Part shown: positions 1 to 64,000 of the stretch, piece by piece | Numbering within the stretch: the stretch's first letter is position 1 | Layout: every line of letters starts with the position of its first letter | Assembly (NCBI GenBank): GCA_016926255.1 | Contig: JAFGOY010000017.1 | Location: 1 to 64,000 of the forward strand | Source: Anaerolineae bacterium | Lineage (GTDB): Bacteria; Chloroflexota; Anaerolineae; Aggregatilineales; UBA3940 | Direction of reading: 5' to 3' | Length of the DNA stretch: 64,000 nt | Made by a program: the position numbers and the translations under genes | Notes under the pieces: model-generated | Databases searched by the model: none | What the model saw: only the letters and a program-made list of their open reading frames with translations | What the model was told of the DNA's origin: nothing

Positions 1-35
1 ATGACGACAATTTCAACATTGGCGACTCTCTTTAG

Positions 36-78
36 ACGACTTTAGTCGTTACCAAAGCTATCGACTTTCAGTCGATAG
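36..78. repeat. Two REP-like hairpins at left edge
   Basis: Two adjacent perfect short palindromes are visible: ACGAC/GTCGT with a TTTA loop (36-49) and CTATCGAC/GTCGATAG with a TTTCA loop (58-78). They lie just before the truncated FGE-domain ORF and resemble other intergenic palindromes in the window containing CGAC...GTCG (57900, 60415). They may mark a recombination or deletion point. Confidence 0.5.
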
Positions 79-98
79 TAGTTTACTCCAACGAGGCA

Positions 99-623
99 AT
101 GCAGTGGCGATTGTCGGCCAGCCCGTCGATCCCGCCGCGCCCCGAATCGCCGGGCGACCATCCCCGCGTGGATGTCTCGTGGTACGCGGCGGTCGCTTTC
201 TGCCGCTGGCTGTCGAGGCAGGTACCGTACGAGGTGCGGCTGGTCGGGGAACGGGAGTGGATTCGGGCAGCACGGGGCGACGACGACCGCCTCTATCCCT
301 GGGGGAGCGACGATCCCGGCGATCAGCACGCCAACTGCTGCGATCTCGTCGGCGGGACGACGGCAGTAGGCCGCTACCCGGACGGGGCCAGCCCGTTCGG
401 GGTGGAGGACATGGCGGGCAACGTGTGGGAGTGGTGCATCGAAGATTACGGCACGCAAATCCGCGATCTCGATTTCAAGTCGCGGTTCCGCTCGATACGG
501 GGCGGGTGCTATACAAGCGGGCCGAAGTGGGTGCGGATCGATGCGTGTGACTGGCACGACCCGGCAGAGGGCAGCGAGACGCTGGGCTTTCGATTGGTGC
601 GGGCGATCCTGCCGGGCGGGTGA
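99..623 (+). CDS. FGE-sulfatase / C-type-lectin-fold domain protein, N-terminally truncated
   Basis: The 174 residues match the C-terminal two thirds of the formylglycine-generating-enzyme-like fold: HPRVDVSWYAAVAFCRWLS near residue 23, YEVRLVGEREWIRAARG, YPWGS, GRYPDGASPFGVEDMAGNVWEW, RGGCYTSG and LGFRLVR. The start of the domain (an FxMG-type strand) is absent, and the bases upstream are palindromic and non-coding, so this is probably a broken remnant rather than an intact gene. The paired catalytic cysteines of true sulfatase activators are not evident, so an enzymatic FGE role is unlikely. The 99 start is only the first in-frame ATG and has no convincing ribosome site. This fold is also a common target of diversity-generating retroelements, but no such element is in the window. 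Confidence 0.6.
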   Translation: MQWRLSASPSIPPRPESPGDHPRVDVSWYAAVAFCRWLSRQVPYEVRLVGEREWIRAARGDDDRLYPWGSDDPGDQHANCCDLVGGTTAVGRYPDGASPFGVEDMAGNVWEWCIEDYGTQIRDLDFKSRFRSIRGGCYTSGPKWVRIDACDWHDPAEGSETLGFRLVRAILPGG

Positions 624-641
624 TGGCGAGCGAAGCGCTCG

Positions 642-881
642 TTATCCAAACCCCGAACTTCCCGATCCCAGCGCCGTGCGACCCGCGTCGGTGATCTTGT
701 AGCCGCCGCCCGCACGACTGATCAGCTTCATCTTGAGCAACGGTTTGGCGATATTGTTGGTGAAAGTCGGGGACATCGGGGTGACCGGCTGCCCGAATCC
801 CTTCGCGATGTGGACGTAGGTCTTTTTCTTGCCATCGGAGAGAATCTGTAAAAACTGCCTCTGTTCAGCGGTCAGGTTCAT
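642..881 (-). CDS. Small winged-helix-like protein (hypothetical)
   Basis: A 79-residue protein with the pattern of a compact winged helix: LTAEQRQFLQILSDG, a helix ending in FTNNIAKPLLKMKLISRAGGGYKITDAGRTAL, where the 'GGGYKITDAG' turn is typical of a wing. It may be a DNA-binding or adaptor protein. The ATG is preceded by a strong AAGGAGGT about 6 nt upstream. It follows the DsrE-like gene by 12 nt, so the two form a leftward operon. No family name can be given from sequence alone. Confidence 0.65.
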   Translation of the reverse strand: MNLTAEQRQFLQILSDGKKKTYVHIAKGFGQPVTPMSPTFTNNIAKPLLKMKLISRAGGGYKITDAGRTALGSGSSGFG

Positions 882-893
882 TGATCTACCTCC

Positions 894-1244
894 TTAGACT
901 GACAATATTTCCCACTCCGGCGATTTCAATACGTTGGTCAGCAGTTCGCCCGTATACTGCACGTCGACGCCCAACTCAGCAAGCTGATCGGAGATACCGT
1001 AGCGATCCGAGCAGCCTTTACAGGCCATCACCTTGACGCCCGCGTCGATCATCTCTGTGAGTCTTTCCTGGAGTTCTTCGTCTTCGAGCAGGAGGGGCTG
1101 CGACGGCCCCCACACCAGCAGGGTTGACTCTTCCCACCAGCCCCAGCGCCTGCCGTTGAACCCGTACATGAAGGCCATGTTCAGCGCGATCTCGCGGTTG
1201 GCGGTCGTCCAGAGGATCAGCAGTTTAGACGGTTGTTCGCTCAT
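894..1244 (-). CDS. DsrE/DsrF-like family protein
   Basis: A 116-residue protein with the order expected of DsrE-like sulfur-relay folds: KLLILWTTANREIALNMAFMYGFNG at the N terminus, a strand LLVWGPSQPLL, then LTEMIDAGVKVMACKGCSDRYGISDQLAELGVDV. Family members carry persulfide or act in sulfur trafficking. Here CKGC (near residue 75) supplies the candidate cysteines. The start has AAAGGG about 7 nt upstream. It is the first gene of a two-gene operon with the winged-helix protein, which could be its regulator (inference). Confidence 0.65.
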   Translation of the reverse strand: MSEQPSKLLILWTTANREIALNMAFMYGFNGRRWGWWEESTLLVWGPSQPLLLEDEELQERLTEMIDAGVKVMACKGCSDRYGISDQLAELGVDVQYTGELLTNVLKSPEWEILSV

Positions 1245-1318
1245 TAACTATCCCTTTCGTTGACAACAAAGTGACCCGTCGATATCCCCGGCATCAAACA
1301 CCGGGCCGGTATCGAACG

Positions 1319-1921
1319 CTAGTCGATTCGTCTGAAGGTCACCTCCGGGCAGACGACCAACCCGACTTCATAATAATGGACAACCTGCGAATAGACGTAG
1401 CCGTAAGGCGTGAAACTGAACATGATCCGCACATCGCCGATCTGTGCTTCGCGTTCCTGGCTGATGATCGGGGCCTTGTATTCCCATTGATTGGGGGCCA
1501 GCCGGTTCAATATCCAGGCGGCGCTGATGCCTTCTGCATTGAAAACGTAGCGCGCGGTTTCATCTTCCTGAAACGTGATCGATACCTGGCGGAGTTCGGG
1601 TAGTTCGCAGGCGCAGCCTTCGGGGGTGATCACGCAGGCGTAGCCGCTGTAGGTGGCTTCACCGGCGGCAGCGGCCAGCGCTTCCTCGTCGGTGACCACG
1701 TACGGAAGCTGGCCCAGCAGCCCGACCGCCTCGGCGACGGTCGTCGGGGGTGAGGTGGGCGAGGGCAGGGGGATCGAATCGGTGGGTGGGGTGCTCGTCA
1801 GGGTTGGCGCTTCGATCACCTCGTAGGTCGCGGCTGGCGTCTCGGTCGGCGCGGCGCAGGCGGCGAGCGCGGCAGCGGCCAACAATGCAATCAAACAGAG
1901 TCGAAAATGTCGAACCGGCAT
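1319..1921 (-). CDS. Putative lipoprotein with Thr/Pro stalk
   Basis: About 200 residues. A hydrophobic leader ends in LAAC, a lipobox, followed by a low-complexity stalk rich in T, P and S, then a globular domain of unknown family with four cysteines in the middle (CVITPEGCACEL). I chose the second ATG (1921) because GGAG lies 6 nt before it; an ATG four codons earlier has no ribosome site. It is presumably an exported, membrane-anchored surface protein. It follows the downstream membrane protein gene by 35 bp in the same direction, so the two may be co-transcribed. Confidence 0.6.
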   Translation of the reverse strand: MPVRHFRLCLIALLAAAALAACAAPTETPAATYEVIEAPTLTSTPPTDSIPLPSPTSPPTTVAEAVGLLGQLPYVVTDEEALAAAAGEATYSGYACVITPEGCACELPELRQVSITFQEDETARYVFNAEGISAAWILNRLAPNQWEYKAPIISQEREAQIGDVRIMFSFTPYGYVYSQVVHYYEVGLVVCPEVTFRRID

Positions 1922-1956
1922 ACGTTTCTCCATTGGCGGGTTGACCTCACCCAGGT

Positions 1957-3534
1957 TTAGCGATCTTTGCTGCGGCGCAGCAGGATCATCACCCCAAAGG
2001 CGGCGAGAATGCTGCCCAGCGTCACCGTGACGTAGAGCGGCACGTTCTCGTCGGGGGTGACGCCCAGCGCATTGACGATCAGGTTGCCGAGTTCGCCCCC
2101 GGTCAGGATGGCGACCAGGAAGTTGAGGAACTCGGCGGCGCGCGCCTCGCGGTAATCATGGTACTCCGATGAATAGGTCAGCAGCAAATCCTGCTTGCGT
2201 TCGAATCGCTCCGAAAGCTGGTCGAGTTGATGGTAGCGGCGGGCGCGTTCCAGGAATTCGATGCGGTTGGCGTAAGGCGAAATGTTCTCCTGGTACTGCA
2301 CGAGATCGGCGAGCGCCCCGTGCAGCGTGGTGATCATCGCCGGGCGGCGGATGGGGGTGGTGGCGGCAAGTGTGTCGAGGCGCTGGAGATAGGCCCGCAG
2401 GATCGCCTCCTGCAGGTATATCCACTCGATCAATACGCCGTAATGCATGTACAGATAGGTGACCGCGTGTTCGTCGTCGAGCAGGTTGAGATGATCCTTG
2501 AACCCGGCGATTACCTCGTCCAGTTGATCGTTGAACAGGATCAGTTCGCTGTTGCCGAGCAGGTAAACCCCCGATTCGGCGTCGGTGCTGAAGTTGTCGT
2601 TCAGTTCGCGGTGGACGATCCATTTGGCGCGTTCGTGGTAGAACTTGTCCATCGCACCGATGCCGCGCAGTTCGAAGGCATACTCGTTGACGAACGGCTC
2701 AAGATCATAGCTGGGCGCGGGATCGGTATCGACCAACACGACGGTGGTCGAGCCGGTGGGACGCGGCGGCGGATCGGCAGAGTTGGCATCGAGCAGTGAA
2801 ACGAGCGCGTGTGACAGGTCGCGCAGCCCGGCGACGACCAGCAGTCCATCCTGATCGGTCTCGACGATCTGGAAGAAGCCGTGATCGGTGGGCTGATCGG
2901 GGATCAGGCACTTCCACTCGGTTGACATCGAGAGCAGGTTGGTGTGAATACCCAGCCGCACCATCTCGACAGTTTTCTCGGTGTCGAGTCCCCCGTCGGT
3001 TGTCGCCGGGGCGTGATCGCCGGTAAGCGTTTCGCCGGGGATCATGCTCGGCAGGTTGATTGTCGCGTAATATTCCATGATCCCCACCCCGGAATCATGA
3101 AGCAGCAGCACAGGGGTCAGCCCGATCCAGGCACGGTTCTTCGAGGCTTCGGTCGATGCCTGCGTTACCTGGGAGCGGGTGAGCTTCTGTGCCGGGCGGT
3201 GATAACGTCCCAGGGCCGGGCGGATATTGGTCAGCCAGAGCGGGGAAAACTGAAAGCGCATCAGGTCGGCATGGCCCGCGCTGGCGACACTCCGCGATAC
3301 CCGGTCGATGATTCGCAGCAGCGGCGGCAGGGACTGGTTCGGCTGGGTGGATGTATCGGCGACGACGCAGGGGAGATTCTCGATCTGGCGGCAGCAGCAG
3401 TCGAAGAAATCGGCGGCCTGGTAGCCAGGGTCGAGGGCAGGGGAGGTGATGAAGGTATCGCGCCAGACGATCCGCATCTGCCGGATGCGTAAGTCGGGTC
3501 GCTGGATGGGGTTGGGCTGTTGATTGATGGCCAT
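1957..3534 (-). CDS. Hypothetical protein with two C-terminal membrane helices
   Basis: A 525-residue protein. The N-terminal ~480 residues look soluble and mixed alpha/beta, then a long helical region (LQEAILRAYLQRLDTL, YHQLDQLSERFERKQDLL) leads to two hydrophobic helices at the very end (AEFLNFLVAILTG and LYVTVTLGSILAAFGVMILL). This topology resembles CorA-type channels, but there is no GMN motif, so transport of divalent cations is not supported. GGAGGCAGGT precedes the ATG, which makes the start secure. I do not recognise the family. Confidence 0.6.
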   Translation of the reverse strand: MAINQQPNPIQRPDLRIRQMRIVWRDTFITSPALDPGYQAADFFDCCCRQIENLPCVVADTSTQPNQSLPPLLRIIDRVSRSVASAGHADLMRFQFSPLWLTNIRPALGRYHRPAQKLTRSQVTQASTEASKNRAWIGLTPVLLLHDSGVGIMEYYATINLPSMIPGETLTGDHAPATTDGGLDTEKTVEMVRLGIHTNLLSMSTEWKCLIPDQPTDHGFFQIVETDQDGLLVVAGLRDLSHALVSLLDANSADPPPRPTGSTTVVLVDTDPAPSYDLEPFVNEYAFELRGIGAMDKFYHERAKWIVHRELNDNFSTDAESGVYLLGNSELILFNDQLDEVIAGFKDHLNLLDDEHAVTYLYMHYGVLIEWIYLQEAILRAYLQRLDTLAATTPIRRPAMITTLHGALADLVQYQENISPYANRIEFLERARRYHQLDQLSERFERKQDLLLTYSSEYHDYREARAAEFLNFLVAILTGGELGNLIVNALGVTPDENVPLYVTVTLGSILAAFGVMILLRRSKDR

Positions 3535-3595
3535 ACCTGCCTCCGCGTTTTTTGGAACTCAGGCATGATAGCACGGATGGGGGCAGGAGGCCAGC

Positions 3596-4012
3596 GGATT
3601 CAGTCCGCGAATTACGCGGATTACGCTAATTTTTACTCTTGTTGAGGATGTTGGCTGATAGGCTTGAGCCGGTTGTGAGGGTGGTGGGGAGGATTCTTCC
3701 ACAAATGACACAGATATCACAGATAGGGGGGATCGGGGATGGGCGTGAGCGGCGGTGACCGGGCTTGGATCAGGGATTCAGTCCGCGAATTGCGCGGATT
3801 ACGCTAATTTTCAATTCTTGTCGAGGATGTTAGCCGATGGACTTGAGCCGTTTGTGAGAGTGTCGGGGAGGATTCTTCCACAGATGGCACAGATACCACA
3901 GATAGGGGGGATCGGGGATGGGCGTGAGCGGCGGTGACCGGGCTTGGAGCAGGGATTCAATCCGCGAATTGCGCCAATTACGCCAAATTTCAAGTCTTGT
4001 CAAGGTTTGTGA
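3596..4012. repeat. Tandem 178-bp repeat (two full copies plus part of a third)
   Basis: Units begin with GGATTCA at 3596, 3774 and 3953, giving periods of 178 and 179 bp. Each unit holds a CGCGAATT..CGGATTACGCTAATT block, a spacer with GAGGATGTT..GCTTGAGCCG, a CCACA.ATG.CACAGATA block and a GATCGGGGATGGGCGTGAGC tail. The third copy breaks off after about 60 bp. Related single copies occur at 33245-33395 and 57010-57137. The 3535-4057 gap contains nothing else that I can recognise. Confidence 0.85.
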
Positions 4013-4057
4013 GTCACCGATAAATGTTGAAAATTCAGGTTAACAGGGCACCAGATA

Positions 4058-4870
4058 TTACATCCCCCGATCGTTGGGTGAGGCGGAGTTACTGTCCTCC
4101 AACCACTCGATGATCCGGTCGGCGACAGCCTCCCAGCCGCTTTCGAGCATCATGTCGTGGGCCATCGGGAAGAACTCGGCCTGGGTGCCATAGGCGGCAG
4201 CCGTGCGCTCGATTTCTCTGTGCGTGAAGATCGCGTCGTTGGCCGCGCCGAGCACCAGCAGCGGCGCTGATACGCGATCAGGGCGGGGCAGGTTCAGGAA
4301 GAGAATGTCGAACAACTGGTTCAGCGATTCGCTTTGAATGCGGGCGAAGTGTTTCGCCAGTGTTTCCTCCGAAATATCCTCCGAAAAGAACAGGCGGCGC
4401 GACTGCTGCGGACTCGACACGAAGGCGTAGGGATCGAAGGTCACCAGCGAGCGCAGAACCCGCAGGGGATATCGCAAAGTGAAGCGGGTGAACGAGGCCA
4501 GGTAGCCCGTGACGGGAATCGAGGCCAATAACACGGCGGCAGGCGCGTCGTGGGTCTCAAGGTATTTCTGGGTGACGAATCCGCCCATCGAGTGGCCGAT
4601 CACGACCGGGGCCTGCCCGGTTTCTTCTTCGATCTGCGCTGCGATGCGGGCCACATCGTCGACGTAATCGTGTATCCGCGCGGTGCGGAGCTTACCTTCG
4701 CTGCCGCAGTGGCCCCGCAGGCTCAAGGCATAGGTGCGATATCCACGATCAGCAAAATAGGGCTGGAACTCCTCCCAGCACCACGCGCCGTGCCACGCGC
4801 CATGGACAAACAGCAGGGGCGTTTCACGTATTTCGGATTCGGGGTGGTGGGTGATGACTTCGATGTGCAT
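4058..4870 (-). CDS. Alpha/beta-fold hydrolase
   Basis: A 270-residue hydrolase with oxyanion-hole region LLFVHGAWHGAWCW, nucleophile elbow GHSMGG (serine near residue 95), an acidic residue in LVLGAANDAIF and a catalytic histidine in FFPMAHDMMLE, a complete Ser-Asp-His triad. Substrate cannot be deduced; esterase or lipase-like activity is the family default. GAGGGAG precedes the ATG. It begins 13 nt after the SerA-like stop codon, so it is likely the third gene of a serB-serA-hydrolase operon. Confidence 0.85.
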   Translation of the reverse strand: MHIEVITHHPESEIRETPLLFVHGAWHGAWCWEEFQPYFADRGYRTYALSLRGHCGSEGKLRTARIHDYVDDVARIAAQIEEETGQAPVVIGHSMGGFVTQKYLETHDAPAAVLLASIPVTGYLASFTRFTLRYPLRVLRSLVTFDPYAFVSSPQQSRRLFFSEDISEETLAKHFARIQSESLNQLFDILFLNLPRPDRVSAPLLVLGAANDAIFTHREIERTAAAYGTQAEFFPMAHDMMLESGWEAVADRIIEWLEDSNSASPNDRGM

Positions 4871-4883
4871 GGTTCTCCCTCAC

Positions 4884-6467
4884 TTAGAAAACGATCTGCC
4901 GGACATCCTCGACATATTCGTCGGCGACGAGCTGGTTGATCACCTCGTCGCTGACCAGCGTGTCGATGGTGATCAGCGTCAGCGCCGCGCCGCCGACCTC
5001 AATACGCCCGTTGTCCATCGCCGCGATGTTGATCTTATGGCGACCTAAGAGCGTGCCGATATAGCCAATCACGCCCGGAATGTCGATGCTGCGGACGTAG
5101 AGCACAATCCCCGCCGGTTTGAGTTCAGTGCGGAAATCGCCGATCTGCAAAATGCGCTGCTCGACGCCGCCAAACACCGATCCGGCGATCACCTGTTCTT
5201 CGCCGCCGCCATGAACGCGGCAGGCGATCAGCGTGGGGTAGTCGGGGCGGACGAGGCCGCTGGCCTGTGTCAGCCGGATGCCGCGATTGTGGGCAACAAG
5301 CGGCGCATTGATATAGTTGATCGCCTCGTCTCCGGTCTGGGTGAGGATGCCTTTCAGCAGGGCGACGGTGATCGCCCGCACCTGCTCCTGCAATGCCTCG
5401 CCGATGCACTCGACCTCGATGAATTCCACAGGCTGATCGAACAGCCGCGCCTGAAGGATGCCCATCGTCTCGGCAAGCTCTAAGTACTGGCTCAACTGGC
5501 CGTAGCCCGATGGCCCCATGAAGGGCATGTTGACCACGTTGCGGAAATCGGTTTCACGCAGCGCGTCGATGACCTGCTGGGCGATCTGGATTCCGGTGCG
5601 CGTCACCGCTTCAGCCGTCCGCTCGCTCAGGCGGGGGGTCATGACGAGATTAGGCACCGCGAGCAAACACTCGTTATCGGGCGGCTCCTCGCCGAACACG
5701 TCGAGCGCCGCGCCGCCCAGGTGACCCCCGTCGAGCGCCATACACAGCGCATCCTGGTCGACGATCTGACCCCAGGAAATGTTGATCAACTTTGCGCCGG
5801 GCTTCATCAGCGCCAGTTCCTCCGCGCCGATCATACGCCGCGTTTGCTGTGTCGACGGGACATGGATCGAGACGTAGTCGGCACGGGAAAGCAGTTCCTC
5901 GGTGGAGACCATCAAGACCTGGAGCTTACGGGCGCGGTCTTCGGGAACATAGGGATCGTTGGCGATCACGGTCATGCCAAAGGCCTGGGCGATTGCGGCG
6001 ACACGGCGGCCCACTTCACCGAGGCCGAACAGTCCCAATACCTTGTCGCGCAGTTCGCTGCCCATCAGCGATTCGTGGAGCCATTCGCCTCGCCGGAGGG
6101 CAGAGTCGGCTTCCGGAATATGGCGTGCGAGGGCGAGCATCAATCCGATGGTGTGTTCGGCCTGCGCCGCCGCCTGGACGCCGGGCATGTTCATTACCAT
6201 GATCCCCCGCCCGGTGCAGGCGTGGACGTCGACGTTGTCCAGGCCCACCCCGGCGCGGGCGACAATCTTCAGATTGGGGGCGGCGTCGAGCAACGCCTCG
6301 TCGATCACCGTCTTGCTGCGCACGATGATCGCGTCGGCCTGTTTGACCTTTTCAAGCAGGTCGTCACGGCTGGAGTCGGTGAGTGACTTGCAGGTGAACT
6401 CGGCGGCGGCTTCGAACAGCGCCGCGCCTTCCGGTGCGATGGGTTCGGCGATCAGAACGTGGAACAT
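4884..6467 (-). CDS. serA: D-3-phosphoglycerate dehydrogenase-like protein with altered catalytic triad
   Basis: The 527 residues have the length and architecture of type I phosphoglycerate dehydrogenase: substrate domain, Rossmann NAD domain (GLFGLGEVGRR near 147), intervening domain and C-terminal ACT domain (VRSIDIPGVIGYIGTLLG). The start at 6467 is set by AGGGGGA and family alignment; a longer frame runs through a repeat. The expected RGG catalytic arginine is Trp (INISWGQIVD, position 232) and the expected TPH histidine is Arg (TPRLSERTAE, position 279), while the glutamate (GEEP) remains. So serine-synthesis activity is doubtful and it may be regulatory or use another substrate. It is downstream of a phosphoserine-phosphatase-like gene. 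Confidence 0.8.
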   Translation of the reverse strand: MFHVLIAEPIAPEGAALFEAAAEFTCKSLTDSSRDDLLEKVKQADAIIVRSKTVIDEALLDAAPNLKIVARAGVGLDNVDVHACTGRGIMVMNMPGVQAAAQAEHTIGLMLALARHIPEADSALRRGEWLHESLMGSELRDKVLGLFGLGEVGRRVAAIAQAFGMTVIANDPYVPEDRARKLQVLMVSTEELLSRADYVSIHVPSTQQTRRMIGAEELALMKPGAKLINISWGQIVDQDALCMALDGGHLGGAALDVFGEEPPDNECLLAVPNLVMTPRLSERTAEAVTRTGIQIAQQVIDALRETDFRNVVNMPFMGPSGYGQLSQYLELAETMGILQARLFDQPVEFIEVECIGEALQEQVRAITVALLKGILTQTGDEAINYINAPLVAHNRGIRLTQASGLVRPDYPTLIACRVHGGGEEQVIAGSVFGGVEQRILQIGDFRTELKPAGIVLYVRSIDIPGVIGYIGTLLGRHKINIAAMDNGRIEVGGAALTLITIDTLVSDEVINQLVADEYVEDVRQIVF

Positions 6468-6505
6468 GATTTCCCCCTGGTGGATGACCGGAAAGGGCAT
6501 CCAAT

Positions 6506-6530
6506 GGGCAGGGACAAGCCCTGCCCCTAC
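6506..6530. repeat. REP-like palindrome GGGCAGGG..CCCTGCCC
   Basis: A short perfect palindrome (GGGCAGGG, ACAAG core, CCCTGCCC, then CTAC) lies between the serB-like and serA-like genes. It belongs to a dispersed set with the same layout but varying arms (12787, 26150, 47533, 49814, 60440). It could act as an mRNA-stabilising or partly terminating hairpin. Confidence 0.7.
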
Positions 6531-6591
6531 CGCCGATCTCTCTGTATAATTCCGTTCAGAATCGGCGGCGAACAGATTGATTTTCAATGGT

Positions 6592-7452
6592 CTACCCCGG
6601 CAGCGGGTCGAAGGCGTCAAGAAATGCCTTGCGCTGTCCGTCCTCACGGAAAATAACACCGCCTGACACGATCTCCTGCAGCCCGCGTTTGAATGGTTCG
6701 GCGTAGGGCGTGCCGAGGCACTGGCGGTAGCCCGCCGGGCCGAGCGCCAGCGGCAGGATGGCGGTCAGCGTGCAGCACTTGATATAGATTGGGGCCTGAG
6801 CCTCGACCTTCTCCCGGTAGGCGACTCCGCCAAAGCCGACGAACAGGTCGACGGACTGGCTGGCGTTGAAGTCGGACATGCCATCGCCGACGAGCAGCCG
6901 CCGCCCGAAGTGCCCCTGCGCCAGCGTGTTGACCACCTCCGACTTGCCCTGGCTGATCGTCAGCGGGCCGTGATCGTGTTCCATGTAACGCGCGTCGGGG
7001 TTGTCCGAATAATGGTGATCGTAGAAGTTCCACCACTCGCCGGAAAGCTGGTTGTACTTCAACTCGACGGCGCGGATATTTTCGGCGGGAACGCCTAAAT
7101 GAACGCCAAACCGGGTGACGGCGTCGGCCAGCCCTCCGCTGATGATGAAGACCTCGCGCCCTAAATACTGGAAGGTCTTGATCACGATCTCCGCTTCCGG
7201 GACGACATTGTCAATATAAATCTGGGCGATGCGCTGTACCTGGTCGCGGGTCGGGTTGATGGCCCGCAGCCGCCGCTCGTAGACATCTTCCAGGTTGAGC
7301 GTGCCATCCATCGCGTGGTCGGTGAGAACGCTGACGCGCCAGCCCTTGCCCTTCATCTCGGCCAGCTCGTCGATGCCCTCAACAGAGGTCAGGGTGCTGT
7401 CGCAGTCAAAGAAGATCAGATCGTAACTCGGCCAGAAGCCTGCTTTGTTCAT
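6592..7452 (-). CDS. serB: Phosphoserine-phosphatase-like HAD hydrolase
   Basis: A HAD-superfamily phosphatase: motif I FFDCDSTLTSVEGIDELA with nucleophile Asp, the SerB-typical VEG, motif II FIISGG, motif III lysine in GKSEVV and motif IV VGDGMSDFNAS. Those features match phosphoserine phosphatases, which make L-serine from phosphoserine. I use the ATG at 7452 (AAAGGA about 15 nt upstream); an ATG at 7494 lacks a ribosome site. The ~40 C-terminal residues extend past the usual core. The position before a SerA homologue supports a role in serine metabolism. Confidence 0.75.
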   Translation of the reverse strand: MNKAGFWPSYDLIFFDCDSTLTSVEGIDELAEMKGKGWRVSVLTDHAMDGTLNLEDVYERRLRAINPTRDQVQRIAQIYIDNVVPEAEIVIKTFQYLGREVFIISGGLADAVTRFGVHLGVPAENIRAVELKYNQLSGEWWNFYDHHYSDNPDARYMEHDHGPLTISQGKSEVVNTLAQGHFGRRLLVGDGMSDFNASQSVDLFVGFGGVAYREKVEAQAPIYIKCCTLTAILPLALGPAGYRQCLGTPYAEPFKRGLQEIVSGGVIFREDGQRKAFLDAFDPLPG

Positions 7453-7528
7453 CGGCGGGTGATTGTCCTTTCTGCCCGGCAACGATTCTGCCATTCGACG
7501 CGATATTGTGCAAGGTGGGGAAGGGGAT

Positions 7529-7560
7529 CATCCACAGATGACACAGATACCACAGATAGA
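7529..7560. repeat. CCACAGAT-type triplet repeat
   Basis: Three imperfect tandem copies of a 9-bp word (CCACAGATG ACACAGATA CCACAGATA). Further copies of this family are at 3705, 3885, 7968-8000, 33370, 46499 and 57012. TCCACAGA resembles a DnaA box only superficially; there is no sign of an origin here. Confidence 0.8.
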
Positions 7561-7642
7561 GGCGACCTACCGGTCGCCATCAACCGGTCGCATAATCGCC
7601 GGACTGTGGATAGACTTTACGGACACTACGGGAGGATGAGCG

Positions 7643-7963
7643 ATGATCGACGATTACGATCCAAAAAATACAACACGGGAAGACTACCGGGCGATGTGGG
7701 CAAGCCTCTACCGGCTGGAGATCAAACTGGTCGAGAAGTGCGGCGAATGCCCACACAATGCCGGGGACACATTCCACTACGAGAACCCGTACAAGCGACC
7801 GGAGGGCGTCTGTGTGGCGCTGCTCCAGGTGCTCGACAATTACACGTGGCGGGCAATCATGGGGTTCCCTTCGTGGAACGAGAAAGATCGCAACGTGTAC
7901 CGGATTCACTGCCCGGACGCGACCGGGACGATCTGGGAGATGCGCCGCGTCTCGAAGGGGTAA
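7643..7963 (+). CDS. TIGR04076-like small cysteine-containing protein
   Basis: A 106-residue protein with the layout of the TIGR04076 family: CGECPHNAGDTFHYENPYKRPEGVC in the first half, an aromatic middle (NYTWRAIMGFPSW) and a closing CPDATGTIWEMRR. The function of that family is unknown. The start is supported by GGGAGGATG a few bases upstream. It stands alone between the serB-like gene (divergent) and deoC, and is separated from deoC by a CCACAGAT repeat. Assignment to the family is by remembered pattern only. Confidence 0.6.
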   Translation: MIDDYDPKNTTREDYRAMWASLYRLEIKLVEKCGECPHNAGDTFHYENPYKRPEGVCVALLQVLDNYTWRAIMGFPSWNEKDRNVYRIHCPDATGTIWEMRRVSKG

Positions 7964-8021
7964 TCATTATCCACAAATGACCACAGATTGACAGATTTTT
8001 TCAACGTTAAGGAGAATGAAC

Positions 8022-8747
8022 ATGGATCGGCCTGAGATAACACGCGAACAGTTCGCCAGAATGATCGACCACTCGATACTCAAACCGACGATGACCCGCG
8101 AAGACACGATCAAGGGCGTCGAGTACGCGCTGGCAGCGGGCGTCGCCTCGGCGACGATCATGCCCTGCTATACGCGGCTGGCCGCCGAAATATTGAAAGG
8201 CTCGTTGGTGATGGTCAACCCGGTGATCTGCTTCCCGCTGGGCTACGACACGACCGAAGTCAAGGCGGCGGCCACACGGCAGGCCATCGACGAGGGCGCG
8301 GACGAGATCGACATGGTGATGAACGTCAGCGCGTTCCTCGGCGGCGAATATGACTTCGTCCAGAACGATATCGCGGCGGTGGTGAAGGCCGCGCAGGGCG
8401 CGCCGGTCAAGGTGATCCTCGAAACCGGCTACCTGGTCGATGATGAGAAAATCACCAGAGCATGCCAGCTTTGCGAGGCGGGCGGGGCAGCGTTCGTCAA
8501 GACCAGTTCGGGGTTTGCACCGTCACCCTGGAAAAGCGAAGCAGGCGATACGGTCGGGTATACACTCGACATCCTCAGGCTGATGCGGGCGAGCGTCAGC
8601 GATAAGGTTCAAGTCAAGGCGGCGCAGGGCGTTCGGAGTCTCAAAGAAGGGCTGGACGCGCTGGCGGCAGGGGCGACCCGCTTCGGGGTCAGCCGGACGG
8701 ATAAAGTGCTGGCCGAATGGGACGCGGCATTCGGCGCGGGTGGTTGA
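8022..8747 (+). CDS. deoC: Deoxyribose-phosphate aldolase
   Basis: A 241-residue class I aldolase that cleaves 2-deoxyribose-5-phosphate to glyceraldehyde-3-phosphate and acetaldehyde in nucleoside breakdown. The Schiff-base lysine is in AFVKTSSGF, the proton-relay Asp in EIDMVMNVS, and the second conserved lysine in VKAAQGVRS. Start: AAGGAG is 7 nt before the ATG at 8022 but only 1 nt before an ATG at 8016, so 8022 is preferred. Cytosolic. No other nucleoside-catabolic gene is next to it. Confidence 0.95.
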   Translation: MDRPEITREQFARMIDHSILKPTMTREDTIKGVEYALAAGVASATIMPCYTRLAAEILKGSLVMVNPVICFPLGYDTTEVKAAATRQAIDEGADEIDMVMNVSAFLGGEYDFVQNDIAAVVKAAQGAPVKVILETGYLVDDEKITRACQLCEAGGAAFVKTSSGFAPSPWKSEAGDTVGYTLDILRLMRASVSDKVQVKAAQGVRSLKEGLDALAAGATRFGVSRTDKVLAEWDAAFGAGG

Positions 8748-8766
8748 CGGCTGGCTGCCGGTTTTA

Positions 8767-9405
8767 TCACGGGGCTTCACGCCTTACCAGGATAGTGAAC
8801 TCGTTCAATCCGTAATCGTGCAGCAGGGCCACCTGTTTCGAGTAATGCTTTTTACAGTGGTCAAAGAGGAAAGACGGGTTGGCATAATACAGGTATTCAC
8901 GCATATATTCGGCGTCCAGATAAGTGGTGAGGAAGCTGACGGCCATCCCGCGAAGGCTGAGTTCCCACAGGCGATTCAATGTATCGAGGACGTATGACAG
9001 CCATTCTTCATTGCTGTTGTCAAGGCGGACACTGAAGATGCCGCTGGCGACGGTGTAGTCGGCGGGGACAAGCTCCCGGTCGTCGGTTACAAATATGCAG
9101 TTCGGCTGGTCGGGATAGTATTTTCGTGCAGCGTCGATCATTGCCGGGGAGACATCGATGCCCACATAGTCGAACTGATAACCACATTCGGTCAGGTATG
9201 TTATCAACGCGCCATAACCGCAGCCGTAATCATTGATCGAGAATGCAACCTGTGGATTCTCGTGCAGCCTGAGCAGCTGCTGAAAACGAAAAAACTGTAA
9301 TTCGGTCGAGTGCCAGTCAACAGCCCAGTGAGTCGCGCCGTGCGCTTCGAGTTTGTCATCATAGAATTCACCGATCTGGTTTTCAATCTTCTCATGGCCG
9401 GTCAT
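8767..9405 (-). CDS. Class I SAM-dependent methyltransferase
   Basis: About 212 residues with a Rossmann-type methyltransferase core: motif I INDYGCGYGALITYL, an acidic loop FDYVGIDVSPAMIDAARKYYP, then VASGIFSVRLD. The substrate is unknown; the LDAEYMREYLYYANPSFLFDHCKK segment is shared by class I methyltransferases of unknown role in many bacteria. AGGA precedes the ATG at 9405; the open frame extends further but without ribosome signals. It is convergent with deoC with only 19 bp between the stops. Confidence 0.8.
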   Translation of the reverse strand: MTGHEKIENQIGEFYDDKLEAHGATHWAVDWHSTELQFFRFQQLLRLHENPQVAFSINDYGCGYGALITYLTECGYQFDYVGIDVSPAMIDAARKYYPDQPNCIFVTDDRELVPADYTVASGIFSVRLDNSNEEWLSYVLDTLNRLWELSLRGMAVSFLTTYLDAEYMREYLYYANPSFLFDHCKKHYSKQVALLHDYGLNEFTILVRREAP

Positions 9406-9538
9406 AGGCATCCTGTCGATAACCATCGCGTGCGATTGTAAAAGGGCGTGCTTTTGTTTCAGTGAGTATACCGGATAAACTGGCCGCGACGATCCCCAAC
9501 ACAGAAATGGAGAGTGTCGAATAGTCAATAGCCTGGCG

Positions 9539-9603
9539 TACCCCCTACGTCCGACCTCCGGTCGGCCACTTCCCCCTGATAGGGGGCAGAGAGAACTGCT
9601 GGC
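9539..9603. repeat. Dispersed CCCCCT...GGGGGCAGAGAG element
   Basis: The 9406-9829 gap contains a copy of a roughly 60-bp element: ACCCCCT, a hairpin (CCGACCTCCGGTCGG), CCACTTCCCCCTGATAGGGGGCAGAGAGAA and GCTGGCTTTT. Near-relatives are at 12890-12945, 14866-14930, 23529-23592 and 35000-35062; they keep the C5 and G5 arms while the inner hairpin varies. The remainder of the gap holds no convincing gene. Confidence 0.65.
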
Positions 9604-9829
9604 TTTTGAATCTCACCTCTATCAATGTGGATACTCCCCAGAAATAGTAAACTTCCCAGAACCCTACACTGTCTTTATGTCGTAGATTACAGGCCAAAGT
9701 TCCTTTGTGCTTTTCCCCGATAGAAAAGAGCTTCCCCAACTGGCGATATCTCTATGATCGGGTGTCGGTGGAGCAATAATCAGGAGGGATGTGGTATTCT
9801 GTACGCAATCTTAATGATAGAGGCAACGT

Positions 9830-10825
9830 ATGATCAGAACCGAAACGCAAACCACCGATCTCACACGCGGCTACACGATTGGGCTGATCGCCGCGTTGAT
9901 CCTGTCACTGACCTCGATCTTCATTCGCCACCTGACGGTCAATTACGGGATTCCGGCGCTGGTACTGGCTTTCTGGCGCGATCTGTTCGTCGTGCTGGTG
10001 CTGACTGCGGCACTGGCGGTGCTGGGAAAGCGCTCGCTGCTGCGCATTGATCGCCGCCACCTTCCCTACTTCGTGATCTACGGGCTGGTGCTGGCGCTGT
10101 TCAACAGCCTGTGGACGCTCTCGGTCGCCCTCAATGGCGCATCGGTGGCGACGGTGCTGGTCTACTGTTCAGCGGCATTCACCGCGCTGCTGGGGTGGGC
10201 GTTTCTCAAGGAAAGCCTGGGCTGGGTGAAAATGGCGGCGGTCGTGTTGAGCGTCGGCGGGTGTGTGCTGGTCGCCGATGCGCTGAATGCAGCCGCCTGG
10301 CAGGTCAATCTGATCGGCATACTGACCGGGATCGCCGCCGGGCTGCTGTACGCAGTCTACAGCCTGATGGGGCGGTCGGGATCACAGAATGGACTGAATA
10401 CCTGGACGATCCTGTTTTACACGTTCAGCTTTGCGACCGGGTTCCTGCTCGTCTTCAACCTGATCCCCGGCGGGCCGCTGCCCGGATCGGCGGCGCAGGC
10501 TGCCGACCTGATGTGGCTGGGGCAGTCGATGGCCGGGTGGGGCATCCTGTTCATCCTCTCGGCGGGGCCGACGCTGGCGGGCTACGGGATGTATGTCCTC
10601 AGTATGAGCTATCTGCCGTCGAGCGTCGCCAACCTGATCGTTTCATTGGAACCGGCCTTCACCGCTGTGATCGCCTATTTCGTGCTGGGCGAAATGCTGA
10701 CCGGGGTGCAGATCGGCGGGAGTTTGATGATATTAGCCGGGGTGGTGCTGCTGCGGATCGGGGAGGCAGAAGGAAAAAGGATAAAGAAAAAAGGGAAAAA
10801 GGAAACACCGATAGAGATATCGTAG
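9830..10825 (+). CDS. EamA/DMT-family transporter
   Basis: A 331-residue membrane protein with about ten hydrophobic helices in two homologous halves, typical of the drug/metabolite transporter superfamily. The second half shows the usual SSVANLIVSLEPAFTAVIAYFVLGEMLTGVQIGGSLMILAGVVLL. Members export small metabolites or amino acids; the substrate is not predictable. GAGG lies 8 nt before the ATG. The C terminus ends in a lysine-rich cytosolic tail (GKRIKKKGKKE) encoded by an A/G-only stretch. Confidence 0.85.
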   Translation: MIRTETQTTDLTRGYTIGLIAALILSLTSIFIRHLTVNYGIPALVLAFWRDLFVVLVLTAALAVLGKRSLLRIDRRHLPYFVIYGLVLALFNSLWTLSVALNGASVATVLVYCSAAFTALLGWAFLKESLGWVKMAAVVLSVGGCVLVADALNAAAWQVNLIGILTGIAAGLLYAVYSLMGRSGSQNGLNTWTILFYTFSFATGFLLVFNLIPGGPLPGSAAQAADLMWLGQSMAGWGILFILSAGPTLAGYGMYVLSMSYLPSSVANLIVSLEPAFTAVIAYFVLGEMLTGVQIGGSLMILAGVVLLRIGEAEGKRIKKKGKKETPIEIS

Positions 10826-10869
10826 CACTGTTCATCTGAATATTGATTTAAAGCCAAAAGGGAAGCACC

Positions 10870-12102
10870 ATGACGGACGTTTTGCGCAAACCGGCCTCGA
10901 AGCTGGTGATGATCTGGCTGGCCTGGGCGCTGATCGTGATCGGTTTTCAGGCTTACGCTACTGCCCGGCTGGAACTTCAACCCCCTGACTACGCTCTCAT
11001 CTGGACGCCTGAATCCACGACCCCCGGCAGCCAGGACGACAGAACCTACCTCAACGAACCTTTCATGAACCGGCAGGTGGCATGGGATTCGGAATATTAT
11101 CTCTCAATCGCAACAGGCGGATATGAAGACCCGGAAATCTGGTCGCTGCAATCACCCGATGGACAGTCGCTCTCCGGGAATTATGCATTCTTTCCCTTCT
11201 ACCCGTTCCTGATCAGGATTGTCCGGCTGCCGCTGCTGCTGTTCGGGCTGACACCAATCGGGGCGTCGGCGCTGGGTGGGGTGATCGTCTCATTGCTGGG
11301 CACGCTGACGGCGACGTTCGCCCTCTATGATATGACCCGCGAAGAACTCGAAGAGAAGGGTGCGATCCGCACCGCGTTCTACCTGCTGATCTGCCCCGCC
11401 GGTTTTTTCCTGGCGATGGTCTACACCGAGGGATTGTTCGTCGGGCTGGCCTTCGGGTCTATGGCGCTGGTCAGGCGGAAGCGGTGGGGCTGGTCGGCGC
11501 TGCTGGCCGCCTGCGCCGTGTGGACGCGGTCGGTGGGGGTGGCGCTGGTCGTGCCGCTGGCGGTCGCGTGGCTTAAAGAGATCGACTGGAAACACTTCTC
11601 GCTGAAACCCTTCCCCTGGAAACTGGTCGGCAAGGGGCTGCTTGTCCTGATACCGCTGGCCGCCTACTGGTTGTGGCGGCGCTTCTTCAACATCGAGTTT
11701 ACGCTGCTGGAGTATTTCTACTTTGGGCGCGAACGATTCGCATGGCAGAAGGCACGCGAGGGCTGGGAATATGCTTATGCGATGTTCAGAGACGGGCACA
11801 TCCAATCGACGGCCTACTATGGGCTGGAATTCGCGGCGACGATCTTCGGGACACTGGCCTGCCTGCTGACCCTGCGGAAGTATCCGGGCGTGTCGCTGTT
11901 CGGGCTGGTGGCGATATTCATTGCCGTGACGAGCGGTGCGCCGCAGGGGATGCATCGCTACGTGATGGTCGCCCCGGCGGTGTTCGTCGTGTTGAGCCGG
12001 GCGGGGCGCAGCGAGGTTTTCGACCGGGCGTGGACGATCCTCAGCACGCTGTTGATGGGGCTGTATGCGATGCTGTATGCATTCGATTTCTGGGCTGGCT
12101 GA
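10870..12102 (+). CDS. PIG-V/GT76-like membrane mannosyltransferase
   Basis: A 410-residue polytopic protein. After a first membrane helix the lumenal loop carries WDSEYYLSIATGGY and NYAFFPFYPFLIR, followed by LICPAGFFLAMVYTEGLFVGLAFGSMAL and AACAVWTRSVGVAL. This order is that of the PIG-V-like GT-C glycosyltransferases, with an Asp in the first loop as catalytic candidate. It probably adds a sugar from a lipid-linked donor on the outer face of the membrane. AAGGGAAG precedes the ATG. The next gene starts 15 bp later, so they are likely co-transcribed. Confidence 0.8.
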   Translation: MTDVLRKPASKLVMIWLAWALIVIGFQAYATARLELQPPDYALIWTPESTTPGSQDDRTYLNEPFMNRQVAWDSEYYLSIATGGYEDPEIWSLQSPDGQSLSGNYAFFPFYPFLIRIVRLPLLLFGLTPIGASALGGVIVSLLGTLTATFALYDMTREELEEKGAIRTAFYLLICPAGFFLAMVYTEGLFVGLAFGSMALVRRKRWGWSALLAACAVWTRSVGVALVVPLAVAWLKEIDWKHFSLKPFPWKLVGKGLLVLIPLAAYWLWRRFFNIEFTLLEYFYFGRERFAWQKAREGWEYAYAMFRDGHIQSTAYYGLEFAATIFGTLACLLTLRKYPGVSLFGLVAIFIAVTSGAPQGMHRYVMVAPAVFVVLSRAGRSEVFDRAWTILSTLLMGLYAMLYAFDFWAG

Positions 12103-12117
12103 TCGGGGGAGCAAATC

Positions 12118-12777
12118 ATGGACGAAAAACAGACTGACTACAAATCGATCATGGGACTGGCCCGCCTGATACTGATCCTGCTGGCGATCCTCGCCGCTGC
12201 GATGCTGGTCTTGATCGTGCGGGGGGTGTTGCTTGATTCGACGATACAGCAGGCAATTCTGGATGTGTACATCAATCTGGATATCCGTCAGGCGGCAGCA
12301 CTCGACTCGCGTATTGACGGGATGATCGCCAGAGCTTATGGCACTCTCGATTTCTTCCTGCCGGTGACGTTGTTGATCGTGCTGGCGACCGTCGTCCTGC
12401 GGGCGATCTGGCTGCGGCGAACATGCCGGAACCTCGCGGCTGCTGGCAGGGTGATCAAGAAAAGCCTGCTGCTGATTCCGATCACGACGCTGGCGGTGTG
12501 GAAGGCGCTCGAAGCAGAAAGCTTCGCCAGCGAGGACGAGGAGCCGACATGCTGGCCGCGCCTGATATGGGTGGGTGCGGTGCTATCTGTGTTGATGGTG
12601 CTGGCATTCGCGTGGTGCGGCTATCTGGTATCGTTTAACCGGATGAATGGATTGATCGACGTATACCAGATCGGGCTGGGGGTGGTATCGATTGGGTGGG
12701 CGTATACCATCTTCCGGGTGGTGGGGCATATCAGCCGGGTACAGGAGCGGATCGCGGGGCGGGGGAATCGGGGTTGA
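12118..12777 (+). CDS. Hypothetical membrane protein
   Basis: A 219-residue protein with four predicted membrane helices (LARLILILLAILAAAMLVLIV; LPVTLLIVLATVVLRAIW; WVGAVLSVLMVLAFAWCGYLV; IGLGVVSIGWAYTIFRVV). A cytosolic middle segment contains the motif NLAAAGRVIKKS and KALEAESFASEDEEPTCWPRLIW, similar in layout to DUF4328-type proteins, though I am unsure. GGGGGAG precedes the ATG. Its coupling to the PIG-V-like gene suggests a membrane or envelope role. Confidence 0.65.
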   Translation: MDEKQTDYKSIMGLARLILILLAILAAAMLVLIVRGVLLDSTIQQAILDVYINLDIRQAAALDSRIDGMIARAYGTLDFFLPVTLLIVLATVVLRAIWLRRTCRNLAAAGRVIKKSLLLIPITTLAVWKALEAESFASEDEEPTCWPRLIWVGAVLSVLMVLAFAWCGYLVSFNRMNGLIDVYQIGLGVVSIGWAYTIFRVVGHISRVQERIAGRGNRG

Positions 12778-12786
12778 CACGGGCGC

Positions 12787-12945
12787 GGGCGACCGCGAGG
12801 GTCGCCCCTACCGTTGTTGGCGTATTCTTTTATCAGTACTTGCCTATCGGGAGTGTCGAATCGCATGACGTGGTAATTTAAGAAGGTTGGCCGACCCCCT
12901 TCGTCGCTTTGCGCCACTTCCCCCTTTCAGGGGGCAGAGAGAATG
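12787..12945. repeat. Intergenic repeat pair (GGGCGACC palindrome and CCCCCTT element)
   Basis: The 12778-12987 gap between convergent genes holds a GGGCGACC..GGGTCGCCCCTAC palindrome (12787-12812) and a copy of the CCCCC..GGGGGCAGAGAG element (about 12890-12945). The same two families recur elsewhere in the window. No gene is seen in between. Confidence 0.65.
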
Positions 12946-12987
12946 CGTGGCGATTGTTGGCACCATCAACCTGTTCGATACGCCCGG

Positions 12988-13890
12988 CTATAGCCAGTTG
13001 ACCCCGGCCAGATCGCGGTGGATTCCGCGCTTCACCTTCAGTTTCGGATAGCCGAGAACCATACAGGAGCAGACCTCGTGGTCGGGTGGAATGTGGAACA
13101 ACTCGCGGAGCTCCGGGGATTTCTCGACGATGGGCGGGATGAGCGATATCCCACTGGCACCCAATCCGAGCGCGTGGGCGGCGATCAGGCCGTAGGTCAG
13201 TGCGATGAACGAGTCCTCGTAGTGGTAGGCTGCATCGTATCGACCGTGGAAGAGGATCATCGCCGGGGCGCCGCGCGTGATCGTGTCGATGCCGGTGGCT
13301 TTCATCATCGGGAGGCGATAGGTCATCGAGGGGATGACGTGGGTATCGAGCGCCTCGAACTTGCTCTGCGATATCCGGCGTTTAATCATCCTGCGCATGA
13401 ACGGGTTTGCGAGCCATTTGCCGAGCTTCTCGTAAAAGTCGACGAGCAGGGGGAGCGCCTGCTCGATGATCGCCCGGTCATCGACGACGGTGATCTCAAG
13501 TTTGTGGGGCGTGAAGCCCATCGGGGCGAGGGTGATCGTCGAGACGATCTGTTCGAGCAGCTCACGCGGGACGGGTTTGTCTTTATAGACCCGCACCGAG
13601 CGGCGGCTGGCGAGCAGATCGGACAGCGCCTCGAAATCGACCGGGCTGCGGGTCAGATCGAAGATGTGGTCGGCGGAAAGCCCGACGACCGAGATCGAGC
13701 CGGAGGGGCAGTAGGCCATGCAGTGCCCGCAGGCCATGCAGAAAGCCGTTCGCTCCGGGTGGATGGCGATCTCGTCTTTCCCGTTGGGAATAAAGATATG
13801 GGTCGGGCAGACCTCGATGCAGATGGCGCAGCCGTCGCAGGTGGCTGTGTCGATGGTCGGGCCTTTGGTGGTGATGGTTTGATCGGTCAT
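12988..13890 (-). CDS. 4Fe-4S ferredoxin-domain nitroreductase
   Basis: A 300-residue fusion. Residues ~10-70 carry two clusters: CDGCAICIEVCP and CMACGHCMAYCP. The rest is an FMN nitroreductase (SRRSVRVYKDKPVPRELLEQI, APMGFTPHKLEITVVDD, GASGISLIPPIVEKSPELRELFHIPPDHEVCSCMVLGYPK). Such proteins move electrons from ferredoxin to FMN and an organic acceptor, usually in anaerobes; the acceptor is unknown. The ATG at 13890 follows AGGA; the longer frame enters repeat DNA. The MerR regulator gene is immediately upstream in the same direction. Confidence 0.88.
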   Translation of the reverse strand: MTDQTITTKGPTIDTATCDGCAICIEVCPTHIFIPNGKDEIAIHPERTAFCMACGHCMAYCPSGSISVVGLSADHIFDLTRSPVDFEALSDLLASRRSVRVYKDKPVPRELLEQIVSTITLAPMGFTPHKLEITVVDDRAIIEQALPLLVDFYEKLGKWLANPFMRRMIKRRISQSKFEALDTHVIPSMTYRLPMMKATGIDTITRGAPAMILFHGRYDAAYHYEDSFIALTYGLIAAHALGLGASGISLIPPIVEKSPELRELFHIPPDHEVCSCMVLGYPKLKVKRGIHRDLAGVNWL

Positions 13891-13914
13891 GGTGGTATCC
13901 TGATTTCTGCTTTT

Positions 13915-14037
13915 CGAGGCCCGGGGCTGAAGCCGCCGGGCTAGAGCGTGATATGCACTTTTTTTGCCCTCACCCCTAAATCCCCTCTCCCTCATGGCGA
14001 GGGGACTTTCTACCCCCAAAGGGGGAGAAAAGTCGAC
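13915..14037. repeat. Two intergenic repeats between merR and nitroreductase genes
   Basis: 13918-13945 holds GGCCCGGGGCTGAAGCCGCCGGGCTAGAG, whose GCCCGG/CCGGGC arms recur at 23655 and 57930. 13970-14037 holds a CCCTCTCCCTCATGGCGAGGGGA segment followed by ACCCCCAAAGGGGGAGAAAAG. Both may shape the 3' or 5' ends of the flanking transcripts. Confidence 0.55.
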
Positions 14038-14045
14038 TCTTATTT

Positions 14046-14750
14046 CTAAGTGTCATCTTCCTTGATATCCCCCATCGCGGCGACGCGGTGCTGGAACAGC
14101 CGGTCGATGATATAGGCACGGCTGAGGCGGGCATTGGCGACCATCCGCAGGGTGATCCGGGCATCCTCGTCGTAGGGCAAAGGCCGGGTGATCTTCGAGC
14201 GGAGGGCGAACTCCTGATCGACGATCTGGTCGCCGAGCGTGACGTAATAAGTGAAATCGTCGATGGCAAAACCGAGGGAGAGCGCCCAGGCGAAGACCTC
14301 ACCCATCTGTACATCGTGGTGATCAAAACGGCCCTCTTCAAGAGGAAGAAGAAGGCGGGCTTTGAGCAGATCATCGAGCTGGGCGGTGGTGAGGCCGGTT
14401 TGTTCACAGAATTGATCCCGGTCGAGCAGACTGTCGTCGGGCGGCGGTGGCCCGAAAACCTGTGTGTTGAGGGCGTAGCGCAGGGCGAGATCGACATCAC
14501 CGCCCCAGCGGTCGAGCAGCGCCTTGATCTCCTCAAGCGAGAGGCGGTGTCGGCGCTGCATCTGCTGGACGAACTGCACAATCGGGATGCATTCGGGATC
14601 GTAGTAGGCCATGTTGGGGCTGGTCCTGACCGGTTCGGGGAGAAGGCCCTGCTGGAGATAATACAGTATGGTCGATTTGGGTACACCGGTCGCGGCGGAG
14701 AGTTCGTTCATCCGCAGGCCGGGTTTGGTCGGATCGGGTTGAGTGTTCAT
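14046..14750 (-). CDS. MerR-family transcriptional regulator
   Basis: A 234-residue regulator. The N-terminal winged helix reads LRMNELSAATGVPKSTILYYLQQGLLPEPVRTSPNMAYYDPECIPIVQFVQQMQRRHRLSLEEIKALLDRWGGD, a classic MerR helix-turn-helix with coiled-coil start. The C-terminal ~150 residues form an effector domain of unknown ligand, with no metal-binding CxxC signature. The start at 14750 is fixed by a promoter whose predicted +1 falls next to the ATG. Context suggests control of the adjacent ferredoxin-nitroreductase gene. Confidence 0.88.
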   Translation of the reverse strand: MNTQPDPTKPGLRMNELSAATGVPKSTILYYLQQGLLPEPVRTSPNMAYYDPECIPIVQFVQQMQRRHRLSLEEIKALLDRWGGDVDLALRYALNTQVFGPPPPDDSLLDRDQFCEQTGLTTAQLDDLLKARLLLPLEEGRFDHHDVQMGEVFAWALSLGFAIDDFTYYVTLGDQIVDQEFALRSKITRPLPYDEDARITLRMVANARLSRAYIIDRLFQHRVAAMGDIKEDDT

Positions 14751-14759
14751 GGTGATTCC

Positions 14760-14802
14760 AGTGTAGAGCGGAAAGCGAAAAGTGTCAAGTGGTACTTTGT
14801 AC
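14760..14802 (-). promoter_or_regulatory. Sigma-70 promoter and GTAC-TTT-GTAC palindrome of merR
   Basis: On the minus strand TTGACA (14788-14783), a 17-nt spacer and TACACT (14765-14760) form a strong promoter. Only nine bases lie between the -10 and the ATG, so the transcript should start at or within a base or two of the start codon. Just upstream of the -35 lies a perfect GTAC-AAA-GTAC inverted repeat (14792-14802), a plausible operator. Confidence 0.75.
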
Positions 14803-14865
14803 TTTTGGGGGATAGGATTCGCGGAACAATCCCGGAGCAATGAATCTCAAGAAAGTGCGATATGA

Positions 14866-14930
14866 CGACCCCCTCTGGGCCTACGGCCCATCTCCCCCAA
14901 ACCTGGGGGCGATCAGGGCTGGCTTTTTTA
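14866..14930. repeat. Copy of CCCCCTCTGGG..GGGGGCGATCAGGG element
   Basis: CCCCCTCTGGGCCTACGGCCCATCTCCCCCAAACCTGGGGGCGATCAGGG-type sequence with nested hairpins (GGGCC/GGCCC and CCCCC/GGGGG) followed by GCTGGCTTTTTT. It is most similar to the copy at 23529-23592. It lies between the merR start and the lipoprotein gene's terminator. Confidence 0.65.
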
Positions 14931-14960
14931 GTGACTATTGAATTACTTTGTCGAGTAATG

Positions 14961-15005
14961 AAAAAAACAGGGCGGGGGACAACCTGTGATCGTACAGCCC
15001 CGCCC
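14961..15005 (-). terminator. Rho-independent terminator of the 15028 lipoprotein gene
   Basis: On the minus strand a GGGCGGGG/CCCCGCCC stem (14970-14977 with 14998-15005) is followed by a run of seven T (complement of 14961-14967). It begins about 22 nt after the lipoprotein stop codon. Confidence 0.75.
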
Positions 15006-15027
15006 CTGCGAGAGAGACGGAATTGAG

Positions 15028-16428
15028 TTATTCGGCGATCCGCCAGACGTGGATCAGCGGCTTATCCTCGTCGCCGAACTGCTCCATGACGTAGAGCAGG
15101 CCGTTGGCCCGGTCGAAGGCGGCGGCACCGAGGCGCTCCTTCATCTGGTCGCCGGGGGAAGCGTTGTAAAGCACATCGTCGACGGAGAGGACGGCGTAGG
15201 GCTGCGACTCGCGTGGATCACGCTCCCCGGTGGCAGCAGCGGCGAGATCGGCGGGATCGTAGAAAATGATCTCCGCTTCGAATGCCGTCGACCACCAGCC
15301 GCGTTCCTCGCAGGCTTCTGGGTAGGGTTCTTCCCAGACGGTGCCGTCGGAGCAGCCGTACCAGTTCTCGCCCAGCCCCTTGTTCCCGACAAAGACAACC
15401 GCCGCCCGGTCACCGGCGGTCAGCCACGCGGCACCATTCCACTCGTCTGAGTTGTGATAGCTGTTGAGCATCGTCCCGTCTTCGGTCATGATGTCGTCGT
15501 AGGTCAGCAGGGTGACGTAGGACAGCGTGGCCCCATCGGCGGGGGGATTGCCCTCCTGCCAGGGCGCGATGGCGAAGATCGACGGCCCTTCCGCCCCCTG
15601 CCCGCCATCACGATAGCGTCCGGTGGCAAGACTGCGTCCCCCGGTGTAAGCGTCGGCCCACTCGGTGGGGATTTCGAACAGGTAGTCACCGGTGACAAAG
15701 TTGAGCAGGTCACCGATCTTCCACAATCCCACCGACTGCGGGTTCGAGAGGTCGAGTTCGGCCCAACCGTGCGTGGCGAATTTATCGACATCGCCCATGT
15801 GCTGCGCCCAGGCAAAATAGAGCTTGCCTGAGTCCTGATCGCCCTGCGCGGGCAGGTATTCGAGGCCAACGCGGGGGATTTCGAGATAGCCGAACATGCC
15901 GCCCTGAATGTCGGCGAAGGGCTGGAGAGTCGAGGCAGTATTCAACTCTTCGAGGTTCTTCGAGGCGGAGATCACCGGCTGGGGAATGTCGATCTCGGAG
16001 ACGTAGGTGTTCCAGTTGTGGCCGGTGCCGAACAGCGAACCGGGGTAGCCGTCGTCCGCGCCGGAGGGATCGCCGTCCGGGTAATAGGTCAATGCGCCGC
16101 CGCTCCACATCCAGCCGATCTCGTCGGGGGCGTCGGAGGGCAGGCGGAACGCACCTTCATAGACGAAGTCTTCGGGCATGATCAGCGCTTCGGGGTTGGA
16201 AGCCGGGGCTGTTGCTTCGGGCGGGCTGACTTCGGCGGCGGGTTCTTCCGCTGACTCGTCAGCGGATTCTTCATCAGGTTCATCGACCGGTTCTGCGGGC
16301 TGATCGTCACCGTCCGGTTCGGCAATCTCATCGATGGGACCTTCCGGATTAGTGGTGGTGGCGGCGTTGCAGGCAAGAATGAACAGGATAGCAATCAGGG
16401 AAAATAAAATCAATCGACGCTTCGACAT
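15028..16428 (-). CDS. Secreted lipoprotein of unknown function
   Basis: A 466-residue protein with signal peptide and lipobox (LIAILFILAC), then an acidic linker of E, D, P and A (about residues 28-80), then a ~380-residue globular domain rich in Trp, Gly and Tyr (WSGGALTYYPDG, GTGHNWNTYVSEIDIP, YWGCSDG-like segments, DRANGLLYVMEQFGDEDKPLIHVWRI). The domain looks like a beta-rich extracellular fold but I do not recognise the family. AAGGAG precedes the ATG. It has its own terminator. Confidence 0.75.
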   Translation of the reverse strand: MSKRRLILFSLIAILFILACNAATTTNPEGPIDEIAEPDGDDQPAEPVDEPDEESADESAEEPAAEVSPPEATAPASNPEALIMPEDFVYEGAFRLPSDAPDEIGWMWSGGALTYYPDGDPSGADDGYPGSLFGTGHNWNTYVSEIDIPQPVISASKNLEELNTASTLQPFADIQGGMFGYLEIPRVGLEYLPAQGDQDSGKLYFAWAQHMGDVDKFATHGWAELDLSNPQSVGLWKIGDLLNFVTGDYLFEIPTEWADAYTGGRSLATGRYRDGGQGAEGPSIFAIAPWQEGNPPADGATLSYVTLLTYDDIMTEDGTMLNSYHNSDEWNGAAWLTAGDRAAVVFVGNKGLGENWYGCSDGTVWEEPYPEACEERGWWSTAFEAEIIFYDPADLAAAATGERDPRESQPYAVLSVDDVLYNASPGDQMKERLGAAAFDRANGLLYVMEQFGDEDKPLIHVWRIAE

Positions 16429-16501
16429 GATCGGCTCCTTATAGCGCCAGTTATTTACAAGATCAGTATATGATGAATCGGGGAGCAGCGCCTATAGCGC
16501 T

Positions 16502-17170
16502 CTAGTAATCGCCGACCAGCAGATAGAGCGGGGGAACGTCTTCCTTGATTTCGGGGAAGCGCCCGACCGGTTCGTAGAAGCGATTGTCGTGGGCGTCGTC
16601 GTTGACCGTCGATACCTCGCCGACCATCACGCGGCCCCCTTCGCCCCAGAACTTGTGATACAGGAACGGAGGAAGGGTGATGGATTCACCGGGGCTGAGG
16701 GTGACAGTCGAACCGGCGGGGATGGTGCGTGAAATACCATCGGTGGAGACGGTGACATCGGTACCGGCGAGGGCTTCGTCGGGGGTGCTGTTGTAGAGCT
16801 GGATGAGCAGCCTGCCGCCGCCCCGGTTGATGATGTCTTCCGTTTTTGACCAGTGGAAATGCATCGGGGTGACCTGCCCCTCGCCGACGATCATGATCTT
16901 TTCGGCGTAGAGCTTACCCCTGCCCGTTTTCAGGTTGTCGGGGTGACCGTTGCGGATGGTGAACAGGAACAGGCCGATCTTCTCATAATCGCCCGACCCG
17001 AAATCGGTGATATCCCAGCCGAGGCCGCGTTCGGTGATCTCTTTGACCTCATCGCCTTTCGCTGCCCAGTCGGCGGGAGTCCAGAAGGCGAAGGGCGGCA
17101 GGAGAAAGCCGTGCGATTTGAGGAACGCATCGGCATCGCGCATCAGGGCATTGATTTCTGAACGTTTCAC
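16502..17170 (-). CDS. D-lyxose ketol-isomerase (cupin type)
   Basis: A 222-residue cupin sugar isomerase interconverting D-lyxose with D-xylulose and D-mannose with D-fructose. Metal ligands are visible in TPMHFHWSKTEDIINRGGG (His, His, Glu) and LPPFLYHKFWGE (His). The family-typical opening MKRSEINALMRDADAFLKSHGFLLPPFAFWTP is present. It starts with GTG, preceded by AAGGAG 9 nt upstream. Cytosolic. No transporter or kinase for the sugar is adjacent; the next gene upstream encodes an unrelated hypothetical protein. Confidence 0.9.
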   Translation of the reverse strand: MKRSEINALMRDADAFLKSHGFLLPPFAFWTPADWAAKGDEVKEITERGLGWDITDFGSGDYEKIGLFLFTIRNGHPDNLKTGRGKLYAEKIMIVGEGQVTPMHFHWSKTEDIINRGGGRLLIQLYNSTPDEALAGTDVTVSTDGISRTIPAGSTVTLSPGESITLPPFLYHKFWGEGGRVMVGEVSTVNDDAHDNRFYEPVGRFPEIKEDVPPLYLLVGDY

Positions 17171-17225
17171 GATTCGATGCTCCTTTCCCGGCGGCGGGAC
17201 TATCTCATCGAAATTGAAACGAGGG

Positions 17226-18107
17226 TTAGTTCAAGGACGTCTCGAATTCGGTGAGAAGTTGTTCGACATCCTGCCGTCTGTCGGTGTCGAAGGTCACATC
17301 GATCTGTTCATCGCCCGGCAGATCGAGGGACAAAGCGATCAATTCGTCATCCTGATCGTTCACCTGCACGGAGCGAATCCGGGAGCGGTGAACGTACCGG
17401 TAGGTCTTCCCATATTTGGCACCGAAATACCACCAGGGCTTGACTTCCTCGTGAATGTCGATGTATTCACTGTTGGTGAGAATGCTGATATGTGCGGGCA
17501 CGACTGTCTTATAGAACAGCTTGTTCCAGCCAACCAGCAGCGGCTCCGAGATGGTCGGCTGCATGACAAAGGACGAGACGGTTTGATCGGCCAGCAGGCA
17601 GCGGCGGGAGTAATTCATAAACTTGTAGTAGTCGGATTTCAGAACGTCAAACCTGGCGAGTTCGGACGGGATCGGCGGGGTCGAACTGCGAAAACCCTGC
17701 CGCATCACCTGGATAAAGGGGGTGAAGAAATCAATAAAAACCGTGTTGTATTCGAACATGGTCGAAACCGGCGCTCCGGCTTCGTCGATGCTGTGGATTT
17801 CCACCTTCGAATACAGCAGGTTGATCGTGACCTCGATGGTATTGATACTGTCAATCCGGTGCAGGGTGACGTCAACCTCTGACCCGTCGAGGGCAAGGAC
17901 AGCAATCGCGTCTGTCAGGCACGTGAATATCCACGGGATTTCGGGTTTGCCATACACGCCGCCGGTGGGCAGTATGATCGTTGTGGGGAAGGGGTCTTCG
18001 TGGGCGGCCAACGCTGAGAAAGCAGGGTAAAACACCTCCGGAATTTCCTCGAAGGAGGTGGGCTGTGAGGCCCAGATTCTCTGTTCGCGTCCGACTCTGG
18101 TAATCAT
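17226..18107 (-). CDS. Hypothetical protein, possible C-terminal PH-like domain
   Basis: A 293-residue soluble protein. The last ~80 residues (ISILTNSEYIDIHEEVKPWWYFGAKYG, YVHRSRIRSVQVNDQDDELIALSLDLPGDEQIDVTFDTDRRQDVEQLLTEF) have the seven-strand-plus-helix rhythm of bacterial PH-like domains. The N-terminal 200 residues, which contain several beta-rich stretches (VDVTLHRIDSINTIEVTINLL), are not recognised. GGGAG precedes the ATG. Location is probably cytosolic. Confidence 0.6.
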   Translation of the reverse strand: MITRVGREQRIWASQPTSFEEIPEVFYPAFSALAAHEDPFPTTIILPTGGVYGKPEIPWIFTCLTDAIAVLALDGSEVDVTLHRIDSINTIEVTINLLYSKVEIHSIDEAGAPVSTMFEYNTVFIDFFTPFIQVMRQGFRSSTPPIPSELARFDVLKSDYYKFMNYSRRCLLADQTVSSFVMQPTISEPLLVGWNKLFYKTVVPAHISILTNSEYIDIHEEVKPWWYFGAKYGKTYRYVHRSRIRSVQVNDQDDELIALSLDLPGDEQIDVTFDTDRRQDVEQLLTEFETSLN

Positions 18108-18243
18108 GTCAGGCTCCCGATAGTGTTTGCGTATATTTTTGGGTTGCTGCGCGGATCATACATCGCCGGGAGGTTTTTATCAAAAATATTAACAAATCCC
18201 TGGAGGCTGATCCACGCAGTGCATTCGCGCTGGAAAGCGCGTA

Positions 18244-20166
18244 TTATTCGACCTCCTGTCCGGGGAACGGCGGATACAGCATTTCCCCTTCCACGGTCAT
18301 CTCCGGCTGATCGAAGGTGAACTTCAGCGCGTCGAAAGTCAGTTCCGGCATCCCTGAAGAAGTATCCAGTTTGTCATAGTTCAGAACGAACATCCCTTCA
18401 GTGCCTACCTGCGTTGTGGGATCAATATCATAGGTGTTATTCAGGTTTTCATCGTGTGCCAGCAGTAAAACATAATCCCCATAGTCTAAATCATAAAACG
18501 AATAGGACAATTCTTCGCCGGGTACGTTGATCGTTTCAAACTGATGGATAGGGCCCCATGGGGAAATCGGATCGCCCTCATAGAGAAGGATGATGAGATG
18601 GCCGACCGGTTTGAGGCCGGTGATGTGGACGTTCAGCACGCCGCGCGGTGTGGCGGGTTCCTCACCGGTATAGGTGTAGTTCGACACGGTAAACTGGACA
18701 AAAGAATAGGGTTCCGAAAAGGTGAGTGAGGGGAAAGTTTCTTCCCAGCCCGGCGCGTTATCGAGAATGGTGGCGATGTTCTTGGACAGGCCGGTGTTGC
18801 AGGTGATATACCAGAAGGAGTCGTAAGTCGAAAGCAGTTCGTCGCGATCTTCATCGTCGTGCAGATAGGGCGACATCGGTTCAAGAACGTGGCCCCACTG
18901 GGATTCGATGCTGTTGTTGGAATAGTAATGTACGGCATCGGGGAAATAATACAGGGCAGGCCCCATCGAATAGGAATCGGAGGTGACGATCAGGTCGCCG
19001 GGTTGTATCTCATCGCCGATGGATTGGGCGACCGTTTTCATCGGGTAGTTGAAGTGCTGGGTGTAGATGTCTCTGAGGACGAAAACGTTCAGAAGGGCAA
19101 AGATTCCCGCGGCTACCGGCGGCAAGACCTTTCCGGGCAGCAGGCTGATCCCTACGCTCAGGAGGAGTAAAAACAGCCCCAGACAGACGAGCATGTAGCG
19201 GGAGTAGAAGATCGGGGCAAGGACTATCGAGGCGACAATCGCTGTGACGAGGGTGCCAAAATAAGCACACAGCACGAGACGGTTGAAGGTTCGCTCAGGC
19301 TCGGCTTTTCTTTTCTCTGCGGCGATGATCCCGAAAACGATCAGGGCCAGGGACAGCAGCAGCACGATGATCGTCGTGGTCAGCAGGCGGGGATAGAATT
19401 CCTTGTAGGCGAAGGGCTGAAGGAGCGCCATGACAACGCCCTGGACGGAAACGGGGCCAAGCCAGAATCCCTGGTCGACGTCCATAGTTTGCCGGATGAA
19501 GACGATCAGCCAGGGGAGGTAGACGATCACCACCCCCGCACCGGTGATCAGGTAGGATTTCAACTGCTCACGCTTCCTGATCACGATCCAGAGGAACACA
19601 AACAGGTGAGTGAAGAAAGCCGCTATCAGACCATAGTAATGCAGATAGGCGGCGGCGAGCGTCGACAGGCCAAAACCAACCCAGTCGCCGGTGCGATTGT
19701 GCTCAGCCGCAAGATAACCATACAACACCCCGGCGGTGACAGAGAAGATCGACAGGGTGTAGGTTCTAGCTTCATGGGCATAGGTCAGGGTGGCGGGGGT
19801 GAAGAGAACCAGGGCAGCGTAGATGATCGCGGTTTTGTTGCCGAATATCCGGCGCACCGGGCCACCCCCTAGGCTGACCAGCGCCACCGCCCCAACGACG
19901 GACAGGGCGCGTAATGCCCATTCGGAACTGCCGAGGACGCTTGCCACAAAGCTCAGCAGGATGTAATAGAGTGGGGGATGATTATCGTAGGCCGTGAAAC
20001 CGATGATCTCACCGGGGGAGTATTTCGCCATGACTGCGGAGTAGGCTTCGTCGTACCAGATACTTTCATGCGATATGCCTGTGACGTAGACCAGGGAGGC
20101 CACGGCAAGGATAGCGATCCACAGATACGTGGTTTTTGAGTCTAGTGTGTGTTCGTTCGCAGTCAT
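18244..20166 (-). CDS. GT39-type glycosyltransferase with C-terminal DUF2141-like domain
   Basis: About 640 residues. The first ~420 form a polytopic GT-C transferase: ESIWYDEAYSAVMAKYSPGEII with the catalytic acidic pair, NHPPLYYILLSF, and TYAHEARTYTLSI. A loop domain follows, and the last ~130 residues (ILLYEGDPISPWGP, YDYGDYVLLLAHDENLNNTYDID-like segment, GTEGMFVLNYDK, PELTFDALKFTF) match the DUF2141 pattern. It would transfer sugar from a polyprenyl-phosphate donor outside the cell. AAGGA sits before the ATG at 20166. This domain fusion is unusual. Confidence 0.8.
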   Translation of the reverse strand: MTANEHTLDSKTTYLWIAILAVASLVYVTGISHESIWYDEAYSAVMAKYSPGEIIGFTAYDNHPPLYYILLSFVASVLGSSEWALRALSVVGAVALVSLGGGPVRRIFGNKTAIIYAALVLFTPATLTYAHEARTYTLSIFSVTAGVLYGYLAAEHNRTGDWVGFGLSTLAAAYLHYYGLIAAFFTHLFVFLWIVIRKREQLKSYLITGAGVVIVYLPWLIVFIRQTMDVDQGFWLGPVSVQGVVMALLQPFAYKEFYPRLLTTTIIVLLLSLALIVFGIIAAEKRKAEPERTFNRLVLCAYFGTLVTAIVASIVLAPIFYSRYMLVCLGLFLLLLSVGISLLPGKVLPPVAAGIFALLNVFVLRDIYTQHFNYPMKTVAQSIGDEIQPGDLIVTSDSYSMGPALYYFPDAVHYYSNNSIESQWGHVLEPMSPYLHDDEDRDELLSTYDSFWYITCNTGLSKNIATILDNAPGWEETFPSLTFSEPYSFVQFTVSNYTYTGEEPATPRGVLNVHITGLKPVGHLIILLYEGDPISPWGPIHQFETINVPGEELSYSFYDLDYGDYVLLLAHDENLNNTYDIDPTTQVGTEGMFVLNYDKLDTSSGMPELTFDALKFTFDQPEMTVEGEMLYPPFPGQEVE

Positions 20167-20398
20167 TCTCAATCCTTTTTTGGGGGCCATCTCCGGGGAA
20201 CCAGCAGACAGCGGCGAAAGGCGGATAGACGTGACGGTAGCGGGGGCGGAGAACTGTCAGCGGGGAGATAACGATAGGTTTGGCAGGTAGTCAGGTAGAA
20301 CGGGTAACAGGATATCATAATTTTTCAGGTACACAAATCGGCCCTGAAAAGCCCAATCTGACGGGGTGTTTTTAGTGTGAATAATGGGCGTTTCAGGG

Positions 20399-20535
20399 TA
20401 TAATATGGGCGGTGTCTGCCTTCTCTGTTGTTTGACCAACAACACTCCTTCAACTTGCCTACAATACACATTTTCGACTGGCTCATACTTTATTGGTTGT
20501 GAGCTACCGATTATAATGGTTGGTAGCTTTTGTGT
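20399..20535 (+). promoter_or_regulatory. Possible -10 box and leader hairpins upstream of the STAND regulator
   Basis: The 20167-20646 gap has a TATAAT at 20399-20404 (no good -35), a GTTGTT/AACAAC hairpin (20427-20443) and an AGCTACC/GGTAGCT hairpin (20502-20528) followed by TTTG. The latter looks like a weak terminator or attenuator about 110 nt ahead of the regulator's start. A 105-codon minus-strand frame across this AT-rich region is not convincing. Confidence 0.35.
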
Positions 20536-20646
20536 TCTAATCTGAGAACCTATCCGACAATACACTTCGTTCATTTCGGACAGGTAAAGAGTGACCCTGT
20601 TCAGACATTTATTCCGGATAAATTGTAAGTCACGTTTGAGGGTGCT

Positions 20647-23271
20647 ATGGAAGCGGTTATCAATATCAATATTCCTACTCCCCGCACATCGTTCATCGGA
20701 CGGGGAGACGAGATCAATGAAATCATCGATCTGCTGATCGATCCCGACTGCCGCCTGCTGACACTGGTCGGGCCGGGCGGGGTCGGCAAGACACGGCTCG
20801 GCATCGAGGTGGCAAACCGGGTTGCCGACGAATTCCCCGATGGCATCTACTTTGCGTCACTGGCGTCGGTGTGGGCGACCGACGATATGCTCGATGTGAT
20901 GATCGACGCCACGCCGTTCGTCTCACAGCAGGAGCGCTACGATCCCAAGCAGGAGTTCCTCAAGTATCTGGAGGGGAAAAACATGCTGCTGGTGCTCGAT
21001 AATTTCGAGCATCTGCTCGATTACGCCCCGCTGCTGAGTGAGATCACCAGCACCGCGCCCGGCGTCAAGCTGATGGTCACCTCGCGCGAGGCGCTGAACC
21101 TCGAAGAAGAGTGGGTGCGGCGTATCGAGGGGATGGACCTGCCCGATCTGGACGACGACCCGGTGGAAACCGGCGCGGTGCAGTTGTTCCTCGACCGGGC
21201 GGGACAGGTCAGGCGGATCGACAGCCTCGACCTGGAGAGCGTGATCCAGATTTGCCGGTTGGTGGAAGGGATGCCGCTGGCAATCGAACTCTCGGCGGGA
21301 TGGGTCAATGCGCTGACCCCGGCGGACATCGCGGGGGAAATCAGCCGGAATATCGATATATTGACCTCGACTCATCGCAACATCGCCGAGCGGCACCGCA
21401 GCATGCGGGTGGTTTTCAACCATTCATTGCAGCTTCTGACCGAAGAAGAACGCGAGGTCTTCAAGCGGCTAACGGTGTTCAACTGCGGGTTCACGCGGGA
21501 AGCGGCGGAAGCGATCGCCGGGGCGTCGGTGACGACGCTGGCGAACCTGGTGAACAAGTCACTGCTGCACCTCAACTCTGCCGGGCGATACGCGATCCAC
21601 GAGCTGCTTCGACAATACGCGGCAAGGGTCGACGACGAGCTGATGGATCAGCACAAGGCGTACTTCATCGAACTGCTGCGGACGGCACCACTCAAGACTC
21701 GCGAGCAGCTTGTGTACCTCGACTTGATCGAGAACGACTTCGAGAACATCCGGAAGGCGTGGGAGCGGGCGGTCGAGATGCAGGACGTCGATGCGATTAT
21801 GAGCGCGATAGAGAACCTCAGCCTCTACTGCGACATGCGCACCCAGTTCCAGGTGGGAGCGAGGTTGATGCGGCTGGCGGTGGATAACCTGAAAATGCCG
21901 GAGTTGCTGAGACGCCGGGTTATCGCGAATATCATCCGAATGATGCTGTTCGGCTACCTTGAGCGCGAGATGGACATGCGGGAGGAGCTTGCGGCTTACC
22001 TGGACGTGGCCCGGAAGGAAAAGTCGGTGGAGGACGAAGCCTTTGCCCTGTACCTGCTGGGGGTCGTGGCGATGGTGAAGCCGAAGCGCGACCTTCGCTG
22101 CCAGACGGTGCAGGTCAAAGAGGATGCGCTGTCGCTGATGGAAGAGGCGCTCGACCTGTACGCAGGGGTCGAGGGAGGGATGTTTTACGAGGCCGACGTC
22201 CGAACGTGGCTGGGGAACGCCTATTACAACGTCGGCGATATCGACGGGGCGCTGGAAAACCAGCGGATAGGGCAGCAGATTCGCCGCCAGATGGGAGACC
22301 GGCACGGCGAAGGCTGGGCCTTGATGGGTCTGGGCGACATCACCTACCGGATGAAGCGCTACGAGGAATCCGAGGAATACATCCGGCAGTCGGTGGACAT
22401 CATGCGGGAATACCGGACGGTCAAGGGGATCGTCACCAGCCTGAACACGCTGAGCTTCCTGGTGATGAGCCGGGGACAGTTCGAGGAGAGCCGCGATCTT
22501 GCCTACGAGATACAGGCGATCTCGCGCAGCTCCGACTATACGGAAGGCAAATACACGTCGCTGAGCCTGCTCTCGATCCTGGCGTCGCTGGCCGACGAGG
22601 ATTACCAGGCCGGGATGCAGCTTTACCTGGACGCACAGGCCATCATCGACCAGTTCTTTGCGACCTATATCGATACGATGACCTATGCGGGGTTATCGTT
22701 CGCGGCCTGCGGTCTGGGGGATGTCGAAACGGTGCGGCGCAATCACAAGCGGCTGTTCAGCAAGTGGAACTACAACGATCCTGCTGCCGGGTCGATAGTG
22801 CTGGCGCTGGAAGCGGCGGCACGGTATCACGAAGACGACCTGGCCGGGGCGGTCGAACTGCTGGCGCTGGTCGAGAAGCTGCCGGAATACGGGCGCGGAT
22901 GGACGAAACACTGGGTACACCTGATGGACATCCAGACCGAACTACAGGATCGGCTCAGCACGGAGATGTTCGAACGGTGCTGGGAGCGCGGCTCGAAGCT
23001 GGACCCGGATGCGATGATCGGGCAGCTTGCCAATATGGCGATTCTGGACGTGCAGGGCGAGGTCAACCAGAAGCTGGCCGAGCCGCTGACCGAACGCGAG
23101 CTGGAAGTGCTCGGATTGGTCGCGGCGGGGATGTCGAACCGGGAGATCGCCGAGGAACTGGTGCTGTCACTCGGGACGGTGAAGGTGCATACGCGGAACA
23201 TCTACCAGAAGATGAACGTCAACAGCCGTACGCAGGCGATTGCCGCCGCAAATGAGGTGGGGTTACTCTAG
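20647..23271 (+). CDS. STAND (NB-ARC) ATPase regulator with TPR region and LuxR-type HTH
   Basis: An 874-residue one-component regulator. Residues 13-300: NB-ARC ATPase with FIGR, Walker A GPGGVGKT (42-49), Walker B MLLVLDNFEHLLD and VTSREAL. Residues ~350-790: helical repeats with TPR rhythm (ALENQRIGQQIRRQMGDRHGEGWALMGLGDI). Residues ~812-874: LuxR HTH, PLTERELEVLGLVAAGMSNREIAEELVLSLGTVKVHTRNIYQKM. By family logic it oligomerises on ATP and an unknown signal and then binds DNA. GAGGG precedes the ATG. No obvious target gene is adjacent. Confidence 0.93.
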   Translation: MEAVININIPTPRTSFIGRGDEINEIIDLLIDPDCRLLTLVGPGGVGKTRLGIEVANRVADEFPDGIYFASLASVWATDDMLDVMIDATPFVSQQERYDPKQEFLKYLEGKNMLLVLDNFEHLLDYAPLLSEITSTAPGVKLMVTSREALNLEEEWVRRIEGMDLPDLDDDPVETGAVQLFLDRAGQVRRIDSLDLESVIQICRLVEGMPLAIELSAGWVNALTPADIAGEISRNIDILTSTHRNIAERHRSMRVVFNHSLQLLTEEEREVFKRLTVFNCGFTREAAEAIAGASVTTLANLVNKSLLHLNSAGRYAIHELLRQYAARVDDELMDQHKAYFIELLRTAPLKTREQLVYLDLIENDFENIRKAWERAVEMQDVDAIMSAIENLSLYCDMRTQFQVGARLMRLAVDNLKMPELLRRRVIANIIRMMLFGYLEREMDMREELAAYLDVARKEKSVEDEAFALYLLGVVAMVKPKRDLRCQTVQVKEDALSLMEEALDLYAGVEGGMFYEADVRTWLGNAYYNVGDIDGALENQRIGQQIRRQMGDRHGEGWALMGLGDITYRMKRYEESEEYIRQSVDIMREYRTVKGIVTSLNTLSFLVMSRGQFEESRDLAYEIQAISRSSDYTEGKYTSLSLLSILASLADEDYQAGMQLYLDAQAIIDQFFATYIDTMTYAGLSFAACGLGDVETVRRNHKRLFSKWNYNDPAAGSIVLALEAAARYHEDDLAGAVELLALVEKLPEYGRGWTKHWVHLMDIQTELQDRLSTEMFERCWERGSKLDPDAMIGQLANMAILDVQGEVNQKLAEPLTERELEVLGLVAAGMSNREIAEELVLSLGTVKVHTRNIYQKMNVNSRTQAIAAANEVGLL

Positions 23272-23330
23272 AAGCCTATACGAAATTCGCTCCGCGACCT
23301 TCGTATAGGAAGGTGTGCGGTGAGATCATA

Positions 23331-23379
23331 TGCAGCCCTCTATGATGCCGTCAGCTATAGAGGGCTGCATTTTGTTTTG
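23331..23379 (+). terminator. Rho-independent terminator after the STAND regulator
   Basis: A perfect 13-bp stem (TGCAGCCCTCTAT 23331-23343 with 23357-23369) and 13-nt loop, followed by TTTTGTTTTG. Upstream, a second inverted repeat CCTATACGAA/TTCGTATAGG (23275-23309) follows directly after the stop codon. Confidence 0.85.
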
Positions 23380-23404
23380 TCGAATATCACCGGAGTGATT
23401 TTGT

Positions 23405-23690
23405 ACCTGGGGATAAATCCCCAGGCTACAATCGATAGGTCGCAGCGTGCCCCTTCGGGTCACCTACGACGAGCCGCCAACTGGTCGGCTCAGTCAAACT
23501 GAACGGAGGATAAATCCTCCGATATTCCGTCCCCCTCTGGCTCCTTCGGAGCCATCTCCCCCAAACCTGGGGGCGATTGGGGTTGGCTTTGTTTGATACG
23601 GAATGTAAAGACAGGCTGTTCGGCTGACAATACCAGCGTTCAATTACGGACAAGCCCTGAAGCCGCCGGGCTAAAAGCGATATGTCGTCA
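23405..23690. repeat. Cluster of four intergenic palindrome families
   Basis: From left: CTGGGGATAAATCCCCAG (23406-23424), a GGTCGCAGCG..GGAGGATAAATCCTCC segment, the CCCCCTCTGG..GGGGGCGATTGGGGTTGG element (23529-23592) and CCTGAAGCCGCCGGGCTAAAAGCG (23655-23680). The first and last recur at 60384 and 13918/57930. There is no gene in this gap. Confidence 0.6.
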
Positions 23691-23749
23691 CGGGGGCGAG
23701 GCCGTTGGACGAGCTTATTGGGTGTTCAGCCTATCAATCCTTCATATAT

Positions 23750-24301
23750 CTATTTTTTCGAATCCCTTCTTACAATTGTCACCGGAATAATAAAAGGGGT
23801 TTTCTTTTTGTATTCGAGATAATCACTTCCAAATCTCATTTCCAATTCTTTTTCCTCGATTATTTTCAAGTAACCAATTAATATCCCGGCAAATATAGCG
23901 ACTGCTATCAATGCGGCAAACGATCCGATCAATATGGAGATTCCAACATAGGCAGTTACTGTTCCCGATGTCATTGGATTTCTACAGTATTTAAATGGGC
24001 CAACAATCAGAAGTTTTTTAGTTGGCAGCATAGGAAAAGGTGTTCCCGATGCCAGCCTGATTTGAATTACTATTGTCCACATGGCAATGAAACCACCAAC
24101 TATTATTGCCATGACGCCAATGATAATATTTCCCAATCCATGATAGAACGAACTGATTCCGAGGTAATTGTCGACTTGCGGTGACACAAAAACCAGGAAG
24201 GCCGGAATCATTATTAGAAATATCAATGCACCAATTACTAATGCCAATATGCGGTTTTTATTTGAACTATCTTGATTCTGCCACTTTTGGAAATTGTTCA
24301 T
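23750..24301 (-). CDS. ICMT/PEMT-like membrane methyltransferase
   Basis: A 183-residue integral membrane protein with about four helices, ending in the isoprenylcysteine-carboxyl-methyltransferase signature: LLIVGPFKYCRNPMTSGTVTAYVGI, then IIEEKELEMRFGSDYLEYKKKTPF. Relatives methylate small lipophilic or thiol substrates with SAM; the substrate is unknown. GC content is visibly lower (about 38%) than in neighbours, a sign of horizontal transfer. It starts 29 bp after an attC-like palindrome and a lone GTCCAAC core-like site lies 39 bp past its stop, consistent with a mobile cassette. Confidence 0.8.
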   Translation of the reverse strand: MNNFQKWQNQDSSNKNRILALVIGALIFLIMIPAFLVFVSPQVDNYLGISSFYHGLGNIIIGVMAIIVGGFIAMWTIVIQIRLASGTPFPMLPTKKLLIVGPFKYCRNPMTSGTVTAYVGISILIGSFAALIAVAIFAGILIGYLKIIEEKELEMRFGSDYLEYKKKTPFIIPVTIVRRDSKK

Positions 24302-24330
24302 ATCAGCCTCTCAAAATCGGTTTAAAAATT

Positions 24331-24404
24331 GGCTACCTAACATCCAGGTTCAGTCGCGTTGCGGAGCGCAGCGGAGCAAGGTCGGCTGCAACTTGTAGGT
24401 AGCC
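24331..24404 (-). other. attC-like recombination site B (integron cassette-type palindrome)
   Basis: A 74-bp imperfect palindrome. Read on the minus strand it ends with GTTAGGT, a perfect GTTRRRY core, and begins with ACCTACA, a one-base-decayed RYYYAAC. Outer arms GGCTACCTA/TAGGTAGCC pair; inner arms CGACTGAAC/CGGCTGCAAC pair with one unpaired base and one mismatch, as expected of extrahelical bases in attC. The tip is TTGC..GCAA. It sits 33 bp after the stop of the methyltransferase gene. Confidence 0.6.
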
Positions 24405-24437
24405 ACCTGTCAGGCTGTAAGCGAGCGTCTTCTCCAA

Positions 24438-25190
24438 TCATGCTTTCTGTCCCACGAAGATGGTAAGCGGGTAGTCTCCGTCATTCAGAAGGTAGGGGTC
24501 GTAGATGCCGTCCAGGTTGGTTCTCTGGATGGCGATCCCGGCATCCATAAAAACTTTCTCCCACGCTGCCAGCGAGAAAAGACCGAGCACATGACGATCG
24601 GTGTGAATGGTCAACTCTCCCTGTTCACGGATCAAATATACAAGCGCGGCCTCGTACGTATTGGGGCGAAACGGGGTGATGTAATTGTTCTCGAATAAAG
24701 TCACATGGATGCCATCCTTTTCACCGGTGTAGGCAAAATTATTGTTTTGAAAGGTCTCTTCTGTTTTTGCCACCACGAGTAAAACACCGCCCATTTTGAG
24801 ATGCATCACTGCGGTCTGAATGGCTTGCCGAAGATCGTCCAGCGAGGTCATGTAGTCGATGCTGTCTGGAATGACCACAGCATCAAACTGGCGATTCAAT
24901 CGCAGTGTCCGCATATCGCCTTCAAGGTATTCGATGTCAGGATGCGCAGCGCGCGCTTTGTCCAGCATGCCCCGACTGAGATCGACACCGGTTACAGTAA
25001 AATGCCGCTTGAAGATCGTGTCATGGCCGCCTGCGCCGCACCCCAGATGCAGCAGCGTGACCGGCGGTTCCGCCGCAGTGCGGTTGATCAGGTCGATGTA
25101 GACCAGGGTTTCGTCTTCGTACTCTGCCGGGTCTGCCAGCAAATCTTCAGTCCAGGCAAGATCGTTGTATGCAAGCCACGTCGAGGCCAA
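24438..25190 (-). CDS. Class I SAM-dependent methyltransferase in cassette-like setting
   Basis: A 250-residue methyltransferase: motif I VTLLHLGCGAGGHD, VTGVDLSRGMLDKARAAHPDIEYLEGDMRTLRL, then FDAVVIPDSIDYM. The C-terminal half has a beta-rich insert (FEN NYITPFRPNTYEAALVYLIREQGELTIHTDRH region) of unknown specificity. The start is inferred as TTG at 25190, with AAGGAG 7 nt upstream; the frame continues upstream through a palindrome and is not coding there. It lies between two attC-like palindromes, 19 bp from one and 33 bp from the other. Confidence 0.8.
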   Translation of the reverse strand: MASTWLAYNDLAWTEDLLADPAEYEDETLVYIDLINRTAAEPPVTLLHLGCGAGGHDTIFKRHFTVTGVDLSRGMLDKARAAHPDIEYLEGDMRTLRLNRQFDAVVIPDSIDYMTSLDDLRQAIQTAVMHLKMGGVLLVVAKTEETFQNNNFAYTGEKDGIHVTLFENNYITPFRPNTYEAALVYLIREQGELTIHTDRHVLGLFSLAAWEKVFMDAGIAIQRTNLDGIYDPYLLNDGDYPLTIFVGQKA

Positions 25191-25209
25191 ATCAGTCTCC
25201 TTTTGAGTG

Positions 25210-25320
25210 GCTAACGCGCTGCGTGTCAGCCACCGCGCCCGAAAATATATACCGTCCTGATCGATGCAGCCGCCACGGGCGCGAGTCGCCTGTACGTGCT
25301 TTTGGGTGCGCAGCGTTAGC
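25210..25320 (-). other. attC-like recombination site A
   Basis: A 111-bp imperfect palindrome. On the minus strand it starts CGCTAACGCTGCG and ends CGCAGCGCGTTAGCC: outer arms pair except for a 2-nt bulge, and GTTAGCC is one base off the GTTRRRY core. Inner arms CGGGCGCG/CGCGCCCG pair, leaving an AT-rich tip. It lies 19 bp after the DUF998 stop and 19 bp before the methyltransferase start. Confidence 0.5.
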
Positions 25321-25339
25321 GGCAGAGCAACCCACCGGC

Positions 25340-26008
25340 TTATCCCCCGACGCCGCTGAAAGAGTCCACGCCCCTGCTGGACAGCAGCAGGAGGTATATC
25401 GCCAGGGCCATCACCCACACCAGGAAGCTGTAGACCATAGTCCGTTCCTGCGTTCCTATCAACGCCGCCGTTTCTTCTGCGGGACCCGAGGCGGCCGTCG
25501 CGAACCTCAGGATAGCCAGAAAGACGTAGCTCACAGGTATGCCAATCGACAGGATGCGAAGCCAACTGCTGAACGCTGCGGCCCCGATCACCATTGCCAG
25601 TACGAAGCAGACGACACTGAGGAACATGATGATCACACCCGCGCTGCCGAAGATTGGTCTCTCACCAAAGCGGGTCGGGAAGAAGAGGGTGGCGATAAAC
25701 CCCGTTGTCGCATTCCCGATCAAGAGCCCGCCGACAATGCGCGGGAGAAGCGCCTGTCCCGCCAGCCGCCAGGCACCGACTCCGAAAGCGGTCATGAGCA
25801 TGCTGGCCACGAGAGTAAGCGAGACGACGAGCGATCTCGTCGGAGAACCGGCAGCGCTCAGTTCGCTCATGGACTGGGCCGCGAAACTGTAGCCTTTCAG
25901 GAGCCTCCCTGCGAGCCAATCCGTCCCCAGATAAAACAGCGGAGAGAGGATGCCACAAGAGAGCAATATCTTTTGCAACATATTTGGCAAACCAACAGTC
26001 GTTTCCAT
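25340..26008 (-). CDS. DUF998-like membrane protein
   Basis: A 222-residue protein with six membrane helices and the DUF998 opening (CGILSPLFYLGTDWLAGRLLKGYSFAAQSMSELSAAGSPTRSLV). Function is unknown in the family. It starts with ATG after GGGAGAAG. A consensus TATAAT lies about 60 bp upstream with a poor -35. It is the first gene of the leftward three-gene array whose spacers look like attC sites. Confidence 0.8.
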   Translation of the reverse strand: METTVGLPNMLQKILLSCGILSPLFYLGTDWLAGRLLKGYSFAAQSMSELSAAGSPTRSLVVSLTLVASMLMTAFGVGAWRLAGQALLPRIVGGLLIGNATTGFIATLFFPTRFGERPIFGSAGVIIMFLSVVCFVLAMVIGAAAFSSWLRILSIGIPVSYVFLAILRFATAASGPAEETAALIGTQERTMVYSFLVWVMALAIYLLLLSSRGVDSFSGVGG

Positions 26009-26068
26009 TATGATCTTCTCCCTATGATGTGTCCATACTGAATATAACTTTACTTGCGCCCCACAGTT

Positions 26069-26074
26069 ATTATA
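26069..26074 (-). promoter_or_regulatory. Candidate -10 box of the cassette array
   Basis: A perfect TATAAT on the minus strand in an AT-rich stretch, about 60 nt before the DUF998 start. No TTGACA-like hexamer is found at the right distance, so an activator or extended contacts would be needed. It could serve all three leftward genes. Confidence 0.4.
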
Positions 26075-26149
26075 CGGAATAGTTATATTGTCTAAATCTC
26101 TCTCATCTAATCCGTCACATGCGTGCTGAAATAATTATAAACCCGCTGT

Positions 26150-26216
26150 GGGCGATCAGACATCGCCCATGCATGGGCGACCACAAGGGTCGGGCGACGA
26201 AATGTGTCGTCCCTAC
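26150..26216. repeat. Nested GGGCGA-type palindromes
   Basis: Three successive hairpin-like words: GGGCGATCAGACATCGCCC, GGGCGACCACAAGGGTCG and GGGCGACGAAATGTGTCGTCCC, then TACGGGA. They are members of the dispersed family also at 12787, 47533 and 49814. The 26009-26405 gap contains no other clear feature except the -10 box at 26069. Confidence 0.6.
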
Positions 26217-26405
26217 GGGATGGAATCATAGATAGTACACGTGGCCGGAATCGCCGCCGGATTCGTGCCTGGGAAGGCCCTTTTTTATACCCCGAAAAGA
26301 TACTACCTTTTTTACCCCGATCTACCACCTTTGGATGATCTCAACTACCCCCTCCGCGCAGTATTATTAGGTCAGATTAAACATTTACTGTAAGGAGAAA
26401 ACATC

Positions 26406-26657
26406 ATGTTGCGAGCAATGAAGAACGATACGATCCTGAGTGGTATGATTGGCAAGACCGAAGATCGTAAGATCGAGCGCCGGGCGAAAGCACGGGGAAG
26501 CTACCGGCCAATCGGCGAGCACGAGACTTTCGGCGCACGCCGTGGTGATACGCAGGAACTGGTGCCCGTATTTCTGGGTTCAGCCGTCGTCCTGATGCCC
26601 CGCGCGGGTTCAGACCGGAGCCTGGACTGGCCGCAGTCGATACCGTCGATTGACTGA
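26406..26657 (+). CDS. Small hypothetical protein
   Basis: An 83-residue basic protein (DRKIERRAKARGSYRPIGEHETFGARRGDTQELVPVFLGSAVVLMPRAGSDR) with no family I recognise. Its case rests on a strong AAGGAG 8 nt before the ATG and a terminator-like hairpin about 80 bp after the stop. No signal peptide or membrane helix. It may be a spurious frame; antisense frames here are weaker. Confidence 0.4.
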   Translation: MLRAMKNDTILSGMIGKTEDRKIERRAKARGSYRPIGEHETFGARRGDTQELVPVFLGSAVVLMPRAGSDRSLDWPQSIPSID

Positions 26658-26733
26658 CCGGGCGATGACCGGGCAAACAAAAGGAGCGACAGACGCTTCT
26701 CACATAAAGGGAACTGCAACCGCAGACACCTAC

Positions 26734-26770
26734 CCCCGCAGGAGAACATCCCGGCGGGGTTTCTCGTTTC
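26734..26770 (+). terminator. Candidate terminator after the 26406 gene
   Basis: CCCCGC (26734-26739) pairs with GCGGGG (26754-26759), followed by TTTCTCGTTT. The stem is short, so support is moderate. The rest of 26658-26952 shows nothing recognisable. Confidence 0.4.
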
Positions 26771-26952
26771 AGTAAGAAGATCGGCGGTCATCGCGTCTGA
26801 GGGGTAGAAGGAAACGGTACGCGGTTTAATGGTAGTCTGGAACGCGGTTTGGTGGCAGCGAATGAGGGCAGTCGGGGCGACCGGTGATCGCTGGCCGCTC
26901 CGACCAACGCCCGCGATACAATCAGATCAGTGAACGAAAGACGAGGTGAAAG

Positions 26953-27495
26953 ATGGCAATGGAAAAGGCAACGTTAGGCGGCGGGTGCTTCTGGTGTCTG
27001 GAAGCGGTCTACGAGGAGTTGAAGGGCGTCGACTCGGTGGTATCGGGGTATGCGGGTGGTCATGTGCCGAACCCGACCTACGAGCAGGTGTGCGGCAAGG
27101 GCACCGGCCACGCCGAAGTGGTGCAGGTGACCTATGACCCGGCGGTGATCAGCTACGGCGATCTGCTGGATATATTCTTCACGATCCACAACCCGACGAC
27201 GCTGAACCGGCAGGGCAACGACGTCGGCCCGCAGTACCGGTCGATCATCCTGGCGCACTCGGACGAGCAGAAAGCCGCTGCTGAGGCGAAGATCGCGGAG
27301 GTGAATGATGCCGGGCTGTGGGACAACCCGATCGTGACCGAGGTGGTGCCGCTGGAGATGTTCTACCCGGCGGAGGATTATCACCAGGGGTATTTCCGTC
27401 AGAACCCGTATCGGGGCTACTGCATGATGGTGATCGCGCCGAAGGTGGCGAAATTCAGGAAGCACTACTTCGAGAAGTTGAAGAAGGCGGGCTGA
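26953..27495 (+). CDS. msrA: Peptide methionine sulfoxide reductase A
   Basis: A 180-residue enzyme reducing the S form of methionine sulfoxide in damaged proteins. The catalytic motif GGGCFWCLEAVYEEL is at residues ~9-23, followed by the family signatures VVSGYAGGHVPNPTYEQVCGKGTGHAEVVQV, FFTIHNPTTLNRQGNDVGPQYRSII and AEDYHQGYF. The only cysteines besides the nucleophile pair region are C47-like and the late C in RGYCMM. GAGGTG precedes the ATG. Monocistronic, with a terminator-like hairpin 25 bp downstream. Confidence 0.97.
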   Translation: MAMEKATLGGGCFWCLEAVYEELKGVDSVVSGYAGGHVPNPTYEQVCGKGTGHAEVVQVTYDPAVISYGDLLDIFFTIHNPTTLNRQGNDVGPQYRSIILAHSDEQKAAAEAKIAEVNDAGLWDNPIVTEVVPLEMFYPAEDYHQGYFRQNPYRGYCMMVIAPKVAKFRKHYFEKLKKAG

Positions 27496-27517
27496 GAAAC
27501 AACGGGTTATTCAGATG

Positions 27518-27544
27518 AAGGGCTGGCTGATGTCGGCCCTTTTT
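27518..27544 (+). terminator. Terminator of msrA
   Basis: AAGGGC (27518-27523) pairs with GCCCTT (27536-27541) and is followed by TTTTG. It lies about 25 nt after the msrA stop codon. Confidence 0.6.
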
Positions 27545-27715
27545 GATTTCCGCTATATATAGGGCGGCTTTGAGGCATTGGAAAACAGACCTCAACCGAT
27601 GTCGTCAAAGTAGATTTGTGAAACTTCCTTCATCGATCTGCGTAAAGGATTATTGCGGGCGTGAATACGCGCCGCCTGAGAGAAGCAGCCTTTATCGAGA
27701 GAAATGGAGTCGAGG

Positions 27716-28186
27716 ATGTCGGAAGTGATTCCTGAGAACGAACAAGCGAAACCGAAGCGTAAGAATCGAGCGATACTGATCGCCGTCATACTGGGAAGCG
27801 GCCTGATGGGGATCGCCGCACTGGTGGCGATGGCGGGCGCGTTTGTGAGCGTGGCACACGGCGGACGTACGGAATACAGCGACTATGTCGTCGAAATGCC
27901 GGAGATGCCCGAAATGCCGGAGATGCCGGAAATGGCAGAAATGCCGGAGATGCCTGAAATGCCGGAGATGCCGGAAGTACAGCGCGTGGTCGTCAGCAAG
28001 CCGAATGTCCGTGTTGGTATGTACAGCCCGCACCAGGGCTTTTTCGCCAAGAGTGTGCGCAGCGCCTTCGCTGCACTGATTATCCTGGCGGGCATCTACC
28101 TGATCGTCCGGCAGCGCAATCAGCGGGTCGAGACGGTGCCGCCGATGCCGGTCACCGGCCCAGAAGCCGACCGGGCTAACGAATAA
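27716..28186 (+). CDS. Two-helix membrane protein with Glu-Met-Pro repeat linker
   Basis: A 156-residue protein: charged cytosolic N terminus (ENEQAKPKRKNR), first membrane helix (AILIAVILGSGLMGIAALVAMAGAFVSV), a loop holding nine EMP tripeptides (one is EMA), then VQRVVVSKPNVRVGMYSPHQGFF, a second helix (SAFAALIILAGIYLIV) and a cytosolic tail. Family unknown. GGAG lies 7 nt before the ATG at 27716; an earlier in-frame ATG at 27704 has no ribosome site. The methionine-rich acidic loop might bind metal or be oxidised (inference), notable next to msrA. Confidence 0.6.
   Translation: MSEVIPENEQAKPKRKNRAILIAVILGSGLMGIAALVAMAGAFVSVAHGGRTEYSDYVVEMPEMPEMPEMPEMAEMPEMPEMPEMPEVQRVVVSKPNVRVGMYSPHQGFFAKSVRSAFAALIILAGIYLIVRQRNQRVETVPPMPVTGPEADRANE
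27893..27973 (+). repeat. Nine tandem 9-bp coding repeats (EMP)
   Basis: Nine in-frame GARATGCCN units, one changed to GAAATGGCA. Third-position variation (CCG, CCC, CCT) shows the array is not brand new, but it remains prone to slippage by whole codon triplets. Confidence 0.9.
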
Positions 28187-28263
28187 ATTTACCAGCGCTT
28201 CGCTTTTCCTCTCTTCTATCCAAAGCGAGCGAAGCGAAAAACCGGATAGAACTTAGTTCCCCA

Positions 28264-28332
28264 CGGGCGAACTGGCCTCGCCCGATAACTCCTCATAGTT
28301 ACCCTCGACGCCGGAGCAACAACTCCGGCGTC
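28264..28332. terminator. Hairpin pair between convergent genes
   Basis: CGGGCGA/TCGCCCG (28264-28284) and a perfect 10-bp GACGCCGGAG/CTCCGGCGTC stem with CAACAA loop (28307-28332). Neither has a strong T run, but the position between two stop codons suggests bidirectional transcript ends. Confidence 0.45.
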
Positions 28333-28345
28333 ACCCTTCTCTTAC

Positions 28346-29545
28346 CTATTCCGGTGGAATGAACTCGAAGCGGTCGAACACGACTTCGATCTCCTGCCCG
28401 TCAGTGGGGGCGGCACCGTTAAACAGCCACAGGTTGATCCGGACGGTTTCGCCGCCTGCGGGAGGGACATCAGGCCCGGTATATGCCCAGAATTCAAGCG
28501 TGGTTTGTCCCTGTGTGCTCTGGAAGATAACCGAGTCCTGACGCCAGACAAACTGATATGTCGAAGGGCCATCATCCAATGATACGGTATATTGCTTCAT
28601 GTTGTCGGGTGAGGTGTAGGGCTGAACGACGTACTGCATGTTGTCGGCGTTGTCCTGTCCCCAGCGGGCGAACTCGATATCGATCTCCCGGTAGTGGTGT
28701 TCGGGTGCGTCTGTGTCCCAGGTGAACATCCCCAAGACCGCGTTCGGGTCGAGCCGGTCGACGCGGCTGGCAAGATGAAATACATAGGTGCCATAGCCAA
28801 GCGACTGCTCGGCGATCACCTCCGCACACAGCCAGTAGCCATCGCGATAGGTGATCTTCAGATGGAGCTGCCCGTCGGCATCTACCCAGACATTTTCCGG
28901 ACTGTCGGAGAAGACATTCGGGCCGGGGCCGACCGGCACGCTGCTGGACTTGACCTGCCAGCGCAGCCCTGAAAATCTGATCACGCGCATGGTTTCCTCC
29001 TCGTGCTCTCGTTCGACGATCACGGAGGTGACCGCGTTCGATACCAGTTCAACGGGGAAAACCTTCTCGCCGCGCATCAGCGGGGGATCGAACTCGGTGG
29101 GGAGAAGGTAGACGGCGATCTGCGCGGCCTGAGCGTCGTTTTCTCCGGTGGTGATGTCGGCTTCCCAGGTGCCGTCAGCAGCGATGGACGTCGACGGCGA
29201 ATCCCAGTACGGTTTCGTCCACCAGCCGCTCGCAAAACCGATGAACACCGCGATCTGGTAATCGGCGGGATTCTCCACGCCGGTCACACGGCCCCGCAGG
29301 TTGTCTTCGCTGCCGTATTCGGGAACGAAGGTCAATTCGATCTCCGGGGGCGAGGACTGCTCCTGTTGGGGCAGGACGGTGGGCGTCACAGTCGGGGAGG
29401 GGACAGCGGTCGGCGTCGGAACGGTCGATGCGGTTGGCGTTGGGACTGCGGTCGGCTCCGGCAGGCTTTCTGGCTGGCAGGCTACCAGCAAAGCGAGCGT
29501 CCCAAACAAAACCACCGGTGCAAGATAAATCCGCCTTTTGCCCAT
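28346..29545 (-). CDS. Lipoprotein with GH16-like glycosidase domain
   Basis: About 399 residues. Signal peptide with lipobox LALLVAC, a stalk rich in P, T and V (residues ~25-60), a ~120-residue beta domain, then a concanavalin-like domain with the family 16 motif REIDIEFARWG holding nucleophile and acid/base Glu in ExDxE, preceded by YGTYVFHLASRVDRLDPNAVLGMFTWD and followed by RQDSVIFQ. GH16 enzymes cleave beta-1,3/1,4 glucans or galactans; substrate unknown. It starts at the ATG 13 bp after the GH5 gene, so the two form an operon. Confidence 0.85.
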   Translation of the reverse strand: MGKRRIYLAPVVLFGTLALLVACQPESLPEPTAVPTPTASTVPTPTAVPSPTVTPTVLPQQEQSSPPEIELTFVPEYGSEDNLRGRVTGVENPADYQIAVFIGFASGWWTKPYWDSPSTSIAADGTWEADITTGENDAQAAQIAVYLLPTEFDPPLMRGEKVFPVELVSNAVTSVIVEREHEEETMRVIRFSGLRWQVKSSSVPVGPGPNVFSDSPENVWVDADGQLHLKITYRDGYWLCAEVIAEQSLGYGTYVFHLASRVDRLDPNAVLGMFTWDTDAPEHHYREIDIEFARWGQDNADNMQYVVQPYTSPDNMKQYTVSLDDGPSTYQFVWRQDSVIFQSTQGQTTLEFWAYTGPDVPPAGGETVRINLWLFNGAAPTDGQEIEVVFDRFEFIPPE

Positions 29546-29558
29546 CCTGAGAACCTTT

Positions 29559-30563
29559 CTATCCCAGCAGGATCGATGCCATCTCCGCGTCCCAGCCGTC
29601 ATCGGTCAGCAGGCCAAAATCGCCTTTGTAGGCCCAGATCGTGTAGGCGATGTCGAGCGACTTGAAGGTCTCGACAAGGTCACGAGTCCAGGCGAGGCGA
29701 AGCGGGCGGGGCACCTTCTCATAGGTTCCGAACTCGCCGCAGTAAAGCCGATAACCTGTCCGTTCCCTGGCGGCCAGCGGTTGGGCGAGCATCTCGACCA
29801 TTTCGTCGCCACTGCGGGGGCTGGAACGCTCGTTGATGAAATCAATGGTCCCCTGGCTCAACCCGGCCATGTCCGCCGGTTCGATGGGCTGGCCGGGATA
29901 CTTGATCGGCCCTCGATATTTACCCGATTCGACCCAGGGGGCGGTGTAGTGGGTGACGATGGCTGGCTCATAGAAATGGAAATTCAGGATAAGGTGATCG
30001 TCCTCTGGAATCTCCAGCGCATCGAAGGTGTGCGGCCTGTTAAAGTCATTCGAGCCGAGGACAATGGTTCGTTCCGGCTCCAGACCGCGCACGACTTCGA
30101 AGGCGGCCATCGCCACCCGGTTCCAGTCGTCGTTGTCGGGTGCGACCGGCTCATTGAGGAGTTCGTAGGCGACCCAATCGACGGGATGGTGCTTCAACCG
30201 GGCGGAGAGCCTGCGCCACAGGTCGACGAAATGGGCCTGCGCTGCCGGGTCGGTATAGAGCAGCGGCGCTTCGTCGAGGAAGTGATGTGCCCGCAGGATG
30301 TGCAGGTCGACGATCGCCCGCAGATCGACCTCGGCGGCCCATTCGAGGGCGGATTCCAGCGTATCGAAGGCGGACTCTTTCGGATCGCCATTCTCCTCGA
30401 ACATCTCCATCTCATCGATGGGGATGCGCACGTGGTCGAAGCCGACTTCGGCAATGTGGTGCATGTTCTCGCGTGTGAACCACGTAGCACGGTCGGCGTT
30501 GAATATCTCGCATTGACTCAACCAGTGCGAAATATTGGTTCCTCGTTTGATGGTAAAAGCCAT
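29559..30563 (-). CDS. GH5-family glycoside hydrolase (endoglucanase-like)
   Basis: A 334-residue (beta/alpha)8 hydrolase without signal peptide. Visible signatures: RGTNISHWLSQ, VGFDHVRIPID, DLHILRAHHFLDE, the acid/base Glu in DWVAYELLNEPVAPD, LNFHFYEP, the nucleophile Glu in LYCGEFGTYEK and the aromatic subsite in YTIWAYKGDFG. This is the full GH5 active site. Probably acts on oligosaccharides in the cytosol or released by other means. GGAGG is 8 nt before the ATG. Pairs with the GH16 lipoprotein downstream. Confidence 0.92.
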   Translation of the reverse strand: MAFTIKRGTNISHWLSQCEIFNADRATWFTRENMHHIAEVGFDHVRIPIDEMEMFEENGDPKESAFDTLESALEWAAEVDLRAIVDLHILRAHHFLDEAPLLYTDPAAQAHFVDLWRRLSARLKHHPVDWVAYELLNEPVAPDNDDWNRVAMAAFEVVRGLEPERTIVLGSNDFNRPHTFDALEIPEDDHLILNFHFYEPAIVTHYTAPWVESGKYRGPIKYPGQPIEPADMAGLSQGTIDFINERSSPRSGDEMVEMLAQPLAARERTGYRLYCGEFGTYEKVPRPLRLAWTRDLVETFKSLDIAYTIWAYKGDFGLLTDDGWDAEMASILLG

Positions 30564-30681
30564 TGAATGATCCTCCGGTGAGTGACTTATTCGTTTTTAC
30601 CACTATAAGAAAATTAGCGATGGATTAGTTTTCTCCCCCATAGGCTTGAGCTTTTTCGCGACCCTGCGAGATTATTTGTGA

Positions 30682-31203
30682 TTACTCTTCCTGCTCTGCC
30701 CCCAGGATGCGAAGTTGATACTGGCGAAGTAAACATAATAGCTGGCCTGCCGTTTTATCAAATTCCAGGCGACGCTCGGATGACATTTCACGCATTTCAA
30801 TGGCTTTAGTGATGTATTCTCCGTGCATCTCTCGTAAAGCGTTGTATAAAATGCCTATTTCAGATGTTAATGACTGGGCTCTCCACGTTGCGCGAGAAGT
30901 AGGTTCCGCCAGCTTCTCAAGGTTATCCTTAAGCCAGAGATCCAATTGTGGATCGTCGTCTGTGGCAATATACGAACTGATATCCCTTATCGATCGTGTA
31001 AACGCATCTACACTTTCAAGTATGATGTCAACATCTTTACCCACTAAATCCAGATAATGTTGTGATGCCTGTGAAAGCCTTTGCGCTTCCAGTCTCTTCC
31101 GTTCCATTCTGGCCTGGGCTACCACGTTAATTAGCGTAACGACAAGCGATGGAACCACACCAATCAAAGCACCGATAACTACAAGTTGAAGTTCCTGATT
31201 CAT
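30682..31203 (-). CDS. Hypothetical protein with N-terminal membrane anchor
   Basis: A 173-residue protein: one N-terminal membrane helix (LVVIGALIGVVPSLVVTLINVV), a basic helix (RMERKRLEAQRLSQ) and a helical cytosolic domain. I prefer the ATG at 31203 (AGGA 11 nt upstream) over a GTG six codons earlier that overlaps this site. GC is lower than average, about 46%. The organisation resembles small membrane-anchored coiled-coil proteins of unknown role. Confidence 0.6.
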   Translation of the reverse strand: MNQELQLVVIGALIGVVPSLVVTLINVVAQARMERKRLEAQRLSQASQHYLDLVGKDVDIILESVDAFTRSIRDISSYIATDDDPQLDLWLKDNLEKLAEPTSRATWRAQSLTSEIGILYNALREMHGEYITKAIEMREMSSERRLEFDKTAGQLLCLLRQYQLRILGAEQEE

Positions 31204-31334
31204 TAATTTGTTTTTCCTCACAGGATACCTGACATTGAAGATGGCAACTCTATCCAGTCTATAGCTGTCAAATCACAATGGCAAGCCAGACATAGTGTTG
31301 CCAGTGTTATTGCGACGATAGGGGTTTGTCTCAG

Positions 31335-31363
31335 AAAAAAACCCTCCTGAATGCTCAGGAGGG
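31335..31363 (-). terminator. Rho-independent terminator of the 31440 gene
   Basis: On the minus strand CCCTCCTGA/TCAGGAGGG (9-bp stem, 4-nt loop; 31342-31350 with 31355-31363) is followed by seven T (31341-31335). It lies about 75 nt after the stop codon of the LiaF-like gene. Confidence 0.85.
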
Positions 31364-31439
31364 CCAGTATACGCAATTCACATCGACAGCCGATTTATCT
31401 CAGCTATCGGACGGTACACCCGGTAAAAGAGGGGGAATG

Positions 31440-32093
31440 CTACTTCTTGATTCGCCCCATGTCGATAGGTTCGAACTCCGGCTCGACCGGCTGGGTCGGC
31501 GGTGCGGGTCGGCGCGGCGGAGCCTGCTCGATGGGCGGCGCGGGTGCCTGCATTGGCTGCGAAGCCGAAGCCTGCATCCTGCGGCGGCGGGTCAGCATGA
31601 AGACGCCGACGCCAATCAGCAGGACGGGCAGCACCACGTTGCCGATGATATTTTCGAAGACCAGCAGTTCAAAGAACACACCGCCGATCAGGAAGATGAT
31701 CACGCCAGTGGTAATGAACTTCATGCCGCTCTGAACAAGCTGATCGACACCGCTCCAGCTTCCGTTGATCACCAGGCCGATACCAACCGACATCGGGAAG
31801 ATCAGCGCCCAGGCGTAAGCCCAGCTTTCCCAGTGATTGGTGATCGTCTGGTAGAGGAGCAGCAGGCCGACCATCGTCACGATGCTGCCGGGGATCGCCA
31901 GCGGACCAGCCGATTTACCCCCCAGGAACATCCCGACAAAGAACAGCAGGCCGGGGACGATGATGAAGAAGGGCCAGATGAACTCCCATATATTGACGTT
32001 GAATACCTGGGCAAACAGGAACAACGCACCTAAACCAACCAGCATGATTCCGATCAGCGCGCCCCCGCGTCCCCTTTGATTCGTGTTTGACAT
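31440..32093 (-). CDS. LiaI/LiaF-like membrane protein
   Basis: A 217-residue protein with about five to six membrane helices (ALIGIMLVGLGALFLFAQVF, FIWPFFIIVPGLLFFVGMFL, IVTMVGLLLLYQTI, LIFPMSVGIGLVI, FITTGVIIFLIGG, VVLPVLLIGVGVFML) ending in a proline-rich cytosolic tail. The repeated IWPFFIIVPG / VLPVLLIGVG pattern is that of LiaI-LiaF-like transmembrane domains (DUF5668 type), which sense envelope stress in Firmicutes; function here is uncertain. GGAGG precedes the ATG at 32093. Confidence 0.7.
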   Translation of the reverse strand: MSNTNQRGRGGALIGIMLVGLGALFLFAQVFNVNIWEFIWPFFIIVPGLLFFVGMFLGGKSAGPLAIPGSIVTMVGLLLLYQTITNHWESWAYAWALIFPMSVGIGLVINGSWSGVDQLVQSGMKFITTGVIIFLIGGVFFELLVFENIIGNVVLPVLLIGVGVFMLTRRRRMQASASQPMQAPAPPIEQAPPRRPAPPTQPVEPEFEPIDMGRIKK

Positions 32094-32255
32094 TCCGTTC
32101 CTCCTCACCTGACGCGCTGCCGCGCCAGCGGACGATTATTATTCGCATCAATAGTCTATACGCTGCAAGCAGCGATAAAGTTTCATTGATTTACGTGTGT
32201 TACGGGTTTGTTATTGTAGTTTATCGGGTAATGTGGGGCAACAGCCACAAAAAAA

Positions 32256-32343
32256 GGCTCTTGTGCAGAAAGCGTGAATATAATCTCCTCCCCGGCCCCC
32301 TTTCAGGGAGAGGACGCAGATTCACACTTTCTACAGTTGAGCC
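32256..32343. mobile_element. MITE-like element, copy 1
   Basis: An 88-bp element with ~24-bp terminal inverted repeats starting GGCTC: the two ends match at about 19 of 24 positions (GGCTC...TGNAGAAAGNGTGAAT). The centre is CCTCCCC..TTTCAGGGAGAGG. Flanks are A-rich, so a target duplication cannot be read with confidence (caaaaaaa versus aaaaataa). A second copy at 63736-63826 shares the same ends. No transposase gene is present. Confidence 0.7.
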
Positions 32344-32380
32344 AAAAATAAGATCGGGGTGCCAATCAGCACCCCGATCT
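32344..32380 (-). terminator. Rho-independent terminator of the 32420 gene
   Basis: On the minus strand AGATCGGGGTG/CACCCCGATCT (11-bp stem, 8-nt loop; 32351-32361 with 32370-32380) is followed by TTATTTTT. It begins about 40 nt after the stop of the kinase-like gene, right beside the MITE-like element. Confidence 0.8.
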
Positions 32381-32419
32381 ACGCTAATATCTATCGAGCG
32401 ATCTCCAATGGATCACCGC

Positions 32420-33067
32420 TTACCGGGTCAGGACTTTCTCGCCGACAAAATCGGCCAGCACCGAATCGATTTCTATCGAGCGGGTGACCGGCTGATCGCC
32501 GTGATCTTTCGCGGCCAGCGCCTTCGTCGTTTCGATGATCCAGCCTGCTGCCGTGTCGGGGGCGACTTTGCTCGTGTCGATGACGAGGTCGAAGCGGCTG
32601 GCATCGTCCCACTTAACCTCGTAGGTAAACTCCACGAACTCAGTCCGCGCCCGGTCTCTCTCTTTGACCATCTCGGCAGCGGCCAACAGATCGTCAAGAC
32701 CTTCGCGGGCCATCACCCGCTGCACCCTGACACCGAGTGGGGCCTGGATACGCACGTTCAGCACATCGGCCAGCCCTTCCAGCACGATGTAACTCCCGCG
32801 TCCTACGATCACGACATCGTCGGTACGTGCGATTGCCCGGATTGCCCGGTTGAGCATGTTGACGATATCGGCGCGGCGCGGGCTGAAACGATCCCAGAAT
32901 CCTTCGGTCGATTCGTACACCTTCTTGAAATCAACCATGCCGTATTCGCTGAGCACTCTCGCAATGGTGTTCCGGTCGACGAAATGATAACCGAGCGCAT
33001 TCGCCACCGTCTTGCCGATTGCGACTCCCTCGCTCCCTACCTGTCTTGAGATGTTAACTGTAGTCAT
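32420..33067 (-). CDS. Cytidylate kinase-like family protein
   Basis: A 215-residue P-loop NTPase of the cytidylate-kinase-like (AAA_26) group: MTTVNISRQVGSEGVAIGKTVANALGYHFVDRNTI at the start, with the loop QVGSEGVAIGK in place of a standard Walker A, followed by VVIVGRGSYIVLEGLADVLNVRIQAPLGVRVQRVMAREG and the basic lid RDRARTEFVEFTY. Its true substrate is not established in the family. AGGAGG is 7 nt before the ATG; the few codons upstream are excluded. Has its own terminator. Confidence 0.85.
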   Translation of the reverse strand: MTTVNISRQVGSEGVAIGKTVANALGYHFVDRNTIARVLSEYGMVDFKKVYESTEGFWDRFSPRRADIVNMLNRAIRAIARTDDVVIVGRGSYIVLEGLADVLNVRIQAPLGVRVQRVMAREGLDDLLAAAEMVKERDRARTEFVEFTYEVKWDDASRFDLVIDTSKVAPDTAAGWIIETTKALAAKDHGDQPVTRSIEIDSVLADFVGEKVLTR

Positions 33068-33244
33068 CGAACACCTCCTGTCGTTGATACTACCCCTCAT
33101 CCTTATCTATATTATAGGTCAATTTCTCGTGCGGGATCGAACGCCTTCCTGATGTTTTCTATCCGGTAGGGGGATGAAACAAAAAGAGACGACCGGGAGT
33201 CGCCCCATTCATGTCAACTTGAGCAACATTACCTGTATCGATCC

Positions 33245-33395
33245 TCGATTTTTATCCGCGAATTGACAACAAAGAACGTTGCGGCGAATTACACGAATTT
33301 TGGTTCTATTGAGTGGGTTGGCTGATAGGCCTGGGGCGGTTGTGAGGGAGGCGGGAAAGGGAATCATCCACAGATTTCACAGATATTTAGATGTC
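33245..33395. repeat. Single-copy relative of the 178-bp repeat
   Basis: The 33068-33570 gap holds ATCCGCGAATTG..GCGGCGAATTACACGAATTTTG, GAGTGGGTTGGCTGATAGGCCTGGGGCGGTTGTGAGGGAGG-type spacer and TCCACAGATTTCACAGATATTTAGATGTCAG. The same order as in 3596-3774 supports common descent. The A/T-rich stretch 33430-33560 probably holds the hsp20 promoter, but I cannot fix one. Confidence 0.7.
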
Positions 33396-33570
33396 AGGAG
33401 GGGGTGGTTTTCTACCGTGGATGTGATTGGAAGGATTCGCGGATAAACGCCTGTGGATCGAAATCTCTTATAGTTCTTTTACGATGCTCTTGTTTATCTC
33501 TTACATTTCCCTCCTATATTTACTTATGGTATTGGAAATCAATACAAAACGAATTCGATGGGAGGTAAAA

Positions 33571-34005
33571 ATGAGTCTGATATATCGTAATCCAAGCAAT
33601 ATGTTTGCCCTGCGTGATGCGATGAACCACCTGTTCGACGAGAGCTTCTCGCGTCATGGGGGGACAACCGATGGAGGCGCGGCCTACCTGCCTATCGACG
33701 TGTATTCGACCGAGAACGAATTCGTCGTGACGGCAGCCGTACCCGGCCTCTCCCCGGAGGACGTATCGATCACGATGGAGGCCGAAACGGTCACTATCAG
33801 CGGCGAGATGCCCCCCCACCTGGAGAACGTCGATTACCTGTTCAGCGAACGCTTCCACGGGTCTTTCAGTCGGACGCTTCAACTGAACGTTCCGATCGAC
33901 TCGGACAAGGTCGAGGCGAGTTTCGAGAACGGCATCCTTACGCTCGTGCTGCCCAAGGCCGAAGCACTCAAGCCGCGCAAGATCGAAATCAAAGCCAGCA
34001 AGTAG
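33571..34005 (+). CDS. Hsp20/alpha-crystallin family small heat-shock protein
   Basis: A 144-residue chaperone that holds unfolding proteins. N-terminal arm NPSNMFALRDAMNHLFDESFS; alpha-crystallin core PIDVYSTENEFVVTAAVPGLSPEDVSITMEAETVTISGE through FERFHGSFSRTLQLNVPIDSDKVEASFENGILTLVLPKAEALKPRKIEI, with the expected GILTLVLPK. GGGAGGT lies 4-5 nt before the ATG at 33571; upstream in-frame ATGs belong to a non-coding AT-rich stretch. No CIRCE element seen. Monocistronic. Confidence 0.95.
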   Translation: MSLIYRNPSNMFALRDAMNHLFDESFSRHGGTTDGGAAYLPIDVYSTENEFVVTAAVPGLSPEDVSITMEAETVTISGEMPPHLENVDYLFSERFHGSFSRTLQLNVPIDSDKVEASFENGILTLVLPKAEALKPRKIEIKASK

Positions 34006-34029
34006 AATCACAACACCCAACACTTCACC

Positions 34030-34054
34030 GGGACGGGTTCAGCCCGTCCCTTTT
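34030..34054 (+). terminator. Rho-independent terminator of hsp20
   Basis: GGGACGGG (34030-34037) and CCCGTCCC (34043-34050) with a 5-nt loop followed by TTTT. It lies 24 nt after the stop codon. Confidence 0.85.
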
Positions 34055-34095
34055 GCGTCCGGGGTATGGTGGGCGGTACTTTTGGTCTATCGTCG

Positions 34096-34124
34096 TTGAA
34101 AGTTCTGATCAGATGGCTTACACT
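34096..34124 (+). promoter_or_regulatory. Sigma-70 promoter of the Cys-rich protein gene
   Basis: TTGAAA (34096-34101), 17-nt spacer and TACACT (34119-34124). The predicted start near 34131 leaves a ~39-nt leader with AAAGGA in front of the ATG at 34170. The same -10 word, TACACT, is used by the merR promoter. Confidence 0.7.
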
Positions 34125-34169
34125 TTATCTTGCAGGGAGTACACCCTACTTAGTCAGAAAGGATTAAGC

Positions 34170-34397
34170 ATGACCTTGCGTTTGCTGCTTTGTCGGCATG
34201 TTGGCGTCGAAACCGTGTCCTATCGGAATGGACGCGAGCACCATGCGACGTGTGACCAGTGCCAGCACTCCCTCTGGGGGCAGGTCGATCCCGATCACCT
34301 GTTCAGGCCAGAGTGCCCGTGCTTCGAGTGTTCGTCCCACAGCCTGTGGTACGGCGGACGCCCGAACTGGACGCCGGTGGTTAGCGAAGAACACTAA
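34170..34397 (+). CDS. Small Cys/His-rich protein, possible zinc ribbon
   Basis: A 75-residue protein with seven cysteines and several histidines: LCRHVG, CDQCQHSLWG, PECPCFECSSHS. The CxxC and CPCFEC knuckles suggest metal binding. Family not recognised. AAAGGA precedes the ATG and the gene has a good promoter and a terminator 110 nt downstream, which argues that this short frame is real. Confidence 0.65.
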   Translation: MTLRLLLCRHVGVETVSYRNGREHHATCDQCQHSLWGQVDPDHLFRPECPCFECSSHSLWYGGRPNWTPVVSEEH

Positions 34398-34508
34398 GCA
34401 GTAATAAAGGAAAAGCTTAAAAACGCCGGCACATCACGATCCCGTTAACTCCTCAGATAGTTATCGTTTGTCGGCCACATACCTGACTTTATCCCTGTAG
34501 TTGACCAC

Positions 34509-34538
34509 GGGCACAGCAAAGAATCGCTGTGCCCTTTT
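34509..34538 (+). terminator. Rho-independent terminator of the Cys-rich protein gene
   Basis: GGGCACAGC (34509-34517) pairs perfectly with GCTGTGCCC (34526-34534), 8-nt loop, followed by TTTTCTG. Confidence 0.85.
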
Positions 34539-34607
34539 CTGTTGCGCTTCACCGTGAAGCGGCTATGATCGGCGTGTAGATTGACGATCGGAACTGTGAG
34601 GAAAATC

Positions 34608-34961
34608 TTGACCAAAGACCGGATGATCGCCTACTGCGGCGAAGTTTGCACGACCTGTTCGGCTTACGTTGCCACGTTGAAAAACGATCGGGCCGCGTTG
34701 CAGCGGGTCGCCGACGAGTGGAACGCGCAGATGGGCAAGTCGCTCAGAGCCGAGGACTGTATCTGCGATGGCTGCCTGGGCGATGGTCGGCGAATCGAGT
34801 ACTGCCGCACGTGTGACGTTCGGGACTGCGCCATCGAGCGCGGGTTTCCGAACTGCGCTTACTGTCCCGACTACGGCTGCGAGAAGGTGAGGGTCTGCTG
34901 GGAGCACTCGGCGGAGACGAAGGTCGTATTGGATCAGATTCGGGCGGGGTTGGTGGGGTAA
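34608..34961 (+). CDS. DUF3795-like cysteine-rich protein
   Basis: A 117-residue protein with the DUF3795 opening RMIAYCGEVCTTCSAYVATLKND and further cysteine pairs (CICDGCLG, CRTCDVRDCA, CAYCPDYGC), ten or more Cys in all, probably metal or cluster binding; function unknown. The start is best explained by TTG at 34608, with GAGGAAAA upstream; another TTG lies at 34581. It may be read as a single-gene unit. Confidence 0.75.
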   Translation: MTKDRMIAYCGEVCTTCSAYVATLKNDRAALQRVADEWNAQMGKSLRAEDCICDGCLGDGRRIEYCRTCDVRDCAIERGFPNCAYCPDYGCEKVRVCWEHSAETKVVLDQIRAGLVG

Positions 34962-34999
34962 GAGCTGGCGATTGAGCGCTATTTGATTTTACGTGACGG

Positions 35000-35062
35000 A
35001 GCACCCCCTCTGTCTCCTTCGGAGACATCTCCCCCACAGGGGGCGATCAGGGAGCAGCGCTG
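35000..35062. repeat. Copy of the CCCCCTCTG..GGGGGCGATCAGGG element
   Basis: CACCCCCTCTGTCTCCTTCGGAGACATCTCCCCC and GGGGGCGATCAGGG with an inner GTCTCC/GGAGAC hairpin. It lies at the 3' end of the yggS-like gene and is the shortest member of the family. Confidence 0.6.
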
Positions 35063-35067
35063 TTCTG

Positions 35068-35751
35068 TTAGACGGCACAGGGACGGGGACCGAAGAGCGC
35101 CGTGCCGATGCGGATCAGGGTTGCGCCTTCATCGATTGCCACGCGGTAGGAATTACTCATCCCCATCGAGAGGGTCTTCAATTGGAGATTGGGCTGGTCG
35201 AGCGATTTGAGGCGCTTGAAAGCTTCACGCGTCTCGCGGAAATAAGGGCGCGCGTCTTCCGGGTCGCCGGTGAACGGCCCCATCGTCATCAGCCCTTCGA
35301 TGCGAATATGGGCGAGATGGGCAAGTGATCCGACCAGTTCGTCGACTGCGTCAGGGTGGACGCCGGTCTTGCTAAATTCCTCACCGCTGTTGATCTCGAT
35401 CAGGACGGGCAGCACGATCCCCTCACGCTCGCAGCGCAGGTCGAGGGCTTCGGCGAGTTTGAGCGTATCGAGGGTTTCGATCATGTCGAAGATGGGAAGC
35501 GCCTTGTTGATCTTGTTGCGCTGGAGGTGGCCGATCAGGTGCCAGCGGGCCTCGCCTTTGACGTGCGGCTTCATCTGCTCGGCTTCCTGAACGTAATTGT
35601 GGCCGATGATGGTGATCCCGGCGGCGATGGCTGCGTCGACCTCGGCGGGGGTGCGTGTCTTGGCGGCAGCGACGACCGTCACGCCTTCAGGGATGGTGTC
35701 GAGAAGGCGATGGACGGATTCGATTATTTCGGGGTGGGCTGTCTCATTCAT
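35068..35751 (-). CDS. YggS/PLPBP-family pyridoxal-phosphate homeostasis protein
   Basis: A 227-residue PLP-binding TIM-barrel protein that buffers free pyridoxal phosphate. The Schiff-base lysine is in VTVVAAAKTRTPAEV; other signatures are IIGHNYVQEAEQM, RWHLIGHLQRNK, the long EINSGEEFSKTGV and the terminal LSMGMSNSYRVAIDEGATLIRIGTALFG. Start: the ATG at 35751, although the ribosome site is weak. It is separate from the sensor kinases to its right. Confidence 0.92.
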   Translation of the reverse strand: MNETAHPEIIESVHRLLDTIPEGVTVVAAAKTRTPAEVDAAIAAGITIIGHNYVQEAEQMKPHVKGEARWHLIGHLQRNKINKALPIFDMIETLDTLKLAEALDLRCEREGIVLPVLIEINSGEEFSKTGVHPDAVDELVGSLAHLAHIRIEGLMTMGPFTGDPEDARPYFRETREAFKRLKSLDQPNLQLKTLSMGMSNSYRVAIDEGATLIRIGTALFGPRPCAV

Positions 35752-35870
35752 AGTAAAAATGACAAAGAAAAAAGGAAAAAGTGTTCATCGTTTGTTTCGG
35801 GAAGTTTCACTATTAGGGTAGCGCGTATGGGGTGATCGTGCAATGATCGAGCATTTCGGGGCGCAGCCTG

Positions 35871-38800
35871 TCAATCGCCTGGAGAGGCTTTGCTGCCAAC
35901 GAGGGGGATGGTGAATGTAAAGGTGGTGCCCCTGTCAGGTTCGCTGTCGACCCGGATTTCGCCGCCGTGCCCTTCGATGATCAGCTTGCAGATGGTCAGG
36001 CCCAGCCCGGTGCCGCCAATCGACCGGTTGGAGGCGTCGGCCCGGTAGAACTTCTGGAACAGGTGGCGCTGCTGCTCGGCGGTCATCCCGATTCCGGTGT
36101 CGATCACGCTGATCTCCAGGCAGTTGTGATTGACTTTGCTCTGGAGTGTGATGTCGTCGCCAGGGAGTGAATACTTGATCGCGTTCGAGAGCAGGTTGCG
36201 GATGACCTGGGTAAGCCGGAACGGGTCACCGAGGGTTGGAATGGGGGCATCGAACCCGCTGCAGTGGAAATTGCGGTCGGGGGTCGTCTCGACAATCGGC
36301 TGCATCACATCGTGAACCAGTTCGACCATGTCGAACGGTTCGGTTTTGATCTCCAGGCCGCGCCCCGATTCGAGGCGGGAGATATCGAGCATATCGTCGA
36401 TGATGTTGGCAAGCTGGGCCGATTGATCGTTGATCATCGTTAGGTAGCGGCTTTGGCGGTGGGCATCGATCTGGCGGGTGACGAGGATTTCGCTGAAACC
36501 CAGGATAGATGTCAGCGGGGTGCGCAGTTCGTGGGCGGCAGTGGAGAGGAACGAGTCTTTCATCCGCTCGACGTTCTTCAAGGCGCTGATGTCACGCAGG
36601 CTGGCGACCACGTTGAGCAGTTCGCCTTTCTCAACGACGGGGGCGAGGGCAATATCAGCGTCGAACGTGGTATGGTCTTTGCGTTCGGCGGTGAACTCAA
36701 GGCGCTGCTGGACCTGGTTTTCCAGGACATTCTCCAGGGCTGCGGTGAGGCTGGCGAGGCTGTCTTCCCCGGCGAAGGCAGTGAGGGGGCGTTTGTAGAC
36801 TTCATCGCTCTCGAAACCAAAAACCGGGTAAAAGGAAGGGCTGGTGGTTTCGATGTGCCCGTTGCCAGAAAGCAGCAGGATGACATCGGGGCTGTTATCG
36901 AGGATCGTCTGGACACGCTCGGAGGTACGGCGGAGTTCGGCAGTACGCTCCTCGACGGCCAGTTCAAGAATCTGGCTGTAGTTCTCCAATTCCTTATACA
37001 GGCGGGCGTTTTGAATGGCGACTGCCAGCGCATCGGCCAGGGTTTTCATGACGAGCGCGTCGTTGGTATCGAAGGCGTCGACGCTGCGGCTCTGAATATC
37101 GAGGACGCCGAGAAGCTGCTGCCCAAGCCGGATCGGGATGCTCATCTCCGATCCGATGATCTGCTCAGGGAAGGGATTGTAGAAGCGGTCGTCTTTGCTG
37201 ACGTCACCGATCATCAAGATCTGCTGGTTGGTCGCCACCCAGCCGACGATTCCTTCAGCGAGGTTCAAGCGATGGCTTTCAGGAAACAGTTCAGCGTAGG
37301 TTCCCGCGCGGGCCTTCATAACCAGTTCTTCGCCGGCATGGTCGAGCATGAACAGGCCAACATGCTGGTAGCTGAAACGGCGCTGGATGAGCGCGGCGGA
37401 TTTTGCCAGGACGCCGCCTTCGTCGAGTTCGGAGGCGATCTGGCCGATCACTTCGTTGAGCACCAGCAGTTGGGCAGCCCGCTGGTGAACTTCTTCTTCG
37501 GCGGCCCGCCGCTGGGTGATATCGGAGATGAACCCTTCCAGGGCGATCACTTTACCATCATCGTCCCGGACGGCGCTTCCCTGTTCCCAGACCCAGCGGG
37601 TTTGATGATCGACGGTGATGATGCGATAGGACAGTTGAAAGTGCTGGTTGATGCCGATCGCATTCTGAATGGTGTTCCAGACCAACTGGCGGTCGTCAGG
37701 GTGGATGATCCTGTTAAAGCCCAGTTCCTTGTTGCCAATCAGACTTTCGGGCGGGTAGCCGGTCAGTTCTTTGCAGCCTTCGCTGATGAATTCCATCGTG
37801 TACTGCTGGTCATTTTTACAGCGATAAGCCATGCCGGGCAGGTTGCCCATCAGCGTGGCGAGGGTGCGCTCACTCTCGCGCAGGGCGGTTTCGGCGCGTT
37901 TGCGGTCGGCGATCTCCTGCTGTGCTTGAAGGTAAAGATTGGCGTTGGCGGTCGCCGCCGCAATCTGGGGGGCAAGCGCTTCGAGGAAGCGCAGATTGTC
38001 CTGGGTGTAGGCGGCAAGCCGGTAGCTAAAGACCTGAATCACACCGCGCACTTCGTTTTCGATAACCAGGGGGACGATCAGTGCCGAGCGGACGGTGTCG
38101 ACATTGTCATCGACCTCGCTGCCATCATCTTCGTTGAGTTTCAGCGAGCCATTTTCTTTGACTTCAACGTTATAACCCCTCTCGGCAGTGCGCAGGTAAG
38201 CACGGTAGTCGTCAAGAAGCAGCGCCTTCCCGGAATGGATGACACGGCTCTGCGTGCCGTGTCCTTCTTCGTTGAGGGTGAGCGGGGGGAGTTCGGTCTC
38301 GTCGAGGCGTTCGCCATCATGCCGGAGATACTGGCAGCGGATCAGGTCATCGGCGGGGGTGTAGGACGAGATCGAGAGCGAGTCGCAGTCCATGACACCC
38401 CGGACGATCCCGTAGACCGTGTCGTAGATCGCCGGGAGTTCGAGGGACTGGCCCAACTTTTCGCCCGCTTCGTAGAGCAGGCCGATCTCCCTGGTGCGTT
38501 TCTCAAGTGCTTCTTCGGCACTTTTTCGGTCGGTGATATCGCGAAAAACGACCTGCGCAGCAGGTTTGCCATCGAGAGTAGTGGCGGCAACAGCAACCTC
38601 GACATCGATGATCTTGCCGTCCAGTCGGACAAATTTCTGCTCGACAAGGTTGACTTTTTCCTCGTAGCCGCCGTAGTTATTATCAATCCGCCGGGTTATC
38701 ATCTCATGGTAATCGGGGTGAATAAATTGCAGCACCGGCATGCCCAGCACTGCATTGTCAGGATCACCTCCCAGGGTACGAATGGCCTCCGAATTGACAA

Positions 38801-40067
38801 AGACGATCTTTCCATTGCTGTGAAGGGCAATCGGGATGGGCGACTGCTCGACCAGACTGCGGTAGCGATCTTCGCTCTCGCGGAGGGTCTGTTCGATCCG
38901 GCGGCGCTTGCGGACGTTCATCAGCAGGAAACCGATGATTGACGATTGTAACAGGACGATAGTGATCGCCGACCAGACGGCAGCGAGGTTTTCGGTATAG
39001 AAATTATGAGGCTGGTTGATGACAATGCTGTCTTTGGGAAGGGCCGAGAGCGGGATATTCCAGCGCCGGAGTTGTGTGTAGTCGAATATATAGGTAACAG
39101 GACTAAGAGCAACCGGGATTGAATCGGGAGATTCGCCGTTCAGAACCCGCATCGCCAGTTCGCCAACGGCTTCGCCCAGCTGCCTGCCAATCACCATCTT
39201 GCCCCCCACGACGCCATATCCCATGAAGGTATCGCTGCCGCTGACAAAGATGGGGGCGCTGGCTGCTTCCGATATCACCGGAACAGTGGTTTCCATGGGC
39301 AGGTAATGACCATCCTCCGGACGGAAAAAACCGATAAAAAAGAGCACGCTGTTGACAGGGGTATCGGCGACTGCCTCCATTACTTCGTCAAGGGTAAGCC
39401 CTTCCCCATCATCGAGATACACTACTTCGACCGGGACCAGCCCTTGTTCAACAGCTTCTTCTACAGCTTCGCGTTTTTCCAATCCACTGGTCGTCAGGTC
39501 GTTGATAACGATGATCTGCTCAGTGCCCGGGTAAAGATGCAGAATGGTATCAAAAGTCTCGGTTATGCTGGCCGGTTCGGTCAGACCGGTGATGTTGTCC
39601 TGGCCTTCAAGCATGGATTCTTTGAAGTTGTTGATGCCGCCAAAAATCACCGGCACGTCGGGGAAGAGATCAGCGCGGTGATCGAGAATAAAGTTCAGCG
39701 CGTTGTCGTCGAGGGCGATGATACAGTCGAGTAAGACGTTTTCGTATTTGACGCGGTAGGTTTCGGCAAGCAGATCGAGGTAAGGTTCGTTGAATTCGCG
39801 CTTGGTATCCATGTATTCGATGAATACTTCGACATTGTCGGGGAGGGCGGCGCGTATGCCTTCCGTCTCGTCATCCGACCATTTATAGCCCTGGTGATAG
39901 GAGTTGAGCAGCATCACGTGGTAAGTCTTGTCTCCCTGGGCTGAGGCCGGGGCAGGGAGGGAGAGGATCAGCAGCAGGCAGAAGGCGAACAGCAGACGCC
40001 CCAGCCAGATCCGGCTGGGGAAGGAGATACCTGATCTGGCTTCCAATAAGCGATTCGACGGCTGCAT
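35871..40067 (-). CDS. Large sensor histidine kinase with periplasmic ABC-sub-bind domain
   Basis: A 1398-residue kinase. Residues ~22-44 signal peptide (LLFAFCLLLILSLPAPASAQ); ~50-345 an ABC_sub_bind-type periplasmic ligand domain (KTYHVMLLNSYHQGYKWSDDE, DLFPDVPVIFGGINN); one membrane helix near 365-385; then PAS, GAF, PAS, GAF and PAS domains; phospho-acceptor His at about 1179 (TAAHELRTPLTSILGFSEIL); N box near 1291, DTGIGM, and GGTGLGL near 1352. It lacks a receiver domain of its own. Probably senses a small external ligand plus internal signals and passes phosphate to the RR at 42210. Confidence 0.9.
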   Translation of the reverse strand: MQPSNRLLEARSGISFPSRIWLGRLLFAFCLLLILSLPAPASAQGDKTYHVMLLNSYHQGYKWSDDETEGIRAALPDNVEVFIEYMDTKREFNEPYLDLLAETYRVKYENVLLDCIIALDDNALNFILDHRADLFPDVPVIFGGINNFKESMLEGQDNITGLTEPASITETFDTILHLYPGTEQIIVINDLTTSGLEKREAVEEAVEQGLVPVEVVYLDDGEGLTLDEVMEAVADTPVNSVLFFIGFFRPEDGHYLPMETTVPVISEAASAPIFVSGSDTFMGYGVVGGKMVIGRQLGEAVGELAMRVLNGESPDSIPVALSPVTYIFDYTQLRRWNIPLSALPKDSIVINQPHNFYTENLAAVWSAITIVLLQSSIIGFLLMNVRKRRRIEQTLRESEDRYRSLVEQSPIPIALHSNGKIVFVNSEAIRTLGGDPDNAVLGMPVLQFIHPDYHEMITRRIDNNYGGYEEKVNLVEQKFVRLDGKIIDVEVAVAATTLDGKPAAQVVFRDITDRKSAEEALEKRTREIGLLYEAGEKLGQSLELPAIYDTVYGIVRGVMDCDSLSISSYTPADDLIRCQYLRHDGERLDETELPPLTLNEEGHGTQSRVIHSGKALLLDDYRAYLRTAERGYNVEVKENGSLKLNEDDGSEVDDNVDTVRSALIVPLVIENEVRGVIQVFSYRLAAYTQDNLRFLEALAPQIAAATANANLYLQAQQEIADRKRAETALRESERTLATLMGNLPGMAYRCKNDQQYTMEFISEGCKELTGYPPESLIGNKELGFNRIIHPDDRQLVWNTIQNAIGINQHFQLSYRIITVDHQTRWVWEQGSAVRDDDGKVIALEGFISDITQRRAAEEEVHQRAAQLLVLNEVIGQIASELDEGGVLAKSAALIQRRFSYQHVGLFMLDHAGEELVMKARAGTYAELFPESHRLNLAEGIVGWVATNQQILMIGDVSKDDRFYNPFPEQIIGSEMSIPIRLGQQLLGVLDIQSRSVDAFDTNDALVMKTLADALAVAIQNARLYKELENYSQILELAVEERTAELRRTSERVQTILDNSPDVILLLSGNGHIETTSPSFYPVFGFESDEVYKRPLTAFAGEDSLASLTAALENVLENQVQQRLEFTAERKDHTTFDADIALAPVVEKGELLNVVASLRDISALKNVERMKDSFLSTAAHELRTPLTSILGFSEILVTRQIDAHRQSRYLTMINDQSAQLANIIDDMLDISRLESGRGLEIKTEPFDMVELVHDVMQPIVETTPDRNFHCSGFDAPIPTLGDPFRLTQVIRNLLSNAIKYSLPGDDITLQSKVNHNCLEISVIDTGIGMTAEQQRHLFQKFYRADASNRSIGGTGLGLTICKLIIEGHGGEIRVDSEPDRGTTFTFTIPLVGSKASPGD

Positions 40068-40333
40068 AAGGGTCTGTTCTAAAAGCTTCCAGTCAACTGC
40101 CGGGATTGATCGTGATGTATTGGCCCTGACCAGTTAAATGGTCGATCAACGAGAACTGCGTTCGCCGCTACTATCAACCCTGTTCATTATAAACCATTCT
40201 TGACGTCGGGGTTTTTCCGAGTCTGTGTGCTCTTCTATCCCTACTATACAGTGTCCAGCGTGGAAAAACGATGGGGCAGCGGTATCAGAAGCATTACAAA
40301 ACCGGGAGAGAGATGGAAGGATGGGACGGTCGA

Positions 40334-42175
40334 TCAGGCGGCTTCGTCGGCAGGGCTGGCGATCTGGAGGGTAACTTTGAACGTGGTGCCTTCGCCCTCG
40401 ATGCTGTGGACGCTGACCGACCCACCGAAGTGATCGATAAGCTGCTTGACGATGCTCAGGCCAAGCCCGGTGCCGCTGACCTTCGAGCGGCGGGCGTTCG
40501 AGGCGCGGAAGAAATCGTTCCAGAGGAGCGATATTTCCTCTTTAGGAATCCCGATGCCGGTATCGGCGACGGAGATCACCGCGCCGGAGGGACGCTCGAC
40601 GACCCGGACGGTGACCGATCCGCCGGAGGGGGTGTATTTGATCGCGTTGCCGATCAGGTTGCGGAAAACGCGCACCAATCCCTCCTCGGTGGCAAGCACG
40701 GCGAAAATCTCGAAGGGGGCATCATAAGCCAGCGACACTTTTTTGCTGTCGGCTTCGACCTGCATGCTTTTGATCACGTCGCCCAGCACAGGCTGGAGGG
40801 GGATGCGCTTGAGCGGCTCGCGCTGTCCGACCGTTTTACTCTCGGCCAGGGCAAGCAGGTCGTTGATCAGGTCAAGGAGCAGATCGAGGCGCACTTCGAG
40901 CCGCCCCAGGAGGTCCTGCTGCTGTTCGGTCAGGTCACCGGCCATGCCGCGCAGCAGCGTGCGGAGCAGGCTTTGCGCCCCGCCGACCGGGGAGCGCAGT
41001 TCGTGGGTGACCATGCGCACAAACTGCGCGCGGTCGCTGTCGGACTGGTAGAGCGTTTCGTAGGCAATGGCGTTCTCAACGGCAATCGCGCCCTGGGAGG
41101 CAATCGCCATGATGAAATCGGCGTCGTCGTCGGAAAACCGGTGCGGCTGATCGGAGTAGACGCGCAGAATGCCGACCGGCTTACCGCGCCCGGTGATCGG
41201 CACGGCGAGGATGCTGCGAATCCCTTCCTCAGCGATCTGCTGCTGGTACTGGAGGCGGCTGTCGGTTTCGACCTCGTCGATGATGACCGGGTGCCCTTCC
41301 AGGACTTCGCCGCTGAACTGGGAGCCGGTAGCATCGACCGGGCCTTTATCGACATAATTCTGGCTGAGGCCATAGGCGGCAGCCAGGTTGAGATTGTCGC
41401 CGGTTTCGTCAAGCAGGCGGATCGAGGCAGCACGGACGTTGAGCGCATGGGCGGCCCCACGGGCGAGACGGTCGAGGACTTCCGACAGACTGAAGATCGA
41501 AGAGACGGTATTGGCCGTATGGAGCAGCGTTGTGACGCGGCGCTCGCGTTCGATCAGGCGGTTCATGATCGCGGCGGTCAGGTAGACGACGACCGAGGAC
41601 GTGATGGCGATAAAGCTCAACTGGGCGGCGATAAACAGCGGCCTGCGGTGCAGGTAAAGGGGCAGGGCGGGGATCACATACCAGTGGGGGATCGCACCGC
41701 TGCGTTCGAGCAGTGACAGGATGGTCAATATGGCGATGGTCAGTGCGAGATAGGCATAGGGCATCCAGGAGGAAAGCAAAATAGCGACAACCACGCCATG
41801 CACCAGGATGAAGGGCAGTGCCGGGCTGGTGATCCCGCCTGTGAAATGAAGGGCGACGAACATCGCCACCCAGTCGAATAGTATCTGGATGATGACCAAC
41901 TGCCGGGCACGACGCCGACGCTGGGGGCCGGGAAGATCAGAGAGCGGGCGGGTGATCAGCGTCAGATAGGTGTTCATGCCCAGGATCGCCAGTCCAGTGG
42001 CGACCAGCCCGATCACCGGCAGGTTAACTTCGAGGACGATTTCGGCGAACGCGGTGGCGATCAGCACCAGCGATCCGACGCCCCAGCGCATCGAAATAAG
42101 CTGGCGACAGTCGCCACTCAGATCGCGCTGGAAAGAAAGCTCGGCTGGTTGTGAGTCGGAAAAACGATCATCCAT
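40334..42175 (-). CDS. Membrane sensor histidine kinase with GAF domain
   Basis: A 613-residue kinase with about six membrane helices (residues ~25-200), a GAF domain (~225-375: RLARGAAHALNVRAASIRLLDETGDNLNLAAAYGLSQNYV), the phospho-acceptor His 391 in MVTHELRSPVGGAQSLLRTLL, N box NLIGNAIKYTP, DTGIGIPKEE and SGTGLGLSIVKQL. Its start lies 34 bp after the stop of the receiver gene, so it is coupled to it. The periplasm-exposed part is small, so signals may come from within the membrane. Confidence 0.92.
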   Translation of the reverse strand: MDDRFSDSQPAELSFQRDLSGDCRQLISMRWGVGSLVLIATAFAEIVLEVNLPVIGLVATGLAILGMNTYLTLITRPLSDLPGPQRRRRARQLVIIQILFDWVAMFVALHFTGGITSPALPFILVHGVVVAILLSSWMPYAYLALTIAILTILSLLERSGAIPHWYVIPALPLYLHRRPLFIAAQLSFIAITSSVVVYLTAAIMNRLIERERRVTTLLHTANTVSSIFSLSEVLDRLARGAAHALNVRAASIRLLDETGDNLNLAAAYGLSQNYVDKGPVDATGSQFSGEVLEGHPVIIDEVETDSRLQYQQQIAEEGIRSILAVPITGRGKPVGILRVYSDQPHRFSDDDADFIMAIASQGAIAVENAIAYETLYQSDSDRAQFVRMVTHELRSPVGGAQSLLRTLLRGMAGDLTEQQQDLLGRLEVRLDLLLDLINDLLALAESKTVGQREPLKRIPLQPVLGDVIKSMQVEADSKKVSLAYDAPFEIFAVLATEEGLVRVFRNLIGNAIKYTPSGGSVTVRVVERPSGAVISVADTGIGIPKEEISLLWNDFFRASNARRSKVSGTGLGLSIVKQLIDHFGGSVSVHSIEGEGTTFKVTLQIASPADEAA

Positions 42176-42209
42176 AATGGGCTGCTGCCCCCGGTATTCC
42201 GGTAAGCGT

Positions 42210-42605
42210 TCAGCGATTCAATAATTCGTCAACCTGTGCGATCAGTTGATCGGGGTCGAACGGTTTTTCGACAAATGCATCCACCGGCAGATAATCCTCG
42301 TCGGGGCCGAAGCGCAGCGACGTGGTTGAGTGGATGGCAGTCAGCATAATAATCGGGATGTCGGCGTATTGGGCATACGGAGAGGTGGGATCAGGGCTGC
42401 GCAGCTTGATGGCGAACTGAAACCCCTCGGTGGTGGAATCCATCATCACGTCGAGGATGATCAGGTCGGGGCGTTGTTCCTTGATCTTCTCCAGTCCTTC
42501 GCTGCCGTCGGCGGCCTCGATGACTTCGTGCCCGGCGCTCTCCATGCACAGGCGAGCCGCCAGGATCATGTCGGGATCGTCGTCTATGATCAGAATTGTT
42601 GCCAT
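42210..42605 (-). CDS. Single-domain response regulator (receiver)
   Basis: A 131-residue CheY-like receiver: acidic pair IIDDDPDM, phospho-acceptor Asp in DLIILDVMMDSTTEGFQFAIKL, Thr in IIMLTAIHS and Lys in AFVEKPFDPDQL. An unusual insertion-like SPDPTSPYAQYADIP precedes the beta-4 strand. There is no output domain, so it works by protein contact or phosphorelay. AAGGACTC precedes the ATG. It leads the operon with the two kinase genes. Confidence 0.93.
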   Translation of the reverse strand: MATILIIDDDPDMILAARLCMESAGHEVIEAADGSEGLEKIKEQRPDLIILDVMMDSTTEGFQFAIKLRSPDPTSPYAQYADIPIIMLTAIHSTTSLRFGPDEDYLPVDAFVEKPFDPDQLIAQVDELLNR

Positions 42606-42639
42606 CGTGAGTCCTTCTTTAGTGACACAATAGGGGGCA

Positions 42640-42690
42640 CTGTTTTCACCCCCTCCCCGTCCCTCCCCCTCAAGGGAGAGGGAGCATAAC
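42640..42690. repeat. CACCCCCTCCC..GGGAGAGGGA repeat
   Basis: TTTTCACCCCCTCCCCGTCCCTCCCCCTCAAGGGAGAGGGAGC-type sequence between two leftward genes, matched closely by 47345-47395 and more loosely at 13970. The right half can fold on itself. Confidence 0.6.
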
Positions 42691-42795
42691 CGCGTGATTT
42701 TTGCGCCTATGCTCCGGGCTAAACAAACATCCTTTGGGGTGACCTTTTGGTCGCACAGGATCGCCCCTACAGTACGATTTCGTGAAACAACGCGG

Positions 42796-43182
42796 CTACT
42801 CAGTTTCCTCGACTACCAGCGGGGGACGCTCACCGACTTCGGTGAACGGCTCGCGGGACAGGGAGGCAAGTTCCCACTCGCCGCCCTCCATCACCAGACT
42901 ACCCTGGTTGCAGCTTTCGACGCACTGGCCGCAAAACGTGCAGCGGTCAATGTGGTAGGTCATCTGGTAGTGCTTGGCCTTCTTGTCGATGACCTCGATT
43001 TCGATTGCCATCGCCGGGCAGTCCCTGGCGCACAGGCCGCAGCCGGTGCAGGAGTCCGGGTCCCAGACGAGGCTGCCGCGCAGCCGGTCGGGGGTTTCGG
43101 TGGGTTCCGCCGGGTAGTTCTCGGTGAACGGCTTCTTGAAGAGCGCCCCGGATACGTCTTTGAACATCATGCCGAATTTCAT
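42796..43182 (-). CDS. Ferredoxin-like subunit (NuoI/EchF type) of hydrogenase-like complex
   Basis: A 128-residue protein with two 4Fe-4S clusters: CTGCGLCARDCP (C45, C48, C51, C55) and CTFCGQCVESCN (C81, C84, C87, C91), in the NuoI layout (MKFGMMFKDVSGALFKKPFTENYPAEPTETPDRLRG). It would carry electrons between ferredoxin and the hydrogenase small subunit. I use the ATG at 43182 after AAAGG; the upstream part of the frame is repeat DNA. It follows the large subunit by 167 bp, with an intergenic repeat between, as the last gene of the cluster. Confidence 0.9.
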   Translation of the reverse strand: MKFGMMFKDVSGALFKKPFTENYPAEPTETPDRLRGSLVWDPDSCTGCGLCARDCPAMAIEIEVIDKKAKHYQMTYHIDRCTFCGQCVESCNQGSLVMEGGEWELASLSREPFTEVGERPPLVVEETE

Positions 43183-43227
43183 AGTGCTGCCTTTACGGAG
43201 ACATCGAATTAGGTTTGCATAATCTGA

Positions 43228-43306
43228 ACCCCCACCTGCCCTCGCTTCCTCGGCCTTTCCTCCCCCTTGCAAGGGGAAGGTCAAACCGAAGGTTTGGCGG
43301 AGGGGG
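43228..43306. repeat. CCTTTCC..GGAAGG repeat in the hydrogenase operon
   Basis: CCTCCCCCTTGCAAGGGGAAGG with a CCTTCGGTTTGGCGGAGGGGGTT-type continuation: a set of hairpins between the large subunit and ferredoxin genes. Such hairpins may adjust the ratio of subunits in the operon. Confidence 0.5.
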
Positions 43307-43349
43307 TTATCGATAGTTATGCAAGTCCCAATTGATCCCCCCTATTAGC

Positions 43350-44564
43350 TCACCCTACAACCAGTGGGTCGTAATCTTGCGAGCGCTGCTTATAGTATTC
43401 GATGCCGTGCTGCCTTAACTGTTCCCACGTCCAGCCGTCGGAGCCATTGTTCCGATTGACCCGCACCATCCGGTCATTGCAGGAGAAGCAGGGATCGATA
43501 CCGGCGAGGATCATCGGGACATCGGCGAGCTGGTGACCGACGGCGAGCTTGACGACCGAGGTCATGTTGCAGATGGTTGGTGTGCGCACCTTGACCCGGC
43601 TGGGAATGTCGGTGCCGTCGCTCTTGATGAAATAGAACAGTTCGCCGCGCGGCGCTTCGACCCGGAAGGCGGCTTCGCCTTCGGGGATTTTACGCTTGAC
43701 CCGCGTCTTGATATCGCCCGGCGGCAGATCGTCGAGCACTTCGCGGATCAGCCGGTAGCTTTCGAACAGTTCCTTGATACGCACGGCGAAGCGCGCTTCG
43801 AGATCGCCCCGGTCGTCGGTAATGGTGGTGACCGGGTGATCGACGTAGGCCCCGTAGGGCGCTTCGATACGCACATCGCGCAGGACGCCCGAAGCACGGG
43901 CGGTCGGGCCAATCGCGCCGAGGACTTCGGCCTGATGGCGGGTCATCGTGCCGATGCCGCGCGTGCGCTGGAGGAAGCTGGCGTCGGTGGTGACGACCTT
44001 AAGATAGTGATGGGTGCGCTCTTCGAGATAATCGAGCGCTTTCAGGATGTCGCCGATGTGGGCGGCGGTCAGGTCGAATTTGACGCCGCCCAGGACGTTG
44101 GCCGAGTAGTTGACCCGGTTGCCGCTGATCGATTCGAGGAGGTCCATCACCGTTTCGCGATCGCGCCAGCTAAACATGAACAGCGCGTCGAAACCACCCT
44201 GGTGGGCACCGACGCCCAGCCAGAGCATGTGGCTATGGATGCGTTCCAACTCGGCGATGATCAGGCGGATGGCCTGGGCACGGGGCGGCACCTCGACCCC
44301 GGCGAGGCGTTCGACGCCCATCGCAAAGGCCGTGCCGTGAATGTGCGAGCAAATCCCGCAAATACGTTCGAGCAGATAGAGGTTCTGGACGTAGGTGCGG
44401 CTCTCGGTGGCTTTTTCGATTCCCCGGTGGGCGTAGCCCAGCCGGACGATGGCGTTGGTGACGACTTCGCCATCAACGGAGATCAAAAAGCTGGAAGGCT
44501 CCTTCAGCGCCGGGTGCTGGGGGCCAATCGGGACGGTGAACTGTTCAGTCTTCTGCGGCTGCAT
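43350..44564 (-). CDS. [NiFe] group 4 hydrogenase-like large subunit
   Basis: A 404-residue protein. Both Ni-Fe ligand pairs are present: ERICGICSHIHG (Cys69, Cys72) and DPCFSCNDR (Cys359, Cys362). NuoD subunits of complex I have lost these, so this is hydrogenase-type, as in Ech/Mbh/Hyf. Other family blocks: GPQHPALKEPSSFLISVDGE, GYAHRGIEKATESRTY, GGVKFDLT and GIGTMTRHQAEVLGAIGPTARASGV. Forty-two residues follow the last cysteine, without the His of groups 1-3. AAGGAG is in place; the start overlaps the nuoC-like gene by 20 bp. Confidence 0.92.
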   Translation of the reverse strand: MQPQKTEQFTVPIGPQHPALKEPSSFLISVDGEVVTNAIVRLGYAHRGIEKATESRTYVQNLYLLERICGICSHIHGTAFAMGVERLAGVEVPPRAQAIRLIIAELERIHSHMLWLGVGAHQGGFDALFMFSWRDRETVMDLLESISGNRVNYSANVLGGVKFDLTAAHIGDILKALDYLEERTHHYLKVVTTDASFLQRTRGIGTMTRHQAEVLGAIGPTARASGVLRDVRIEAPYGAYVDHPVTTITDDRGDLEARFAVRIKELFESYRLIREVLDDLPPGDIKTRVKRKIPEGEAAFRVEAPRGELFYFIKSDGTDIPSRVKVRTPTICNMTSVVKLAVGHQLADVPMILAGIDPCFSCNDRMVRVNRNNGSDGWTWEQLRQHGIEYYKQRSQDYDPLVVG

Positions 44565-45060
44565 CCGACTGCTCCTTGTGGTGATTGTGTAAGACCGACG
44601 GGTCGAAATCCTTGCGCAGCGGGTAGACGCCTTCGGGCCAGTCGTCGGGGAGATAGAGGCGCAGCGGATTGCGCATCCCCACGACGGTGACGCCGAACAT
44701 CTCGCTGAGTTCGCGCTCGTAGGGTTCGGCACCGGGGATCAGGTCGGTGAGGGACTGGATTGTCGCATCCTCACGCGGGATGGGTACGCGGATGGTGATC
44801 ACGGCGGCGGCGACGCAGAACTGGTAGAGAATCTCCAGCCGCCCGTCTTCCGGGCCAAGATCGAGGCCGGTGATCGCCGAGAGGTAGCCGAGACGCTGGA
44901 CACGCAGTGCGGTGACCATCGGGATCAGTTCTTTCGGTTCTTTAAGCGTCACATCCAGTCGATCAGGGGCGGGCGGCGCCGCTTCGACCGGCCAGACCCA
45001 GTTGACCAGCACATCGGTGGCGAGGGTGATCGCTTCGGCGGTTGTCATACTCGTTGGCAT
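44545..45060 (-). CDS. NuoC/EchD-like 30-kDa subunit
   Basis: A 171-residue complex I 30-kDa-type protein: LGYLSAITGLDLGP, then SLTDLIPGAEPYERELSEMFGVTVVGMRNPLRLYLPDDWPEGVYPLRKDF, the classic NuoC signature. The C-terminal DPSVLHNHHKEQSDAAAED is hydrophilic. It would bridge the small and large subunits. Start ATG at 45060 with AGGGAG; it begins 11 bp after the small-subunit stop and overlaps the next gene, so the genes are tightly coupled. Confidence 0.92.
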   Translation of the reverse strand: MPTSMTTAEAITLATDVLVNWVWPVEAAPPAPDRLDVTLKEPKELIPMVTALRVQRLGYLSAITGLDLGPEDGRLEILYQFCVAAAVITIRVPIPREDATIQSLTDLIPGAEPYERELSEMFGVTVVGMRNPLRLYLPDDWPEGVYPLRKDFDPSVLHNHHKEQSDAAAED

Positions 45061-45071
45061 GCTGTCTCCCT

Positions 45072-45620
45072 CTACCCGTGCTCGCTGCCTGCGTGCGGTG
45101 CAGCGGCGATCTCGCCCGCAGCGGCGGCGATGGTTTCTCCGGCATCAGTTTCATCTGCCGGGGGTTCTTGAAGGCTGCCGAGCAGCTTGACGATCCCGTC
45201 GATGATCGCTTCGGGGCGGGGCGGGCAGCCGGGAATGTAGGCATCGACCGGGATCACGTTTTCGACGCCGTCCATCACATTGTAGCAACCCTGGAAAATG
45301 CCGCCGGAAAGCGCACAGGCTCCCACCGCGACGACGAACTTGGGTTCGTGCATCTGCTCGTAGGTCCGGATCAGCCGCTCACGCGCCTGGCGGGAAACCG
45401 GCCCGGTGCAGATCAACACGTCGGCGTGACGCGGGCTGCCCTGGAGCTTGATGCCGAACCGCTCCAGGTCGTAGCGCGGGGTGAGCGTTGCCAGTATCTC
45501 GATATCACAGCCGTTGCAGGAGCCGCTGTTGAAATGGATCGCCCAGGGGGAATTGATCCGCGCCCAGGTCGTAATCTGATCGAGTGCCGCTTGCCAGGGC
45601 TTCGACAGGTTCGAACTCAT
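45072..45620 (-). CDS. NuoB/EchC-like hydrogenase small subunit
   Basis: A 182-residue small subunit with the proximal 4Fe-4S ligands C35, C38 (SCNGCDIE), C102 (GACALSGGIF) and C132 (PGCPPRPE). The opening SPWAIHFNSGSCNGCDIEILATLTPRYDLERFGIKLQGSPRHADVLICTG is the hydrogenase-type NuoB pattern. A 35-residue acidic, alanine-rich tail follows the fold. It is the first gene of the operon, preceded by a palindrome in its leader. No membrane anchor. Confidence 0.92.
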   Translation of the reverse strand: MSSNLSKPWQAALDQITTWARINSPWAIHFNSGSCNGCDIEILATLTPRYDLERFGIKLQGSPRHADVLICTGPVSRQARERLIRTYEQMHEPKFVVAVGACALSGGIFQGCYNVMDGVENVIPVDAYIPGCPPRPEAIIDGIVKLLGSLQEPPADETDAGETIAAAAGEIAAAPHAGSEHG

Positions 45621-45648
45621 TCATCACTCCAGGAAAACCAGATACGTT

Positions 45649-45667
45649 ATGTCGGGAAAACCGACAT
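45649..45667 (-). promoter_or_regulatory. Inverted repeat in the hydrogenase operon leader
   Basis: ATGTCGG (45649-45655) and CCGACAT (45661-45667) are perfect arms with a 5-nt loop, 29 bp upstream of the first start codon. It may be an operator for an unknown regulator or a leader hairpin. The remaining 45668-45976 region between divergent genes is AT-rich. Confidence 0.5.
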
Positions 45668-45826
45668 CCTTACTAATGATAGCCCCAAAAGGGTGGGAGG
45701 ATCAGCTTTTGGGATGCGAATGTGACTTTTTTCAAGTACTCTTAGCGCATTGTCACAGCAGGGCCGGACAGGACATTGTTATGGTATCGTTACTTTTTCG
45801 GCACCATCTGCCTGACGTATCTGTAC

Positions 45827-45832
45827 TATAAT
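45827..45832 (+). promoter_or_regulatory. Candidate -10 box of the receiver gene
   Basis: A consensus TATAAT in ATAATAATAATTGG about 145 nt before the response regulator start. No clear -35 sits 16-18 nt upstream, so the call is tentative. Confidence 0.3.
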
Positions 45833-45976
45833 AATAATTGGAGGCATCCGGGCGAGAAAACCAGCTGCTTTCACCTGACTGCGATTGAAAAACCGAATAG
45901 CTATCAATCAAACTTCATTCTGATTCCCGCAGTGCGTAGTACACGCACCAATGTCGACCAGCGAAGGTGTGGTGCC

Positions 45977-46429
45977 ATGGAGAAGAAAATATTAGTTGTC
46001 GACGATGACTCGGATATCCGCGAACTACTCAGTACGATTGTATCATTGATGGGCCACGAACCGGAACCGGCCTGTGATGGCGTCGAGGCCATCGACCGTA
46101 TCAAGGGGCGCGTGCCCGACCTGATCCTGCTTGACCTGATGATGCCGCGTATGAATGGCTTCCAGGTATTGAACTTCATGACGGCCACGCCCGATACGCG
46201 CCGCGTGCCGGTGATCGTCATTACGGCGGTCAACGACGAAACGCTCGCCGCGCTGCCGGGTGTCTATAAAGTCATCAAGAAGACCGAGATGAAGCTGGCT
46301 ATATTGAGAGAAATCATTACCGGCGCATTGGACGGGACACTCCCGCAGATATCGCGGGGAGCACACGATCCGAAGCCCATACTGGGCGAAGCTCCGGCAT
46401 CGACCTGGGGTGGCGATCTCATCATGTAG
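45977..46429 (+). CDS. Single-domain response regulator
   Basis: A 150-residue receiver: VVDDDSDI, phospho-acceptor Asp in DLILLDLMMPRMNGFQVLNFM, Thr in VIVITAVND and Lys in VIKKTEMK. The ~35-residue tail after the fold has no DNA-binding domain. I use the ATG at 45977, since upstream in-frame codons lie in an AT-rich stretch; AAGG is 12 nt upstream. It is transcribed divergently from the hydrogenase-like operon, and no histidine kinase is adjacent. Confidence 0.9.
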   Translation: MEKKILVVDDDSDIRELLSTIVSLMGHEPEPACDGVEAIDRIKGRVPDLILLDLMMPRMNGFQVLNFMTATPDTRRVPVIVITAVNDETLAALPGVYKVIKKTEMKLAILREIITGALDGTLPQISRGAHDPKPILGEAPASTWGGDLIM

Positions 46430-46464
46430 GCCCTGTTGTATGGTCAAACGCAGCAAAGACAAGG

Positions 46465-46498
46465 CACCCGCCACCGGTTGGCGGGTGTTTCTTTTTCG
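46465..46498 (+). terminator. Rho-independent terminator after the receiver gene
   Basis: CACCCGCCA (46465-46473) pairs with TGGCGGGTG (46479-46487), followed by TTTCTTTTT. Confidence 0.9.
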
Positions 46499-46550
46499 AT
46501 CCACAGATGACACAGATTTCACAGATATTTAGATGTCAGATAGGCTTGAG
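46498..46550. repeat. CCACAGAT-type triplet repeat
   Basis: TCCACAGATGACACAGATTTCACAGATATTTAGATGTCAG and ATAGGCTTGAGGC: the same block as at 33366-33400. It reaches the 3' end of the amidotransferase gene. Confidence 0.75.
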
Positions 46551-46551
46551 G

Positions 46552-47250
46552 CTATTGAGTCTGTTTCTCTATCCGATCCAATAGATCGAACATGGTGCGG
46601 TTCATCGCCGGGATGAGATCGAGATGGGCCAGCATTGCGTCGGCGGGCTGCATGTGCGGGCCAAAGCCGATCTCGTCGGCGCAGTGGGTGATCAGGGCAT
46701 GGACATTTTCGGCTTTGACTTCGAGGTGAAACTGGAGCGCGACGACTCTGTCGCTATGGACAAACGCCTGATTCTCACAGGCTTCGCTGCGGGCGATGTG
46801 GACGGCCCCGGCGGGTAGATCGTAGGTGTCGTCGTGCCAGTGGTAGGCGATCAATTTGGGGGGAGAAGAGTCGAACAGCGGTGACTCTCCAGCAGCGCCG
46901 GTGAAGGTGATTGGGAACCAGCCGATCTCCCGCTGCGCGTTTTTGTAGACTTTCGCGCCAAGCGCATCGGCGATGAACTGCGCTCCCAGGCAGATGCCCA
47001 GGACGGGCTTGTCCGTTTTCAGCACGGCGCGGAGGAAGGCTTTCTCGTTGCCGATCCAGGGGTATCGATCCTCGTCGTAGACGCCCATCGGGCCGCCCAT
47101 GACGATCAGCCAGTCGAAGGTGTCGAGCACAGGGAGGGGATCGCCGGCATAGAGGTGAGTCGTCGTGACCGGGTGGCCTTTCCGGTCGGCCCAATCGGCG
47201 ATGGAGCCGATATTTTCGAACGGGACGTGTTGCAGGGCATGAATGCGCAC
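46552..47250 (-). CDS. Class I glutamine amidotransferase-like protein
   Basis: A 232-residue GATase1-fold protein: MGGPMGVYDEDRYPWIGNEKAFL, nucleophile Cys in VLGICLGAQFIADALGA, and His-Glu in LQFHLEVKAENV, so the triad is intact. Relatives act as stand-alone glutaminases or gamma-glutamyl hydrolases for unknown amide donors. Start GTG with AAAGGA. The last ~30 residues extend past the core fold. No partner synthase domain is nearby. Confidence 0.85.
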   Translation of the reverse strand: MRIHALQHVPFENIGSIADWADRKGHPVTTTHLYAGDPLPVLDTFDWLIVMGGPMGVYDEDRYPWIGNEKAFLRAVLKTDKPVLGICLGAQFIADALGAKVYKNAQREIGWFPITFTGAAGESPLFDSSPPKLIAYHWHDDTYDLPAGAVHIARSEACENQAFVHSDRVVALQFHLEVKAENVHALITHCADEIGFGPHMQPADAMLAHLDLIPAMNRTMFDLLDRIEKQTQ

Positions 47251-47329
47251 GATAAGAATCCTTTGCTTCAGCGTGTGCTGATTCTATCGTGGGGCGGGGT
47301 GGGGATGTCAATGCTCTGATCGGGTAGGG

Positions 47330-47560
47330 GGGCAACCGGCAAAACGCCCCGTTTTCACCCCCTCCCTGACCCTCCCCCTCCGAGGGAGAGGGAACAGAAT
47401 CGCGTAGGGCCACCGCGCGGGATTCGAATACCTCATTAATATGTCGATAAGCAAACAGCGAAGCGTGCCAGGCCCGTGCCCTAGTTCTGACCTGTTATTG
47501 GCTGCCCTCGCCCGGATGCGTGCCCACAAGGAGGGCGACCACAAGGGTCGCCCCTACGGT
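47330..47560. repeat. Intergenic repeats between amidotransferase and gcvT genes
   Basis: CACCCCCTCCCTGACCCTCCCCCTCCGAGGGAGAGGGA-type sequence at 47355-47393 and GGGCGACCACAAGGGTCGCCCCTAC at 47533-47557. The 47251-47613 gap contains no convincing gene; a short frame at 47441-47626 is not supported. Confidence 0.6.
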
Positions 47561-47613
47561 TGGTTTGATTTCAATCCCCGATTATTCCCGGCCAACAGAT
47601 TCTGGTGTGCGGG

Positions 47614-48702
47614 TTACCGCCGGTAGGCGGGGATGTAGAAAGGCCGCTTGACGATTTTTGCCTTTTTGGGCTTGCCCCGGATATCGACCTCGACTTCTTT
47701 GCCGAGTTCGTAGGTGCTGCGCGGGATGAGCGCCATCGCCGCGTAGATGTTGGCGCTGGGGGCAAACATCCCGGTCGTGACGAAGCCCGTTTGCCCGTCG
47801 ACGTGGACTTCGTAATGCTCACGCGGGACACCCGGATCGATCATCTCCAGGCAGGCCAGGCGGCGCGGCGGGCCTTCGAGACGCTGCTTGAGCAGCGCAT
47901 CCCGCCCGACGAAATCGCCTTTGTCCGTCCTGACGGCGAAGCCCAGCCCGGCTTCGAGCGGGGAAATCGATTCGCTGAGTTCGTGGCCGTAGAGCGGCAT
48001 ACAGGGTTCGAAGCGCAGACTGTCACGCGCGGCAAGCCCGACCGGCATGATCCCGTGCGGTTCGCCCGCGTCGAGGATTGCCTGCCAGACGGTGGGAGCC
48101 TGGGCCGCATCGAAGTAGAGTTCGAAGCCGTACTCGCCCGTGTAACCGGTGCTGCCGATCAGCGCATCGACTCCGGCGACTTTGCGGCGGGTGCCGGTAT
48201 GATAAGGAACGGTGGAGAGATCGCCATCGCAGATGGTTTGCAGAATCGCTTCGGCTTCTGGCCCCTGGAGGGCAAGCATGTAGGTTTCATCGGAAACATC
48301 GGTGACTACGGCATCGAAGCCGGGCAGGTGGGCATCGAGCCAGCGCAGGTCTTTCTGGCGGTTGGAGGCATTGACCACCACGAAATAATGTTCGGGCAGG
48401 CGGTAGATGAAGATGTCATCGACCGTGCCGCCGTCGGCGTAGCAGAGAAGCGAATAGGCCGCCTGCCATACATCCAACTCGGCGACGTCGCTGGTGGTGG
48501 TGTACTGCAAGAATTCGAGCGCTTCCGGCCCCTCGACAATGAACTGGCCCATGTGATCGATATCGAACAGACCGGCGGCCTGACGCACAGCGGCGTGTTC
48601 GGCGAGCGGGCTGGTGTACTGAACCGGCATCGCGTAACCGGCGAAGGGCACCATCCGCGCACCGAGCTTCAGATGAGTCTCGTATAACACCGTCTGATTC
48701 AC
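47614..48702 (-). CDS. gcvT: Aminomethyltransferase (glycine cleavage T-protein)
   Basis: A 362-residue T-protein that transfers the methylene group of glycine from the H-protein lipoyl arm to tetrahydrofolate. Family blocks: MVPFAGYAMPVQYTSPLAEHAAVRQAAGLFDIDHMGQF, GGTVDDIFIYRL with the catalytic Asp, STGYTGEYGFELYF, GLAARDSLRFEPCMPLYGHELSE and GFVTTGMFAPSAN. Start GTG with AAAGGAG. The other glycine-cleavage subunits (GcvH, GcvP) are not in the window. Confidence 0.95.
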   Translation of the reverse strand: MNQTVLYETHLKLGARMVPFAGYAMPVQYTSPLAEHAAVRQAAGLFDIDHMGQFIVEGPEALEFLQYTTTSDVAELDVWQAAYSLLCYADGGTVDDIFIYRLPEHYFVVVNASNRQKDLRWLDAHLPGFDAVVTDVSDETYMLALQGPEAEAILQTICDGDLSTVPYHTGTRRKVAGVDALIGSTGYTGEYGFELYFDAAQAPTVWQAILDAGEPHGIMPVGLAARDSLRFEPCMPLYGHELSESISPLEAGLGFAVRTDKGDFVGRDALLKQRLEGPPRRLACLEMIDPGVPREHYEVHVDGQTGFVTTGMFAPSANIYAAMALIPRSTYELGKEVEVDIRGKPKKAKIVKRPFYIPAYRR

Positions 48703-48849
48703 GGCTACTCCTTTCAGTGTTATGGGTTGTCTCTATGATTTAATTATATAGCGATCTGGGGAAGGATGGACGGTTTTGGGGATGAAGGTTCCAGGTATCC
48801 GAGCAATTATGTCAAACGCTACAAGCCCCAGTATAAATCAAAAGTCCAT

Positions 48850-49290
48850 TTATAGAACCAGAACCATCACGACGGCGGACGCAGGGCAGGCGCTCTGAAA
48901 CTCGACCGACTGCCTGACCGACTCCGGCACGTCATCACGGGTGATGGTTTGGAAACCATAGAAGCGACCGAAGAAATCGGCGGCGGTGGTGGTCAGGAGG
49001 TAGACGGCGGGCATCTGGCGATCACGGGCGAGGTCGAGGGCGGCGTTGGTGAGCTGCTGGCCGAATCCCAATCCGCGCAGCGAATCGTCGACAGCGACCG
49101 AGCGCAGCAGGCCGCCATCCTCATACATTTCGACTGCCGCGCAGCCTACCACCCGGCCATCCTGCCGGGCGACTATCGCCCCGCCGAAGTGGTCGGCGAG
49201 ACCGTCGACGGGCAGGTTGCTGCGCCTGAGCAGATCGAGCACTACGTCGAGATCGGAATCAACGGCGGGTTCAATGAATATCGATTCCAT
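48850..49290 (-). CDS. GNAT acetyltransferase, ArsN2-like
   Basis: A 146-residue GNAT protein: IEPAVDSDLDVVLDLLRRSNLPVDGLADH, VGCAAVEMYEDGGLLRSVAVDDSLRGLGFGQQLTN with the acetyl-CoA loop, LTTTAADFFGRFYGFQTITRDDVPESVRQSVEF and CPASAVVM. This pattern, including the terminal CPxSA, is that of ArsN2 enzymes, which N-acetylate methylarsenite-type compounds. No other arsenic gene is near. AGGAGG precedes the ATG at 49290. It is downstream of the DUF1232 gene. Confidence 0.8.
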   Translation of the reverse strand: MESIFIEPAVDSDLDVVLDLLRRSNLPVDGLADHFGGAIVARQDGRVVGCAAVEMYEDGGLLRSVAVDDSLRGLGFGQQLTNAALDLARDRQMPAVYLLTTTAADFFGRFYGFQTITRDDVPESVRQSVEFQSACPASAVVMVLVL

Positions 49291-49335
49291 GCTGGCCTCC
49301 TGTGCGGAAAAGGGTCGCCTGAGTATAGCCAATCC

Positions 49336-49752
49336 CTAGAAGATACGCAGTACTAACCGGATGGCAAGACCAGCAAGCGCAATCCAGATCAGGCCGACGA
49401 TGACCGCACCCACCCAGCTTACAGGCTTGCCGTCCTGAAGTTCCTGCTCGGCCTTTTCCCGTGAATCCGACATCACGTCGCTGGGGATCATGCGCAACGC
49501 AATAACCACCCCAAGCGGAATAAGAATCAGGTCGTCAAGATAGCCGAGTACCGGGATGGGATCAGGGATCAGGTCAATGGGACTGAAGGCATAAGCGACG
49601 ACGAGCGCGGCAAATACCTTTCCATACCAGGGTGTCCGGGGGTCGCGGTAGGCAAAATAGAGGGCAAAGACCTCTGTTTTCAGCGCTTTGGCACGCTGCT
49701 TTACTTTCTGGAAGATGGTCATATCCTGGTTCGATGTGTTATTCTTCGGCAT
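49336..49752 (-). CDS. YkvA-like DUF1232 membrane protein
   Basis: A 138-residue protein with the DUF1232 core YFAYRDPRTPWYGKVFAALVVAYAFSPIDLIPDPIPVLGYLDDLILIPLGVVIALRMIP, plus a C-terminal membrane helix. Function unknown. AGGGAA is 8 nt before the ATG. Its stop lies 45 bp before the start of the ArsN2-like gene, so the two are probably co-transcribed. Confidence 0.9.
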   Translation of the reverse strand: MPKNNTSNQDMTIFQKVKQRAKALKTEVFALYFAYRDPRTPWYGKVFAALVVAYAFSPIDLIPDPIPVLGYLDDLILIPLGVVIALRMIPSDVMSDSREKAEQELQDGKPVSWVGAVIVGLIWIALAGLAIRLVLRIF

Positions 49753-49813
49753 CGGTGATTCCCTGCTGTGAATATACTATAACGGCGAAAATCCTGGGGC
49801 TGGAAATAGAAGA

Positions 49814-49838
49814 GGGCGACCGCAAGAGTCGCCCCTAT
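49814..49838. repeat. GGGCGACC-type palindrome
   Basis: GGGCGACCGCAAGAGTCGCCCCTAT, a slightly diverged member of the dispersed family, 24 bp beyond the end of the glutamate dehydrogenase gene, on the DUF1232 side. Confidence 0.6.
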
Positions 49839-49861
49839 AATCGATTAGAAAAAGTGATGTG

Positions 49862-51130
49862 CTAGGCCCTGCCGCGCAGGTGGACGGCTTCGGCGACGCG
49901 GGCAACGGCGACGAGGTAGGCACCCATGCGCGGATCGACGCCGAACTGGTCGGTCATCTCGTAGACGTGGTGGAAAGCGTCGGTCATTGTCCGCCCTAAC
50001 CGCTCGTGGACGGTTTCAAGGTCCCAGTAGTAGCCGTAGGAGTTCTGCACCATCTCGAAGTAGGAGACGGTCACCCCACCGGCGTTGGCGAGGATATCGG
50101 GAACGACCAGGATGCCGTTCTCGTGGAAGATGCGGTCGGCTTCGGGGGTAGTGGGGCCGTTGGCCCCCTCGACGATCAGCCTGGCCCGGACATCGGGGGC
50201 ATTGTCGGCGCGAAGCTGGCCTTCGATGGCACACGGGGCCAGCACGTCGACATCGAGCGTCAGCAGTTCCTCGTTGCTGATGGCGGAAACTCCGTCGTGG
50301 GTATCGGCGTAGCCTTCGAGCAGGCCGCCGTGTGCGTCGGCATGCCGGGCAAGATCGTCGTAGTCGAGACCGTTGGGGTTGTAAATCCCGCCGGTGACGT
50401 CGCTGGTGGCGATCACCTTCGCGCCGTATTCCTTGCTGAGAATCTCGACCGCGTGCCGCCCGACATTGCCGAAGCCCTGCACGGCAACGGTCGCCCCTTC
50501 GAGCGGCATGCTAAGCCGCTGCGCGGCGAGCGCGGCGCAGATCGAGAGGCCCCGGCTGGTGGCGTCGGTGCGGCCCGCCGAACCGCCAAGCGGGATCGGC
50601 TTGCCGGTGATCATGCCGAACTCGTTGTGACCCTTGATCACGGCGAACTCATCGGCCATCCAGGCCATGATCTGCGGGTTGGTGAATACGTCAGGGGCCG
50701 GGACGTCCTTGTCGAGGCCGAGGATGTGGCCCACCTGCCGGATGTACTCGCGGCTCAGGCGTTCCAGTTCGGTAGGGGACATGATTTTCGGGTTGCAGAT
50801 CACGCCGCCCTTCGCACCGCCAAGCGGGATGTTGACGACTGAACATTTCCAGGTCATCCACATCGCCAGGGCGCGAACGGTATCGATGGTTTCGTCGGGG
50901 TGAAAACGGATGCCGCCCTTTGTCGGACCGCGCGAGTCGTTGTGCTGGACACGAAACCCCTTGAAGATTTGCGTGGATCCATCGTCCATCCTGACGCCGA
51001 GCGTGACGTGCATCTCGCGCATCGGCTCACGAAGCAGGGCGTGGACGGATTGTTCAAGCTGGAGAATTTCAGCGGCGTGGTCAAGCTGCGCCTGTGCGAT
51101 CTTCCAGGGATTGAGGGATTCATCAGCCAT
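49862..51130 (-). CDS. NAD(P)-dependent glutamate dehydrogenase
   Basis: A 422-residue Glu/Leu/Phe/Val-type dehydrogenase interconverting glutamate and 2-oxoglutarate plus ammonia. Substrate-domain motif: VQHNDSRGPTKGGIRFHPDETIDTVRALAMWMTWKCSVVNIPLGGAKGGV, with the catalytic lysine; then DVPAPDVFTNPQIMAWMADE, and a Rossmann domain with VAVQGFGNVGRHAVEIL. Cofactor preference is not evident. AAGGAG precedes the ATG. Its leader contains two large inverted repeats, which suggests control at the RNA level. Confidence 0.95.
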   Translation of the reverse strand: MADESLNPWKIAQAQLDHAAEILQLEQSVHALLREPMREMHVTLGVRMDDGSTQIFKGFRVQHNDSRGPTKGGIRFHPDETIDTVRALAMWMTWKCSVVNIPLGGAKGGVICNPKIMSPTELERLSREYIRQVGHILGLDKDVPAPDVFTNPQIMAWMADEFAVIKGHNEFGMITGKPIPLGGSAGRTDATSRGLSICAALAAQRLSMPLEGATVAVQGFGNVGRHAVEILSKEYGAKVIATSDVTGGIYNPNGLDYDDLARHADAHGGLLEGYADTHDGVSAISNEELLTLDVDVLAPCAIEGQLRADNAPDVRARLIVEGANGPTTPEADRIFHENGILVVPDILANAGGVTVSYFEMVQNSYGYYWDLETVHERLGRTMTDAFHHVYEMTDQFGVDPRMGAYLVAVARVAEAVHLRGRA

Positions 51131-51153
51131 TATCGAATGCTCCTTAGCGGGCT

Positions 51154-51258
51154 AGTGTTTCGCGGTGTAAATATCTTCCTGTTTTCGGGGTCTTCGCGAA
51201 ACACTCAGGCAGTTGGGCAAAGCGGGCAGCTAACACTGGCCGCATCTCGGCCCAACTG
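51154..51258 (-). ncRNA. Structured 5' leader of the glutamate dehydrogenase gene
   Basis: On the minus strand, 5' to 3': arms CAGTTGGGC and GCCCAACTG (51258-51250, 51218-51210) enclose an inner 8-bp stem with one mismatch (51243-51236 with 51229-51222) and a 6-nt loop. A second stem of 11 bp follows, AGTGTTTCGCG/CGCGAAACACT (51205-51195, 51164-51154). The second stem ends 9 bp before the AAGGAG. No known riboswitch class fits what I can recall. The rest of 51259-51543 is featureless except for the divergent gene's upstream region. Confidence 0.5.
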
Positions 51259-51543
51259 CAAAGATAACAACAAATTGTTCCAGGTGACCTATCATAACCG
51301 CCGGGCGAATCCGGGCGATACTCTTACAGTGTATGGCGAGTGGCGGGAGAAGGATAGCGATGGGTATCCTGAGTCGGGTGGATAGGTGTCATGGTCGGGA
51401 CGGAATTTGTTGCGGCTCTGTAATGTGATGAACGACTCGCCGGGATGGCGATTCGCCATCAGCAGGAAATATTCGCATAATACCATCGTTCTGTCAGCAG
51501 ACAAGTGGAGGGCCTGATCGGTTCGAAAGGGACAACCGATTCT

Positions 51544-52560
51544 ATGTGGAAAGATTTGAGGCTCGCAGTGCTGATCGCCATCTGCCTGATCGTCCTTGGC
51601 GAGGGCGCGGCATGGCTTGCCGACTCGCAGCGTGACAGGCCGCCGCCGGGTCTGGGCACCAATCACCCGACTGTCGAAGAACGATGGCGGGATTTGAGAA
51701 AGGCGGCGAGACGGTCAGAAAGTATAGACTGTGTTTTCTTCGGCAACTCGATGGTCGGGTCTGCAATCGATGCCGGTATCATCGAGCAGGCAATTGGCAA
51801 TGAACTGGGGCAGGCTGTCAACTGCTACGATCTGTCGGCGTCGGGCATGACGGCGTCCGACGTGGGCATATTTGGCGAAATCGTGGTGGAGTTCTATAAA
51901 CCATCACTGATCGTCTATGGGATCAGCGCCCGTGACTTTTCCGAGGCGTTTGGGCAGGATGTCGACGAGGCGATGCTGGAATCGGAGTGGATACGATACC
52001 GACAGGGTGAGCCATCGCCGGGGGGCTGGCTGGGCCATCATTCTGAGGCGTACGGTCAGGTACTGGGATTGACTTCCTGGCTCAAGTATTTCTCTACGAA
52101 TTGGACGCATCGCGACCCGGAACTACTCGATCTCCAGGATGACCGCACGGTGGAGGAAAGGCTGGGGGTCGTCAATATCATACCCGGTGACCAACTAGCT
52201 GCCCTGAAAACGCCGGAAGTCTCGGCAAGCGACATCGCCGGGTTGGATCAACTGATGGCGCTGCGCGATCAGAGTGTGACGGTGATCCTGGTCGAGATGC
52301 CGGTATACGAGGGTGTGTGGGAGCCGGTGTTCGGAGGATACGAGAATTACGCCGACCGGTTCCTCGCGCCGATGGATGCCTACGCCGAAGAGAACGACGT
52401 GGTGTTCATCCACTCGACGCCTTTTACACTGGTCGATGCGGAGGATTGGATCGACTGGGAACACATGGAGAAGTCGGGGCAGCGGGTATTCAGCGAATGG
52501 CTCGGCGAGCAGATTGTTGATGGCATCACCGAAGGTAAGATCGAAATTCCGACTGACTGA
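51544..52560 (+). CDS. SGNH-hydrolase-like protein, companion of MBOAT acyltransferase
   Basis: A ~338-residue protein. One N-terminal membrane helix (LRLAVLIAICLIVLGEGAAWL), then an SGNH fold: block I FFGNSMVGSAIDAGIIEQA (Ser in GNSM), block III-like IVYGISARDFSEAFGQ, and block V DWEHMEKSGQRVFSEWL (Asp, His). Such proteins (AlgX/AlgJ-like) transfer acetyl groups to exported polysaccharide. The ATG at 51544 matches the paralogue's start (MWK); a GTG at 51505 also opens the frame. It is the first of a duplicated pair upstream of the MBOAT gene. Confidence 0.8.
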   Translation: MWKDLRLAVLIAICLIVLGEGAAWLADSQRDRPPPGLGTNHPTVEERWRDLRKAARRSESIDCVFFGNSMVGSAIDAGIIEQAIGNELGQAVNCYDLSASGMTASDVGIFGEIVVEFYKPSLIVYGISARDFSEAFGQDVDEAMLESEWIRYRQGEPSPGGWLGHHSEAYGQVLGLTSWLKYFSTNWTHRDPELLDLQDDRTVEERLGVVNIIPGDQLAALKTPEVSASDIAGLDQLMALRDQSVTVILVEMPVYEGVWEPVFGGYENYADRFLAPMDAYAEENDVVFIHSTPFTLVDAEDWIDWEHMEKSGQRVFSEWLGEQIVDGITEGKIEIPTD

Positions 52561-52667
52561 GTATGGCGATTCGCCTGTGGCCTGAAACAATCGCATAATA
52601 ACGTCAATCTGCCAGTGGATGAATACACCATTTGAATCCGCACCTCGAAGGGGAAAAACAGCGCTGT

Positions 52668-53677
52668 ATGTGGAAAAATACAGGACTCGCGATTCTGTTT
52701 GCCGTTTGTTTGCTGGCGTTTGGCGAGGGGGCGGCCTGGTTGGTCGATCCGCAGCGTGATATGCCACCGCCGGGACTCGGCACCAACCACCCATCGTTTG
52801 ATGTCATTTGGGGGGGGCGGTCAAGGAAGCGCGCCGGACAGATGATATCAACTGTTTTTTTATCGGCAACTCGATGGTCGGGGGGGCGGTTGATGCCGAA
52901 GCCGTGGAGCGAATCATCAACGGGGAAGCAGGACAGGCTGTCAACTGTTACAACCTAGCGGCGGGAGGCGTAACAGCTTCCGAAGCCGGACTTCTCAGCG
53001 AAATCATCATGGATACCTACGATCCGGTGTTGATCGTTTACGGAATAAGTGCCCGTGACGTGTCCGGAGCTTTCGGGCAGGATGTCAGCGACGCGCTGCT
53101 CGATTCGGCCTGGATACAATACTGGCTGGGCAATCCGTCGCCGGGGGGATGGCTGGGTCATCATTCCGAGGCATACGGGCAGATACTGGGTGTCGTTGGG
53201 TGGTACAAACATCTCTTTCAGGATTGGCAGCATAGTTATAAAGAAGAGATACCTACCGAGGTAAGGCTGCGTGTGGACTTTGTGGAAGACGCGCGGCTGT
53301 ACGATCTCAAAGCGCTGGTGCCCTCAGAGAGTGACCTGGCCGGACTGGACCAGGTACTGGCGCTGCGCGAGCAGGGGGTGACGGTGATCCTGGTTGAAAT
53401 GCCATTTTACGAAGGTGCGCTGGAGCCGGTGTTCGGGGGGTACGAGAATTACGCCGACCGGTTCCTTGCGCCGATGGATACCTACACCGAGGTAAATGAC
53501 GTGGTGTTCATCCACTCGACGCCTTTCACACTGGTCGATGAGAACGACTGGACGGACTGGGAACATCTGAATGAGTCCGGACAGCAGATATTCAGCGAAT
53601 GGCTCGGCGAGCAGATTGTCGATGGCATCGCCGAAGGAAAGATTACGATTCAGGCTCATCAATATGCTGCTGATTGA
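52668..53677 (+). pseudogene. Second SGNH paralogue with frameshift in a G8 tract
   Basis: It is about 60% identical by eye to the gene at 51544 (MWKNTGLAILFAVCLLAFGEGAAWLVDPQRDMPPPGLGTNHP). The frame breaks at eight consecutive G (52810-52817): frame 1 reads DVIWGG then RSRKRAG, while frame 2 continues the paralogue-like GGAVKEARRTDDINCFFIGNSMVGGAVD. Nine G would restore an alignment of equal length. The rest of the coding sequence is intact to its stop with conserved DWEHLNESG, so this is either a recent mutation, a switchable locus or an assembly error. Overlaps the MBOAT start by 14 bp. Confidence 0.75.
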
Positions 53678-55106
53678 AAATACTTCTCCCATCCTGATAG
53701 TATTGTTCGGCTTTTCCGGGCTGGTGCTGGCCGGATACTATCTTCTGCCCCAGCGGATGCGGACGATCTGGCTGCTGGCGAACTCCTATGGGCTGTATGT
53801 GCTGTGGGCCGGGACACATGCGATTGTTCTGCCGGTCTACACGCTGATCGTCTATGGGCTGGGCCGCTGGCTCGACCGGACGGAGAAGGGTCGGACGGCA
53901 ATCTCCTGGCTGGGGATCGGGTTCAGCGTGGCGGCTCTGGCGTTTTTCAGGTACCCGCAGGACATACTGACTCCGCTGTTCGACGGGGCGGGGAACGTCG
54001 CTGCGAGGATCATGTTCCCGGTGGGTTTCTCCTATACGGTCATGTCGGGGATCGCCTACCTGGTCGACGTGAGGCATGGGCGAACTCCGGCCTACAAGAA
54101 GCTGACCGACTTTGCGCTGTTCCTGGCCTACTTCCCGAAACTGCTCTCCGGGCCAATCGAGCGGGCGCAGGTGTTCATCCCGAAGCTGATCGAGCCGCAG
54201 CGTGTCGACCGGGAGGCGGTGGGGCGGAACCTGTTACGCATCCTCGTGGGGTTATTCCGCAAGCTGGTGATCGCCGATATGCTGGTGACGATCATCCCGA
54301 CGTGGGTGTTCGCGCGGCCTGCGCAATTTAGCGCGCCGGAACTGGCGCTGTGGCTGGTGGCCTACTCTTTTTACCTCTACAACGATTTCGCCGGGTACAG
54401 TCGGATCGTGCGGGGGATCAGTGGATTGTTCGGGATCGAACTGACACAAAACTTCGACGCACCGTATTTCTCGAACAGCTTCAGCACCTTCTGGAACCGG
54501 TGGCATATCTCACTTTCGCACTGGCTGCGCGATTACATCTTCTATCCATCGAGCCGGATTCTTCGAAAATTCTTCCCTGATCGGAATCACCTTGCCAATG
54601 TGTTCATCCCGCCGGTGCTGACGATGCTGGTCAGCGCTGTGTGGCATCAACTCAGCCTGACGATGCTGCTGTGGGGCGGACTGCATGGGATGTTTATGGG
54701 GATCGAGCGGCTGCTTTCGCTGCGAGGGCGGCGGGTGCCGGTCAACCAACAACCTTTATGGCGCAGGGCCGGGTCAACGCTGCTGGTGTTCGTGCTGGTG
54801 ATCCTGGTGTGGGTGCCGTTCCGTACCTGGGGGCAGGAGACGATTGCCTACTGGCTTGGGCTGCTGAACTTCAGGACGTGGGGCGATCTGCTGATCGCGT
54901 CGAACTGGGCGATCGTCGGTGGGACGATGGCGGTGGTGATGCTCTCGGTGGGGCTGGATGTGATCCAGTTCAAAGGCGGCGAACCGGTGATCATGAAATG
55001 GCCCCAACTGCCGCGAACGGTTCTGGTCGTCGTGATGATCATCGTGCTGGCGATCAGTATCAATGCGGGCTGGCTGACTCCACCGTTTGTTTACCAGGGG
55101 ATTTGA
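53664..55106 (+). CDS. MBOAT-family O-acyltransferase
   Basis: A 480-residue polytopic membrane protein of the AlgI/DltB type. Family signatures: FPVGFSYTVMSGIAYLVDV, LFLAYFPKLLSGPIERA, WNRWHISLSHWLRDYIFYPSSR and the catalytic-His region LVSAVWHQLSLTMLLWGGLHGMFMGIER. It moves acyl groups from a cytosolic donor across the membrane to the SGNH partners upstream. Start ATG at 53664 inside the end of the preceding gene, so translation is likely coupled. It overlaps the WD40 lipoprotein gene, so all four genes are co-transcribed. Confidence 0.93.
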   Translation: MLLIENTSPILIVLFGFSGLVLAGYYLLPQRMRTIWLLANSYGLYVLWAGTHAIVLPVYTLIVYGLGRWLDRTEKGRTAISWLGIGFSVAALAFFRYPQDILTPLFDGAGNVAARIMFPVGFSYTVMSGIAYLVDVRHGRTPAYKKLTDFALFLAYFPKLLSGPIERAQVFIPKLIEPQRVDREAVGRNLLRILVGLFRKLVIADMLVTIIPTWVFARPAQFSAPELALWLVAYSFYLYNDFAGYSRIVRGISGLFGIELTQNFDAPYFSNSFSTFWNRWHISLSHWLRDYIFYPSSRILRKFFPDRNHLANVFIPPVLTMLVSAVWHQLSLTMLLWGGLHGMFMGIERLLSLRGRRVPVNQQPLWRRAGSTLLVFVLVILVWVPFRTWGQETIAYWLGLLNFRTWGDLLIASNWAIVGGTMAVVMLSVGLDVIQFKGGEPVIMKWPQLPRTVLVVVMIIVLAISINAGWLTPPFVYQGI

Positions 55107-55107
55107 T

Positions 55108-57054
55108 TTGAAACGCATATTGTATCGTTCTGGGCTGCTGCTGGCGCTGCTGATCCTTGCGGGCTGTGCGGCAGACCAATCGCCGGTTTATGAGAATCCG
55201 CTGGCGGGGGTGCCACCGGAAGGGGCCGAGGCGCGGCTGGGGTGGGGGGCGATCAGCGGGATGGCGGTCGCGCCCGACGGTGAAACGGTCGTCTTTGCGA
55301 CGCGCTGCGCGCTGCTTTTCTATAGCATCGATCCGCTGGCTCTGGTGCGTATCGATCCACTGGACTTTGTGCCGCTCAGTATCGACTGGTCGGCGGATGG
55401 GTTGACTCTGGCGCTGGGGCGCGAAGATGGGCGGGTGATCCTGTGGAACGTGGACACGGGCACACCCATCGGGGAGATCGATACGCGGACGCGGCTGGTC
55501 AACCGGGTGGCTTTCAGCCCCACCGGCGATCGACTGTTAACCGGTTCGGAAGGCGGGCAGGTGATCGTGTGGGACGCGGCGGGCGCAGCGGTGCAGTCGT
55601 TCAGCACGGATGAGTACCGGGTCGGGGTGCTGGCGTGGAGTTTCGGCGGCACGCTGATCGCGGCGGCGGGCGAAACGGGCGTCAGCGTGTGGAACGCATT
55701 GACCGGTGACCTGATCGCCACGCGGCAGTTCCCCGATACCGTCCACGATCTAGCGTTTATCGACGACGGAGACCTGATCGCGGTGGCTTACGGCTACCTC
55801 GATACCGGGGAAGGGCGTCCGCCGGGAGGACTGGCGATCTGGAATGTGCCCGCCGACTCGGTGACGATGGTCGAGCGGGGGGCACTGGCCCCGTGGAGTG
55901 TCGACTGGCAGCCGGGCGGCGATCGGCTGGCGTCGGGCTGGGGCGGGACGACGCCCGTTCTCGTTGAAGCGGATGGAACGATCCTCGACGCTTTTAGCGA
56001 TCAGCCTGAAACGCCGTTCGACGAACTGGTCGAGGTGGCCTGGATCGACGAGCGGACGCTGCTGACCCGATCGCAGCATGGGGTGATCGGGGTGTGGAAC
56101 ACACGGCGGGAGCGGCTGATCGACTCGGCGACGATCACCGGGCACATCGACGTGGTGAGCGGGGTCGACTGGTCGGCGGATGGCACGCAGATCGCATCGG
56201 CGGGGCTGGATGGACGGGTGATCGTGTGGGATGCGAAAACGGGCGAGGAAGTGCTGCGGCTGGTCGATGCGGATCACAACCGCGCGCTCGACGTGGCGAT
56301 CAGCGACGATGGCGTGTGGCTGGCGGCGGCGTGGGGATCGCAGCAGGGTGAGGAGATCGAGGGGCAGGCGATTGGTATCTACGATCTGGAAGATGGGCGG
56401 CAGGTCGTGCGGATCGACGGCGGGGTGTTTGCATGGGCAGCGGGCGGCGATCAACTGGTGGTGGCTGATGAAAATCGCGCGGCGATATGGTCGTTTGCCG
56501 GTGACAGAGTGATCGACCTGGCTGTGCTGAACGATTCGATCAACCGGCTGGCGTGGTCGGGCGATGGACGATGGATCGGCGGGGCGGCGGGCGCTGAGAT
56601 AATCGTCTGGGACGCAGCATCGGGGGATGTGGCGTATCGACTGGTGCATCCATCGGGCGAGGTGAGCGATCTCGACTTCAGCCCGGATGGCGAAATGCTG
56701 GCGGCGGTCGCGTACGGGGGTCGGCTGGCCCGCTGGGAACTGTCGGGCGGTATGGTGAATGATTGGACCGACCCACCGGTCGATTATTTCAACGCGCTGG
56801 TGTTCAGCCCGGCGGGGGATCGGCTGGCGGCGGGGATCGGCTTCCACGCGGGGGCGGGTCTGCTTTACGACGCGGCGACCGGGGAGCAGATCGGGCTGTA
56901 CGCGGATCAGAACGGCCCGGTGCTCGATCTCGACTTCAGCCCGGACGGGACGCGGATCGCGGTTGGTTCGACGGGGGGGACGGTTGTTGTGTGGGGCGTG
57001 GAGCAGGATTCATCCACAGATTACACAGATATCACAGATTTTTGGTCTGGTTGA
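55108..57054 (+). CDS. WD40-repeat lipoprotein
   Basis: About 648 residues. Lipobox in LLLALLILAGC, then at least 12 WD40-type repeats (AFSPTGDRLLTGSEGGQVIVWD, VDWSADGTQIASAGLDGRVIVWD, LDFSPDGTRIAVGSTGGTVVVWG), enough for two beta-propellers. An extracytoplasmic scaffold is likely. I infer a TTG start at 55108 after AGGGGA; the upstream MBOAT stop overlaps. The last ~12 residues (STDYTDITDFWSG) are encoded by a CCACAGAT repeat that has run into the gene. GC is about 65%, higher than the paralogue at 60505. Confidence 0.88.
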   Translation: MKRILYRSGLLLALLILAGCAADQSPVYENPLAGVPPEGAEARLGWGAISGMAVAPDGETVVFATRCALLFYSIDPLALVRIDPLDFVPLSIDWSADGLTLALGREDGRVILWNVDTGTPIGEIDTRTRLVNRVAFSPTGDRLLTGSEGGQVIVWDAAGAAVQSFSTDEYRVGVLAWSFGGTLIAAAGETGVSVWNALTGDLIATRQFPDTVHDLAFIDDGDLIAVAYGYLDTGEGRPPGGLAIWNVPADSVTMVERGALAPWSVDWQPGGDRLASGWGGTTPVLVEADGTILDAFSDQPETPFDELVEVAWIDERTLLTRSQHGVIGVWNTRRERLIDSATITGHIDVVSGVDWSADGTQIASAGLDGRVIVWDAKTGEEVLRLVDADHNRALDVAISDDGVWLAAAWGSQQGEEIEGQAIGIYDLEDGRQVVRIDGGVFAWAAGGDQLVVADENRAAIWSFAGDRVIDLAVLNDSINRLAWSGDGRWIGGAAGAEIIVWDAASGDVAYRLVHPSGEVSDLDFSPDGEMLAAVAYGGRLARWELSGGMVNDWTDPPVDYFNALVFSPAGDRLAAGIGFHAGAGLLYDAATGEQIGLYADQNGPVLDLDFSPDGTRIAVGSTGGTVVVWGVEQDSSTDYTDITDFWSG

Positions 57055-57137
57055 GTGTGTTGGCTGATAGACTTGGATCGGTTGGGGCTGCGGATAGCAG
57101 GGATTCGATCCGCGAATTGCGCGAATTACGCTAATTA
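57010..57137. repeat. 178-bp repeat relative entering the WD40 gene
   Basis: ATCCACAGATTACACAGATATCACAGATTTTTGG (57012-57045), the GAGTGTGTTGGCTGATAGACTTGGATCGG spacer and GGGATTCGATCCGCGAATTGCGCGAATTACGCTAATTAG. The first ~45 bp overlap the 3' coding end of the WD40 lipoprotein. This follows the same block order as 3596-3774, but with the blocks in the opposite order (CCACAGAT first). Confidence 0.75.
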
Positions 57138-57180
57138 GCTGTGCTCGCTACCGCTCGCAAATCAATCTTTTCCGGCGTTC

Positions 57181-57837
57181 TTATCCCATCGTTTTGATGG
57201 CTTCAACAAGTTGATCGAACGCTTTGCAGTTGTTTCTGGTGAGATACGGTGACCGTGTAGAGTTCAATTGGTGATACTTTTGGTAGCTGAACAACTCTGG
57301 CACCACCGTCAACCATTCACGCCGACTGCGCCCCTGAACAATGTGGGCTTCTCTTTCGATGGCCTGTCGAACCAGATACCAACCGTAACGCTGTGACGGA
57401 ACACTCCCATAAAACCCGTAACTGCGTGAGGAATATGGGAAATACTCAACGATAAATACACCTCTGGCGACTGCTTTAAGTTCACATTTCTCGATCAAGT
57501 CCTTAAAGTATTCGGTCCAATATGTATCAGATGCATACTTTCTTCGATCCAGCCGAAATATCGGGTAGTCAAGTGTTCCGTGTCGTAAATTTGTAAATGT
57601 GTCCTCCAAGAGATCGGAATCTGGTTCTTCAACCTTACGAGGTTCTTCGGGTGATCGAGGATTCAGCAATAAAAGCACAACCGGCGCATTTGGATTGCCT
57701 AGAAAGGGCTGCGGAAGTTCATCGGGACGAATCTTTGTTTCGTCGGATGCTTTCTTGTTGAATGCTTCAATAGCGGGCAGATCATCTTTCAAGATATAAG
57801 AGGCTGCCGTCGGTAAATCCAGCCAGGGGTTGCGCAT
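57181..57837 (-). CDS. Hypothetical protein of foreign composition
   Basis: A 218-residue protein with PVVLLLLNPRSPEEPRKVEEPDSD near residue 50; the 'LLLLNP' strand-turn resembles the active-site strand of uracil-DNA-glycosylase-like folds, but no other signature supports this. Middle part: FRLDRRKYASDTYWTEYFKDLIEKCELKAVARGVFIVEYFPYSSRSYGF. GC is about 46%, well below neighbours, suggesting acquisition. AGGG precedes the ATG. Function not assigned. Confidence 0.6.
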   Translation of the reverse strand: MRNPWLDLPTAASYILKDDLPAIEAFNKKASDETKIRPDELPQPFLGNPNAPVVLLLLNPRSPEEPRKVEEPDSDLLEDTFTNLRHGTLDYPIFRLDRRKYASDTYWTEYFKDLIEKCELKAVARGVFIVEYFPYSSRSYGFYGSVPSQRYGWYLVRQAIEREAHIVQGRSRREWLTVVPELFSYQKYHQLNSTRSPYLTRNNCKAFDQLVEAIKTMG

Positions 57838-57877
57838 AATTTAAACCCTGCTTTCTCTGAAAAGCGCGTTGTTGTGC

Positions 57878-57960
57878 GGGGGCAGCGTGCTGCGCCCGCC
57901 AGTCGACTAGCAGTCGACCGGGATCATCTTTAGCCCGGCGTCTTCAGCGCCGAGAGATTC
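57878..57960. repeat. Palindrome cluster CGGGGGCAG..GCGCCCG and CCCGGCG
   Basis: GCGGGGGCAGCGTGCTGCGCCCGC, GTCGACTAGCAGTCGAC and TAGCCCGGCGTCTTCAGCGCCGAGAG succeed each other between the start of one leftward gene and the stop of the next. They resemble the REP cluster at 60384-60465 and the pair at 13918. Confidence 0.6.
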
Positions 57961-57961
57961 C

Positions 57962-58636
57962 CTAATACTCCACATCCAGCGGCACATAGCCCGCATCATC
58001 GACCAGGTACCTCGCGTCGCGGAGGCTGAGACTACCCCGGTAGTATCGATTATCGGCGTTGGCGCTGGCTAATGCCGCGCACAGGGCTTCGGGGGCGGCG
58101 GCGCGGATCGACTCGATGGATGGGTAGCCTGCGTCGATGATCCACACGGCAAAGACCGGGCTGACATAGCGCAGGCGGGAAAGGTCGGCAAGGCGGGCGA
58201 GGAGCAGCGCCTCGTCGTCGGTGAGGTCAAGTTGCTGGGTGAGTTCGTTTCGCGCATCTTTTGCCGCGACCCGGTCGAAGAGGTGGATGGTTGTTTTGAT
58301 CCCGGTCGATTCGAGCTTCTGCTTGATCTCGTCCGGCAGGTTGGGAAAGTCGGCGATGGGGCGGGCCTGCGGGTGGTAGCTGTTGACCTCGCGGCGGAGG
58401 ACGGTCAGGTAGTCGACCGGGAGCGAGGTGACTCCGGCGAAGCGCTCGACCTTCTGCTTCGTTTTCAACGCCTGCTGGAGCGCGTCGAGATCGTGGATTC
58501 CCTGCGCGTGGATCGCCGCAAATCGCTCGTCGATCTGATCGAGGAGAATCTGCTGGCTGGGGATCAGATCGGCGGATTGCAGCTTCTGCTTCAAGATGTC
58601 GAGTGAGATGGTGGACAGATCGATATAGTATCCCAT
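57962..58636 (-). CDS. DUF4332-like helix-hairpin-helix protein
   Basis: A 224-residue all-helical protein with repeated helix-hairpin-helix rhythm: QKLQSADLIPSQQILLDQIDERFAAIHAQGIHDLDALQQALKTKQKVERFAGVTSLPVDYLTVLRREVNSY, then FPNLPDEIKQKLESTGIKTTIHLFDRV. That layout fits DUF4332-type proteins, whose role is unclear but may be nucleic-acid binding. GGGAG precedes the ATG. It is alone in its transcription unit. Confidence 0.7.
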   Translation of the reverse strand: MGYYIDLSTISLDILKQKLQSADLIPSQQILLDQIDERFAAIHAQGIHDLDALQQALKTKQKVERFAGVTSLPVDYLTVLRREVNSYHPQARPIADFPNLPDEIKQKLESTGIKTTIHLFDRVAAKDARNELTQQLDLTDDEALLLARLADLSRLRYVSPVFAVWIIDAGYPSIESIRAAAPEALCAALASANADNRYYRGSLSLRDARYLVDDAGYVPLDVEY

Positions 58637-58811
58637 CGAAGGCTCCCGGTGCAGTTACAGGGCAGAACATTTGTGCTTATTACCTCATAGTATCGCATAT
58701 CTTCGGCAGGTGCGCAAGCGGTTGTACATCGGCGCGAGGTGAGGATAAACTAACGTCTATCCGACAATTCGCTTCGTTCATTGGGAGACAATAAAAAGGG
58801 AAGGGTGATCG

Positions 58812-60371
58812 ATGAGACACAAACCGAGATTGACTATCAGCCTGATCGTTCTGGTGCTGGTGATCCTGGCCTGTGGCCGCCTGACTTCTCTGCCGCCAAT
58901 GGCGACACCGACCTTCACATCCGGCGCAGCGCCGAAAGCCGTGACGTCGACTCCGGTCGTTATGGCTCCGGGTGAAATGACTCGCCTGCCACCGGACCTG
59001 ACCCCTGAGGCCGAAGTCGAGACGGGCGGCGAACCGTCTGCCGGGGCGGAGGGGATCGGCGACCCGTATTACCCGGAGATGGGCAACGGTGGCTATGATA
59101 CGCTCCACTACGACCTCGATCTGACGGTCGATATGGATGCGGAGACCATCGCGGGGACGGCGACAATCGAGGCGGTGGCGACGCAGGCGTTGAGCCAGTT
59201 CAACCTCGATTTCATGGAGTTTTCGATTGACCATGTCGATATCGACGATCAGGCTGCCGACACTCGTTACGAGGGCGCCGAGTTGATCATCACCCCGGCG
59301 GTGACTATCGTCGAGGGGCAGACTTTCTATGTTGAGGTTGCATACAGCGGACATCCCGGTGCAGGTCTCCCAGCCGACTGGCCCGAATACAAATCGGGGT
59401 GGCAGTTCTATGATGGCGGCGTGTTCGTCACCGGAGAGCCGGAGGGCGCATCGACGTGGTACCCGGTCAACGAGCATCCGCTCGACAAGGCGACGTATAC
59501 CATCACGATTACCGTCGAGAAACCGTACGAGGTTGCGGCCAACGGCCTGCTAATCGAAACGGTCGATAACGGCGATACGACGACCACGACCTGGGATTCC
59601 GACGATCCAATTGCCTCGTACCTGGTGACGGTCGCCATCGGTGAGTTCGACGTGTATGAGACGGTCAGCGAGAACGGCGTGCTGGTGCGTAACTACATCC
59701 ACGTGGATGCGGACAGGACGGACATAAGCGAACTGGATCGCACGCCGGAGATCATCGACTTTTACTCGGCGATCTATGGCGATTATCCCTTCGATGCTTA
59801 CGGTGTGGTTGTTCATGACAAACAACTCTGGTTTGCGCTGGAAACGCAGACGCTCACCGTCTTTGGCGATTACTGGATCGAGGAGACGGTGGCCGCGCAC
59901 GAACTATCGCACATGTGGTTCGGTGACTGTGTCAGCCCGGCGCGCTGGCAGGATATCTGGCTGAACGAGGGCTTTGCGACTTATTCGCAGGTTTTATGGG
60001 ATGAGTATGCTTACGGGGAAACCAGTGCTAAAGGGATGCTCTTTGAGTTCTATAAAGATGCGGCGACAACAGGACGCGGCGTGATAATCGGCGATCCGGG
60101 GCCGGATACCCTGTTCGCCCGCGCGGTTTATGATCGCGGGGCGCTGACGCTCCATGCGCTTCGTTTGCGGGTCGGGGATGAGCCGTTCTTCCAGATTGTG
60201 CAGACGTATTTCGCCCGTTTCCAGAATGGAAACGCCACGACCGACGATTTCATCGGTGTGGCGGAGGAGATCAGCGGGGAGGAACTGGACGAGTTCTTCG
60301 ACGAGTGGTTGTATCAGGAGAAGCTGCCCGACATCCCGGAGATGAATTTGTACGCGGAGGATTTTGAGTAG
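58812..60371 (+). CDS. M1-family metallopeptidase, lipoprotein
   Basis: A 519-residue protein. Signal peptide and lipobox (LVLVILAC), a Thr/Pro/Glu stalk to about residue 85, an N-terminal beta domain (YDLDLTVDMDAETIAGTATIEAVA), then the gluzincin core: FALETQT in place of the GAMEN loop and the zinc site HELSHMWFGDCVSPARWQDIWLNEGFATY (HExxH-x18-E). A C-terminal helix region follows. An extracellular aminopeptidase-like enzyme, although the altered GAMEN loop leaves exopeptidase specificity uncertain. GGGAAGGG precedes the ATG. Confidence 0.93.
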   Translation: MRHKPRLTISLIVLVLVILACGRLTSLPPMATPTFTSGAAPKAVTSTPVVMAPGEMTRLPPDLTPEAEVETGGEPSAGAEGIGDPYYPEMGNGGYDTLHYDLDLTVDMDAETIAGTATIEAVATQALSQFNLDFMEFSIDHVDIDDQAADTRYEGAELIITPAVTIVEGQTFYVEVAYSGHPGAGLPADWPEYKSGWQFYDGGVFVTGEPEGASTWYPVNEHPLDKATYTITITVEKPYEVAANGLLIETVDNGDTTTTTWDSDDPIASYLVTVAIGEFDVYETVSENGVLVRNYIHVDADRTDISELDRTPEIIDFYSAIYGDYPFDAYGVVVHDKQLWFALETQTLTVFGDYWIEETVAAHELSHMWFGDCVSPARWQDIWLNEGFATYSQVLWDEYAYGETSAKGMLFEFYKDAATTGRGVIIGDPGPDTLFARAVYDRGALTLHALRLRVGDEPFFQIVQTYFARFQNGNATTDDFIGVAEEISGEELDEFFDEWLYQEKLPDIPEMNLYAEDFE

Positions 60372-60383
60372 GGGGCGGCATAC

Positions 60384-60465
60384 CTGGGGATAAATCCCCA
60401 GGCTAAAAGCGATACGTCGACCTGCGGTCGACTCCAGAGGGCGGGGACAAGCCCCGCCCCTACGA
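60384..60465. repeat. REP cluster between peptidase and WD40 genes
   Basis: CTGGGGATAAATCCCCAGGCTAAAAGCGATACGTCGACCTGCGGTCGAC-type sequence, then GGGCGGGGACAAGCCCCGCCCCTAC. The three palindromes match single copies at 23406, 57900 and 6506, which shows that families are combined here. Confidence 0.7.
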
Positions 60466-60504
60466 GACGGATCGAAAAAATCGGCCCGTGGCCGGGAGGG
60501 TATG

Positions 60505-62463
60505 ATGTCGATGCGAAAAGCGATTGTGATAGTCGGCGGGCTGATGTTGATCGGCGTGCTGGCTGGCTGTACATCCGATGAGGGGCTGTCCGTGACGGCT
60601 GCCCCTCAGGTCGATCCTCCGACGGTGGCACCGACGGTGATCGAGACGGTGGCGGTCGAGGCGACGGTCACCGCGAGTCCAACACTGGCGGAAACGCCGG
60701 TGCCGGTCATCACGCTGCCGTATATCCCGATAGTACCAGAAGGCGCAGTCGCCCGTATTGGGATGGGTTATCTCAGGGAGGCGGCGCTTTCTTCGGATGG
60801 ACAGTATCTGGCCGTAAGCACGAGTGTCGGGACATTCCTATATCGGATGGACACGTACGAAAAGGTGTGGGGTATTGATCAGATAACATCTTATCTGACC
60901 TTCTCGCCCGACAGCCGGTTGCTGGCCGGTCGGCGGTCAGAGGATTTTGTGCTGTGGGAAGTCGAGACCGGGAAATTGCTGCAATCCTTTGAGACTAATT
61001 ATGTAGCCTTTTCGCCCGATTCAAGCAGATTGGCTTACGGTTCTAATAACAGTGTCATCGTCTGGAACATCCTGAGTGGTACCGTTGATATATCCCTGAC
61101 CGGGCATTCCGACGAAGTTACTTCAGCGACATTCGTGACTGAAGATATCCTTGCTACTGGGGGGGGAGACGCGAAGGTAATCCTGTGGAACCTCGCAGCG
61201 GGTGAGATAGCACGAGTGATAGAGGAGCATGAGAGTCCCGTCCATGCCCTGGTTGTATCACCAGACGGGCAGATACTTGTGACCGGTTCAGACAAAAAGA
61301 CTGTGCTGTGGGATGCGCTGACCGGAGAAAAGTTACTCACAATAGATGATCGCTATGTCGATCCAATATTCTCTCCAGACGGAGCTCTGTTGACAGCCAA
61401 CAATGAAGACTGGATCACTCAAATCTGGGACGTTAGCAGTGGGCAACTGCTGCGCCATCTGGATGAACTTGGCCATGTGACAAGCACGGCTTTTTCACCG
61501 GATGGGTACCTGTATGTGGCCAGTCGCCAGACTAACGCCATTCACAAGATCGATCCCCGCACCGGCGAGACGATCTTGATACTGGATGGATTCACCAATG
61601 AGATTGACCATGCGGTCTTATTGTCTGATGGATCACAACTGCTCACCGCTGGATCGAGTTATGGAGAAACAACAGTCAGGCTGATCGATCTGAGGAGTGG
61701 ACAGGTTATCTTCGAAAAGAGCGGCTTCACCGAAAGAGACCTGCAGGATGCAGACATCTCGCCGGATGGGAGTCTCGTTGCAGTCGGTGTTGATGCTTCC
61801 GCCGAATCCGCCGAGGAAGCCATATTTCTTTGGGACACCTTCACCGGGGAAATGGTCGCTGCTTTGCCAGGACACTACCCCGAAGTTGAATTCTCCCCCG
61901 ATGGACGGTGGCTGGCGTACCGGTCAGCAAGTTCAACCATTACCCTCTGGGACGTCGGGACTCATCAGCCGGTATTCGAAATCAAAGGGCCAAGCGATGA
62001 ACTGGTGTTTTCACCCTATGGAGAAATTCTGGCTGCAGAAGATGGCCAATCGATCGTTTTGTACGAACTGCCGGACGGGGATATCTTCCAAGAATTCAAG
62101 TATTCTCCCTATGTCTCCACGATGACCTTCTCACCTGACGGTACTCAACTGGCCGCCGGATTGTGCCCGGTTTCAAGAGATGACGATGCAGTCATCAGAA
62201 TCTGGGACATTGCCAGTGGTCAACTTCTTCATGAGTTGTCTGGACACCAGCTATGCATTGACAGCTTGGGCTACTCACCCGGTGGAGATATTCTTGCATC
62301 CGCTTCTTATGATCAAGCTTTTGTCTGGGATATTGAGACTGAGCAACTGGTAAAGATACTACCGGGGAGATACATAGTAAAAAGTGTAGACTATAGCCCG
62401 GACGGAACGCTGCTGATTTCCGGTTTGTGGGATGGCACGGTCATCCTCTGGCCGGTGGAGTAG
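60505..62463 (+). CDS. WD40-repeat lipoprotein, lower-GC paralogue
   Basis: About 652 residues. Lipobox LIGVLAGC, a stalk rich in T, V and P, then ~13 WD40-type repeats (AALSSDGQYLAVSTSVGTFLYRM, LVVSPDGQILVTGSDKKTVLWD, VDYSPDGTLLISGLWDGTVILWP). The 60780-62460 part is visibly poorer in G+C (near 50%) than the paralogue at 55108. Start: ATG at 60505, one of three clustered ATGs, given GGAGGG a few bases upstream. The terminator at 62483 marks its end, or the converging gene's. Confidence 0.85.
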   Translation: MSMRKAIVIVGGLMLIGVLAGCTSDEGLSVTAAPQVDPPTVAPTVIETVAVEATVTASPTLAETPVPVITLPYIPIVPEGAVARIGMGYLREAALSSDGQYLAVSTSVGTFLYRMDTYEKVWGIDQITSYLTFSPDSRLLAGRRSEDFVLWEVETGKLLQSFETNYVAFSPDSSRLAYGSNNSVIVWNILSGTVDISLTGHSDEVTSATFVTEDILATGGGDAKVILWNLAAGEIARVIEEHESPVHALVVSPDGQILVTGSDKKTVLWDALTGEKLLTIDDRYVDPIFSPDGALLTANNEDWITQIWDVSSGQLLRHLDELGHVTSTAFSPDGYLYVASRQTNAIHKIDPRTGETILILDGFTNEIDHAVLLSDGSQLLTAGSSYGETTVRLIDLRSGQVIFEKSGFTERDLQDADISPDGSLVAVGVDASAESAEEAIFLWDTFTGEMVAALPGHYPEVEFSPDGRWLAYRSASSTITLWDVGTHQPVFEIKGPSDELVFSPYGEILAAEDGQSIVLYELPDGDIFQEFKYSPYVSTMTFSPDGTQLAAGLCPVSRDDDAVIRIWDIASGQLLHELSGHQLCIDSLGYSPGGDILASASYDQAFVWDIETEQLVKILPGRYIVKSVDYSPDGTLLISGLWDGTVILWPVE

Positions 62464-62485
62464 TACTAATGAATATCAGACAAAA

Positions 62486-62513
62486 AAAGGGCGAGTCGAA
62501 TGGCTCGCCCTTT
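62486..62513 (-). terminator. Rho-independent terminator between convergent genes
   Basis: AAAGGGCGAG (62486-62495) pairs with CTCGCCCTTT (62504-62513), 8-nt loop. On the minus strand it is followed by four further T from the A run at 62482-62485, so it mainly serves the lipoprotein gene at 62538, but it may also stop transcription of the WD40 gene. Confidence 0.85.
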
Positions 62514-62537
62514 GGCATGTCGATCAACCGGCGCGGG

Positions 62538-63701
62538 TTACGGCCCGGTGCCCATGCTGCCGATCACATACACGTCGTCCTGAAGCTCGACGGTGACGAA
62601 CAGCATCTTGTCCCTGATCCAGGGATCGTCTAACTCGCCGTTCCCGGCGATCCAGTTCGAGTCGATGCCCATGACCGGCTGCACGGAGAAGGTCACCATG
62701 ACGGTGAACTGTAAATCGCCCCGCGATTGCAGTTCGGTGCCCTCGATCTGGTAGTCAACCAGGCGCGACAGGTCGTCGATCTCCGGGCAGAGGTAGTGAT
62801 CCAGGTAGGCCGACATCAACCAGGCGGCGACATCCTCCTGGGTCATGCCCTCGATGTCGGCGACGGGAAGCTGCGGATTTTCCGGGCCGCAGGTGTGCCC
62901 GGTTTCCATTCCCTCGTAGGGTTCGATCTCGTGGACTTCGCCGTTGGCCTTGAGCTTGGTGACCTGTATCTGGCAGCCGCCCGCATCGGGGACGCCGCAG
63001 GTCATCTCACCCCACACGCTGACCTTCGAACCGGTATCGCGCAGACCTGCGATGATCTCGTCGAGCACGAGATCGCCGTCGGGCATCGCGGGGGCAGAGC
63101 TGATGCCGTACTCGATGGGATAGTCACCGGCCAGCACGAACGCGTCGTCGACCTGGGCCATGTCGCCCTTGCCGACAATCGTCCCTTCCCAGCCGTCGAC
63201 GATGTCCGGGTCGAAGAAGTCGCCGGGGCCGTCGACGCGCAGCTTATCGACACGCATCTGGCAGCCGTTGACGTCGGGGACTCCGCAGGCGAGCGATCCC
63301 CAGAAGTGGGCATACTTGCCCGGCTCGTCGTGATCGCGCAGGGCGACGATCTGCGCCTCGACTTCGGCGTCGTCACCGGCAATGCCGAACGGCCCGACAC
63401 CCTCATAGACAAGCGTGACGAAGTCGTCGTATTCCGCGCCGTCGGGGGTGGTCGAGACACTGCCCATCCAGCCGATCACCTGCGTTTCGGTGATTTCGGC
63501 GGCTCCTCCGCCACCTGATGGTTCTTCACCTTCGGCTGTCTCCGGCTGGGTTTCCTCTGTATCGGGTTGGACCGCCTCCTCTTCCATCGGGGGTAGGGAC
63601 GGTACCGGGACTTCGGTCGAAGTATCCTTGCTGCCGAGCAAGACGGCACATCCTGACAGGAGCAGCGCAACAATCAGCAGGCCATAGATGACCTTTTTCA
63701 T
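62538..63701 (-). CDS. Lipoprotein with duplicated domain
   Basis: A 387-residue protein. Lipobox LLLSGC, an acidic E/P/T stalk, then two homologous ~85-residue domains: the first has GWMGSVSTTPDGAEYDDFVTL and WGSLACGVPDVNGCQMRVDKL; the second GWEGTIVGKGDMAQVDDAFVL and WGEMTCGVPDAGGCQIQVTKL. Each carries a C-G-V-P-D-x2-G-C-Q loop that may form a disulfide. A third C-terminal domain follows. The family is not recognised. A MITE-like element sits 35 bp upstream of the start, so it may carry the promoter. Confidence 0.75.
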   Translation of the reverse strand: MKKVIYGLLIVALLLSGCAVLLGSKDTSTEVPVPSLPPMEEEAVQPDTEETQPETAEGEEPSGGGGAAEITETQVIGWMGSVSTTPDGAEYDDFVTLVYEGVGPFGIAGDDAEVEAQIVALRDHDEPGKYAHFWGSLACGVPDVNGCQMRVDKLRVDGPGDFFDPDIVDGWEGTIVGKGDMAQVDDAFVLAGDYPIEYGISSAPAMPDGDLVLDEIIAGLRDTGSKVSVWGEMTCGVPDAGGCQIQVTKLKANGEVHEIEPYEGMETGHTCGPENPQLPVADIEGMTQEDVAAWLMSAYLDHYLCPEIDDLSRLVDYQIEGTELQSRGDLQFTVMVTFSVQPVMGIDSNWIAGNGELDDPWIRDKMLFVTVELQDDVYVIGSMGTGP

Positions 63702-63735
63702 CTCTTTATTTTCAAATCCTCCATCTTTCGTTGTT

Positions 63736-63826
63736 GGCTTTGTGTAGAAAGCGTGAGCATGACCCCCACCCCGGCCCTCCCCCTTCCAGGTGGAGGGAGC
63801 AGATTCACATTTTATACAGTTGAGCC
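63736..63826. mobile_element. MITE-like element, copy 2, with 8-bp target duplication
   Basis: A 91-bp element with GGCTT...GAGCC ends and inner TIR arms TGTAGAAAGCGTGAGC / ATTCACATTTTATACA, same as the copy at 32256. It is flanked by perfect 8-bp direct repeats TCGTTGTT (63728-63735 and 63827-63834), the signature of transposition. GGCTC ends and 8-bp duplications recall the ISL3 family (inference). No transposase in the window. Confidence 0.75.
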
Positions 63827-63889
63827 TCGTTGTTTATTGCCCCTCGCCTATATTGTAGACCCAATTACGATTTCCGGGGCGAACTGGAC

Positions 63890-63913
63890 AAAAAAACACC
63901 GGTTGACCGGTGT
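63890..63913 (-). terminator. Terminator of a leftward gene beyond the right edge
   Basis: ACACCGGT (63896-63903) and ACCGGTGT (63906-63913) form a perfect stem; on the minus strand it is followed by a T run (complement of 63890-63895). It belongs to a leftward gene whose coding sequence should end beyond ~63913; no frame in the last 90 bp is convincing. Confidence 0.75.
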
Positions 63914-64000
63914 CTTTCGTCATGAAAGGTGGAAAGCAGGGAACTTATCGCTTTTGCGGATCGTCAAGATTGGATTGACAGAATGCTCAGGGCAGGGCGG

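Follow-up and report, generated by a model that had tools for sequence, protein, structure and literature searches.

Taken together, our analyses indicate that three small leftward genes in the window (the whole stretch of 64,000 nucleotides analysed here) very probably form a CALIN, in which a complete methyltransferase cassette is joined by the 5' end of an ICMT-like cassette and probably by the 3' end of a DUF998 cassette. Integrase-less cassette clusters are known as CALIN (PMC12444791, PMC9024848, PMC8618304), and integrons are on record in Chloroflexota (PMC8618304); the locus is thus a new example of an already known kind of element. The first-pass annotation had read the region both as an array of three cassettes and as a CALIN. 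The methyltransferase cassette is now proven and the other two are not proven complete; for the CALIN, the lack of an integrase over threshold and site B are upheld, and site A is only probable. The features are as follows.

25340-26008, minus strand: DUF998 membrane protein gene (Pfam PF06197, 4e-12)
25209-25307, outer palindrome to 25316, minus strand: site A, a probable degenerate attC (joint score, 3'-half matches), with R' GTTAGCC at 25209-25215, L' side GTGGCTG, an 11-nt spacer and the left part ACCCAAA-8 nt-CAGGCGAC
24341-25214, minus strand: complete methyltransferase cassette, 874 bp, from the T of G^TT in site A to the G of G^TT in site B
25197-25202, minus strand: AAGGAG, Shine-Dalgarno-like by its sequence, between the cassette end and the TTG start
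24438-25190, minus strand: SAM-dependent methyltransferase (Methyltransf_25; PF13649, 1.8e-14), 250 aa, TTG start
24335-24404, palindrome from 24331, minus strand: site B, attC by covariance models, joint score and predicted fold, with R'' GGCTACC at 24398-24404, L'' CAGCCG plus a bulged A, L' CGACTG and R' GTTAGGT at 24335-24341
23750-24301, minus strand: PEMT/ICMT-like membrane methyltransferase, 183 aa (PF04191, 3.6e-11)
23687-23710, minus strand: possible left half of a lost attC, GTCCAAC-9 nt-CCCGTGAC (left-half score)

In gene direction, on the minus strand, the order is DUF998, site A, methyltransferase, site B and ICMT-like gene, and the two intergenic gaps, first put at about 150 and 135 bp, measure 149 and 136 bp and each hold a palindrome. 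The methyltransferase and ICMT-like genes start 18 and 33 nt behind R' boxes, respectively, and both have a Shine-Dalgarno-like sequence, the arrangement also seen in compact cassettes. The composition of the ICMT-like gene is foreign, as had been noticed: its GC content is 37.5% (GC3 0.375), compared with 53-64% in 15 further genes sampled from the window outside the cluster, while that of the DUF998 gene is host-like at 58.9%.

The main evidence for a cassette comes from L098 (VFZG01000008.1), a contig of a metagenome-assembled genome named Acidimicrobiia (the taxonomic label is that of the record), where a methyltransferase with its attC is the first cassette, adjoining an integron integrase that scores 425 bits with TIGR02249 (cut-off 265). 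The window methyltransferase shares 80.4% amino acid identity over all 250 residues with that encoded at L098:6245-6997, and the DNA is 81% identical over 886 bp. The homology runs from GTTAGCC (25215, site A) to just past GTTAGG (24341 onwards, site B) and no further, and in this alignment its limits coincide with the two cassette ends predicted from G^TT cleavage. The two cassettes have in common the methyltransferase, the attC type, the ends, the TTG start and the Shine-Dalgarno-like sequence (AAAGGAG in the aligned L098 segment). They differ in that L098 has an adjoining intI and an intact R'' GGCTAAC, whereas the window cassette has no integrase and R'' GGCTACC and is followed by the ICMT-like gene. 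Because the same cassette stands first after intI in L098, the methyltransferase and site B are one complete cassette: a single compact gene and an attC, bounded by G^TT cores, that also occurs beside an integrase. The R' of site A belongs to this cassette itself. In agreement with this, the two ends show the complementarity sought: in 72% of 50 real-array cassettes, R'' is complementary at all 7 positions to the R' of its own cassette (37% within one array site, 19% at random), and R'' of site B and R' of site A match at 6/7, those in L098 at 7/7. As judged from sequence, then, the methyltransferase would be a genuine mobile cassette of an integron, with exact ends. Its dN/dS between the window and L098 is 0.13, and purifying selection has acted on it. 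Neither this gene nor the ICMT-like gene had a relative in viral contigs or plasmids at the limits used.

To score the palindromes, attC sites were gathered from stretches beside integron integrases in genomes of the same class and used for covariance models built here from 18 (R1), 43 (R2) and 93 (R3) sites and for a joint scorer based on 43 sites, which was run over both strands of 124 kb of contig (about 248,000 strand-positions, exactly 247,480). R2 and the joint scorer were built without any use of the window. The attC-model check that had been proposed found site B: R2 gives it 21.3 bits (E 0.0028 for 124 kb), and with R3 it is the sole match in the whole genome at 31.6 bits (E 9e-4), a score biased upward since R3 was partly trained on sites picked by the site-B pattern, a bias that leaves R2 and the joint score unaffected. 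Strict R1 and genome-wide R2 missed site B, so that genome-wide searching for attC has limited sensitivity. The joint score of site B, 35.1, ranks first on both strands of the 124 kb; since no place in 784 kb of control strand-bases reaches 26 (12 places reach 20), site B is far beyond chance. A covariance match on contig C8 of the same genome falls within a coding gene and was not accepted as an attC.

Site B lies 33 bp past the methyltransferase stop, and its R' GTTAGGT fits GTTRRRY, both as first described. It forms an imperfect palindrome laid out as R''-L''-loop-L'-R', and its predicted bottom-strand fold (here the plus strand) resembles those in L082 and L098: the central spacer is unpaired and the two extrahelical bases are shared, which bears out the earlier mention of such bases. 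Two substitutions separate its core from the cores in L082 and L098, and R'' carries an A to C substitution relative to L098. On the strength of its layout, fold and scores, we identify site B as an attC site. Readings of site B as a chance hairpin or a REP element were rejected, as were BLAST matches to it in genomes G298 and G083, which proved to be unrelated sequence; BLAST of site B against relatives otherwise returned only chance matches of 16-29 nt, and no further copies of site A or B were found in 124 kb of contig.

Searching 257 Gb for the site-B pattern matched 22 records, with about 0.01 expected by our own estimate. These are labelled Chloroflexota, Acidobacteria, Nitrospira, Planctomycetota, Gemmatimonadetes, Burkholderiales and others; the attC models score all 22, and many lie within arrays of several attC sites. 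A 70-nt attC hairpin (GTTGCAGCCGACGTTGCTCCGCTGCGCTCCGCAACGCGGCTGAAC...) is near-identical at L082:674-743, L083:2022-2091, L090:684-753, L091:684-753, L094:2371-2440 and L098:7031-7100, in metagenome-assembled genomes labelled Chloroflexi, Gemmatimonadetes, Blastocatellia and Acidimicrobiia; such near-identity suggests cassette traffic between phyla.

Site A is a weaker case. Its joint score of 20.2 ranks second on both strands of the 124 kb, which is not significant alone genome-wide, but about 0.002 such matches are expected in this gap and strand (p about 0.002-0.008), and the covariance models recover a fragment only, at 10.6 bits. Its R' had been described as one base off the core; the box is indeed GTTAGCC, and this is a regular variant, present in 15/119 real attC sites. 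Over 23-24 nt the 3' half shows 91-92% identity to attC ends in G304 and G298, two genomes of the same family, and these were the only matches to it below E 0.01 among the other loci compared. Site A is therefore best described as probably a decayed attC.

No integron integrase over the TIGR02249 threshold was found anywhere in the assembly (4.6 Mb, 82 contigs, 96% complete), either near the cluster or at a distance, in line with the earlier observation and with the genome-wide search suggested with it; since the assembly is 96% complete and in 82 contigs, an integrase may have been missed. A complete integron, with intI and attI adjacent, was accordingly not seen, and the lossy genome-wide search with R3 found no other credible attC. 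Integrases over the TIGR02249 cut-off occur in 73/298 genomes of the class, with none among those sampled from the same order; G304, found later, has an integrase of 462 bits and many attC sites. In G304 the complete integrase lies on C371 (L154, a 4-kb contig) and the attC array on C180 (L153); the assembly seems to break within the array. Stable synteny had been named as evidence against an integron origin. Homologues of the PEMT and methyltransferase genes lie in separate genomes or, in G137, on separate contigs, so that the three genes do not form one block in relatives and the integron reading stands. The flank around MsrA is not syntenic in relatives, and an empty site is not demonstrable. 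The attC models that find site B, the missing syntenic block and the L098 cassette beside an integrase thus all support the integron reading.

Compared with CALIN as defined in 2016 and in IntegronFinder 2 (PMC9024848), the locus shares the gene-attC order, the single strand, the lack of an integrase found in the genome, the small number of cassettes and the foreign genes. It differs in having one strong and one degenerate attC and no third 3' end, and with B certain and A probable (weak in the covariance models) it is at the lower limit of at least two close attC sites in the same orientation. Proposed origins of CALIN are insertion in trans, intI loss and rearrangement (PMC8618304), and the cluster may accordingly have been inserted by an integrase from elsewhere or be left over from an integron after intI loss. 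That it is the remnant of a former resident integron is quite possible without being probable. G304 combines an integrase with an array of the family attC type, whose 3' half resembles that of site A, but the G304 and G298 integron contigs share only a weak 99-aa LuxR-type match with the locus, site B is of another, widespread attC type, and no other credible attC was found in the genome. The G304 integron differs further in its attC sites of about 130 nt, its complete integrase and its chromosomal surroundings. We tentatively entertain the other origin of the same CALIN, in which an integrase acting in trans would have inserted cassettes travelling between phyla at a chromosomal locus free of integrons (attG-type insertion); if so, one route of such transfer would be documented by an orthologous cassette that has exact ends in two genomes labelled as different phyla.

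A different and unlikely reading is that only the methyltransferase is foreign, as a single SALIN-like cassette inserted in trans at a secondary (attG-type) site next to DUF998, itself a resident gene, with site A being the junction plus a chance palindrome. Insertion at attG has been described by Loot et al. (2024), as cited in PMC12444791 and PMC11023631, site A fares poorly in covariance models, and the DUF998 gene has host-like GC and no boundary upstream. Yet with R' of site A held fixed, 0/400 real and 3/400 shuffled upstream contexts score as high as the actual one, which places its attC likeness beyond chance; the close match of its 3' half to same-family attC ends and the foreign composition of the ICMT-like gene directly behind the R' of site B also speak against this reading. 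The notion of ordinary chromosomal genes whose gaps hold chance palindromes, terminators or REP-like repeats is hardly credible and is already refuted for site B, for although short hairpins are common by chance and dispersed repeats lie nearby at 23400-23600, the window and the L098 integron share an exact cassette, every site-B-motif record scores as attC, and extra copies are absent from the 124 kb.

Returning to the CALIN, its outer ends are less well defined than its centre. The ICMT-like gene is read as a second cassette with an intact 5' end, and no attC was recognised behind it. The GTCCAAC word first noted 39 bp past the third gene is there (23704-23710, counted from the PEMT stop), but an attC is not demonstrated: the left half is weak, ranking 43 of 247,480, and the right half of the palindrome is absent, so that only one of the two halves of an attC is present. 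Among homologues in the class sample, the best for the ICMT-like gene (48%) is on contig C58 of genome G103, which carries attC sites. This contig has several of them at L112:559-4043, one scoring best in inverted orientation, together with two methyltransferase genes and a NUDIX gene; the homologue itself lies at L112:5267-5824, 1.2 kb beyond the attC region. For DUF998, a search of 199 class genomes at E 1e-10 returned no homologue. It is probably a cassette gene with site A as its attC; because no cassette-type boundary was recognised upstream of its start, it could be a resident gene.

Cassettes move as circles: the integrase binds the folded bottom strand of attC, cuts at G^TT of R', and joins the cassette to attI, attC or a secondary site. 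By this established biology, the bottom strand of the attC sites here would be the window plus strand, and an integron integrase would be predicted to cleave it at G^TT in R'. With R'' of site B mutated and no integron integrase found in the genome, the cluster is probably immobile by itself today; an incoming integrase might still act on it. The locus leaves the general picture of integrons unchanged. What it adds is one cassette present in genomes that carry labels of different phyla, and an illustration, from a lineage where the integrase is rare, that one decayed attC and one orthologous cassette in a distant integron suffice to recognise a cluster and prove its exact ends.

Finally, we note some minor features of the window, in which no Rfam or tRNA match was found. 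An ORF at 60502-62463 has a GC3 of 0.57, below that of the other genes sampled outside the cluster. A perfect 14-bp inverted repeat with a T-rich tail at 23330-23370, 3' of a LuxR-type regulator, is probably the terminator of that gene. Between the LuxR-type gene and the cluster, at 23404-23593, lie dispersed intergenic repeats with copies at 14858-14929, 35004-35047 and 60381-60419 and at L060:8865-8905 that are 84-92% alike over 39-74 bp, and these repeats may have played a part in eroding the cluster at its end.
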